Below are positions 1 through 64,000 of a DNA stretch of 64,000 bases, one piece after another. Each line of letters begins with the position of its first letter. The stretch's first letter is position 1. A model generated the notes under the pieces. The model did no database searches and was not told where the DNA came from. It was given only the letters and a program-made list of their open reading frames with translations. The position numbers were made by a program, and so were the translations under genes. Location of the stretch: assembly GCA_964007475.1 (NCBI GenBank), contig OZ023273.1, forward strand, positions 125,039,812-125,103,811, in the 5' to 3' direction. The stretch is from Hybos culiciformis. Taxonomy: Eukaryota > Arthropoda > Insecta > Diptera > Hybotidae.

Positions 1-670
1 TCGCGCGCCCTAAATTAATTTATTTTTATTTTTTTTTAATTGTTTTTTTTTTGTGTAATAAACGATAAGAAAATGCTATTTTAAAAAAAAAAAAGTGTTT
101 ATTTTTCTTGTACTTGTTGTAAGCAGTTTTTACGCTCCGGAAGATAACGTCAAACAATATGAAAAAAATAAATGTATATTATTTATTTAATATTGTATGC
201 AAAAGAAAAACATACACACATGGAATGGAGCTTAAGTGTATTTATGAATTTGTTTTGTAGGAGTAATTATTATAATAGGGTCATTTTTCAAAAACATGTT
301 GTGAATAAAAAATAAGAAAAAAAAAACTATAAGCATGTATATAAAAATTAATCGCTTAAAATTTTTTTTTTTGAGATTATAAAACCAGTGCGTAAATTTA
401 ATTTGCATAAATTATGAAATTAATTAAACATATTTTGAATATATACCTCTAAAAAAGGCGTAGAAATTACAAATTTTATCTTATTATTTTTTTTAATTAA
501 CTTAATACGTAGTAATATATCCAATTATTGTAAATTTTATTCTTTATCTTAATTAATTCAAATTAATCTGTTGACACTAGTAACTCATCTGAATCGAGCT
601 GAATTTAGAGATACTCGATAAAAATATTCAAATTTAAGCTCTAAGTGTAATTTATATATATGTGGAACAG

Positions 671-740
671 GCTTATGCTATTTCAAAGCTGCGATATCTA
701 TGAAACTGGTATACCGCTTATGTTATTTCAAAGCTGCGAC
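671..740. repeat. 45-bp period direct duplication
   Basis: The string GCTTATG(C/T)TATTTCAAAGC, followed by TGCGA, occurs at 671 and again at 716 with only a base or two different. This makes one and a half tandem copies. The duplicated repeat gives a short open frame here (660-896) its internal sequence echo, so that frame should not be taken as a gene. Confidence 0.75.
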
Positions 741-3700
741 ATTCTATATACGAAAATATTTGATAAATTTCCAAAAAACAAAAAAAAAAAAATTATTATT
801 AAGTTGTCATTATACAACACTGCAGTTGTAACAAGGTTTCCACTATCCAAATATATACAACAAACATGTGCAACATTGTACATCACATGCTCATAAATAT
901 TTTTCAAAAATTTCTTGTTTTACATATTTGATAAATGAATGTACATAAAGTAGCTATGTGTGGCATGTATATATGTATGTATATAATACTCATTAAATTT
1001 TTTTTTAACAAATAGAAAAAAAAAATTTATTGCAAAATGCAGAATGGAATGTATATACTATTTTTTTTTTACTTTGTAATGTTCATGAACATATATTATG
1101 TACAAACATTACATACAATCTATGTTGAAAAGCCAACATTAATATTTGTGAATAAAATATGCCTTCCGTTTTTTTATTTTTTTTGTTTTTATCAAATTTT
1201 AGTGACGAAATCACTTTCTTTTTTAGCAATATAAATTCAAACTGAAAAAAATGAAAAAAAAGAAACCAAAAATATGTCTGACTGACTATATTATGCAAAC
1301 AATCAGAACGCATCAATTTAAATTTATTGTTATAAATTTAAAGATATAATAAAAAAAAAAAAAAACGCACACAAAAAGTTCAAACCAATTCAAGACTTTT
1401 ATTTTTTAAATGTTAAAATAATGTTAATGAGTAAAAAAAAAATTCGTAAGTAACTACTGGAAAATTACGATAATTATAACTGGTATATAAAATTATTTTT
1501 TATAACCCGGTTAATATCTTTAACGCTTTAATGAATGTTAAAGTACCTGTTTAATAAAGCTGTACAATATAATAAATGATTTTATTGCCACTATGTAAAC
1601 AAAAATAAAATAGTTTTTAATATGAATTCCGCCAAAAAGTTAATTTAGTCCCTTCAACCATCATTTTCTGCTTCCATTATTTTAAATTTAGCAAAAATTT
1701 AGTTCATAGTTGTTTTAATACTAATTTAATTAAAAATAAGTACTTTAATACTAATACTCAATTCAATTTTTATTTAATGAAAAAGTATACCTACCTTTAG
1801 AATTAAATTCAAAATTATTAAAAAAAAAAAAGAAAGAAAATTCAATAAGTATGCTAATGTTGAAACCAACCAGGAAGTTAATGAATGTTAATAATTTTGT
1901 CCGCTAAAATAAAAGGAGGAAAAAAAAAATGTTTGTTTTTATAAAACCATCATGTGAAATAACTCAGATTCCGGAACATAAAAATACTCCCCTAAAAAAA
2001 CAAAAAATATGTAATTTTTCTATTCATTGTAATAAAATGCAAAGGGCTTCCTTGTTTCTGCTTTTTTTTTTCGTTTTCATACATACATAATTAGTGAACC
2101 GTTTATTTGACCCTTATGTTTATTTCTGAGATTTTTAAATTATAAGCATTAAAATTAATGTATAAGTATTATAATCCTTTTTTGTCGGTTAGCCGAAATA
2201 CTATTTTTTTTTTTAATGTTTTAATGTTTTATTTTGAGAATGTAAAAGGAATTAAATTTTTCTTTTATTTTTTTGCACTAACGTTTCGTTTATTTGTCAA
2301 ACTTTTTCAAGCGTGTGCATTACAAACTGAAAAATATTAAAGTGAAAAAATTGCCTAAAAAACTAAATTAAGTTTATTATAATATTCAACTAAAATCATT
2401 AAGATTTAAATATATTTTTAGTACAAGACCGCAAGTGGTAATGCTTCAAAAAAAATCTAAATTTTAATAAATAAAAATAAAAGAGATATTTAATTTTCAT
2501 TTTGTAAGTTACATAACATAAATGTTATATTAAAAAAAAAAAACCTTATTGGAAAAATGATTGATTTTCAAAAAGATGTAGTCACTGTAACTATTGCTGA
2601 TAGCATTAGATATACTATATAGAGTTATTAAGATATATTTTGTAAGCTACCTGCTTTATTTTTTTGTTTTGTTTTCAGGCAATTGCAATTCATATTTTAA
2701 GTACACAGTATCTAGAGATGTAATAATAAAAAAAAAAATTGTTTACCATTCATATTAAAATTTTACCTTTAGTTGCATGGTATGTGTCTACCTATATATA
2801 CGTTATGTTGTGTTGTATCAAAGAATATGCATACCTTTGGTTGTATATAACACATATAGAAATAACAGAAATATCACAAAAGTATTTTAAAATTTATAGA
2901 TATTTTAAAAATTTATAAATTGCGTTAATCTTTCATGGGGTATTTTAACATTCTGTTTTTTTTTTTTTTTTAATTTAACACTGTAGACGGCTATAAAAAG
3001 TATGTTAGGTAAGTAGTATATAAATGTAAATATATAAAAATTATTGCGATAAAAATTGAAATAAATTTTATTTGGTTGGTAATAAAAGGTGTGATTATAA
3101 ATATAGTTTGTATCGAATTGGTAGCCTTAGCATTATTGTTCAAGCTTCTAACTTCTTATTACAGTAAGTTTAGTCATCCTCAATTCTCAATATCCATTAA
3201 ATTTGAACGTGTAATATTCTAGATTGGATTTTTTTTTGTACACAGTGAGATAAGAATGCACTATAATACATACTTATATAATTTATATATGCCTTTATTT
3301 TTATTTTTATTTATTTTTGATAAATAAGAGTATGTTAAACTTAAAAGATACTAAGTATATGAAAATTTGTTCTGAAAATAGCTATAAGTATTGTTAAATT
3401 CCTTAGTGATATTGAGACTCTAATTGAGATAACGTTATAAACTACTACTTCAAAATTAAAATTTAGAAATCGTCGACCTAGTCCATTTTAAGAAATTTGA
3501 TAAAAGATTGAAAGAGCGAACCAAATTCAATCACGCCGGCTCCTATCACTATAAATAAATGATTTTCAAATTGCATTAGATTTTTTATTTTTGTCTGGTC
3601 AAATGATAGTGGACAAAAAAATTGTAGAAAAAAAAAATCCACATAAAAACAGTAAAACACTTCATGTAACTAACAATGAATTCTAAATTTTTGGTTCACA

Positions 3701-6091
3701 ATTTTTTATTAATATGCTGCATTCAACATAATGTTTTTGGTTTTTTTTTTTGTTGTTTTTATTGAAAATAAACAAACATAAAGTTGGTAAAAAAAGGACT
3801 AAAAGAGGAGTATAATAATTTATGGGACATAATCGAGGACATAATAAAATGTTTCTAATTTTAGAATCGTGCCATTATTGATTTGAATATAGTATTTAAA
3901 AAACTTTTAATTGAATTTTATTATTTATGTCTACTAATGTAGACAAATATTATGTACAAAATGTATGTATGTAAGTATTTTCATAACATGTACCTTTATT
4001 TTTGTATGTTTGTTTAATATTATAACATATTTCTTATATGTTCTTGTCTGGTTTTTTAGGCGTTTTTTTTTTTTTTTTTTTACATATTTGGGACTTATGT
4101 CGGTGTACATAAATTATGTTTTTGATAAAATAATTTGATAAGAAATATAATAAATTTTTATTTTCATTTACTTATTCGTATATGCTGTCTAAAATAACAA
4201 GCTGAGCAAATTAATAAATTATTTTGCTTTGTCAAGTGGTACATATTTTTTTGTGTTTCGGACTATCAAAATGCTTCTAATAGGTCATATTGTACTTTTA
4301 CCAATAATAATGTTTACATGGCGCTTATCAAAATACAAAAATTTCAACATTTATTAAGATATTGTTAATATTAATATTTTTAAATTTTATATAACTCGAT
4401 TATTGGTATTGTTTTTTAAGAAAGCTAAAATATTTAACTTCTATATAGATTAAGAAAATCTTTAGCTCTATAGATTCTTTTATTTTACACATTATTAGAT
4501 ATTATTGTTTATTTTTGTAATTACCAGAATAGATAATGAAGAAAATTTGCATATTTCAATAATCAGAAAAAAAAAAGAAAATATATTGTGTATACATATT
4601 TAATTAGATTCTGGTAAAACTGCATCGAAATGAAAAATCAAAATCATTCAACACTGCATATCATGCTTGTGATTTTTTTTATTTTGTTTTTGCTTACTTG
4701 TTTGCTTGTGCTTTGCATTTTAATATTTTAATACCGTAATTTGAATTTTAATACAAATTTAACATAATTATGCTTAGCTTATGCATGTTGCATATTACGT
4801 TGAATGCATATAGATAAGGATAAAATTACTAAAATTTGGTTTACTCTACAACACCAAATCGTATTATTATTTGTTAATGAAATTTTCAAAAGGAATAAAT
4901 TTTTTTGTTTTTCGTTTTTTTTTTTGCATTACAAGCAGAATTATTTTCCATTCATTCTACAAATTATGTTCAAACAGTTAACAGACCAATCGTTTTACTG
5001 ATAACAACATAATATGTAAATGTGGAAAATACCTTGAAATGGTGATAACATATTCTTCGAAATCATTGGTCGATTTCATTGCTCTTTTATGACTAAAAAT
5101 TAGTAATACTTCATTTATGAGGTAATGTTAAAATTTTTATGGAAAAATCTTCTTTCATACAACAGCAAAGCTTCATTCTGAACCGACAGTACAGTTTCAT
5201 TGAGATTATTATTTTCGAATTATGAGAATTTCATTTGAACATATTCCCATTATTCCTCTTGCTTAACATGGAAATTATGCTTTTAGAATCCTAAGTTATT
5301 GAAGGGTTGAATGACTACCTATGAATGGATATAAAATTCAACAATTTTCTTTTTCGCTTATTGAATTACTTAATAATAAAATAATATATATATATATGTA
5401 CTTAAGTATGAAAACATGTGTATACTACATAATACACCTTTTCTTAAAAATATTGTACTTGTGTACTAAGTATATACAAATAAATAAATGTAAAAATTTA
5501 ATAATATAAAAATAAAGGTTTATTTTGTTTTTATTTAATTAAGTTTATTTTGAAATAAAATGTATATAAAAATAAATATAAAATGTAATAACATAAAATT
5601 CTTTTCAATTTTACTGCCATTTACGAAATCAAATGAAATGTAAACAGTAATTTAGAAAACAAAATATATACAAAATAAAATATAAAAATTAAATTTGAAA
5701 AGAAGTGTTGTTTTGAAGATAAGTTCTTAGCGTATAGGGTTCTGTTTTCATTTAACCTTTAATTAAAAAAGTTAGTCATATTAAAATTTATTCGGTTGTA
5801 TAAAGCCAAACAACGAAAAAAAAGCTCTTAATTCTAATTACTGTGGTGTGAAAATAAAAATTTAAATAAATCATAAAGAAAATTTAAACGAAATAGTCGT
5901 GCAATTATCAATCATATATCATTTACTACAATTGAGGTTTAAAACATTTTTTAAGTTCCTCTAATCGAAATCCATTACATGAATTTTTGATCTGAATCCA
6001 TTAAAACACTAAAAATTTATATAAAAATTATTAATTTACCTTTGGCTGGTTGTGAGGTAACATCCAAAATCATAGAATGTCATCCTTTTCT

Positions 6092-6211
6092 CGAGGTGAA
6101 TGTAAACGAGATTGTGGAAATTTTAGAACTCAAAGAACTCAAATCGATTCGGCAGTTCATTAGTTGTAAGAAGCATTTTAGTGGAGGACGGCCTGCGGAC
6201 AGACGGGCATT
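6092..6211. repeat. Possible transposon-tail fragment
   Basis: A GC-richer patch contains AATCGATTCGGCAGTTCATT and then GGAC...TGCGGACAGACGGGC. Phrases of this kind ('...gattcggcagtt...', 'ggacggacagacgg') recur near the ends of many arthropod transposable elements. I cannot place it in a family, no coding frame is evident, and no boundaries are visible. Confidence 0.35.
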
Positions 6212-6300
6212 TGAATGAAAAATTATAAATAGTTCTTTTTTTCAATTCTACAAAACGGGTTAAAAAAGAATATTTCATATGGATCACTGTAATATCTTTA

Positions 6301-6356
6301 TTGATTTTTAATTCTTCATTTTATTGATTTTTAATTCTTCATTTTATTGATTTTTA
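6301..6356. repeat. 23-bp tandem repeat, about 2.5 copies
   Basis: TTGATTTTTAATTCTTCATT plus TTA repeats at 6301, 6324 and 6347 without visible mismatch. It is a simple minisatellite. Confidence 0.9.
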
Positions 6357-8172
6357 TATAATTTATACAAATACATAATAGCTTATCATAATTATTGAAC
6401 CATATTAATTCAAGTTTTTTTTTTTTTTCATAAATTGAGTATTTAATTTATATTTTCATAGAATGCAATTTTTTAAAACCCTAAAAGAGCATTATATAAT
6501 TATACATACTTATATGATGTGAAGTAATTTTATATGAACGCACCCTTCTTACAAATATTATAGAACATTTATATGCCTCATTTGACATCAGTTGAGCGAG
6601 AATAGCATTCAATACCGTAATCCAATTCAATGTTCCCATATATTATTAGGTAAATATAATGGTGTTATAAACCTATTCAAAATCTATATTGATATTGATG
6701 TATAGTTAGTAATTATGTTATACTGAGTATAGAAAAATTATTATTTAAGTATTAACTTTGAAGAAAAATTCGTTGGGTAAATTTATTTTTGAGATTTTGA
6801 AAGAAATACAATATTTTTTTAGATTAGATCACATTGTGTGGTTGCAATCCTTAACTTAGCACGCGATAGTATCACGCAATAGAATAAAACGTTTTACATA
6901 ACTTACTAAAATATTTTTTTTAAAAGTTTCAGCTAAGAAAATAATAAGTATTTAGTTTAATTCATTTAAACTTGATCTTTAGATAAATATGACTGGCTCA
7001 TAAACTAAAATTCGTGAAACAAAACATTTTTAACTTTGTACTTAAAATAAATATTTATCTTAAAATTATTTGCTAGCTTCAATCTTCTTTACACTGGTTG
7101 TTGTTTTGCCAAATTTTTCCGAAAAGCCATAAATCGATAGTACAGTAAGTAAGTATAGTAGTACTGTTGACAATTATTATGATATGGTGTTTAGAAGTAC
7201 ATTTTTACACATGTATATAGTTTTCTAAAAATTGTATTACATTATAATTTTCAAGTTAAGTGTAATATTACAAAATTTTACCAAATAAGCTCGTACGAAT
7301 TTTTTTGCTTGTCGGTAGTACCCTTGAAAAAAATGTTAATGACCTCAGGTGCATTTATGCTTTATGTTTTATTTTATTTAATTTACTTCTTTGTATGTGA
7401 AATAATGAAATTTTTTTTCAAAAAAATTTCCATATTTTGATGTTAAATCAGTTAAAAGAAATTTTATGAATAAATAAAAAGAAGATTTAAGGACTTTTTC
7501 ATTATTAGAATTAAGTATTTAACAATGTTTATATGAATTAAAGCACATTTAGTTAATATTGCATAGGTAGTGAGAAAAATTAAAGTTAGTTAAGTACTCA
7601 CTTGTGACAATAAATTAAGGGTGAAAATTAAGTGCAATTGAAAATTATTCTCTCAGCATTTTTTCATACCTCTTATATCGGGGAAGCACATAAGTATAAT
7701 AAGTAATAAGTAAGCTATAGAATTCTAGTTTAATATGCAGATCATATGCTTACTAAGTAGTTTCATGGCGGGCTGGAGCCCCCTATCATATAATAATTAT
7801 AAAGTTTTGTAATTTAAGTTGATTGTTTGATACAACCAAATGCTCTATATATAGTAAGAAGAAATATATTGCTAAATAAATGTACGGAATGCATGCATTG
7901 CTTTTTAGGATGAAAATATTATTTTTTGTTTTATTTTGCCTAATTATAAATTCACTTGTATTTTCATATGCGTACACAGAAAAAAATTTGCTCGTACTAA
8001 TAACTAAATAATTCGTTAAAATCAACGAAAAATTCGTTATTTTGGCTACAACGAACAATTCGTTGAAAAAAGCTCGTAGTTCGTTAAAAAAGTTCGTTAT
8101 ACCCCAAAACCAAAAACCTTTCAAATTCTTCAGCAAAAACACCGCAAATACGAAAGCAAAATTTTACTAGAC

Positions 8173-8421
8173 TAAATTTTTTTTTATTATTTATTTAATT
8201 TTTTATTTATTTCTTTTTTATTTTTTTATTTTTTTTTTAATTTTTTTATTTTTTTTATTTTTTTTTATTTTTTTTATTTTTTTTTTATTTTTTTTTAATT
8301 ATTTTTTTTTTTATTTATTTTATTTATTTTTTTTATTTATTAATTTTTTTTATTTATGTTTCTATTTTTTTTATTTATTTTTTAAATTTTTTTATTTAAT
8401 TTTTTTTTAATAATTTTTTTT
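8173..8421. repeat. A/T-only low-complexity core of element 1
   Basis: About 250 bp of T runs broken by single A or AA (TTTTATTTATTTTT pattern) contain almost no G or C. Relative to the adjacent tRNA-like module it would be read as an A-rich tail. Confidence 0.85.
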
Positions 8422-8494
8422 ATGCCCGCTTGTGGCTTCGAACCACTGTCCTAAACATTGCAATCCATCAACTCTACCACTGAGCTATGAACTA
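8422..8494 (-). repeat. tRNA-derived module (SINE-head-like) inside element 1
   Basis: On the minus strand it has an A-box-like TAGCTCAGTGGTAGAG and a B-box GGTTCGAAGCC (8434-8444), spaced as in a tRNA. There is a good T-arm (GTGG TTCGAAG CCAC) and an anticodon-loop-like ATTGCAA. The acceptor ends do not pair and no 3' CCA-type end is visible, so I do not call a working tRNA. It is most like a tRNA-derived pol III promoter. The downstream side, read in its own orientation, is the A-rich tract. Confidence 0.7.
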
Positions 8495-8744
8495 AATTTA
8501 CGGCAATGTGTAAAATGGAAAATATAAGTTCTGCATGGATTGAAATTTTTGTTTCCCGTATTTAACGATAACGAACTTTTTTAACGAGTACTAAAAATGA
8601 AAAAAATTTTCGTAATAAGAAAATAAACGAAATTTACGTTACAAAAACGTAATTATTCATTATTTTTCGTTATCTTAACGAGAATGTCATTAACGAACTT
8701 TTTTGACGTAATGAGTACGAGCAAATTTTTTTCTGTGTATATGC

Positions 8745-9132
8745 AATTTATTTCCCATTAGAGGCAAATTCCATAATTCAAATTCCCATGATATAATTTT
8801 TTTTTTTGTAAACTCTGTCGTATGGTATGATTTATTTTCATTTTATAAGTTTATGAAAAAATGTGTACTAAATATACTTATTCGTTTGTTTTGGGTCCGT
8901 TTAAGTGACATATAAAGTATGCTTTAATCATAAAACAAGTACAAAAAGTATTATGCTCGAAGAACTTTATTCACGTTCTATTTTTAAAAGAAAATATAAC
9001 TTATTCTAACTTCAAATTTTAATATCTTGATTAGTGGGAAAAATTAAAAACATTATTTTTTTTTTTTAATTTGAAAAAATTAATTGAAAAACAAAGTTTT
9101 TCAATTTAATTTTTTATAAATACTTTGTTCGA
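8745..9132. other. AT-rich noncoding spacer
   Basis: I saw nothing here beyond simple A/T sequence. Confidence 0.5.
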
Positions 9133-9407
9133 ATGGATACGTGTTCCCTGGAAGTAAAGGCCCTACTTCCTCAACTTCAAGGATTTTCACGCCAAACACG
9201 TACCGCTTCAACGTCACACCCATTCTTCGTCAAAATTCCCAGATGTGATAGAACGAGCTTCGGAAGAAGAGTGTAAATGATTATCTACTTACTGTCCCAC
9301 TTTTTAATCCCGTCTAAACTTCATGTCCTCATTACCAAATCCATACTTCTTATAGTATAAAAGGTATCCCATCTAGTGATTTGGTAACTTTAATAAAAAA
9401 AAAAAAA
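9133..9407 (+). mobile_element. 5'-truncated non-LTR retrotransposon end with poly(A) tail
   Basis: This is a markedly GC-richer block than its surroundings. In the frame starting at 9133 it reads on for 47 codons and ends HPFFVKIPRCDRTSFGRRV. That resembles the C-terminus of non-LTR reverse-transcriptase ORFs ('HPF...P..RT..GRRS'), where a 'W..LP' block would normally follow. Here the frame is broken at 9274. The block then runs through a short 3' segment to TTTAATA and a 13-A run at 9395-9407. Retroposed 3' ends look like this. No target duplication was found. The family (jockey, I or CR1 type) is not resolved. Confidence 0.5.
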
Positions 9408-12400
9408 GTTTGGATTAATTTTAAATTTTTACAGGCAGGATATTTGAATATTTTTTTCTATTTCGCCGATACAATATTTGTTTACAATACCTAAGATGCC
9501 AACCAGTGATTTTATATTTGTAAACAATTTCATACTGCTATATAGAATGTATAATAAAAATACAACCGCTCTTTAATATTATCATTGAAATACGCTTTCA
9601 GCTTTCATTCTAGATTCTTGGGATAAAATAAAGTTATTTAAATGTTTAACTAAGTTTTCTTTGCTAGAATTCATACTTTTTTCAATTTTTTGAAAGCGCG
9701 AAAATATTGAAAACGAATTATCATTAAAAAGTTATTTAAAACCAAACAGTATTCAAAACATAATGTTTTTATTTCCATAATTATATGCTTTAGCGTTATT
9801 AAGTGTATGAATATTTTCCACCTTGTACTCCAAAAATAAAAGATTTTCTTATTATTTTTTTTTTTTTTAGTTTTTTTTTGTTTACTTTTCATTTTATTTT
9901 TCTTTTAATTAAAAAAAAATTAAAAAAAAAAAAAATTCTTTAGAAAAAAAAAAGCAGCTGTTAAGTTGCACACGTTGTTGTCTGAAAATTTTCAAAAAAA
10001 ATATGAATTTTATATTATTCTATGTTTTTTAAAGTTTATAAGCCTATAATGAAGCTTTGGGGAAAATCTGATGAACGCATAAGGCACACACAAAACATTA
10101 AAATGAGAAAATATTGCAAAACTTCTTCGCACATATGATAATAATAATAATAATATTTTTTTTTGTATATAAAATAGAAAATAACCCAGAAATTTTTGAC
10201 ATCAATTATTTATGTGAAACACTGTCCTCATGAGGTCGTTGTGTAGAAATGTGTTTCTATATAGAAAAAACGGATGTTGAAATTATTTTCTTTCTGCTAT
10301 AAATTTTCATTTCATGCTTATATACATTTTTTTTTTGTTTTAAAGATCACAAGATTTCTATGATTTTACACTTCTTAATAATGTTATTTTTATTTTTTTT
10401 TTCATAATATTTTGTACCAAGAGTATATTAAAAGCTACTTTACTTGAAATGTAGAATAATATATAGGATTTTAAAGGAATTCACATAATTGAATACGTGA
10501 CAGAAAAATACATGTATTATGTCAGAAGCTTTTAGATATGACATTTCACTATACACTTTATATAAAATTGTTTTATGTTGTAAATTATTATGTTGTAGTT
10601 GTTGTATATACCTAACTGTATATACCTAACTACTTAAGTATGTAGAATAATTTCCTTATGAGATAATTAAGTCCTAAATAATTGTCCTATTTAAATGGTT
10701 TCAAAAATTTTCACATTTTCCATAAAATTGTAAAAGAAGTATACTTAATTTAAGAAAAACTCTGCAATGAATATATTAATTATTCATTCTCTCTAGATTG
10801 GTTTGCCAGAACAGCCTCGTCATAGTTATAACTAATTTATATTGTATACATAATGTTTGTATGTAAATAAGTATATAAAATTATTTTCACCTTCTTCCGT
10901 TTTTAATTAATTTCAATATTTTTATAATTACCGAATAGATTTCATTAAATGTGGTTTTTAGGAAAAAACTTAAGTTTTTTAGATTTGCTTGTTGTAGGAA
11001 TATATCGTACCATACACCTTAGTATAATTGGTATCAAAAGTTTTTAGGGATACTTGATCGAATATTATAAAATTGAATTAAATCACTTCAACTTTTAACC
11101 TAATCTAGAACATCTCTGTCTGTATTGTTTTTTTTTTTCTTTATTTTTTAATATTTATTTAACGAAATTCCTATAAAATAATAAATATTATAGGTATAAA
11201 TCATAATAAAACAAAAATTGTGAGAAATTTTGTATCTACACAATGTAAAAGATATAAATATATATAAGTGAATGTAATAACATAAATATAAGTATATATA
11301 AATGTATATAATGTATACGGATTCGTTTTTAAAATAAAAAAGGGAATGTAATTTTATGGATATTATGCGGAAAATTCATAAACAAAAATAATAATTGTAC
11401 GTTGTACAGAAATTCATTCTTTCATTTGAAGCGAAATGTACATAGTGTTCATAAGCGTATAATGTTTGTGTTGGATAATAATCGAAAGAAACACAGGGAC
11501 AATATTTGATTTTAATTCTGTCATATTGTCTGAATTAAAAATATGTTCTCCACAATTTATTTACTTTCTAAAAAATCCCATTGATTTTATTAATTTTCCA
11601 GAATTTTACATCTTTAAAATACTGCGAAATAAATGATAATGTCCATAATAGTGGACTTTTAATAAATCTGTTCCAGTAAAATCTTTTCCACAATTCTCTC
11701 AATTCAGAGTCTGAATTTTTAGAATTTTTTTTTAGTCAACCCAATTTTATTTAGTCACTACACTTTTAAATGATTTCACTACACTGTAAGTATATACCTA
11801 GTGTAAAAACGAGTGTAAACATTTTTCGGCATAACTTTGTTGAAATTCCTTAACGTTAGGTATACAACTTATGTATGTACATCATTCTATATTTATTTTC
11901 TTGTGAGCCATACTAAACATAAGAAAATAAGAAATTGTAATCTATAAATGCTCTAAAAATTATTATGTATTCTTTTTATTTTTATTATTGATATTGAATA
12001 TAAATTTTTTATTTTTCAAAATTAGCATAATATTTTCCCTTAGAAAATGGATTAATAAAATATGAAATATATTTTTCTCCCACAAAAAGATTACATTTCT
12101 TAGTTTTTTCTTTAAGAGAATTTTTCATTGTTTATAGAAATTATTTATACTTACGACTGAAAAATGTCATTGAACGTTCTTTTAAATTTATGATTAAATT
12201 TGTTCTATTTTTATTGTTAAAGTTATTCAGGTTGGTCTCAGTTGATCTAGATTTATGCTATATATAACAAAAATAATAATAATATAACAATCTATAAATT
12301 GTTAGAAAAATTTTACTGCCTCTACACTCTATAAATATTTTGTATTTCAATATGGTTAACATAATATAGTTTTGCGTTAAAATAAACAACACAAACTCTT

Positions 12401-15400
12401 AATAAAGTTGAGCCAGAGTTGAATACTGAACCTAAGATTGAACTCAACGCCGTGAGATAATGATATTAGCAAGCACATATCATGATGGCGGACGGTATTT
12501 AATAGTAAGTGAAATAAAGTATATATACAAACATATATTAGATACACACATAAAGACAAAGAGTAAGGTAAGACAGACATTGAGACATATCAGTCCTTAA
12601 TAATTTTATTTAAGTCAAAAAGTTACATTGGAAATTTTAATTAGTTTGAAAATCTAGAGATTGAGGGTGGCGTCATATGAAGGCATACTACGCAGATATT
12701 ACTCTTTCTGTTATGTTATACACAATTATATTGTTCATGCCTCAACAGTAGTGCTTTTATTTCTATTTTCATACAGAATGCAATTTTAAAACATTGTCTA
12801 AAAATATTTCTTTTTTATGGTATTTAATATTTTATTTATTCGAATTTTATTAGATAAAATGTACGTACCTACATTTTTATAATTTTATATACTTATATAT
12901 AGTATGTATTATTATTATTGTATTTTTTTTTTTGTGGAAACCGAACTAACATTATATTGGCTGGTGGCAGTGTTTTTCTTTTAAAATATCTACGTGTTTT
13001 ACGGTAAAAGATATGAATTGAATAATTTTTTATGCCATTACCATCACAAAAAAAAAATTGAATTTAAAGCTGCATAAATAATTTCACTGTATTTATTTAT
13101 TCACCTGTTCAGCTATTGGTATGTTTTTATTTGATAAATTTTTTTTTATTGTAGTTTTGAATTGAAATAAAATTATTTTGCTATTTAAGAAAAATAGATT
13201 GCCTTTCTTAAAAAAACATTATATGTACATGTTTTTAAAATATAAATCACAATTATTATGAACCTACATTATGTTACATCTGTATAATATGAATTTTTCA
13301 TAGTAAAAGCTTCATAATTTTTTCTAATGAGATTTATAACACCTGCTATTTAAATTTTACATATAAAAATAAATAAATCTGAATCATTAATAAATCCTTA
13401 GTAAATACGATGTCAGTTCTACCCATTTACTTAATATTTTAGTGTGTTAAATAAATCTGTAAATTATTGTTATTGCATTATTTTAGAATAGTTATTTAAG
13501 TAATTAAAAATCCATAAAGAATCAATCATTTAATACTTTGCTTCTTCTTTTTCCAATGACGGTATACTACAGCTTTGACCTCTACAATAATTCCAACAAA
13601 AAGAAGCTTCTTATATAATAATATCAAAATGTTGTATAGATAGAATCTAGTCTACCCAGGTATTAATCTTTTTAATCCTCGCATTTATGAATTCAAATTT
13701 TAATATTAAAAAAAATATTATTAATTTTTTAATTAACTTCATTTCATTATTAATCATCTATAATAATATTCATAAAAAAAGAAATTCAAACTTAATGTAA
13801 ATAGAACAAAAATTTAACAATTTAGGTTTATTAAAAATAAATAATTAATGCTACTATTAAGTAATTATGTTTCATAATAGTTTTTATTATTTTATTTTAG
13901 TATTGTTACATTATAATGTTAACTAGTTTATAATAATAGTAGTTAAATTTTTGTTTTTTAACATTTTTCATTTTTCAACCATATAAGCACTAAAAGTCAA
14001 TTTGCGGTCAAAATACTTTTATGTACATACAAACATATCTATGTTTAAATATAATAAATGACTCATTCATTGTTATTGTTTTTTTAATTTGTCTAGTAAG
14101 CGTTCAAGGTCAATTTTGATTTCAATTATATAAATATTTTCATTTTCATTATTACATTGTACGTATTATGTTGACACTACGCATATGTTCCTAAAACATT
14201 AAATTAGAACATAATGCAAATAATTTATTATATTAATATTTTCAATAATATTAATTCAAAAATAGTATATACATATAAATCCAAATTTAAAGTATATAAT
14301 AAATTATAGCATTAATTTGTATGTACGACGACGTACTATCATAGTATTAAATAAAAATTGAAGCCCTAAAAATGACTCAAAATAATTTTATAAATCGATA
14401 ATATCATCAAGTATTTATTTTAATTCTTATACATTTAATTCTACTAAAATTAAGTACAATGTATATACTGTAAATATAAAATCGGGTTATTTTTATAGTT
14501 AAAGAACTTCTTGTTTTATTTTTTTTTTTTTTTAAACATTATCTATAATTAAAACTTTATACTTAGTATGTGCAAGGTCGAAAACATTTAATTCTTATTT
14601 CTCAAAGTCGAATATTTAATGCGTTTATAATAATTATTGATAACAATTTTAATTTCCTATAGCTTCTTCAATCTATGTATATATATTGTCAGCATGAAAA
14701 ATGTCTATCTGTGTTAGGCAGATTTGCACAATATATTTTTTAATATTTATAATCGGCATTATTTCTGCGATCATCTTTTGTTTGTTTACTCAATTTATTT
14801 TTCTTAGCCAAATAAAGTATGAAATATTTCTAAGCCAAATAAATAAAGTTCATATAGAAGTGACTTTATTCATTTCAGTGAACTATTTATTCATTATTAA
14901 AAATAGTTTAAATTTAGTATTTTTCTGGTGTTTTCAAATTAAATTCGATTTGTTTGTATTAAAAGTATAAATAACTATTATGATATTGTGAACATTTTTT
15001 TAGTCAGAATTCTATCTAGTTTTGTATGAAATGTTGAAAGAATACTATGTACATAGTACATACTTATACTTAAATACATGTATTGAATATTTAATACATG
15101 ATTCTAATGTATAATTTTTTAAAAACTTCACTTTTTCTCATGTAAGTATTAAATTGTGTTGTTTGAATCCTTTTTACGATTGTAGGAGTACTTTTTTAGC
15201 TTTTTTATTAAAGCAGTATAATAAACCAATTTTTTTGGTGATTAGGATACATGTCTGCACTATACACTGAAAATAAATCAACTATAAAAATGGAAAAAAT
15301 ATCATAACTAAAAGTGCGTTATTTTATGGCAACGTGCATTATACTTTTATACTTTTACATAATTTTATTTATTATTAAATATTTACTAACTAGTCCAAAA

Positions 15401-16319
15401 ATTTATAGGAAATTAACAGTAGCTAAAATCGCTATTCCAAAATTACTAGGTTTTGTTTTTTTTGCTATGACATGTACATAAACATGGGAAATACACAAAT
15501 TATAGCTCTTGCTGCTAACTATCTTTTTTTTCCAGTGTACAAATAAAGTTTATCCAAAATAAAATTTTCAATTTGATCGATACCTGAATTTAAGTTGTAT
15601 GCCAAATATTTTTTATTATGCCACCAATTTTTTTTCTTGCTTCAAAAAATTTGTCTAGTGACAAATTATTTTACGCTACAACGCTCAAGGCTATATACTT
15701 ATATGTATTATTTTTTTTCAAATTGTTCTATTGGCAAAAATTAAAAATTCAATGAAATTCTGTATTCAAAAATAAAAAAAACCATAGTTAGAAATATTTC
15801 CTTGTTTTAATCCATAGTCTTAAATAACAGTGTTGCGAGTAGTGGCTTTATCGGTGTGCCGTTTGAGGTTTTAAACTAATGAGATTTTTTTAACTTAATT
15901 TCAAACTAATTATCGTAAAAATTACTCGGCCACAGAATTTATTTCATGGTTCATTCAATAGCAAAAAAATACTTCCAATAGAATACCTGGTAATTCTTTA
16001 TTATTTCTTACTTATTATATAAAAATAAAATTTTTAATTTTGCTTCAGTAATTTGTTTTAAGTTTGATATAAAAATAAAATAAGAAAACTATTAGTGCAT
16101 ATAAATTAAAAAGTTCAAATGTTATAAGTATTTTTGTTTTATACAATTCATGCAATTTTATATAAGTTTTTTTTTTGGATTGTAAACATTGAAACACTGT
16201 TATAATAAATAAACTAAAATGGTAAATAATATGCTTTTTTAATTTCAAAATATTACATACAATTTGGCAAGAATTCAAAAAATATATGTTATGCAAAAAA
16301 TTTATCCAAATTTTTCAGA
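9408..16319. other. AT-rich noncoding DNA, no gene seen
   Basis: No exon, RNA gene or convincing repeat boundary was found except the small inverted-repeat candidate at 15263-15539 and an (ATA)n run near 10139. Open frames such as 9671-9892 (minus), 12377-12580 (minus), 14701-14970 and 16045-16296 (minus) have compositional rather than protein-like sequence. Confidence 0.55.
15263..15539. mobile_element. Candidate short TIR element (MITE-like)
   Basis: The left end TACACTGAAAATAAA (15263-15277) and the reverse complement of the right end (TACACTGGAAAAAAA, ending at 15539) match at 13 of 15 positions. They bound 277 bp of AT-rich DNA. The end sequence resembles those of elements 1 and 2 (ACACAGAAAAAAA, CACTGAGGGAAAAAA). 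No clear target duplication is seen beyond TA, and poly-A makes chance pairing easier. Confidence 0.3.
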
Positions 16320-16546
16320 ATTGCACGGAGAGAAAAGATTGCTAATATCATATAAAATGTGAATAAATCATGGAAAAAAAGGACTTGTTTTTGACCCGTT
16401 CGCCTTTTTTCTCGAATCATGTATTTTTTTTCCATAATTTTTAGAACTTTTTCATGCACATAACAATCAACTTTACTTCATGAAAAACATATTGTTTGCG
16501 TGAATGAAGAAATAATAAGACGTTATAATGTGCGAGTTTTTTGATA

Positions 16547-16569
16547 ATTCGTGTAAAAGAAACACGAAT
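16547..16569. repeat. 8-bp stem hairpin in element 2 left arm
   Basis: ATTCGTGT (16547-16554) and ACACGAAT (16562-16569) pair perfectly around a 7-nt loop. Confidence 0.7.
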
Positions 16570-16602
16570 CAAGAAACACATGACCTTAAAAAATACATTT
16601 TT

Positions 16603-16680
16603 AATTTCATAGCTTAGCCCATAGGTAGAGATGTCGGTTTGCAATGCTGAGGACCCAGGTTCGAATCTTGAAGAGGACGA
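16603..16680 (+). repeat. tRNA-derived module, plus orientation, in element 2
   Basis: An A-box-like TAGCTTAGCCCATAGGTAGA and a B-box GGTTCGAATCT (16658-16668) are present, with an anticodon-arm-like TCGGT-TTGCAAT-GCTGA that can pair. The T-arm pairs weakly (CAGG/CTTG). There is no acceptor stem. It shares TTTGCAATG with the other two modules. The antisense reads as an open frame (16441-16683) only because of this sequence. Confidence 0.6.
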
Positions 16681-16682
16681 CA

Positions 16683-16905
16683 ATTATGGGAAAAAAAATT
16701 TTTTTATATCATAATTTTTTATTTCATTTTTTTTTCCTTTTATTTTTTTTATTTTATTTTTTTTTTATTTTATTTTTTTTTATTTTTTTTTTATTTATTT
16801 AATTTTTTTTTATTTATTAATTTTTTTTTTATAATTTTTTATTTATTTTATTTACCTATATTTATTAAATTTAATTTTATTAAATTTATAATTGATTTTT
16901 TTGAT
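16683..16905. repeat. A/T-only core of element 2
   Basis: About 220 bp of T runs with scattered A are nearly free of G and C, like the core of element 1, and lie exactly between the two tRNA-like modules. Confidence 0.8.
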
Positions 16906-16911
16906 TTTTCT

Positions 16912-16985
16912 CATGCCCTCTTCGGGATTCGAACCTTGTACTTTTACATTGCAAACGTTCAACTCTACCACTAGGCTAAGAAATT
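16912..16985 (-). repeat. tRNA-derived module, minus orientation, in element 2
   Basis: On the minus strand it has A-box TAGCCTAGTGGTAGAG (16963-16978), GTTTGCAATG in the anticodon-arm position, and B-box GGTTCGAATCC (16925-16935), then GAAGAGGGCATGAG. The last string parallels AAGCGGGCATA after the module in element 1, so the two are probably related copies. There is no acceptor stem. It points toward the plus-strand module across the A/T tract. Confidence 0.65.
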
Positions 16986-17889
16986 GAAATTTAGATAGAG
17001 TGTAAAACAGAAAATATAAATTATATACTGACCACAATATCTTTCTTAAGTTTCAAAAAATTTCATCAAATCAAGAAATAATTTATTTAACTAATGGAAA
17101 ACTGTAACCATAGAATATGAAAAAAATATCATCAAATAAGAAATGTATTCGCAAAGAATCATGTTTTTAATTTTCATGTTTCGTTGAAAAAAAAAATACA
17201 CAAACGAAGGAAAAAAATTCTTAAACTGTGTTAGAATTACATCAAGTAAATATTTACTTAAATTAAGAAATATTTACATAAATGAAGAAATAATTAATTC
17301 ATTAATGAAAATAATCCCATTAAATCAAGCAAGATAAGTTTACTTGAATCATGGAAAAAGCCATAAATAACAGACGAGAAAAAATTGCAAAATTTAAGCA
17401 ACTATTTAACATATCAAGTGAATTCGCTTTGAATTATGAAAATTCGTTTTTTTTCTTAAATTTTAGTGATTATAAAAGTGTATTGCACGATTCTAGAAAA
17501 TTTTTTCCCTCAGTGTGTAGATGGAATAATATTGAATTCATTAATTTTGACTAAAGTTTTAAATTTTACTACTTATATTAATTCTATCTATGAATAATTG
17601 ACACTTAAAACTTGAATTTTAGTTCATTTATAAATCAAAAGCCCCTTTTATTGATTTAATTTGAGTAGTGTTTATAGTAAATTAGTACGATCGAACACAA
17701 ATTAAACTAATTTTGACCAACATTTTGACTTTTTTTTTATTACTGGTCGAACGTTGTTTCACTCTAGCCTAGTCTTTCATTGATAAAAGTTATGGTTTGG
17801 AGTTGATATTAAAATCCCATAGAAAAAAGTACTTTCAGTTTATTTACCTAAAAACCTTATTTGGACTACTTATTAGAAACATTAAAAAA

Positions 17890-17945
17890 AATGAGCCAAA
17901 TCGGTCCATCCGTTCTAAAACGATGAACTTGCCAACGAACAGAAT
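17890..17945. repeat. Possible transposon-tail fragment
   Basis: It contains CAAATCGGTCCATCCGTTCT followed by AAAACGATGAACTTGCCAACGAAC. The pattern 'aaatcggt..a.ccgtt...' followed by 'aac.aac' is common in the 3' regions of many insect transposable elements. No ends are visible. Confidence 0.35.
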
Positions 17946-20900
17946 TTAATTTAAGATATCTTTATATGAACTTAAAGGTCTTTTCTGTAATAACTATAAT
18001 TTTTCAGAAAAGACCGGAATTATTACACAATTAAACTAATATTTAAATAAAAGAAAACAACAACTATAAAATAAATAGACCTATAATTTTCATAAATACA
18101 ATGCAACATAATAAATTTACCAATTTGTGTAAACTTATGAAAACAGTATCTGTCAGTATGCTTGAGTATGCTTGAGTGTAAAACATTGGGTAAATACAGG
18201 GAGGAACCTGCTATCGAAATTCAAATTTAAAACAAATAGATAATGATAATAAATAAGTTTATAAATGTCAATAGAAATTTTCTGAAATAAACAAAAATAA
18301 ATTAAATTCATAGATTTTATTATCATTTTAAAAGGATGAAAAGTTCATTATTTTTTTTAAAGGATTAAATCAAGTTCGGCAGAAAAAGAACATAATGTCC
18401 AGTGGACATTTACTAAGAAGTGATTGTCGACTTTTTGTCTGTAAACCAAAAATATTAAATAACCCTTTTCGAAATAATTTAATATTTTCCAGAAGAATTT
18501 AACAATTCCCTAGGGAACGTACCATTACCGTAGTTTATGTTGTCCATGTGTTAAACTTTGCGATTATTGATTTGACAGAATCTAGAATCTAGAATATGAA
18601 TTTTTTTTATGTTTCTCGGAAGAATCGACTTCCATTTGGAATGAAATAATGTAAACTAGCTATAATTTTAGTTCATTTCACACTTCAATATAATTATCAC
18701 TGAATATGAGTTAGAGCACTTAGAGTAGCTTGTTAGTTTGTTAAATTTTTAGTTCATTAAAAATTTGAATAAGTCAGTTTAAATAATATTCCTAAACTTT
18801 TTTTCATAAGTTTCAATTTCTTAAGAGTTCTTAGTTCTACTTTGCTAAATTTTATTGCAGTGCTTCATGATCACCTTTATCTCTGTCAAAGCTTTCATAT
18901 ACATAGTTATATGAAATTATTTTGTTGAAATAAAATTTCAGAAATATTTTTCAAATACTTGGAGAATATTGCAATTTTATATTTTCATGGTATATTAGGT
19001 ATTTGAAATTTGTTTTTTTTTTTGAATCGCTTATGAAAATTTAATTTTATGATTTTTCCTTTGCTTTTATTAAAAATGTAAAAATAAAATTTTATGTTCT
19101 TCTTGTGTTTTTTTTAATTGGATTTATGTTGCTTAATGTTTGAATGAAAGCAAAAATGAAACTATAAAATTAACCCAAGGAGTAAAAATATTAAATTTTT
19201 TTTTCTTGGAGATAAGAAGAAGAAATTGTTAAAGGATTATTCTGTAATTTGATTTTCTTTCATATAATTTTTTTATTACTTTTTTCTGGTTATTCTTTAA
19301 GTGTATTTCTTATTCATATAAAACGCTAACAAGATAAATATATAAATCTGTAAATAAGAAAGGAATTGAATCTAATTACCGAAAGGAATTATTAAATAAA
19401 ATATTCTTCAATATTTATTGTAATAAGACTTATTTTGTTAATTATTACTTAACAATTTCCATAGTCGGTTTTATAGTGGGATCAAGTTTGATTTTAGATA
19501 GTCGGAATATTTTTCAATCGAAAGTACTTATATTCTTTATAATTTATAATTACACAATCGGGAAATGATGAGACATTATATGTCTAATATATCATTCAAT
19601 ACTGCGGTTCTATAATTTGTGGAAACTAGGTTCCATTGGTGTGCTTCATGTTCTCTTAGACCGGCAAACTCAAGCACAATTTTTCTTTATTTATTTATTT
19701 AATTAAATTACTTATTGCATACATTTATTGTCGGATTAGTTTTCATTCAAGACAATTTTCTTCTAAAGTTATTACGGAATTCATTAAATTGGTTTATTTT
19801 CTCATAAAACCATGTATATTATTGATGCATTTTCTATGTGTAGTTTAATGTTCGTTACAAGGTAGAAATATTCCTAAAATGCGATACAATAAAAATTAAT
19901 GCTATTAAGGATATTGCATTTCCAAAGAGGAAGTAAAGAAACTTATTGGTGGTATTAGAGGATTTTATGCTTCAAAGGAATTATTATATTTCTTAATAAG
20001 ATTAGGTTTTATTCAAGAATTTGTTTGGTATATACAAAACATTATAAAGGGTTGAATTTTTTACTCTTGAATAAATTTAAAAAAGATTTAAGAAAAATTA
20101 AAACTAAAGAGTTAAGAATTTTGAATATGAAAATATAAGTGTATATAGGAAAATAATTATAAAATTTTTAACTGAATAATCTTTAAAGTGGAACTTATGC
20201 TGGCTTTCTTTTTGCTTTCTTGTAGTTTGGCTTATATAAATCCCAGTTTTGGTGACAAGAATTAGAACACTTAATAGTTTTTAGCGATATTAAAATTCTA
20301 ATTGAGTAAAAATCAGGAACGTATTATTTTTTAACATATATCATAGCAAAACTTAAAAAATATCATTGCAAAACTTAAAGTAATCACAAACAAAATCTTA
20401 AAAAATATTATATTTGTGGAAACATTATACTTTTCAGACTATTTGTATTATGTCCAATTCTGTACTTGAACGAAAAATAGTAAAAAACACAGCTTCAGAC
20501 AAAAATTTAGACAATATTAAAACAAAAATTTAGAAGCTTTGGTAAAATAACATAAATATCAACTGCCAAAAATTTTCCTGTGTTAAAAATAACTTAAACT
20601 AGGTATATAATTAAAATAATTAAAATTCTTTCTTTGATATACCAATTTTTTGCCTCTATGAACTTCTGAACTACTGAATAATAATTTTTCAACTACTTTA
20701 ATTAAGAAATATCACGCTTTTCACGCTTTATGCATTGATTACTAAGTTTTCTTCCTAATTAAAACAATACATGACATAAATTTTTTTGGCACATAAATAG
20801 GTAGTTGTTTTGTATACACACAACATATCATGGCATAGTGTATAAATTTTCTTCCAAAAAAAGAAACAAAATTTCTTTTTTTTCAACAAAATAATAAAAT

Positions 20901-23900
20901 TGTTATCGCTTTCATTTCAATCTATAATCAGACAAAATTGTTTCTACTGCAGAAAGATTCATTAAAAATTAAAAATATGTCAAGTTGATGTCTTTTTTAA
21001 GTTCTCTATATACTTATAGTAAAACATTTAAAAATAACATCTTTCTTGTTTCGTCTTATTCTGATTATTTCCGGAAGATAATTCTTAATCACATGTCTAC
21101 AGAAATGAAATTGCGCTCATTTTTATAAAACTTTTATATCTGATGAAAAAATACAAAAAAAAAAAAACAGGCATATTACGTTTTAACATTTTTTGAGTTC
21201 AAAAAAATTCAGGACTGATAAGAATTTAATGTTTGGCGATAAGTAATAATTATATATTTATGACATTATATAAATAAAACAATATAATTTTATTATTCAT
21301 CATAGAAGCAATTTCTAATCTATAACAAGGTTCTTTAAACCTTGAAAAACATAATGCATGTTTCTACATTTTGTGTGTCAGACTTTTTATGTTTATAAGA
21401 AATCCCTATACCTTGCCCTATACTTAAATTTTTAAGAACATGTATCTGTAAAATCTGGTGTTAATTCAAGGAATTTATTCTTTTTTGACGGTTCAATTAC
21501 TACTGTGTGAAATTTGATTCACGATTAATATGAAATAACTGAATAATGTTAACTATTTTCAAATTTTGATATTCTTAAAATATGGCCAAAAGCTTAACTG
21601 TTTTATCTATTATTTTACAATAATTTAAACTAAAATGTGCGTCAATAAAAGCTATAAAAATATATAGTTAGACATTTTTAATTTTAAAAGAAAAACTACA
21701 AAACTTACTTTAACGTCGATACTATGTGCACGCACAATGTACCAAACATAAATTCACAAATTCATCATTAAATAAATTGATGTTTTCACACTTTTGTACC
21801 ATAATATAGAAGAGTGTAACAGTATCATTTTTCGTGAAAATAAGAAAATGGTTAACAATTCATAATGTCTATATACCTACTATGTGTATGCTGTGTACAT
21901 TATATATACATACATTGTTCATATATTTTCATTTTTTTTTTCAATATTTTCCAATGGTTTATTATTGATTGATATTCAATAGACAAATGACAAAGACTAA
22001 TGATGGAAAACAGTTTCCTCTAAATTAAAATTTTGTCGTATTCCACAATGTTTCGGAAAATAAGTTATTTGAGAAAAAAAAAAAAAAAAGGTTTATGAAA
22101 AATGTTAAACACTTAATTTTACTCTTTTCTTTTTTCATTAAAAACAATTTTCTTCTCAAATTTTTTTTTTCTTCCCCAACAATATTAGGTTTAGAAAACT
22201 TTAATTTAGAAAAGATTTGAAGAAGAATATTATGTCATTCACAATTCAAACCCATATCCGTATGGCTGAATTTTATTTGGATTGGCATAAATAAAACTCG
22301 CAGAGCAAAAAATTTTAATTTCTATAGTTAAAGAGTGTTTATATAAATTATGCTGCATAATTTATGAAATTGGTAGTGTGATGTAAGTAAGTAAAAAGGG
22401 AAAGATGAAAAACTACTGTCACCGAGAAAACTCCCAGAAGAAAAAAGTGAAATTAATTATGTTTTTTATTTTTCGATTTTTACCTAAGTAGGTACTTCTT
22501 GATTTTGTGTAGAAAATGTAAGTAGAAATTCATTTGAATCTTAAATCGTAAATAGTTATTATAAGTAGTTATATAACTTATTAGACTACCTAACACTTAT
22601 TGGTTCACACTTATTATTATTACTTTGATATTGTCTTTTAATTTTATAACATAATTTTATAAAAAAACTTTTTCATTGGTTCTATTATCTAAGTTCTATG
22701 ATGTTATATTTATCATAAAGCATTAAGATACAAAAAATTAAAAAAAAAAAAAAACATGAAATTTTCTGAAAAATTTCTGTTAAAAAGAAAACTAAGCACA
22801 ACATCATAAATATAGTTGATGTTTTTTTTTATATATGTATATAAAAATCGTAAAAGGCGTTTTATGTACATATATAATATTATGTAACTTTTTTAGCCCT
22901 TTTGTGAAACCATCTGTCGTCATATTCTTTTAGAAATTTTCTTTTTTTTTTAAAGGTTTTCTTCTTTTATAACTTTATTTTATTGAATAACAATTATTAT
23001 TGAATAAATTTTACCATGGAGGCTTACAATTTAAACTTTATCAATTTGTTTTTTTTAATACTAAAAAAAAAATTTTTTTTTCTAACTATGGCTATAGCAA
23101 TCAAATAAACTGAAAAATAAGCATTATAAAACTCTAGTTAAAAAAAGAATAAAAAAATAAAGGAATATTTTTTTATGGAAAACCGAAAGTTTGTTTGTCT
23201 AGACAGTTTTTATATTGGAAGTTTTTATTTTTTATTTTAAGTTTTTAGTATTATTATTATTTATTTATGTTTTTGTTTATTTTAAAGAAAATTATTATAT
23301 GTATATAATGTATAAATGTATATTATATGTTTTAACGTTTATTGGGTATATTCCTATATCTTTTTTGGTTTCAGCAACAATACAAAACATATAGGTTTAT
23401 AAGTTCTACAAAAATGTTTATGAAAAATAACAACGAAATTCTAAAAAAAAAAATTAATAATTTTTAGAAAATATTTATATGAAAATATTTTCGCGAATTT
23501 ATATGCTATATAATAAATAATAATAATACAACAATTTTTTATGATTTTCTTTTATTTTCTAATAATAATATTTTTTTAGTCTAAGAAAATATTTAAGTTT
23601 CCCAATTTTTATTTTTTTTTTTGCTTCATTTTTATATTCTTTTCAGAAAATTCCTTTTTTTCAAAAATAAATATAATATTTTTCTAGGATTCATTTAGGA
23701 ATTTTTTTTTTCTTCTTTTAAATCCTTTCATTAAACTTAACATCTGGGTTTCTATTTTTCATATGCACGCAAAATTCAAGAAAAAATAATAAAAAGAAAA
23801 GTTTTTTTTATATCCTTTCTTATGTCACAAGGATTTATCGTTATATTTATTTTGTTGAAGGAAAAAAAAAAAAACAAAATTTTCAACCTTAATTTTCTTG

Positions 23901-26900
23901 AAAATATGTCAAAAAAATGAAAACACACATTTTTTTTTTCTGCCTGATTTTTAATGAGTTTGGAATGGGTTAGAAGAAATTTTATTGATATATGTCCTTT
24001 GGGAAAATTTTTTAGGACCAATGACATTTGAAATTTAAACTATATGCATGCGTATATTGAAGTTTTCTTTTTTTTAATGAAAATTTTGGGTTGGTTATTT
24101 TGACATGCATTGGCCTTACAGTGACAAAATTCCAATAAATATACATTGGTCAATTTTATTAAATGGCTTAAGTTTGTCGTTCATAATATAAAATATTAAA
24201 TTATTCTATAAATAGGTATATATACATCTGCTTAGTTTTATTGATTAGAAAAATTTAATTTCAATTTTATAAAAATTGTTTAATTATGTATATTTTATGA
24301 ATAACATATTTTATGGCTTTTTTTTTATTGCATATTATTTTTAGAATTTTTAATCTTTATTTCATTTCAAGTTTTATTAAATTTTTAGAATTTAACATAA
24401 AATATTCATTCACATTAAAAAATCTGTTAAGTAATGACCATTGACCAATTAAAATGTATATATGCTAAAAATAAATGAAAATATAGTTGATTTTATTTTA
24501 TTTTTATGAAAATATAATCATAAAAAAAATTCTTATCATTTTAAATTAATGATCTTCTTTTAATTTTTTTTTATTATTAATTAAATAGAAATAGAATTTG
24601 CCATTCCATTATATTAGGCGATATTAATTCAATCGTTTACATACTTACTAAATTTTTGTATCCACTAATTAATGATTTTATTACCCAATTTTGAATTGCT
24701 TAATATAACATCGAAATTGAGTAAATAATTTCTTTAGTACAAAAAACCAATTTATAATTAGTTCATTTTTAGTTATGTATTAATTAGTTATATATAAGTA
24801 CCTTTTTTTTAACTGAATTCAATAAGGACTTAGTAACAATAATATAATTTTGTGATATTTTTTTTTTATTCTAGATTTCAATTACAATTATTCACACCAA
24901 GCTTTTTACATGAAAAACTTTCTAGAAAACAATAAAAAACTTCAATAATTATACCAAAGAATATTTTTTAATAAAAAAAAAACAAATATCAAGTACCAAT
25001 TAGAGAAGATTTAATTTCCCTTGCAATATGCTTATCTATTCTATTCAAAATTGTTACAATTTTTCATTGCAAGAATAAATATAACGAATATTTGCTTAAT
25101 TTATTATGTAGTTAGAGAAGTGTTTTTTTTTTGCATTCTCAGAACAAATTATTCTTGTAATTTCGAAAAGTTGACATTGTAAATTAGTTATCTTTTCTTG
25201 TAAGAAGAAAAAATTATGTAATTGATATTAATAGTTGTAATTCGTTTATCAACATTGTATACAAAATAAACTCTAGAGATTATGTCTAAGCTTAGCTTAA
25301 TTATTCTTTGTAGATTCGCGTAATATACATTTACAATCCGGTCGTTTCAATAAAATAAGTAAAATTTGTATATTTTAATTTCATGAGTTCCATAAAAATT
25401 GTAATCGGGAACATTAATAAAAATTAATATGATAATATTATATAAAAAACACGAAAGTATTTAAAATGAAAACAAATTGTTACGACAATTCTGTGAAGAA
25501 AAAAAAAAATTAACATAAATTAATTAAGTAATTTATTGAATTTTATCTTCTGTTATGAATTAAATTCTTATTTATAAAAGATTAAAAATAAAAAAGTAAT
25601 CTATGTGTTGTATGATGCACGAAAATATTTAAAATGCACAATTTTTTGATAGTAAAGTTGTACAGAACTGTGAGGTAAATAAACTCATTTTAACAGAGAT
25701 TTAGAATGAAACTAAGCTCTGTTCATTGTGTTCTTCTTATATATTTTTTTGCTTAAGCCCACTGTTTATAATTCATTGGTTTGAGTTTGAAAAATCAAAG
25801 GAACGTACATGTACATAGAACCTTGATTAATTTGAAAATTTCTGATATCTAGGACTTACAATTACTCGTAAATTATAATGATTTCGAAAATAAAACACAC
25901 TACCTACGAATGAAGGAAAAAGGAAATTTTATTACTTCACGAGCATCTATCGTGTGTAATACCTTTAAATCTTATTTATTGTAAAAATTGTAGATTTTTA
26001 ACATAAAAATGCTTTACGTCCGATAATTTAATTTTTATGTTCAAGCATGTCAGAATTAATTCTTCTTTTTTTTTTTGCTTATTTAATTTATATAAAATTA
26101 CAATTTCAAAAGGGTGAAAAATTAAAATTTTATACCCATTATTTAACCCTATATAAAAAATATATATTAATTATTTATAAAAATAAAATGTGGTAACAGT
26201 AGTTAATTATATTTTTATTTTTTCTTTCAGGTAATTTGAAACCATTTTTGAAATTTTTAAAATCCTTTAAGGATGAATATTGTTAATTTATTATATATAC
26301 GTAAGTTGTATAAATACATAATCAGGTATGTACCGTAGTAAATAAATAATTATGACATAAAATTATAAATCTATACCTATATTTTAATTTTTTTTTTGAA
26401 GTCATAGTTCAACCATTTTATTCAATTATTGTTTTTTATTCGAATCTAGGAAGTGATTTAATTTCTAATAATAATAATTATATAACTTACAATTGATATA
26501 TCTACATTTGCATTTTCAAACCATTCCAAAGTATTTCTAATATATTTCCAAAATATTTTTATTAGTAGAAAGTCTCCCAGTGGAAACATTTTGTGAGAAA
26601 ATTGTTCTCACAACAATTCAAATTTAACATTAAAAATAAAAATAAAGTAATTATTTATAAAAGAACTTTTCAATTTATGAAATTAGTATAAGTAAAAAAT
26701 AGAGAACAAAATTGAGAATAAATTTCCATGTAGTATAATGAAACCAAGATCCAAAATCCTATGATGTACTCGAAATTCGAATACGCCGGGTCACCCTGCT
26801 TTAACAATCTTCCAGGTTTTAAGAAAAAAAAATAAAATTTACAAACATTTTTTTTTCAGTACAACGAACTTTAATTAGAATATTATTATGACATAAATTC

Positions 26901-28172
26901 AATAATTGAAAATTTACACAACACTCATTATTAATATTGTAATAATGAATACAAAAATATTTTAATATGGTACATTATATTGTGACTTATGGTTTTTATT
27001 AATATTACTTTTTTTGTTTTTTTTTTTTTAAATTGAGGTGTATTTTTATAATATTTTTATTGTTAAAAAAAAAATTACTTCGAAATCAATAACTTTTTAT
27101 TTTTCCATATACGAATTGTAATGCGAGTGCTGAATGAAAATATGAAAATTATTTGAATTAACTATTATTTTTGTTTGAATACCATACAACAGATTAATCG
27201 ATTTCTTCAGAAACTCTAAACATGAAAATAAAGACGGTAGTGTTATTGAAAAAAATATTATAACAATATTATGTTTCCAACTGTCAAAATATTATAAATT
27301 TATTTGTTGGAACAAAAATTGTGAACTGAAAAGATCGTTTTAGTAATTATAATTTTATTCTAACTATATTACACATTTATTGAAAATAAGAATAGTTTTA
27401 TTAGGAACAAATAAATTCTACAAAATTGTCATACTTAAAATCAAAGAATTTAAGTATTAGATTTTCTTCATGTGCATGGACGGCAATCTGAGCATAATAC
27501 CTTTCGAAACGTTCTGAGAACATTCTGAACTTTAATAAAGTTTACAGGGAAACTAAAATTTTATTATTATTAGCAATACGTGTACATATTTTTTTTCTTA
27601 TTTGAATAATATGTGTGAAGAATCTATTAAAGAAAAAACATTTCTATACATTCATTTCAATATTTAAAAACTCAGGTTGCTATTATTTGCTAACTTTTCA
27701 ATATAATATTCTTTTGTATCATTGTGCGTCTTCTACTTTTAACAAAATAAAGTATTCTGATCCAATATGCTAAACTGAAATCTACAGTAGAATTTTATTA
27801 ACATGTTCACAGCAATTACTCTTTGCTAAAAAAAAAGTTATCACAAAGTTCAAAAAACAAATAAATTATCCCTGTCCAAAATCAGGTAATACAGCAAATC
27901 TTCTTTTTCATTTCAAGTACATGTTTTTGATTGAGACTTTGATAAGAATAAAAATAACTTCTTTGTTCTTTTTAAACTTTAAATTGTTCATTAAATAAAA
28001 AAAGATTATCAAAATAAGTTTTAAAGTGGAAATTTGGGAAATGTTTTTTTTTATCCAAAAATTAAATTTGATTACTTTTATCTATAGGGATTTTATTACA
28101 TACAAATATCTTTGTGGTATAGATAATTTCACTAAGTCTATATAGTTTCACTAGGTAAACGGATAAGACGTC

Positions 28173-28227
28173 AAATAATAAAACGATACATGACAAAAAA
28201 AACGAACGAATAATAAAACGACACATG
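28173..28227. repeat. 35-bp tandem duplication
   Basis: AATAATAAAACGATACATG at 28174 is repeated as AATAATAAAACGACACATG at 28209, separated by an A-rich stretch with further ACGA motifs. It is locally richer in CG dinucleotides than its surroundings. Confidence 0.75.
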
Positions 28228-29460
28228 GAAAAACGACAAGGTTAAGTTGCGAAAAAGACAGTTTTAATCCCAGAAAATTTCATAACCATCTCGAATCCCT
28301 AAGCAATTTAATTTCAAAAATTCAGCCGAATCTCTCTAGTCGCTCTAGAGAAACATATTTATTTATTAAATAGTACCTAATGAAATAATTTTAATTATAA
28401 AAAGTTTTTAACAAAACCAACAAAATAAAGTTAAACTTTTTAATTAATTTTTTTTTGTATATTTATTGAATAATCAAATGTTATCAAATTTAAATACATT
28501 TTTTAATTCAAAAAATTTTAAATATAGCCACTAAACCTAAAACTTCCAAATAAAATATTTTCAAAATATCGCATCAACCTAATATTTAAATTCGCTAATA
28601 TTTTTCGAACCCTTTTATTTTTATGTTTTTTTTTTATGGCAGACTTCCATCTTATCTTAAATGGTGTATCGTCTTCCTTGTTATTGAAAATCGTTTCACT
28701 TTAAAGGGAATTGAATAAAAGTATAAAAGGATTTTTTATTTTATTTTTTTTCATATTTGCAATATGAATAGCTAACTTTTTTTTATTTTGTAAAAGTTTC
28801 AATTTCGTTTTGATATAAATTGTTTGGCTCCTTTTTCGGCAAGGGAATATTACGCTATGACGCAAATGTGTTTGCTCAAAAGTTTTTCCTATATAGGTAT
28901 ATAGAAAAAAAGAAATGATTCTTTTTCTCTTTTGACATAGAAAAAGGTAAAGGAAAATGTTTCAAAAAATCATTAAATATATATTTTTTTTTTTGGAATG
29001 ATTTTTCCAAAACATCAATATCAGATAAATCTGTTAATGTCCACAGCTTACTGTATTTATATCAAGGAAATATTTTTATATGTCATTTACGTGTAATACT
29101 AATAGATTACAAAATTTATATTTACAAAATCGAATATCAAGTATAATCAAGCCTGCATTATGATGTTTGTGATATGATGATGTTCTTATGTAGATTTCAA
29201 TTTGAAGTTTACAAGAAATTAAAGCTTGATGAGTTAGTTATTGAGTTATTGAGTTAATAGTGCTTTACTATATAATCAACATTTACATTTTTGATAGGAA
29301 ATTATAATAATATGCTTTACTTCCGCATATGTTCTTTTTTAAATTTAAGTTGAACTGTTGAGCTTAAAAATTGTAGATATCAGTACCTTTATAGATTCAT
29401 TAACAAATACCTAATACTATTATTGTGTTATAAAAGATGTACAATTATTTATTAAAGTCG

Positions 29461-29580
29461 ATTTTGACTGGCTATAAAGTCCTTATTCTAGTTCCGGGCC
29501 AACAATCTAAATTAAATTTCAGATTTTATTTAATTTAAAAAAAAATTTAAACAAATCGACCCAGTACGAAATAAATTAAT
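29461..29580. repeat. Possible transposon-tail fragment
   Basis: It contains TTTTGACTGGCTATAAAGTC, then TTCCGGGCCAAC, and about 70 bp on AAATCGACCCAGTAC. The composition and phrasing differ from the surroundings and suggest old repeat DNA. The family is unknown. Confidence 0.25.
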
Positions 29581-32500
29581 AACACTCTAAATTATTAATT
29601 TTGTGTATGTATGTGATGATGATTTTAATATTTGACTTTTTAAACTCAGCTATTTTCTTTAATAAAAATGAGTATAATTTTTTGTATGTTTATATTACAC
29701 ATTATATAATTTTTTTTTTATTTATTATTTTTTTTATTTGAAAACAAGTTGATTGCGATGGAAATTTGGGATTATTTACCTTAAAGTAAAAATCTTGTGA
29801 TATTTTTTTATACTTTATGGGTTTTTGAACAACGTTAAGGGATATATGTTGTAATAATAAATATAACTGTAAGGTTAATGGGAAAATTTTTGAAATTTTT
29901 TCACGTTTTCAGTTGAAGAAAATAATAATAATAATAATAATAATAAAAGAAAATTTTTTTCGAATTTTCTTTTATTTCACAAATAAAAAAAAAATATGTT
30001 ATCCTTTGTGTGTTAAATTCGACAAAAAAGAAAATTTATTCAATAAACATAAGGAATGTTAATTAACAAAAGAAATTGGGCATTAAAGGATGTTGTTTTA
30101 TGGAAAATTTGTAATTGAATAAAATAAAAAAAATAAAAATAAAAAAAAATGAAATTAAAACTTTTATTTTACTTCTGAATTTTGTACAAAAATTATTAAA
30201 GATTGAATTTCTGAATTTTATGTTGAAGTTATTAAGAGTTAAAGAAGAATGTATAAGTTAAGTACATAGGTGGCAATATTATTAGGTTTATGTTAGCGCC
30301 GGAAAATTTTATAACATGTAACACTACACAATACATTATTGAAAATATATTTTGAATGTACATGTACGACTGAAAATTATTTAAGTACTTTATAAAAATT
30401 ACCTTCGGTTATGCAAACAAAATTATTTTGAATGTAAAATTTTACTATTCATGTTATTAAAAATAATAATAATCTTATTATAGAGGAATTATTACTACTG
30501 ATTTGTAATCAATTACATAAGCCTGATTAAAAAACAATCGAAAACAAAATTTTCTTACTAACTAAATAAATAATTAATATACTTAGTTAGGAGAATTTTT
30601 TTTGACCTCTATTGATGATTATAAATGTTTCCTATCTATTTGGAAAACAAATAACTAATTATAAAATCAATATAATTCTAATTAATTTCTTTTTAATGTG
30701 TAGCTTATCATTGAATAGTTTTTAATTTTTAATTACTAAATTGAACATACTATGTACACATCACATATTATATTGTTTATTTATAATTTGTTAAACGCGA
30801 CAATATCCTTTGCATACTTAAATCTACATTATACACATTAGCGAATATGTTCATTTAATGGTTGTTAATTATATACTTATATCTATCCCGTAAATTACTT
30901 ATGTGCGTGTGTTTAGATATTTTTTCTTTCAAAAAAAAAAAAAATGTAAAAATTAATGTCATAGATTCTTAATTCAAAAAAAGTTAATAAAATTGTTCCA
31001 AGAATTAAATTGATCTTCAACAAAAATCGCTTTTTCAACTTCTGAGTTTCACCATAGTCAAACTATAGCATAACTATTGAAAATTAAGAGATTTGTCAAA
31101 ATTAAAAAAAAATTCTATGAAATTAAAAATACCAAGCGGCTTTCCCTTAATGTACCGAAATGCTTTTCTCAGTAGAAAATTCTATCTCATGTAAGTATAT
31201 CCTTAATAACAAAAAATTTTATTGTTAAAAAAGAAAAATAAATTGTCACAGCTGTGCTTTATGAAATGAAAGCAAACAAGTTAACAACGAAAAAGGTCAG
31301 TTAAAAAAGAAAATCATAATTTTAAGAAAATTGGTTTTTAAAAAAAAATTTAAAAAAAAAAAAAATTAATAAATTAATATTGTGTAAAACGTTTGTCAGG
31401 TTAATGTCAGAATTTTGTAAAATCTGTTTGGATTTAATTTAAGTAATGTTCTTTAAGGTGAAATATATTTTTTTTGCAGATTTTCAAAAAAATATAACTT
31501 TCTTAATTATTTACAATGTCAAAATAAATTGAATTATGAATACTTAACTAATTGAAAATTATTAAAAACGAATAGAAATAGTTATATTGAAAATTTATAA
31601 TATAAATACATACTTATAGTTAGAAGAAGGAATTTCTTTCATATATAATTATGTTTATTATATTTAAAACTAAACCATTTTCCATCAAACAATTAGTGAG
31701 TTCCTAAGTTCGAAAAAAAATAAAATAAAAAATAAAAATTGTAACATTACAGGATAATAACTAGAGAGGTTAATTTTATCCATTTTCTTAAGAATAATTC
31801 AAATTTCCTTTTATGAATATATCTACATAAATGTACTAGTTAATGTTTATGTACATTTATTTGGATGTACAAACATTTATGCAGATATTCAAGTTTATTT
31901 GTTTTTCAAACCATTAATTAGTTTGTTTATTTTTTTAACTAACCCCATGTACTTAAATAAAATAATAATCAACTACAACCAGAGTACAAATAACACAGTA
32001 GGATTGAGATTGAGAAGGATATTGTAATGAACTTTATTTTCAAAATTTTTTGTGCATGTGATTTTTTGAATTCATTTGGGAAAACCTAAAAATTATTTTA
32101 ATATACATGTACTTAAAATAACTTTTAAAAGAATAATTAATTCAAAATAAAATTACGTGTTAAACATTTATTATTTTAATTTTTTAGTTTATTATTTTTT
32201 TTGTTGAAGCGAAATTTTTTCCTTTTTTCCTGTGTTATTTAAGTTAAAAGCCTGTTGAATTTATGTCCTGTTTTTATTTGTATACAAATAATAATAAATA
32301 GTGTTATATTTTTATTTTAATAAACCGTTGGCAATCCGCCTAAATGGAGACAAAAATTTTAATTTGCACGCAACTATAGAGTCCTTTTAGTAAATATACA
32401 TACATATTGGACAATAAAAAAAAATCACAAATTATATGCTTAGGTTGTTAGTGAAAATAATAAAATGACCCCAGGAGGGAAGGAATTATAATTTTTGTTT

Positions 32501-32810
32501 TTTTTTTTATTTGTTAGGAGACCGTCGTTTTACATTATAATCAAAGTTTAATTTTTTTTTTACCTATTACAATTCCTTTCTTTTTTGTTCTTTTTTCGTG
32601 ATTAATTATATATAACTTAACCAGCTTGAGAGGTGCGTAAAATATAACTTCTTTCATTTACTATTATATAGTATATAGGTATAGGAAATAAATATTTTAG
32701 GTGAAAATTAAAATTAGTTATTTTTATCATAATTAGTTGAAATGGTAAAAGAACAATTTATGCATGAGTTTAAGTACTAAATAAAGTTATTTAAATAATA
32801 TATATACAGA

Positions 32811-33118
32811 GTTAATTGCGATTTTAGCACTTTTGGAAAAAAATTATCATGCTTCACGGTATTTAATGTTATTCAGAATAAAGTTATTACTGGTTCCATT
32901 CATGGAAAAAGGTATTTCGAAGATGAGCTGCTACCGACCGTGAGTTTGAAATTTTTCTCTCTTTTGTCACACTGCCATACTGTCGTTCCAATAACAGGTC
33001 AAAATCACAATCTTACTATTCAAATAGATATTCATTGTTGCTAGCTATTTTTCTAGATGCGGTGAGACTGACTGAATGAATAGTTTTTTTTTTCGATTTA
33101 CCAATTAATTGGTAATAT
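32811..33118. other. GC-richer stretch just downstream of CEP131
   Basis: About 280 bp are less AT-rich than the neighbourhood, with blocks such as GAAGATGAGCTGCTACCGAC and CATACTGTCGTTCCAATAAC. No long frame on either strand and no RNA fold were recognised. It could be 3' UTR or downstream regulatory sequence of CEP131, or an old repeat. Confidence 0.3.
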
Positions 33119-33124
33119 TTTATT
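33119..33124 (-). terminator. Candidate polyadenylation signal for CEP131
   Basis: AATAAA on the minus strand, about 115 nt past the stop codon. In DNA this AT-rich the hexamer is common, so only its position supports it. Confidence 0.35.
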
Positions 33125-33238
33125 GAACACTGAATATACATAACTCATTTTAAAGTTTTAAAAAAAATGTATCCAAAAATATTTATAAGATTTTAAGCTT
33201 ATAGCTATCATCTATTTAAAAAAAAAAAAAAAAAAAAA

Positions 33239-35360
33239 TTATTTAGTGCAGTAATCTCGTCTTTGCGTTCGAATAACAGCTTCCAATTTAATTATTCGCT
33301 CTCTTAATGTTCCATTTTCTTTTTGTAGCAGTTGTATTGTTGCATCTTTCTTTTCGACTGCTTGTTGAACTCTGAAAATATTAATTAATAAACATTTTAA
33401 ATGTTTCATGTACTATTTAAACTAAACTATGTCACTTACCTTCTATAAATTTTTTGAATTTCTTTATCTCTTTCCGATTTGAGTGTTCCTATTTCGTGTT
33501 GCACTTCATTACGTGTATTATCCTTAATAGTTTCTTTCTCCATTAGAAGATCGTTACACGTCTGTAAATGTACAAAAAAATGTGTGAAAGAATGAAATAT
33601 TTTGAAATATGAAATTTATATAGAAGATAACAATTTACCTTTTTATTATAATCTAATTCTAATTGTAACTGAGTTATTTGAGAATGATAAATTTGAGCTT
33701 TCGATTCTGATTCGGCTAATTGGCCTCGTACATCGTTATATTTTTCTCGTAAAGATTTTTCTAAGGTTTCACTTTCAAACATATCTTTCTCATACTTTTC
33801 TTTTAATCGGCTGAAAAAAAAGAGTTGTTGTGAATAGCATTTCAAAATTTAATTTTTTTTTAGAAAGAAAAATTTAAATTAAGTAAAAGTTCTTACTTCA
33901 TTTTCGTTTCGAACTCTTCTTGACATTTTTGTGATTCTGCATCCATTCGTCCAACAATAGAATCAATTTGTCTATCTCGCTCAGTGCGATATTGTTGCCG
34001 AATAGAATTTTCATTTTCAACATCTCTTATCTTACACGCATTTTCATATTCTCGTTTCCAAATTATAAAGTCAGCTTCAAATTGTTTTTCTATTGTTTTT
34101 ATTCGACTCTGAAATTTATATAGGAATATTTAAAAAATAAAGAATAATTTCTAATAAATTTTTTTTAAAATAATTTACTTCATATTTTTGTTGTTGCTGA
34201 TCTAATTTCGACTGATATTCATTAGAAACTTGTTGTACAGTTGTTTCGTTACCTTTTTCATAATATTCTCTTTGTTGAATGAAATCATTATCTTTTTTTT
34301 GTAATTCCATTGTGTAATCTTGAATAATTTTGGTCTTTTGAGCATCAAATGATTCTCTCTCTTCCAAAATTTGTTTTTCAAATCTTGAAATAGTTATAGT
34401 AATAAAAATGTTGATTACTTATGTGTTGAAATTAGTTAACCCGATGAAGTAATTATTTTTAAAGAAATATATAATGAATTTATAGTTACCTTTCACGGAT
34501 AGCAATTCGCTCTTTTTCAATAAGTGTTTCACGATCCTTGGCACAAGTTTCTCTAATTCCGTTTTCAAGTTGTTCATGTTTTCTCTGTAGCTCTTCCATA
34601 ATATTAGAAATTTCTTGTTGATGACATCTTTTTAACTCAGCAATTTGATGTTCGTGGTTGATATTCATTTGATTTATTTCGGTTTCAAGTCCCTTAACAG
34701 TAAGATCCTTGGAAATAAATAAATTCATTATAAACTCAATTAAAAAAGTGTTTCAAAAGTCTTTAGAAAGTACAAACTTTTATTTTTTTGGTATTTTCTC
34801 GAACCCAACGTTCTCTTCTAATTTTTTCTCCGGCTAAGGTTGTTTCTTTGATCCTCGTTACTTCAGTTTCAAGCTTATGCTCCCAAGCTTGATTTTGACT
34901 TTCGATACGTCTAGTTAAACCTGTCACTTTTTCACAAAGTTCAGCTTTATCCTTCAGGAGCTAAAATGAGAGTTCGGGACGAAGCGAGTTTAATCAAAAT
35001 AAGGCTAAAAATGTGTTTTGATTAAATTGTAATTAAGGCAAGCATTCAAAATATCAAATTTAAAAAACCTATTTACTTGCGATAGTCAGGAGAATGTGCT
35101 TCATATATATTCAAAACCTTACCTGTTCTATAAATGCTTGATGTCGAGCTATAACACTTTCGAAATATTTTTTCTGTTCTCGACTTCGGTTTGTTCCATT
35201 TTGCTTCTCTTGCCGAACGGCTTTTTGCTTGTCTTGTCGTATTTGTGAAGCATGTTGTTTTGAAAGCTGGATAGCAGTAGCCAACTCATTTGCTCTAAGA
35301 CTTAGTGAAATAACTCTGCGAGCTAATTGATGGTTTGGAAGCATCAATAAATCTGCTAAT
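33239..35360 (-). other. CEP131: CEP131 C-terminal coiled-coil block, exons 7-14
   Basis: Eight exons of 122-238 nt, separated by introns of 68-162 nt, encode residues 683-1176. The heptad-rich sequence is dominated by E, K, Q and R with few prolines or glycines. This is the best conserved part of the protein, and from memory it can be aligned block by block with vertebrate CEP131. In that family the region mediates self-association and centrosome or satellite binding. The stop lies in the last exon at 33239-33241, directly before a run of T on the minus strand. Confidence 0.88.
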
Positions 35361-38300
35361 CTGTAATAAAAAGAAGAAACATAAATTTTATAATTAACCA
35401 CAGTATATTGTTTTAATTACTTGGGTACGTCTTCGGCAATGTCTGGTTCCACACTAAATATCACTTCATCTCTATTGGTTTCTGGTATAGATCTTCGTGT
35501 TTCTAGTAATGTTCGGTCGCAACTATTTTCTACATCGTCAAGGTAATTTAAAATATCCCTGTTATAAATAATTATTTTTTTAATGACAAATATTTTTCTA
35601 GGAACAGAAAGGTATACTAATACTTTAATTTGTCATTTGCCCTCGTTCTACGACTTCCAATTTCTGAATCATTAGATGTGTCATGCTGAAGAAGGGCTTC
35701 AATTTCGAAATCAATATCTCTACGTTCTTCATCTAAAAAAGAAAGTGTTACTCATAAATCAAATTCTAAAAATCTCTATACTTTACCTTTCTTTTTTTCC
35801 TCATTTATTTCTTTTATAACAGAAACAATTTCATCATAAGTAGAATTCGAATCTTCTTGGTCATCTTGTTCATCGCTTTTTGAGGAAGTTTCAGTCGTGG
35901 TTTCGGGAGATGTATTTCTGTGGTAAATGTTAGTATTTCTATTTCTTTGTTTAGAAATATTTCCAGAATGTGCTGAGCCACTAAAGCTTCTTCTATTTCC
36001 ATGTGGTTGATGAATTGACATCCAACTATCAATTTTATCCAAGTGGAATTCATCTAAGTTTGAATCTTCTCTTAACGATGAGTATGTGCCACTTTTTCTA
36101 ATTGGTTTTCCAGTTTTCTGGAACTTATCAGTTGTTGAAGATGCTGAAGCTGATCTGGCTCGTTGGTTCTTTAAATTTTTGCGTGATAATTTACTTCCTT
36201 GTGAATTAATATTAACATTAATTGTTTTCTTCTTAGAACTAAGTTCACCAGACATTTTTAGGTAATTATGGGCAGCACGATTGTCCGACGAAGAGTATCC
36301 AGAAGATATTCGATCGAGTGTATTTAAAGAAGAGTCTGATATTGAAAGAGGATCACTTTTTGTTTTCTTATATTTTTCAATAAATTCGTTTTTTTCACAA
36401 CTGTTATTATTATCTTTCAGATTTGTTTCAAAATTTTTCTCTTGTACTTTAACTACATCACTTTTAACATCGATTTCTTTCAAATTTTTTGGCAAATAAT
36501 TTGAGTAAATATTACTTTTAGTGGTTTCCGCATCATTCAGTTTTAGTTCAAGTTCAATTTTTTTGCTTGAATCATTGATAGTTTTTTTATAATCTTTAAT
36601 TATTTGACTTTCTTGAGGCTCAACATGGGTTACTTTTAAATAATCTTCAGTATTCTTTTCATTTATGGTTTTTCCATTTCCGTGTGAGTGTTGGAAATCT
36701 GATGAATTGCATGAGTATTCAAATGGATATCCAGCATTTTCAGGTGGACTGAGAACACCATCACTATTATTAGAATGGCTCGATCTTGTGCTGCATGAGC
36801 AGTTATCCGAGGGACACTTAGGGTATGTTTCAGCTTGCACTGCTTCATTGAAATGTACTGTTTTCTTCCCCGAAGTACTTGGAGCAATTTCTTGATTATC
36901 GTCACTCGTTTCGACATCGTAAGGAACTGGCTGTCTACCTCCAAATGAAACTCTTCCAGGAAGATCTGGTTTAGAATCGCTCCAATAATTTCCTTTCGAT
37001 GACATTGAAGATGTGGGCCTGGAATTTGAAGTCAGTTTTTGTGATGTTTTTAGTTCTTGAAATTTTTCTGAGGACCTTAATTTATGCTCTACTTCTGTTG
37101 AGCCTGTAATGCTAATTGTACAATGTTTTTTAAGTATTTAATCTATTTAATCAGTTCAATTTAGAGAGAAAAAATCACAGAATAACTTATGGAATATCAC
37201 AGATTGTCAAAATAAAAGAACAATCGTGTTTAACCTATATGTGAATGGTGCTGTCCTTAAGAATATCTATTTTTATCAGACTGCCATTTAAATAAAAACC
37301 TACATTTTATATATAAAAAAATTGTTAGCTGGCTTTTAGCTTATGAAAAAATTGTTGGCTGGCTTTTAGCTTATTTGCGTGAATCGTAGCCAATTTAGTT
37401 TTTTTTTTGCTATTAAATTAAAAAATAAAACGATACTTACCTTAAATGTGAGTCTAAATTTTTGTAATTAATACCTTCTTCAATACTACCGTCATGCGAT
37501 TTTGATAGCTGATGTGAAAAGCTTTTTTCGTATTTAGCTAAAGTTTTGTTATCAAAAATTTTGCCAAAATTAGTATTTACTGAAATTGGAAAATTTCTTT
37601 TGATTGGTTCATCCAATAATAATTGTAAAAGATTTGATGAAGATGTTGTTAAATATTTTTTCTAAAAATAATATAAATTTTTCCTAATAAAGTATAAACA
37701 TAAAAATATAGCATAATAGTTTTATAATTTATAACTATTTGCGAATAGCTGTAACATTAAAAGCTGAGTAAGTAAAGTAAGTAAGTAAGCTTCGGGTTTT
37801 TTGGCTTAAAGGTAAAGAAAGCGTGAATTTCGTATTGGCATTGATTAAAAATATTAAAAAAAATCCTGTAGTAACAATTTGTGAATGATGTCGTCTGATG
37901 CGAAATAGTAGAAATACATTTCTATTGCAAAATATTAAGCTTCTGAGTAAGCTTTCATCATTGGAATATTATTAGTTTTAATTTCATCGTTAAATTGATT
38001 TTGATATCCTTTTTGTTGTACTCTTGTACTTACATTTTTCAATGGTTTTCCTTCATTTAAGATTTTCTCCGAAAATTTAATACAATTATTTAAGCTTCTT
38101 GCTAGTTTGGCATCAGCTGATTGTGGTCTATTTTTCAAAGATGATGAACGTGGTCTAGAAAATTTTATACCAACACTATTTGCTGAACTCGGGCGACTGT
38201 AGCTTAATATCGGATATTTTATTGTTGGTGGTTTCGGTTTATGTTTTGTAGCTAAATTAATCTAAAAAACAATGTTTTTTCGTTTTATATTGATTTCAGT

Positions 38301-38375
38301 TGTTATGCAGAATTTTTAAAGAAATAAAAATAAAATATTAATTTATACTTGCGATCCTTTGAGACTCAAATCCAT
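33239..38375 (-). CDS. CEP131: CEP131 / AZI1 (dilatory) centriolar satellite and basal-body protein, 14 exons, complete
   Basis: Exons in transcript order: 38375-38349, 38261-38034, 37661-37441, 37111-35787, 35732-35624, 35558-35421, 35360-35123, 34960-34778, 34707-34490, 34383-34179, 34108-33897, 33810-33639, 33561-33440, 33371-33239. They total 3531 nt, or 1176 residues plus TAA. All introns are GT-AG, 54-372 nt, and every phase closes. The start MDLSLKGSQ resembles the conserved DLSLTG near the vertebrate N-terminus. Residues 160-600 are Ser/Asn-rich and low-complexity. From about 680 to the end the protein is nearly continuous coiled coil. Family-diagnostic blocks are RHQAFIEQ (about 755-762), RRERW...TKKIK then DLTVKGLE (about 805-831), and the tail YRRVQQAVEKKDA. 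CEP131 proteins (human about 1083 residues) act at centriolar satellites and the ciliary transition zone in ciliogenesis. Recognition is from memory of the family; intron placement is read from the sequence. UTRs are unknown. Confidence 0.93.
35787..37111 (-). other. CEP131: CEP131 exon 4, 1325-nt low-complexity exon
   Basis: This single exon makes up over a third of the coding sequence and encodes a Ser-, Asn-, Lys- and Glu-rich region with no predicted fold. It includes runs such as NNSDGVLSPPE and RNTSPETTTETSSKSDEQDD. It looks like the disordered spacer between the conserved N-terminus and the coiled coils. Its 5' boundary is set by phase: the acceptor ...CAATTAG ending at 37112 keeps the frame with exon 3. 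A second, better-looking ...TTACAG ending at 37104 would shift the frame and reach a stop. Confidence 0.82.
37316..37375. repeat. 30-bp tandem duplication inside CEP131 intron 3
   Basis: Two adjacent 30-bp copies differ at very few bases. Each contains TGGCTTTTAGCTTAT, and the first reads GTTAGC where the second reads GTTGGC. The duplication lies within the 329-nt intron between exons 3 and 4 and leaves the splice sites untouched. Confidence 0.85.
38349..38375 (-). other. CEP131: CEP131 exon 1, nine-codon start exon
   Basis: The exon encodes MDLSLKGSQ and then a GTATAAAT donor. I chose this ATG because the peptide matches the short conserved N-terminal motif of CEP131 proteins. It is also in phase 0 with exon 2, which opens with INLATKHKPKPP after a TTTTTTAG acceptor ending at 38262. 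A start this small is easily missed by gene finders, which would instead pick an ATG inside the large exon (for example at 37005). Confidence 0.8.
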
Positions 38376-38587
38376 AATATTTTTATCACAATAAAGAAAA
38401 TGAATATTATTTTTTAATGATTTTATTTATAATCATTTTAATTAAATAAAAATAATAATATTTTATAATTTATTAAGACTACTAATAATTATTCATCCAA
38501 ATGGATTGAAAGTGAAGTGTTTTTATCGATTAAACTTTTTAACATTATTATTGTTGTGGCCAGATATTGTTGGTATTCACTTGTGTG

Positions 38588-38601
38588 GTTGCTAAGATAG
38601 T
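38588..38601 (-). promoter_or_regulatory. Candidate RFX X-box upstream of CEP131
   Basis: On the minus strand the 14-mer reads ACTATC-TT-AGCAAC. It fits the degenerate X-box consensus RYYNYY-N(1-3)-RRNRAC bound by RFX factors. It lies 213 bp upstream of the ATG in a locally less AT-rich patch (about 38500-38620). The AGCAAC half is canonical and the other half is weak. Ciliary genes including fly dilatory are known RFX targets, so the position is sensible. A match to so loose a consensus can still occur by chance. Confidence 0.45.
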
Positions 38602-38619
38602 TGTTATGGAAAATCTGAC

Positions 38620-41600
38620 GTTTTATTTTTATACTGCAATAATTATATTTAAAAATAAATAAGATTGACCTTTATTTTGTGTTTGGAAATTTTTTATAGT
38701 CATTTGAAAATGATGTTAAAGCGATTTTATTTTTTGACTCTCGATATGATGGTTTGAGAAAACTAAAGCTAAAATTTCAGGGTTAAGGACTATATAAAAT
38801 TTATTAATCGAGTAATAAAATTATATTTATGCTTACACTTTTAGATTATATAATTTAAATTCAGTGTGCCGGTTTAAATGATTTTCTTCTTTAAAGTTAT
38901 TAAAATAAATAAATATACTTATGCATGAAAAGCTCATCATAAATTCAATTCTTTGTAAATCTATACAAACATAATTGAACGAAGGTCATTAGAATTTAGT
39001 TTCATGAAACTTTTTTCATTCTTAATTATAACACAACTAAAAATTAGTTAATTCAATCGAAACTTTTATACAAAACTTATAAAACTTGTTTTTTTCAAAT
39101 GAAAATAAAAAGTTTCACGGAATTTTGGTTTGTAAGAAATTCTTCTTTTTTTTGTTAGGTATGGTAGGAAATAAAAGTTTTAGGTAAATCAACAGGGAAT
39201 AATTTTTGCTCTATAAATAATCTATTTTCATTAAAATTTTCATAAAATTTTCAGTAACCCTATTCAAAAAAACTATTCTTATTCAATCAAATAATTTTCT
39301 GATATTAATCGTTAAATCTTTGTTTCATTTCAAATTAAACACACATTGATCATATCAGACTTGTTTAAAGCTTTAAATTCTGAAATTAGAGCTATAATGC
39401 TGTAAGCTCATATCCAGCAGAGTACAAGTTCGAGCAAAAAAGTTCAATTAAATCAGATAAAGTCATATATAAATCTAGTTTGAATTCTAAATTAAAATTT
39501 TAACCATAATAAATTGTACACAAAAAATTAATTATATACTAGTCGGCTCATAATAATGACAAGATTCTTAATTACATATGATATTGAGTTTCATTTCACG
39601 TGACTTCTTTCATTTATTATGTTTTATAAGTATAGAAACAATTGAATCATCGAAAAATTTTATTTTGAATTTTAAATTGCACATACAGTTGAGTGATTGA
39701 TTGATATGTAAATTTTTTTTCCCATCATACTTTTTATTTATGCTGACACTATATTTTTTATTATAGAAATTTGTCGTATAATTCTATCACATTCAAATTT
39801 AAATAAAATACAAAGGAAATAAACAATCAAATTTATTTGTTTTTCTTAACAGTTTTAACATAATTAATTTCAATTATAAAAATATCTGTTTTATTAATGA
39901 AATAGTATATACATATAATTATATTACTTTAGAAAAGTAAATATAGTTGGTTTAATTCTATAATAGGGATGTACGATAAATATCGATAATTTTGGAGCAG
40001 TCCACGAGAACACTTCTCCTTAGATTTATTTATAATCATCGTTAGATTTCATTTCAACCCTCTGGAGATCCCAGAGGGTTGAAATGAGATCATATATTTA
40101 AAATAAATTAAAGCCAGATGCATAAAGAACTTTGCATTCCTTGTTTTCGAGCATCTACTTCATTCTTTAAGTGCAAAATTTGAAGGTTCTAGAGTCTAGA
40201 CATATTGCGGGAGTAATAGTATGTGATACTGAGTATTTTTGGCACCAAAGGTCGATGTGTTAAGCGTTTTTTATGTTTTTTGTGTTTTTTGTAATTTATT
40301 GATTGTTTTAAAATTTTTATATTTGATAAAATTTTAATATTAAAACGTACTTATACTACTACTAGACTGAATATCAGTGAAAGCCCTTCTTCGTAACATT
40401 ATTTTTTGCTATACTAAGTTTAAAAATATTTTAACAGTACCTAAGTATATATTTTAGGAAGAAGAAGGTAAAGGAATATATATACAATATAATAGTTATT
40501 CGTTTTTATTTATTCTTAATATTAATTTCGTTAGACATAGAATTGCTATTTTAGTGAAAAGTATAAAAAAAACAAAGTTTATTTCATCTGCCCATTCAGA
40601 TTTTATTCTGTTATTACATTATACCTATACATTTTTATAGTTGCCCTGTAGGACTATTAAAAAAAATTTGAAACAGTTCTGGTATATCTACAATTCTATA
40701 TAGTTTAACTTCTATGAAAAGCTTTTTTTTATCATAACACATTTGCGCTCTTTAGTAAATTATTTTATTATGGTGTTCTTGGCTATTTATTTAAATATAT
40801 TTATAACATGTATTATTGAAAAGAAAACAATATACGAATGGATTCTAGAGTTACCTTAGTTATAAATTAATTATAAAAATCGAAATAATAATCACGCAAA
40901 TTTTTTTATTATACTTTTAAGTAATATCCTCCATAATTACATTGTCCATATTATTCTATCAACATATTGAGTTTATACATACCCGATTTGCATAAGAAAA
41001 ATATTTTATGAATATATCTTATTAACTTAAAAGTAGGTATGTTTGTTTGAATTTTTGAACTTAATTAAAATTCGGATTCTCTTACACAAGAATACATTAT
41101 TTACTTATTCAGTTATGCATTATACTACTTGAGATTTGTATAAAAAAAATAAAAATTTTCAAAATTATAGTAAAATGCAAATCATTCTAATTTGGCCAGA
41201 TTCATTTTTATTGTATATATATATGTATACATAAAGAATTTCAAATATTTTTCTTGCCTTAAATTATTCATTCAATTTTAATTTTGATTTAAAATTCTAA
41301 AATCAATGAATGGTATCTAAATAAATTAATGAATGTAATACGATAATACATTTTGAATACGAAATAAGTTAAAATTAGATAAATCATATGTCTGTTTATC
41401 ATTTCTCTATAGGATTTTCTGGTTTTATTTTAATTTCTCTTGCGGTCATATATTTGAATTCATCCTGAAAAATTCTATTTTTTTTTTGTTGCAATTTTCA
41501 TGAACAATATAAGAGATCAATTTAATGATTTTGAATTCAGTAATTGGAAATTGGAATATATATAGAACCATTTATTATAATTTGTCTTTAAAAAGGTATA

Positions 41601-41954
41601 TAAATCAAAATTCTATTTTAACACAATAGATTTTAGATTAATTAAATCAAGATCCTATTCATTAAATTAGAATTAGTAAAATATATGTTAACATATAGAT
41701 AAAACATTATAGATTTATATAAATATTTAGTTCAAAAAATTTTATAAATTTCTTGATAAACTAATCTACATGTATACAAAGTTAATTTAGGAAATGCAAT
41801 TTTATTCTTTACAGATTTCAATTTGCCTAGTAAAAATATATAAATATGCATTTAAAAATAAAAATATCCAAAAACTGAAGAAATACTTATATTTGGTATT
41901 TTATTTAAATTGTTTTTAAAAGAAAACCTTATATGAAAAGGAGGTTATCTATTA
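38620..41954. other. AT-rich noncoding DNA upstream of CEP131
   Basis: No coding exon was found and no divergent gene is visible. The hairpin at 40049-40087 and a possible hAT end near 39967 are the only structured items. Confidence 0.55.
40049..40087. repeat. Perfect 17-bp stem hairpin
   Basis: TCATTTCAACCCTCTGG (40049-40065) and its exact complement CCAGAGGGTTGAAATGA (40071-40087) surround a 5-nt AGATC loop. It is GC-rich for this DNA. About 85 bp upstream, at 39964, TAGGGATGTACGATAAATAT resembles the left end of some hAT elements, so this may be the remains of a foldback or hAT MITE. Confidence 0.85.
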
Positions 41955-42381
41955 CGGTGACCAGACATACCCCATTCTGGGGTAGGCTACCCCATTTTTG
42001 AGTGAATTTTCCTTAAATACCCCTTTTCCAAAATCTGTAATGGGGTAGGATAAAATACCCCAAAAACTCCAATTTGAAATTGATTATTTCCATTTTGAAA
42101 ATGATTATTTCCAATTTGAAAATGATTATTTCCAATTTGAAGTTGAAAAGGTATAGTCTATTTCAGCATTATTTATTCATAGGGAATATTAGTAAATAGG
42201 CAGGAGTCGAATATTTTTTTTTTAATTTGGAAAAAACTATTAATTTTATATTTACATTGCCTAATTCAAATGCAACGAGTGAACGCATTTTTTCATTAAT
42301 GTTTAATACATTGAGAAAGGACAGGAAAGGACTCGACTAAACATTAGTGCTGTTGCATTTGAAATGATGGTAAAAACTTAA
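41955..42381 (+). pseudogene. hAT-superfamily transposase relic, C-terminal dimerisation motif
   Basis: From 42224 the frame reads ...FTLPNSNATSERIFSLM, then a K/R-rich stretch to a stop at 42338. SNATSERIFSL matches the hATC dimerisation-domain core ('SNA..ERVFSL.N..W...R..L'). After a frameshift around 42331 the next frame continues RLNISAVAFEMM to 42381, the expected following helix. Upstream, 41955-42064 contains GGTGACCAGACATACCCC and repeated TACCCC/GGGGTA, a type of sequence I associate with hAT element ends. A 21-bp tandem repeat lies between. The element looks internally deleted and dead. Confidence 0.6.
42069..42143. repeat. 21-bp tandem repeat, about 3.5 copies
   Basis: TGATTATTTCCAATTTGAAA units repeat with GATTATTT at 42082, 42103 and 42124. 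The first copy has CCATTTT in place of CCAATTT. The repeat lies inside the hAT relic. Confidence 0.85.
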
Positions 42382-45300
42382 TATTTATATTCATGTAAAA
42401 AATTCTATGATTTCGTTTCCAAAAATAATTCGTTACTTAAAAAAATGAGATCCAATAATAAATATAAACTATAGTATGAATGGTACTTTATATAATTTGT
42501 AGTCATTTTTTAATGAGACAGGGAATAGAGATATATATAGAACACGGAATATAGGAAAAGAGTAATAAGTGTGTGTATTGATTTTAAAGTGATTTTTTCA
42601 ATCATTTTTGTTTTCTGTTTTGCATAAAAAAAATAAATAAATAAATGTGTTATGCTTTTCAACTGTAAATACCTTAAAAATTTACTTCTTTTTCAACTAA
42701 CTTTGTTTATTATTTTTAAATTTTAAATAAAAAATTGAATTTTCATTTAAGCTTTTAATGCTGACAAAAAGAATTTTCCTAAAGGTATTCTTGTCACGAT
42801 TTATAAATAAAACGAACTTTTTTTTCTTTTTTTTTGATATATGTAAATCCATCTAATCTAAAACATTATAAAAACATATTTTTATATTATTTGAACCTTT
42901 CGCAAAAAAAAAAAAATAAAAAATAAAAACAAAACCGTTTTTTCCTCCTGGGAGATACATTATCCAGTTGAAATAAAAAATAATAATAATAATAACCTGC
43001 CTTATGTTTGTGAAATAAAATAAAAAAAAAAATAAATAAATGGTCGAACAATCTTCATTGGTACAATAATTGTCACTTATTATTTTCATCTGTAAGTTCA
43101 ATGTGTGGTTTCTGTCTCTAGCCGCCACGTCTAATATTCAAATTCGTCGTATAAATTATTTCCAGATCATACAGCATTTGAACCGATGGAAACAGCTGTA
43201 ATTCTAGCAATATGAAAAATCTAGAATTTTCTGAAAATAATTCAAAATTTAGATATAATAAAAAAAAAAACCTTCATTTAGTTATTTTTTCAATTTAGTT
43301 TTTTTTTAATATTTTTTCATTACCTAGGTGAAGTTGGTGGCGCTCATGGATTACGTGCTTATATAGTACCTATATGAATAAATGTTACTGTAGTTTTTCG
43401 TAGAACAGAAAACAAATATACTTAAATAATATAAGGTGTATAAGTTTTCGAGATTTTAATATGAACTATGACATTAAATTCGTGATCAGTACACAAAAGT
43501 CGTTTAAATATTTGTGCATAGATTTTTATGAATATTTATTGAAATTGATTGAAAATATTTTCTTCAAATATTTTCTTAAAATTTTAATACATCAAAATAT
43601 CAACACTTTTCTGTAGTACACTTACATTTAACTTAAAAAATGAATACTTTGTCACCTTCAAGTGGATCCAAAGAAACATAGAATAAAATTAAAAAACTTT
43701 CTATACTTAAACTATTTCATTCAAACTTCATATAATAAAATATAAATAAATTTAAGTTTTAAAGACTTGTGAGACACATTAACGAAAACACCATATCAAG
43801 AACACATAAAATGAATGGCGTTAACTCAACAAAATCACAACAAAACTTGATAATTATTATAAATATGCTTATCTTGAAAAACTATTTTGAATGATTTTTT
43901 ATTTTGTTAAAACGTCAAGTGTGTAAATAAAATACTAAGGAAGTTCATTTATCAAAAGGTAACCACAATTTATTTAATATTTTTGCAGATAAATATTATT
44001 ATTATTATTAATGCTTTTCGCGCCATGCTGTCTGGAGAAACAAAATCATAATATAATACTTAGTACAATAAGAACATTTTATTTTTGTTCTTTATGTTTT
44101 TGCTCCACACACTCTGCTTGTAGAAGAGCAATTGAAATTATGGTGGCAGAACATTATTTCATAGTTAAATAAATACTTGGAGGAAAAATGTTTAAAGACA
44201 TCATAATAATTTGAAAAGTTTATTTTCTTTAGTTGAAAAAAACAATCTTAACAGTCGCATGCACATCAATACTTCACGATACGATCTGAAATTATAACTT
44301 TCGTGAAAATAGCATTGTCTACTAAACCATTGGCATAAACAGTAAGATAAAAGTGATTTATGATTTCACTCTAGATTTGAGGAAGTATTTATTTGTGATT
44401 TGCGTGATTTGTAAGTGCCAATCAAATTGATGATTAGAAAAAAAAGGTACTGAGACTTATAAATATTTTCAAAAATTTCTAAAAAATAGTAGAGTAATAG
44501 TACATATTTGAATAATTTTCCTTAATAAAGTTCATATTATTAAATTAAAGTTCAATGTTTGTATATAATAAATATAAAAAAAGTTTCTTAAAACCAACAT
44601 TAAAGCTTTCATTATTTTAATTTCAATGAATTACAGAATTTATTATAAAAAAGCAAATTAAAGATATATGCAATTAGATATTATTTAATAATTACAAAAC
44701 GACTATCACAAAATGAAATGAAATGAAATTAAATGTTAATGTAAATGTTTGTTGACAATTAATGTCATCGAATTGTCCATTACATTGTAGTTCTGTCTAT
44801 TTAGTTATTTTTTTGCATTAATTTTATGAAATTATGTTAGTATGTGTCTGTTGTTTTGGCTTTAAACTACCACACATCATTAAATGTGCAAAAAAAAAAG
44901 TAAAAACCTAGCAAAATATAATATATAATGTTTAATGTTAGGGAAAACTACACGTATTCACAGTTAAATAAAAATAATATAAAGTTGAACAAAAATATAA
45001 AGTCATAAAAATAATGTTGTTTTTGAAGCACCACCACATTTTAGTGTAATTTTTTTTTTTTTTTTGGTAATAAATTCATTTTATATGCAGTCTCTAGCCA
45101 CTAACAATTTTTCGAAATGACAAATATTTCGACTCTATACTAAAATGAAAATATCTTTTGAGAGTAAAGAAAATTAAGGAAAAAAAAAATTATAAATAAA
45201 TATTGTATGGTAGTTTAACTGGTATCTCTAACCATCATCAACAAGAAAGTGAAAAAAAAAAATATATATTTTTCGAAAAAAAATTATTGTTATTTTTCAA

Positions 45301-48300
45301 AATATTTTCTCGTTTTTATATCCTTATGGTAAAATTCTAATAAAAAAAAAACTATAATAGTTCTAAAAAAAAAAAATATTTGTTCTTAACTAAGTATGAA
45401 AATTTCAGAAAACTTTTCTACATTAAATATATAAAATTATATATTCTACAATTGTACATCTTAGTTTCAGTTCGTGAAATCAAATCATCAATTCAAGTTT
45501 TATAAATTTCATTAAATCGTGAAATATCTAGTAGCATCCAATAGTATACATATAAATCGTCTTCTAACGCATTGTAACTTGTAACTCTTTAAACAGATTA
45601 ATTCTTAATTTTGTAAACTTAAGCATCCTTACCATATAAATTTAAATATAAATTAGGTTTTTTTTTATTTGTATTTTTAATACATATAATATTTAGTGAA
45701 ATTTTTTTTTGCCCTTTTTTTTGTATGTAAAATCATGAATTTTAAAAGCCTTTAATAACTATTATAAAAACACCAATAGAAATAAAACTTAATGTTAAGT
45801 GATAAAAATATATTGAATAAGGTTAAATTTTTGTTTTTTCATATGAAATATTTGTTGATATAGATATTTCACTTAATTATCCTTTCGCTAGGATAAAAAT
45901 TTATGATAAAAATCCCGTTGTTAACCTATTAAAATTATTTAAATGAACTTCGTGACTTAAGATAGTATTTTATGTATATAAAATAAAAAATGGATTTCAT
46001 TCGTTTCTACATCCCACTAATAACTTTCTCACACAAAATAGAACAAATTTCACTTATATAAACTTTTTTGTTAAGCCATTACAACTTATTACATATATTC
46101 GTATAAAATTATATCTCCAATAATAACATAACATAAATTCACGAAAATTTATGCATTGGAAACACGGAAATCTTAGACGTTTATTAGAAAGGGAATAGTT
46201 CTATCTAAACTCTGTTGAAATCCATAGCTGCCGGACTTTGCCTATAAATTCAAAAATTAACTCTTTGCAGACATACTTTTTCTTTTTAGTTTTAATCCAT
46301 TGAACTTTTTAATGATTGAATATAATTAATTTGAAAATTAAGATATTGAGGGCCTAACATAAAGTAACACGTTATGTGATTATAACATAAATATTTTAAT
46401 AATTTTACGGTTGGCGCACGTCAATGTAAATAAATTTTTATTTGATTTTATTCTTCTTTTTTTTGTTTAACGTTATTATTATTAAAAGTATGCAATTCAA
46501 AAATGGGAATTAAATTATTTATGATTAGTTTTGATGACATGAACGAGATACTAGTTGGGGGATTTTTTTTTTTTTTTAATAATATGTGATTGTAAAAATA
46601 ATATTTTATCTGAGACAATAAAAAGCTCATGTTTGTTTTAACCTTTGTGGTCTCTCTTATATTGAAATAACAATAACGGTATGAGGTGTAAATGTTGTAA
46701 ATTTAATATTATTGTCATGCTTTAAAAGTTTTTTTAAATCGGCATCGAAAGAGGAAAAAATATTCAACGTTTAATATCAACATAAATATAGGTACACATA
46801 ATATAAGTATTATATTAAAGAAGGATGTTGTAAAAGTTTGCCCAACAAAGACAATCTTTACATTAACAGTTTTTGATTTACAACTTTGTTAATCATTTTC
46901 AATTTCAATTCAATTTAAGTATTAAAAGTACAAAGAAGAGGCTTTTAAAGAAATTGTAAAATGCTTTTTATTAGATTTTTGTAAATTTTTAGTTTCGAAT
47001 TTTATTAATGTCTTTCATATGATTGCAAAAGCTATAGTGCTATTTTGTTCTTTTAATTTGCCACTCCACTGTACTCTATAGACTCCAAAAATTTGAAATG
47101 TTACACATCTTTGAGACTGCGGTTTTACAACCTTTATGCTTGGCGATAATTGAGGTTACAAGTTGCCAGAAACAAAATTCTCCATAACCATTAAATATTC
47201 AATTAAGTATACAACAGATATCAAATTTATTTTATCAAGTATCGTATCACATAAAAAAACTAAAATAAAAAACAAATAAATTAAATATAAATATAATTGT
47301 ACATAGCAATTTTGTTTGTTCAATTAAAAGTGATTGAATTAATTAAAATGAAAAAAAGGTGAAATATACAATTCTGAATGGAATTTTGATGAATACCTGA
47401 TTGAATACAAAGTATCCATTTATTCAATGCGACCATAAGCTGGAATTAATCCTTATCGAGAATGGGAACTTAGTAATTTATTGAAGCCTAACATCATGAT
47501 TATTAAATTGAATGATATACTTAAATAAAAAATATCAATTATTTCCTTCGATCGTCGATTGTTAAAAAGATAATAACGACACATTATGTTATACTTGCAT
47601 GCAACAGGCTTTCAATAAATTTAAATCTAAAATTACGATAATGTACTCTTAATGTATAATTTGAATTTTTTAATAATGTTAATAACATAATGCTTTAAAT
47701 TTAAAGAATAAAAAATAAAATTACAGCAAATTATGTCATGCAATATTATTTATTTGCATAGCAAGATTCTTACATATTATATACTGAAACATAAATAAAA
47801 AGTAAGTATAATAAAAAGCTTCATGTTAATAGTAAATTAACGAACTTAAAAATAACATACATACAAAATAGTAAATTAATTTAGAAAACTTAATGGATTT
47901 TTAAATAGACAAAGTTTTACTGTGAAATTTGCCGGTATAGGTAGAAAAAAAAAAAGTTTATTATACTATTTTTATTCAATTGCTCATTTTATAGTTCTAT
48001 TTTTTAATGTTAAAAAGTATCATAAATTATGTGTAATTGTGTATATATATGATTACTATCGCATATCATAAATTTTTCTATTTCCTTCCTCTGTCTTTTT
48101 ACTTACCTGCACCATATTTTTAAGCAAATAATTTATAAAAACTTTTTAAAACACAATTTAAAATATATTCTTTAAAAATGTAAAAATTAGTACATACTTG
48201 GCAAGCAAACACAACGTCCAAAGGTAATAAATTCAAATTATAATTCCTATGAGCTCTCATTACTTGACACGAAAGCTCGAAAAGAGAAAATAAGCTGGGA

Positions 48301-51300
48301 AAAAAATAAGTGCTTTATAGAGAATTTCCAGAAATGAAGGAAATGCAATAAATTGCTCACTTTGCAGTTGATAGTTTTAATGATTTTATTACATAAAAAT
48401 TAAATAGATACAAAATAAAAAAAAAATGTATGCAAATTAATGTTTACGTTCTACCTAACTGAAGATATTTAATAAAATTTTATTTATTGAAAAAGAAACT
48501 ATAGATTACTCGTCTATTTATTTGAAGACAACATATAAACAATATGACCTTAATATCAATATCATTTTAATTTTTAATGCTACCATCAAATATAAACTTA
48601 TGTTTTTAGCATATAGTGTATTATGTTGGATGCACTTCATATTTCTGTTCATAAGTTATAAGTATTATAATTGGCGTTAACATTAATTTTCTTTCACGCC
48701 TCCTGTCATAAAAATGTAAACCTACAATATTGTGATGATGATTAGTTTAATACTAGGTTTTGCTTTTTAAAAAAATAGAAATTTCAAACAATTTTTTTTT
48801 TTTTGAAATAATATTTTTATTTTTTGCTTGGATAAATTATTCATAAATTTCACTTATTTGCAGAATATATAGAAGTTAAGTACAAATCCATGTCAAATTT
48901 CTTGAATAAAAATGTTTTTATTACGTACAGAGATTGTTCCTTACATTTGTACGGTAAACTCCATTTCAAATGAAATTTTTTTAAAGATATTATTTTTCAA
49001 AAATTTATTTATAAATGTGCTTTTTATTCAATCAAACTTTAAGTTTAATGTGATAAGGGAAAGAAAGTTTAAGAAACCCTATTTTATTTATAGAACAATA
49101 TACGGGAATTGGTATATGTTATGCTTAGTACGAGTATTGAATACAATTAACAAATATGACAAGAAAGGATGGAGAGGGAGCTAATAAAAAACCTTGTTTT
49201 TGTAAAAAGGATTAAATTTCTCAAAATTGGGATGCCTTTTATATTTAAAGAAATATAGGTTTGCAAGTGGGGACAGGAATATTTTAAACCGTTTAAATTC
49301 TTCTTAAATAAGTCGTATATGAAACGTCTAAAAACAAAAACAGAAGTATGTGTACAACAAAAATTTAATAAAAAAAAATAAGATATTATAAAAATTGGTA
49401 TTAATTATAAAATTAATTTTTTTTTTTTTCACTTTAAGTGAAATGAGCTCACTCTATTTCTATTCACTATACACATAATTATTTAAATTTTTGTGTTATT
49501 GAACTCAATTATTATATTCGTCGTAATTTAATATTCCAAATATTAACAAAATTGAAAACTAACAAGAAATTTACATTTTTAATTACTTACATGTGCCGAT
49601 AAATAGATCGATTTTACCCAATCATCAAATGATAAATTTCATTTTACATATTATATGAGAATAATTTTCTATGAAGTATATTAATTTCATAATTTTATTA
49701 TTTTAAAAATAGAATTTAATTTAATTGCATTAGTTAAGGGAATAAAAAAATAAATGGGAACAAAAAAAAAAAGAAGTTCATAAATGAATGAACAATGCTG
49801 TGTATGAACACTACCTACAGACGTATAATATATCTTAATTAAAATATATATGAAGACAAGTGTAATGATAATGCTTATAATATTCTTCTATGCGGTGTAA
49901 TATAATTTCCGGTAAACCATAATTACGTCAAGAAAGAGTTATAAAGTGTATAATACGAGTATGTATTTTATGGTGTTAAAAAAAAAAAAAATTATTATGT
50001 GAATATAATTAAATTGTTGTTGAGCGTTAAATTCATAAAATTGATATAACTTAATGTTGAAATTTTGATACATAAAAATATGACACTTAAGAATATATTA
50101 TAATAATAAGTTTTTTATTTCACCTATCTAGTTGGATATGTTAATTGAGCTTTAAAAATGGTGTTATGGAATACGGAAATCGAGTTAACTAAAGCTGATA
50201 GTCGAATTTTGTACTCAACGTAACATTGTGTTTATTTTGTTTAGATTTTTTTTTATAACATCAGTAGTCGTCTCATGATTATTTCTTAATGTGGATTAAT
50301 AGTTGATTCACTTTGAGCAGTTATTTTGATATTATTCTACTTTTTCGACAATGGACCAAAATTATATTCTCATTGTTATATTATTATCGCATTTTAATTT
50401 TCTATATACTTATATATATTAAGCCAGCAAAAAAAAAACAACTCTTAATTTATAGAAAAACAAAATAAACTATACAATATGAATTTAATGAGGTCAAATG
50501 TTCATTAAACAAACAAAATGTTTCTTATCTTTATATAAAAAAAAAAGAAAAGAAATGAAATTATTATCATTTGCAGTGAAAATATAATGTTTTTTTTGTA
50601 TTCTTCCGGTTTTAATACACAATAATTTAAAAACGCCTCAAGTTTATTGCCAAAAAAAAATAAGATGAAGATTTATCTGTCACAGAAAAAAAAAACATAA
50701 AAAAAATTATATTTTCTTAAAAAAACAAACAAAATATATATATTGTATAACTTCATTAATATTAAAACAAAAAATAATAAACATTTTTATATTTTTTTTT
50801 GATTCGGTTCTTATGATATAAGAAAATAAATAGCCCTTTGTAAGTATATATAAATTTGTAGTCTGAAGTAGGTAATCATGCAGCAAACTAATCTACTTAG
50901 TGCCTATAAAAAAGATTGCTAGTGCGCGCGAGTCCCTTAATGTTATTATAACATTTAAAAAAAAATTAATTCAAATTTTAAAATTATTCTTTTAATTTTT
51001 TTTTCAGGTGAGTTGATTTTTTTTTGGATTATACAAATTATATAATTTTAAATGATGTTGCCTTAGTGGAATTATATGTCGGATTATCTAAATTAATGCA
51101 GGTAAGTAAGTGTTTTAAATTTTAAATAATTTATTTAAATTTAAAAAAAAAACGGATTAATTTGTTTCTGCACAATAAAATCAGATGGATTGATAAGAAA
51201 ATAATATTAACACCTTTAATGCTTACCTGTTTTCAGTCTAATGTTCTGTTGTATAGTTTCAAACGTAGCAAAATTTATGGATGATTGCCATAATGTTGAA

Positions 51301-53080
51301 AAAAATAATGAGGTGAAGATTCGCTATTCATTATGTTTTATGTTTCCCTTGCCATTTGTATACGTATATATGTTTGCAAAAAAAAAAAAACGTAGGTACT
51401 GTCTATAATAATGAAATTTTTTTTTCATGTGAAATCATTTTAATTACCTGCTTCTGGTTTTACGCTTTGACTGAACGAATATTCATCAACCTACCCATTA
51501 TTATGCAATATCAAATTCTGTTTTCAGTTCTTTCCTTTACAATGTGGTCAACTTATCCAGAATTAAATTTTTATTCTTTTTTTTTTTATCATAAAAACAA
51601 GTCAAGCGAAGTCAGAACCATTGATGTTAATATTTTTGTTTTATAGTTATTATGTTTTTTTATTTGTAAGTATATAATATATATATATGTATATGTGGTA
51701 CATCCTTTTTCACTATAAAATGTAATTTTAAACCAACATAAACTTGATCAAATTGGAAAAAATAAAACATATAAAATAAAATAAAAACATTACAACATCA
51801 TACATTGTGTTAATTAAGTTTTTTTATGGGTTTTCTTCATGTATGTTCTACATGTATCATGTTAAGTAAATAAGCTCGTTTTTACAAAACTTTAAGATAA
51901 ATATCTTAGAATTTTTTTTTTATTATAAAGTATGGTTATATAGCGCGTAGTTGTAATTAATTTTGAATAATGGTCTCTATATAATTAAGATAAGCCTTTA
52001 CTTTGTAAATACTATTTTTTTTTATATTTTTTCGGAATAAAATTTAATATTTTCTTGTCTACATAAATTCGAGTTATTTTGAAAATTGTAACTTCTGACT
52101 TACTGAGGACATATACACATTTGTAGATTACATAAAATTTTTATATTAATTTTTCTTAACTTACAATAATATTGTCTCCTTTTTTGCCTTTTTTTTATCT
52201 TTGATAGCTTTCTGCTTTTTAAGTTTCAAAATTTTTTGAAATATTTTTAGACCTTTTTGTTAAACATTGAATGAATATATTTCAAACTTCACCTACTTCT
52301 TAATTTACACAATTTTAATTTTTAATGGCTCATGATACATTAAACATAATGTTTTATGTATGATGTTTTATTTCCGATTTTAATGTGATTTTTGTTTTTA
52401 AAACCTAAAAAAATTATTTTATTACTGTCTATATAGCATAATCACGTACCAAAATTTAAAATCATTTTATTTCTGTATAAAAAAAATAAAATAATAATAA
52501 TCTACCAGAATCCTAAACATTTTTGCTTAAATATGTATAATTATTTATGTTGTGTAGCATAATACAATATTATAAAATATATATAGTATTAATGTCAAAA
52601 ATAACATAAGAACCTAACCTCATACTTAACTTTTTTATATTCATTGACCTTTATATTATTAAACTTGAACGTGATATTTTTTTTTAGGATATGCTTATAT
52701 TCGAATTCACAACAACGTATATAAAAAAAAGGATCAAATTCTTTGAATGAGAGGAAAATGATCCCATAGTGTAAATATCAAAATTGTCTGCATTAAATTA
52801 AAATACAAAAAAAGCTTTTAAAAATGTTTTTAATTTATGTTAAATCCCTATATAATGCTAGAACATTTGTTTGCAGGTGGGTATTATTCTATATGAGATA
52901 AAATGTCCTTTTAGAAGGACTTATTTTTCAAATAATATATATTTTATGTCCTTTAAACGTATATATGTATATACAAAAGATGGAGTACCATTTATATTAT
53001 TCGTTTAATGATTAGATTATGTACACACAATATACTCACTCATATACTTGAGAGACCATTATGTCTGGACGGTATGATAT
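42382..53080. other. AT-rich noncoding DNA, no gene seen
   Basis: I found no exon or RNA gene. A slightly GC-richer patch at 43090-43370 (GACGTGGCGGCTAGAGACAG on the minus strand, GTTGGTGGCGCTCATGG on the plus) is unexplained. Its minus-strand open frame (42853-43128) soon collapses into Phe/Ile-rich sequence. The rest is homopolymers and TATA-type simple sequence. Confidence 0.55.
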
Positions 53081-53100
53081 TTTTCTTATCGCGTTTGGAT

Positions 53101-53124
53101 GGGGGCAAGGGTTCAGCTGCCCCC
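53101..53124. repeat. GC-rich hairpin
   Basis: GGGGGCA (53101-53107) pairs with TGCCCCC (53118-53124) around a 10-nt loop. It is striking in this AT-rich context. Similar 'gggggca...tgccccc' strings occur at the ends of some hAT-like elements, but no element boundary is visible here. Confidence 0.6.
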
Positions 53125-53218
53125 TCTGGTTTTGAGGAAAGAAAAATTCAAATTAATCAGCAACCAGAAGTATATGAATTTATGTATGCATATATATACC
53201 GTAGTAAATTTTGATGTT

Positions 53219-53756
53219 ATTAAGAGCCCTCATTGTGAAAAATTGCAAAAAATAGGTCTTAGTTTGGCTTTGATGGTACGGTTACTACAATCTAGACTGA
53301 AGTGATTTTTTGATATGTTAGAGAGTATATAACTGGCTCCAGGGTAGGTGAGGCGGATTTTTTAAATTTTGAGTTTTTTGGCCCAAACGAGCCTTTAAAA
53401 AACTTGAACACATTTGCTTGGATTCTGAACTAAAGGAAAAAGATAATAAAAAATCTCAAACGCAGAAATAAAGCTAAAATACCACTCTCCAGGGCTGGTG
53501 ACGTGAAATTTTGAATTTCTTTAATTTCCTAAACAATTTTTAATTAATTTCATTTATTTCTAAGAATTTTTTAATTTTTTTGATAAATTACAGTTTCTGC
53601 ACAGAAATCAAATTCAAATATAGTTTTGTGATTTTCTGGTAGAGGTGTTTTTCGTACAATTTTTGTCGCATTTTTCACGGCCGTTTATTTTCTGTAAAAT
53701 AAAACAAAAAAAACTGCAAAAATAGAAAACAGAATTTCAAGTGGAGGGCTCTTAAT
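53219..53756. mobile_element. Inverted-repeat segment flanked by TTAA, possible piggyBac-like MITE
   Basis: ATTAAGAGCCCTC (53219-53231) and its exact reverse complement GAGGGCTCTTAAT (53744-53756) bound 538 bp. TTAA stands at each end (53220-53223 and 53752-53755), as after a TTAA-targeting insertion. Known piggyBac ends usually begin CCC directly after TTAA, whereas here GAG intervenes, so the assignment is weak. Two internal copies of CTCCAGG(G)..GGTGA..(G)..ATTTT occur near 53338 and 53488. No transposase is present. Confidence 0.4.
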
Positions 53757-53861
53757 TGAAATTAGAAATTAACAAAATAGAAAATTACGTTCTTATTTTA
53801 GCACTAATTTTATTTAAAATATTAAAATATTTGTTGTTTTAAGTATATAGTATGAAGGTTG

Positions 53862-53985
53862 TCGTAAATATGGATTTTCGTATTGTTCTTTAAGAGTTTC
53901 ATCAAATATTGATTCAGTTAATATATTTAGCTTCTCGTAAATATGGATTTTTGCATTGTTCTTTAATTTCATCAAATATAATTTG
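53862..53985. repeat. 73-bp period direct duplication
   Basis: TCGTAAATATGGATTTT...ATTGTTCTTTAA...TTTCATCAAATAT occurs at 53862 and again at 53935 with a few differences and a short indel. Confidence 0.8.
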
Positions 53986-54221
53986 ATTCAGGTAGATTTA
54001 AGATATATGTATGTATATATTTTTGAAAAAACAATTTACAATTCAAATCATATGCCTTGCGTAATGATACAAAATGATCGAACTTTGAATAGAACACTGT
54101 ATTCTCATGTGCAGGCGCCTATGTTCAAAAAAATATTCAAAAATCTTTTTAATAAAATTTAATGATCATAAGATTCAATTTCTTCAGTTTTAGCAATATT
54201 TTCAGTGTAAGCTTTCATGTT

Positions 54222-54707
54222 TAGGGTTTTTGGATCGAGCCGGCTTGATCCAAAAAGCTCGAGCTAGCTCGTCTCTTTTTGAATGAAGATCGAGTTTTTA
54301 TCTGCTAGTGGCTCGAGCTGAGAATTTTTAATGTTTTACATTTTACTTTTGTTTTTTTTTATTTTCAATTTTTTAAGTCACAGTCAATTTTAACTTATAA
54401 TTTATAATTTTTAATTTATAATGTTTTGTTTTTATATTTTATTATGTTTTGTGACTTTAATAATTAATAATTTTGCAATATTTATTGTTATTTTTATAAT
54501 TTTGTAGTGGGTTAATAATGATTAAATTAGAAGAGTAAAGTTGAATTTTATGCTCTGAAATTGGTTTTTTTTATGCCATTGTTTACGAAAATGGTCATAT
54601 GTATTTTATTTTTAAGAAGGCTCGGGTGGCTCGAGTTACCCGATCATTCTTATACAAAAAGCTTGAAGGCTCGAGCTTACGAAAATGGTCGAGTTTCAAA
54701 AACCCTA
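54222..54707. mobile_element. Nonautonomous hAT element (MITE), intact ends
   Basis: The ends are exact 11-bp inverted repeats: TAGGGTTTTTG (54222-54232) and CAAAAACCCTA (54697-54707). A perfect 8-bp target duplication TTCATGTT stands immediately outside on both sides (54214-54221 and 54708-54715). An 8-bp duplication with ends of the (C/T)AGGG type is the hAT signature. Several GCTCGAG motifs sit near both ends, as subterminal repeats that transposases often bind, and the interior is AT-rich. The 486-bp length leaves no room for a transposase, so it would need one in trans. Short open frames across it (for example 54561-54761) are incidental. Confidence 0.88.
54227..54256. repeat. 30-bp near-perfect palindrome at the left end of the hAT MITE
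   Basis: TTTTTGGATCGAGCC is followed directly by GGCTTGATCCAAAAA. Arms of 15 bp pair at 14 positions with no spacer. The palindrome begins within the terminal repeat. Confidence 0.85.
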
Positions 54708-56595
54708 TTCATGTTCATTAAAAGTGTGTCCAATTCGAAATATATTAATTCCTGCTCTTAATAAAATTGCACATACTTATACGTATTATAATTTACGAAA
54801 TATTCATAAAGAAAGCAAGAATATATTTATCTCCTCTATATATAAAATTAAAAACATTACAAATTCACATTGCTTATAAATTTGTATAGCTGAACGAAGA
54901 AAATTTTGATTTGGGAATACAATTTTTTATCGAATTTTATGTTTATGTAACTTAGATTGCAATAATTGTCTGTGTCTATATGAAACCTATATGAAACATT
55001 ATATACATTTTATATCAATTTTCAATTTCTTTTTTAACTTTTTCGACAATAGAATTTTCAGTTCAATTGATTTACTACAGTGCTTCTTACAAAAATTCTA
55101 TTTATGAATTAAAATAAGTGTTTCTGAGTATTCTTAGGTCTATGTAAAAATAATTTAATTTGTTTCCTTTTTTTTTGGTATTCTATTTAAAGTCTCCCTT
55201 GTTAAAATCAATATTCAATCGATTTCTTTAAATCTCCCAGTTTACTTGAAAGTTGGTTGTGGGATATAAGATTTGAGAACCAAAATAGAAAAAAGTTGGA
55301 AATTAATCAAAACTTTTTTCAAATAAAAGATTATCCTGATAGAATCTGTGTGCTTTTTATATTAAACTTACTTGTAGGTCAAGTTATTATAGTTAACAGA
55401 TTAATTTTCAATTCTATTGTAATTTTTAGTTAGATGAATTGTAAAAATAAAAAGTTACATAAAAAATATTTAATTGCTATTTTTTTTTTAAAATAATACT
55501 TTATTACTTATATAGTAGGATTCTTTTGTTTTCTTAAACATTGGAGAAAAATTCAAATATTAATTTGGCATATTTTACATTAATAGCGTGTTGGAAGGCT
55601 CTCTAATTTGAAATGGAAATGGAACCGTATTACATAAACTTCATCAGAATTCTTTAGAAATAGAATTTATAAAGTTTGTGGAATTCAAACAAATTGTCAT
55701 TTTACAGGAGATCTTTTTAAAATGCATAATGTTAAATTGGTATAATTTTGAAGTATTGTTATGGTGTAATAGGATAATAGTAAGCTCATTAAAGAGTTTT
55801 ATTTTTTGTCCATATTACAACCTTTTTTTTTTGTTCTTTGTTTATTTTCTTCTTTTTTTTTAATATGTAATTAAAAAAGAATGAGAGATAAAAATTACAA
55901 GGAACTTTTAACCACGAAAAAGTAAAAAATAAAATATACTTAATATACTTCAATGAATTTGTGGGAATTTAAATTCTTTGTAAACAAATGTTAAGATCTT
56001 TTGTTAATAAAAGTGTTATCTTATAGTTAGAATATATAGTTCTTCCTTTTGTGTTTATGTTTAAGTTGCCACCAGGCATATGGAGAAAAAGAAAAGCTTT
56101 AGCTATTATATTTACTCTTATAAACTATTATATTCAAGGGCGTGGAATATTATCGCCTTTATACACTATCACAATTCATAACAATTATAGCAAACAAATG
56201 CAAAAAGTATGAAAGAAAAGATAACATTTCTGGAAAATAATTCAAGTAAAAGCTTACTTATATAGTCTTTAAATAAGTCAAACATTTTTATAATAATTTA
56301 AACATTTTCAATTTTTAATTATTTTTTCTGAAAAATAATTTTAATTTTTATAATAAATAGATGCCAAAGCAATAAACTTTATTGCTTGAATATAAATCAA
56401 ATTTTGATTGTTATTTTTTTGTTTATTTTACCTTTCTAGCAGCAATGAGTCGACGGTATTCACATTTATGACATTTTACTTAGTTAAATTTTCAATTGTT
56501 AACTACAAGATAAGTGAGGGATTATTTTACAATTGTGTATAGCTTTTTTCTATACATTTAAATATAATCTACAGACAATGTGTCGTTTTTAAAAT

Positions 56596-56669
56596 GTCAT
56601 AAAGTATACGAAAAAAAAGTCATAATGTCTATAGACTTTATGCAGTTTTTTTTTCTTATACACTATGAC
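56596..56669. repeat. Large imperfect palindrome (foldback)
   Basis: The left arm 56596-56631 and right arm 56632-56669 pair over most of their length: GTCATAAAGTATACG with CTTATACACTATGAC, then A8 with T9, then CATAATGTCTA with TAGACTTTATG. The centre is the perfect GTCTATAGAC. Further TGTCGT and ACGAC motifs outside (56581, 56693 and 56728) suggest that the structure may extend as a decayed MITE from about 56577 to 56708. Confidence 0.7.
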
Positions 56670-59600
56670 GTCATAATTTGGCTATAAACATTACGACGTT
56701 GTGCTCCTAAGCATTATTGTCGTAAATCTTAGTACTTTATGTTTTTATACTGTTCTTGAATTCGGTCTAAAACATTAAATATTCCTTTCATCTGCCGAAG
56801 AGGATTTTTATCTTAAAAACTTTAAAAAAGTCATAAGTATGCATAGTGTAGTTGAATTAGAAATGCATTTATACAAAATTTTTGTTATTTGTAGCAATTA
56901 AGGAAAATGCTCTAGAAGGAAATAAAAATAAAAACATCCTGAATAATCTGCAACAGAAATTGGCCAATTCACTTAAGAAATAAAATTAATAGTTGAAATG
57001 AAGAAAACAAAAACAATTTAAATTTAAATATTGAAATAAACATTTTTATTTGATATCAAAAATTTGTTGAGGAGTTGTTTTTTTTTTTTTTCTGAATATT
57101 TGGTGTACCATGTTGACGGTAATTTTCTTAAAAATTCGATGCCATTTAAATGAAAATAAGTTTCACATATTAGATGAAATTTTTTTTTCTTCCACAATTT
57201 TTATGTTGTGTACAAATGTTGAAATGCCTCAGGTGTTATTTTTGCAGAATGGGGAGTATTTGTATATGAAAAAAATCTAAAAAAAAAATTAAAATAAACG
57301 AAAAGGTTTTGTTATAAAATTTACTAGAACTTATAAAAAAAGTTGTATAAAATCGACATAGTTGATCTTATCACGAAAGCTAGTAAAAAGTTTTCCTGCG
57401 GTTTAGCAAGCATTTTTAATATTGACTAGAATAGTTATATATTGTTTGATTATGTGATGTCGAGCATCTGAAAAGAGTTCAGTGCATTTAAAGAAGAAAC
57501 ATTTAAATTCTCTTATTCAAAACATACAGTAGTGAGCAAATCCTGCAAAATTGTAACAATGAATGGTTTAAAAAAGCCTGACTAACACTAGTCAAATCTG
57601 TTGACAAAATTTTTGTCATAACATATATATGTATCTTTATTATAAATTCAAACTTTTATAGTTTTATATTTTTAAGTGTAGTGTGGTATAGTTTTTAAAT
57701 TTAAATATTTTACATTGAACCTGATAACATTAAAAAAAAAAAAAATAAAGAAAAAAAATCATATTTTATTTTTATTAAAAATATGAAAGTCTGGAAAAGG
57801 GATTATTTATTCATGCATTGATATTGAATTCAATATCACTTTATTAATTTTGTACTTTGGAGGGTTTCTTTTCAATAGTACTTTTTATGTATGTATATAA
57901 AAAACACTAGAAAATGTTTGTTTTATTATCGTTTTGGAGACAATAATCTGCAACAATTATTTTACGTCCGACGATTTTCTTGTCATAATAAATTGCAACA
58001 CTATGGTTGTATCTTCAAAAGATTAGTTATATTAGTTATTCTTAAGTTCTTTCCAGTAGTTTTTTATTACTTAAAAATATCGTTTTTCTATTTTCATAAC
58101 AAAAAAGTTTGGCTTACGTATTTGACAAAAGTAAATATTGTATACTATTTTCATTTCCGAAAAATTAAGTTCCGTCTACCGAAGTAGATAAAGTATATTA
58201 TCTATGTTCACCGTACATACATAAATATATGTCTTATACCTAAATTGTCTAACTACCCTAATTATTCTTTTAAAAAAAAATTTTTTTCTTATATTAAAAT
58301 AACCAAAATTGTTTCAAAAATAAACAAAAATCCTGGTGGCAAAAACTTATCATCCCCAATTCAAAGACAGAAAGTTTGTGCATAATATAATTTCCCTAAG
58401 GCAAAAATTTCTAATGTAATGCCTATGCTATCAATAAACTTTTTTAAATATATACCTTAAGCACTACTTTCTTATATGATTTATGCATATACAGATTTAA
58501 AATGGTTATTCCAACGTTACTCTATATCATAAAATTGAACTTTTTAACGGAATATTCTAAATTCTCTTTAAAATATCATATTTTAAAGAACAAGATAGGT
58601 ATGTATTTAAGTTTTGATTCTTTGGCAGTAAAATAGGCCTATTATCTATAATTGATTTTTTTTGGAAAGCTTTATTTATAATTTCAAAAATATTTACTTC
58701 AGTACTTACATAACTTCTAGAATCATAAAGAAAATTGTATGCAAATATATTGTTTTTATAAATTTTATTCATTTTCATTTTTTGATTTCTTGAAATTATC
58801 AATGCAAGAAAGTAGTTACATTTTTTCGCCTTTTTATTCTTTTCTTAGGTATTTTATCAATAATCGCTGGATTTAATTAATCAAAATTCATTTAATAATA
58901 TTGTTAATTAGAATTATTTTTGCGCTATATTATGGAATGCCCTTTTCTTACTTTAAGGATATATTTTACTTTTACATATATTGTCATACGTATAATGTAT
59001 ACATATATGTAAAGTACATGAAGCAAAAGAAGTTTTTGTCTAAATCTAAAGATATTTATTTTATGATTTTGAAAAATATTTAAAAACATTTTTTATTTTT
59101 ATATTAAATTTTTCCTTTTCTTGTCATCTCTATGTTGGAAAATAAATAATTTAAATTATTTACGTAAGTATATAGTGTATAGCATAACGACGACAGTCTT
59201 AAATATAAATATGAGCTATATTCAATTTTATTTCCAATCTTTGAAAATATGTATATGAATAGGTAAGAATACGTGAAACTTTTAACTAGTCTGAAATATC
59301 TGCATACTGTGTGTTCTTAACAGCTGTTTAGTCGTATTTCACACTTAACTTTATAATATTAACCATATCAAAACGTCTTCTCTTGATAAGTAGTTATAAT
59401 TCATAAGTATATCTATAGCTCAGAAACAAGTTACGGATCCATGTTAATACCCAAATTGGAAGTCCCCAATGATCAATCCTATATTTGTATTATTTAAGCT
59501 AAATTTATAGTTTTTAAACTATTAACAGAATACCATATTTATACAAATATTATAAGAAGTTTATATCCATATAGAATAATAATTATGTATTGTTATGTGT

Positions 59601-60534
59601 AGGAAATTCTTCGTTCTGTTTCTGTCCTCTATCAATTATCTATTCGTCAACTTTTGATTTACTTTGTTATAAATTATAATAAACTTTCTGCATTATGTAT
59701 GTAATGTACGTACATACATGTATACTATGGAATATATATAAAAAAAATCTGTTACTGATAAAAAAGTGTATTCAATTAGTTAATATAATTTTAACAATAG
59801 CTATACATATTAATTTAAGGTTTATTATTATATTTCAGGTGAATTTCATTAATCTTGCCATGATCATTAATTTTGTAAAAAAAATGAAATAAAATCAAAA
59901 AAATATGTTACAATACAACTAAAGTTAGTTTTATGATTAAAAATAAAAAAAAAAAGTAAAATTTATATTCCAAAAGTGTTTCACAGATAAAAGTCTATTA
60001 AAATGAAAAAAAAACAAAAAAGATATAAAAGAAAATTTTAAAGATTTTTATCAGAAGAACATCAGTAAATTATGCGGTTTTCCAACATTATTATTAAACA
60101 TTTTTTTTTTTTTTTTTTCATTCACAAGAAAAACAAAAACATTTATTGAATTAAGGGTCATTATTTATTTTTGCGCCACCATTCTCGTTTTTTCTACAGA
60201 AAAAAAAAAAACAAAAATAAATTAGCCTTAAGCAAGCAATTCAAAAAGAAAATTATTCTTTTAAATAAATTTTCTTTAGAGAATTTTCTTTTATATAAAT
60301 GAAAATTTGAATTTTTCTTCTTTGCTGACAAATTGACGTTATCATTGCTTCAATTAAGGTTTTTTTTTTGTTTTGATCTTTGTTCTTTCAAAGTTTTATT
60401 AATATTTACATAAATCCATGTTTTGAGAATTATACAATTTGATAGTGTTTTTTATGATGTAAAAAAATAAAACTATAGTGTAATATATAAAAATAAAAAT
60501 AAAACTATAGTGTAATATACATTTTTTATGATTT

Positions 60535-60910
60535 ATTCGTATCCCGTCTGTCACGAATTAAAACTATAAAACTACTTGGCCTATTTCGACCATATCAAAG
60601 CCAAAAAATGCGCAATCTCGTCGGCTTTCATTCAAGCCAAAGCGTGAGCAGAGTCCAGTTTCCGAAATTAAAAGCTTCTAATCGGCGAATGGTTGAAATT
60701 GTATATGATTTTAAATTTTTTCAAAGATTCTGATGATAACAAGTATATAGGTAGATAGATGTCGATTAAAGGCTGATTGTGTCCAAGTATTTGGACTGGG
60801 GGCTGAACATTGATATCCATAAAAATAGGTATATGAATAGGTGTCGATTGGTATGAAAATTGGGAGCGATGATCTGAAAATTGAAAAGGAGACCAATTCT
60901 TCATTTATGG
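60535..60910. repeat. Possible transposon remnant, GC-richer
   Basis: ATCCCGTCTGTCACGAATTA, then AAAACTATAAAACTACTTGGCC and TATTTCGACC, closely follow a phrase widespread in arthropod transposons ('ctgtctgtca...aaac.actggaccgattt.gacc'). The next 300 bp are also less AT-rich (TCGTCGGCTTTCATTCAAGC, GGACTGGGGGCTG). No coding domain, terminal repeat or tail was found. The two overlapping minus-strand frames here look like by-products. Confidence 0.45.
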
Positions 60911-63900
60911 GATTCTTTGCAATATTTTTATTATTTTTTATTTATTATTATAATTTTTTTCTTTTTAAAAACAGACAGTGAGAAATATAAGTGAACAAAA
61001 ATGGAACCTACAAGGAAATAAATTAAATTTATTAATTCCTTTACATTTTTAAATCAACAACATTGAATCTCATAAGCGGAAGAATTTTTGAACAATTTTT
61101 ATTTTTTTAAATTAAATAAAGAATTTTTTTTTTTTCAAAAACGAATTTTCTCTAGAACACGGATAAATTTTATCCTTGACACAGTATTTATCTTAATAAC
61201 TTAAATTTTTTTTTTTCCTTTTGTTTTTTTTTTTTTCTTCATCATGTGCACGTACATAAAAAATATAATGCATAATAATAAAGGGGAGAAAAAAATATTT
61301 ATATAAAATGCATTTCAAAATTGCACCATTTAGTTTTTCTTTTTTTTTTTTTTATTTTCATAAGGACGTGTTTCTGATAATTTGTTCCGTTTTTTTGAAG
61401 TAGATATTTTTTTTTTAGGTATTTATTTAGTATTATAGCAGTCTGTTAAAAATTATCACTTTTATTTATTTCAAACATTTTGACTGTTTCAAATCAAGTT
61501 TTATGACAGTATCCTAAAGAGTTAATTATCTGTAGTTTTTTATCTTACTTAACTGATGTCGACATTTTTTAAATATAAGCGGGAACATAAATTCAAAATT
61601 TAGACCATATTTTGAATTAATCTCTATATACTGAAAAAACAAAAATTGGACGGAAAAACTGTTAAAAAATATAACAAAATTTGAGAGGCATAGAATTTGA
61701 TCAAATGGTTGTATTTATTATCAAACATATAATAAGTTGTCTAAAAAAGTATAGCAAACGAATTCTAGCAAAAGCTGCTACACCCAAATCATGTGTTTTT
61801 ATTTTTCTGGCAATGAATATATATAGTGCAGAGAATAAATTCAAAATCAGGTTATATTTAAAAGATATATTAAAAAGCAAACGTATAAGAACTACTTACT
61901 TTATATGGCAAGTATCTCTAATCGTATACAGAGATATACAGAAATTATAACACAGGAAACTTTCTGTTTTTAAAGTGTGCGAATATCAAAAAGTCAAAAT
62001 TGTAGGTTTTGGCAGTAAGTTTTTATTGAACGACAACGATTTGTTAAATCGAACAATTTGTGAGGTTCTTACTTTTGGCGAATGTCATTCTAGTTGATAT
62101 TATATGATTTAGAGATTCAACCAAAGTAATTCGAAACCAATTACTTTTAACAAAGTTTTAAACTTTGAAATCATAGAAAAATCTTTATTCATCAAATGTT
62201 AAGATCTTAAGAAATTTACTTTTGTTAATTTTTATTTCATTTAAGGAATAAACTTTTTTTATTTTCAAAAACATTTTAAGTTTTTTGTCTATTTGATATA
62301 TATTATATTTTTAAAAAGATTTACATGTTATATTTTTATATCGACTCAATAATATTTTGTTATGCTTGATGAAATTTTTGTTCAGCAATGGAAATTTTGT
62401 TTTCAAAAAATGCTTATTATATATAAACACAATTATAAAGAAAATAAAGTTTTTCTAAAGAAGTAATGATATAGTTATATATATTTATAATAATCACTTG
62501 AATAAACCACAAAAAAAACACTAAGAAAACCAAAATTTATATTCATTCTAAATTAAAAATAAAATTTTACAAAATGAATATAAGAAAAAATAAATAAATA
62601 AAAAAATACTTTTTCCCTCTTTAATAAAACTTTATGTAAACAACAAGTTTTATTATGCAATAAAAATATTTCAAAGTTTTTCATAAAGGATTCTTAAAAA
62701 TTTTTTGAAAGAAATATTATTTTCCTAATAAACATCATTTCACTTAGGTATATATGCTTCCAAAAACAAAAAAAAAAAGAAACTTTCAAACGAATATGGA
62801 GTGTATGATTTTAATGAAATTAAATCTATAATAATCTTATAAAGTTAAAGAAATATGTTTTTCTTTATTCTTATAGAAATATAAACATTTTTCACTAAAA
62901 AAAAGAAACAAACATATACTAAATTTAATTTTGATAACTTATGAACTTGGAAAATACGATATTTTGAATGTTTTTGGAATTTTTAAAAAATTTACATAAT
63001 TTGTTATGTTATAAATTTTTATTTTATTTTTAGCAAAATGTGTTTTATGTGATTTATATAAGTGCCTAGAATGTTAGTGATGAAATTACTTTAGTTTCTT
63101 AAAAACTATCTTTTTGTGTCGAAAATATGCAATTAATAATTTGAACATTTAAATAATTATTTTTACCAATGAACGGATGGGATCTTTTTTAGTTCTTGTT
63201 ATCGTCATTGAAGCATATTAAATATGCCTTTTAAAGTATATCCGTTTTGTGCTGCTCGCTTGTGATTTAATGAAAAACTGCGTACTTTGTGTTTGCGTCA
63301 TAGAATGGTAAAAATAATAAAGAAATGTATGTTTCTTTATTCTTTACATAATAATGGAAAAATTAAAATAAAATATATTTTAAAACTTAATCATATTTGC
63401 AATCTTTTATGACGCTTAACTTTGTGTTCCTAAAAGAAACATTTTATTACTGACCAAGTTATTTAGATTATACAATTTATACAATTTTCGTTACGTGGAT
63501 AGATAAATTAGTTACATATTCTTTTTTTTGATTCGGATCAATTATACAATTTCAAGCATATTTTAACTTTGCTATAAAGAGTTTTTTATAGTTGGTTTCA
63601 AAATTTGTCATAATACTATTAAAAAAAAAAAAATTTAATGAAACTATGAAAAAAATAATTTATCATCCTTTTAGTGTGGATAAAATAAAAATTACTCAAA
63701 ACTTTTTTGAATGGCGGAAAAATCAAGTATTAATTCAGACGTATGCCTTTAATCTCTATGTCTAAAGTTTCTTGTCTAAGTGATAATAAACTTTCAAGTC
63801 ACTATCTTAAGTTTCTCCATCTTTCTGCATCATGTACTTAATACTTTTATATATAGTTACTTAGATATTTACACCACATAAACATAAAATTGTAATATTT

Positions 63901-64000
63901 TCAAATGTATATAAAAGAAAAGGAAAAACTTTTTTTTTATAAGTATTTTACACCCTCTTTATAGACGTAAAAGTTACAACTTCATTGTTTTGCAAAAAGA

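What the first reader, a model, noticed from the sequence alone, without database searches (positions are those of the whole stretch)
7974..8738. TIR element carrying a tRNA-like module and an A/T-only core
Seen: perfect 25-bp terminal inverted repeats, many TTCGTTA subterminal repeats, a tRNA-like A-box/B-box unit and about 250 bp of nearly pure T/A in one 765-bp unit. MITEs and SINEs are normally separate classes; here a DNA-element shell encloses what looks like a SINE head plus its A-rich tract. Inference: either a SINE inserted into a MITE that then spread, or a composite family in which the pol III module is a fixed part.
Basis: partly seen in the sequence, partly recalled or inferred. 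Interest (0 to 1): 0.75.

Follow-up and report, generated by a model that had tools for sequence, protein, structure and literature searches.

The report
DNA transposon carrying a SINE-like module
In this insect-like genome a small cut-and-paste DNA element carries a tRNA-derived, SINE-like module and an A/T-only tract as fixed cargo, and the same module is found inside several other DNA-element families with unrelated ends.

Summary
The element is 7975-8737 (763 bp), with perfect 24-bp TIRs (CACAG...) and a TA target duplication. A tRNA-like unit (A box, B box) lies on the minus strand, followed in its own sense by a 241-bp A/T tract. It is not a private nested insertion. A 14-base TIR core occurs 683 times in the genome. 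Of the first 100 hits, 98 belong to 55 short copies, all 55 with the module; the other two are the ends of one 20.4-kb element. Searching the arms joined without the module gave no empty copy among 40 scored, only one internal-deletion derivative. The 20.4-kb element has the same TIRs and arms and a CACTA-like transposase; five further transposase copies (99-100%) have the same left end at the same distance. The same module (conserved 5' box, A box, B box, A-rich tract) also sits in other elements: a 1192-bp family in this window with two inverted modules, and families with unrelated arms, one with GGGAG TIRs and 9-bp duplications. How the module entered each family is open: no consistent target duplication flanks it. 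Closest precedent: MER6 carrying a V-SINE body.

The parts
7973..7974 (.). target site duplication TA, left
   Evidence: 2-bp duplication identical in 73 of 77 copies, TA in 56
7975..7998 (+). left TIR CACAGAAAAAAATTTGCTCGTACT
7975..8099 (+). left arm shared with the 20.4-kb element
   Evidence: 95.2% to L083 159-284
8100..8179 (+). inner left segment, not found in the fetched parts of the 20.4-kb element; 8100-8175 also found in A3 copy L132 at 89%
8180..8420 (-). A/T tract (241 bp, 3 G/C), A-rich in the sense of the tRNA-like unit
8421..8487 (-). tRNA-like unit: A box 8472-8487, B box 8435-8444
8488..8531 (-). leader upstream of the A box, beginning with the conserved TTATATTTTC box
   Evidence: edge at offset -90 shared by 7 host-family representatives
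8532..8567 (+). inner right segment, not found in the fetched parts of the 20.4-kb element
8568..8737 (+). right arm shared with the 20.4-kb element, ending in the right TIR 8714-8737
   Evidence: 97.6% over 170 bp to L084 9673-9842
8738..8739 (.). target site duplication TA, right
16324..17515 (.). second composite element in the window (family B, 1192 bp, CACGGAGA...CCTCAGTG, TG duplication) with two inverted tRNA-like modules around an A/T core
16608..16680 (+). tRNA-like module S3 of family B (without the conserved leader)
16914..17022 (-). tRNA-like module S2 of family B with the conserved leader

Best explanation
The element is one copy of a non-autonomous CACTA/EnSpm-like DNA transposon family whose interior holds, as a fixed part, a tRNA-derived SINE-like module. 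SHOWN: module and shell multiplied together, with 2-bp target duplications, in the copies read (TIR hits point to hundreds), and a 20.4-kb element with the same ends encodes a transposase-like protein. INFERRED: that protein moves the short copies in trans; the module entered the family's ancestor once and was then multiplied by cut-and-paste transposition. SHOWN: the same module occurs inside several other families with unrelated arms. INFERRED: it was acquired repeatedly, either as a retroposed SINE or by DNA exchange between elements (flanking pieces that travel with the module favour DNA exchange in some cases).
For: TIR 14-mer 339+344 hits, control 1+0; module matched in 80 of 80 fetched loci L001-L080 (the window copy among them; partly in L077), both TIRs in 78; identical 2-bp duplications in 73 of 77; no module-free copy in the joined-arm search, 40 of 642 candidates scored. 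Partner: arms 95-98%, transposase frame whose organism-named homologues are all insects and sub-threshold Plavaka/tnp2 matches in two of six homologues scanned; six near-identical transposase copies each 6.35-6.39 kb from a 99-100% copy of the left end. Other families: sharp shared 5' edge (mean 20-nt identity 0.41-0.49 at offsets -300 to -105, 0.82 at -90; 7 representatives), no arm homology between A, B, D1, D2 and E beyond matches of at most 48 bp, own ends and duplications.
Against: No unambiguous target duplication flanks the module in family A. The conserved unit starts about 44 nt upstream of the A box, longer than a usual tRNA-SINE head (recalled). No free SINE family was found, but only the pattern hits listed first were looked at. 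Only one 20.4-kb copy was read at both ends, and about 800 bp of its middle were not fetched. The transposase frame itself has no Pfam match. Rfam gave no match at all to the family B modules. Pol III transcription was not tested; the unit's RNA fold is unremarkable (z -0.91).
Confidence: 0.8

Rival explanations
1. The module is a private SINE insertion nested in one MITE copy.
For: A 9-bp direct repeat ACTAAATTT is present at 8171-8179 and 8491-8499.
Against: The module is matched in all 80 loci L001-L080; the right copy of the 9-mer lies inside the leader that other families share.
Confidence: 0.02
2. The module moves between DNA elements at the DNA level (template switching, nested insertion with arm exchange) rather than by retroposition; it is a travelling pol III gene unit.
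For: The conserved unit includes a TATA-like box upstream of where a tRNA-type transcript would start (interpretation recalled). A3 copies share with A the module plus 76-78 bp next to it, not the outer arms. D1 and D2 share sequence from -161/-171 before GGTAGAG, and D1 and G from -173 before the B box. No consistent target duplication.
Against: The A-rich tract follows the head as in a SINE; the common 5' edge in 7 representatives fits retroposition with a defined end; in D2 a 15-bp direct repeat flanks a larger unit holding the module (chance 2 of 3000 simulations).
Confidence: 0.4
3. The pol III unit is kept by selection because it helps the MITEs (transcription, chromatin or copy control).
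For: Between-family identity peaks at the 5' box (0.82), A box (0.76) and B box (0.80), against 0.62-0.70 elsewhere in the unit.
Against: Within family A the module diverges (0.79%) about as the left arm does (0.81%), the right arm 2.4%; the peaks may reflect constraint on a source SINE before capture.
Confidence: 0.15
4. The module is an original component of the autonomous transposon.
For: A tRNA-like module is found in L084 at 1409-1535.
Against: That module lies between G-type ends GGGAG...CCACTCCC (741 bp, about L084 984-1724), is closer to the D type than to the A type (scores 156 against 91), and no other module was found in L083 or L084.
Confidence: 0.05

Closest known systems
MER6/MER6A, mammalian Tc1/mariner MITE carrying a V-SINE body (PMC6887750; abstract, section 2.4 and part 1 of 2 of the discussion read)
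   Same: A SINE piece inside a MITE, multiplied with the MITE; the parental SINE not found in the carrier genomes
   Different: MER6 has SINE body and tail without the tRNA head, in one family; here the head with A and B boxes is kept and the module is in several families with at least two kinds of ends
CACTA/EnSpm (TRC) transposons of animals (PMC1636069, passages) and the CMCT clade (PMC12730594, passages)
   Same: CAC...GTG type ends, 2-bp target duplications, transposase homologues with weak similarity to tnp2/Plavaka
   Different: TIR core is CACAG, not CACTA; Pfam matches of homologues lie below the cut-offs
tRNA-derived SINEs (general knowledge)
   Same: tRNA-like head with A and B boxes followed by an A-rich tract
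   Different: Conserved leader of about 44 nt, no free copies or clean target duplications found here; in family B and L147 doubled tail to tail
Mutator-like (MULE) MITEs (general knowledge)
   Same: Family G: GGGAG TIRs, 9-bp target duplications in 3 of 5 copies
   Different: Carries the SINE-like module; few copies read, no transposase sought

Membership tests
MITE / non-autonomous DNA transposon | TIRs and uniform target duplications in many copies | tested here: met
   683 TIR-core hits; 73 of 77 identical 2-bp duplications
MITE / non-autonomous DNA transposon | ends shared with an autonomous element | tested here: met
   arms 95-98% to the 20.4-kb element; its left end beside 6 of 6 near-identical transposase copies. 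That this element is active was not tested
CACTA/EnSpm | CA(C)...(G)TG ends and short (2-5 bp) target duplications | tested here: met
   criterion from passages of PMC1636069 and PMC12730594
CACTA/EnSpm | transposase of the tnp2/EnSpm kind | tested here: inconclusive
   own 513-aa frame no Pfam match; of 6 homologues scanned P0054 matches Plavaka 24.1 bits (cut-off 26.3) and tnp2 16.1 bits (28.6), P0062 Plavaka 14.9 bits
tRNA-derived SINE | internal A and B boxes | tested here: met
tRNA-derived SINE | A-rich or simple-repeat 3' tail | tested here: met
tRNA-derived SINE | flanking target duplications of 7-20 bp at the module ends | tested here: inconclusive
   family A only a weak candidate by eye; D2 15-bp repeat around a larger unit
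tRNA-derived SINE | free dispersed copies | tested here: inconclusive
   of the 20 loci only L124 shared nothing but the head and tract with the other loci, and it lacks the leader; its flanks were not searched in the genome, and the genome was not scanned exhaustively
tRNA-derived SINE | pol III transcription | not testable with these tools
   no expression data
MULE (family G) | 9-bp target duplications | tested here: met
   identical in 3 of 5 copies with both ends found, 7 loci looked at
MULE (family G) | MULE transposase in a partner element | not tested
   no call

The most novel reading that the evidence does not exclude
A complete pol III unit (TATA-like box, A box, B box, A/T tract) has become a general, repeatedly acquired cargo of DNA transposons of at least two superfamilies in one genome, surviving there without a free SINE form, possibly because it benefits the carriers.
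Probability: 0.25. Interest if true: 0.8.

Novelty: new variant of a known kind. Interest (0 to 1): 0.62.

Why it matters
SINEs and MITEs are treated as separate classes moved by separate enzymes. Here a SINE-like head travels on cut-and-paste elements, in several families at once. If general, it would give SINEs an escape from dependence on LINEs and MITEs an internal pol III promoter, and it will confuse repeat annotation (SINE hits that are really MITE pieces). A probable autonomous partner with near-identical long open frames makes the system testable.

Tried and rejected
Private nested insertion: rejected. First TSD guess ACTAAATTT: rejected because one copy lies in the shared leader. C1:150449160-150449538, first noted as an empty site, proved on reading to be an internal deletion that keeps the leader and half the tRNA-like unit (corrected). 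Module as an original part of the 20.4-kb element: rejected, it lies in a nested G-type element. IMG/VR scans with the TIR and with a module pattern: no hits, though records of this genome may be left out there. Host named from the 453-aa ORF: not possible; 'insect-like' rests on the organism-named homologues of the transposase, which show where relatives of that mobile protein occur and do not name the host. Native tRNA upstream regions (to test the TATA-like box) could not be searched, server busy, nor could a further module count. In the edge test the rows A3 (related to A), B_S3 and J147rev were left out; the last two lack the conserved leader in the alignment of the same call. In one search one family B end pair (L106, 794 bp, 6 errors) and one family H end (L146) are doubtful but stand in the counts.

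Full report
What is there. The window is A+T-rich (20-30% G+C per 2 kb) and lies in a 342-Mb assembly of 509 contigs. The element proper is 7975-8737: a 24-bp perfect TIR (CACAG...), TA duplications on both sides, TTCGTTA-rich arms, an inner 241-bp A/T tract, and on the minus strand a decayed tRNA-like unit. The TIR is far beyond chance (26 nt with the TA, against a maximum of 16 in 30 simulated windows).

It is a family. The whole element as query gave 873 candidates, of which 40 were scored; all 40, the window copy among them, were near full-length at 95-100%. The TIR 14-mer occurs 339+344 times (reversed control 1+0). The first 100 listed hits form 43 pairs with outer spans of 689-771 bp and 14 single hits (counted from the list). 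I fetched 36 pairs afresh; the other 7 were among the loci already fetched. Twelve of the 14 singles are copies whose partner TIR is altered, displaced or missing, and all 12 carry the module, L077 in part; the other two are the ends of one 20.4-kb element. So 55 of 55 short copies behind these 100 hits carry the module. Over L001-L080 the module query matched in 80 of 80, both TIRs were found in 78, and lengths ran 711-794 bp. Of these 78, L050 was dropped for lack of exact ends; 73 of 77 have identical 2-bp duplications, TA in 56, otherwise TG, CA, TT, TC, AA, CG.

No empty copy found. The two arms joined without the module gave 642 candidates, 40 scored; one match was continuous. Reading it showed an internal deletion joining the left arm to the middle of the tRNA-like unit, not an empty site.

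The probable autonomous partner. One TIR pair lies 20.4 kb apart, with the left arm (126 aligned positions, 95.2%), the right arm (170, 97.6%) and TG duplications. Two pieces of it were fetched, all but about 800 bp in the middle. L083 holds a 513-aa and an adjoining 315-aa frame. The 513-aa frame has 104 homologues, those with an organism name all insects; it has no Pfam match and its neighbour none above cut-off; of six homologues scanned, P0054 matches Plavaka and tnp2 and P0062 Plavaka, all below the cut-offs. In this genome 86 matches were found, six of them 99-100%, five of those with open frames of 827-829 aa. The left end of the long element has six copies at 99-100% and three at 75-76% (40 of 439 candidates scored); each of the six lies 6.35-6.39 kb from one of the six transposase copies, distances I worked out from the two listings. 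CAC...GTG ends with 2-bp duplications fit CACTA/EnSpm relatives (passages of PMC1636069 and PMC12730594). That this protein moves the short copies is inference.

The module is not confined to this family. A second composite element lies in the same window (16324-17515): of 26 loci examined 25 had both ends (one pair doubtful), 23 of 25 identical 2-bp duplications, and 22 of 25 two GGTTCGAA boxes. Pattern searches for the module gave 102+102 hits (control 0+0) and, more loosely, 610+1826 raw and overlapping hits (control 190+70). Loci taken from the listed hits show further hosts: D1 (ends in 4 of 4, duplication in 2 of 4), D2 (4 of 4 and 4 of 4; copies 99.6-100% alike), A2 (5 of 5, 5 of 5), A3 (2 of 2, 1 of 2), H (2 of 2, one end doubtful, 1 of 2), G with GGGAG ends and 9-bp duplications (ends in 5 of 7, duplication in 3 of 5), and E, whose ends are uncertain (ends in 4 of 6, duplication in 0 of 4). 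Arms of A, B, D1, D2 and E show no homology beyond matches of at most 48 bp; in comparisons of G, H, L147, E, D1, A3 and L124 the shared stretch is mostly the module alone (D1 and G share more, see below). Across seven representatives the similarity starts sharply at offset -90 from the B box and peaks at the 5' TTATATTTTC box, the A box and the B box.

How the module got in. For retroposition speak the head-then-A-tract order, the common 5' edge, and a 15-bp repeat in D2 around a larger unit. Against it, or for DNA exchange, speak the leader with a TATA-like box (the comparison with pol III promoters is recalled), flanking pieces that travel with the module (A and A3; D1 and D2; D1 and G), and the lack of a clear duplication in family A. 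I leave this open, with DNA exchange at 0.4.

Literature. PMC6887750 (abstract, section 2.4, part 1 of 2 of the discussion) is a clear precedent: a V-SINE body inside the MITE MER6. The searches listed no paper whose title or start of abstract shows a tRNA-headed module shared by several MITE families; this covers only that open-access library and those terms.

Noticed in passing
window 16324-17515: Second composite MITE family (B) with two inverted tRNA-like modules around an A/T core; the same doubled, tail-to-tail arrangement is seen in L147.
   Followed up: partly
L112, L115, L116, L118: D2 composite MITE copies 99.6-100% identical, a very young family, with a 15-bp direct repeat (AATTCTTATTGAAAT) around its interior unit.
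   Followed up: partly
L138, L139, L140, L142; nested copy at about L084 984-1724: GGGAG...CCACTCCC elements, 9-bp target duplications in L139, L140 and L142 (MULE-like), carrying the module; one sits inside the 20.4-kb CACTA-like element.
   Followed up: partly
L083 6526-9015, minus: CACTA-like transposase frames; 86 matches in this genome including five near-identical long open frames and other near-identical groups.
   Followed up: partly
L151: Internal-deletion derivative of family A with the junction at a short shared word (CGAAC).
   Followed up: yes
window 35776-37137, minus: 453-aa open frame with 41 unnamed homologues and no Pfam match; probably an exon of a host gene.
   Followed up: no
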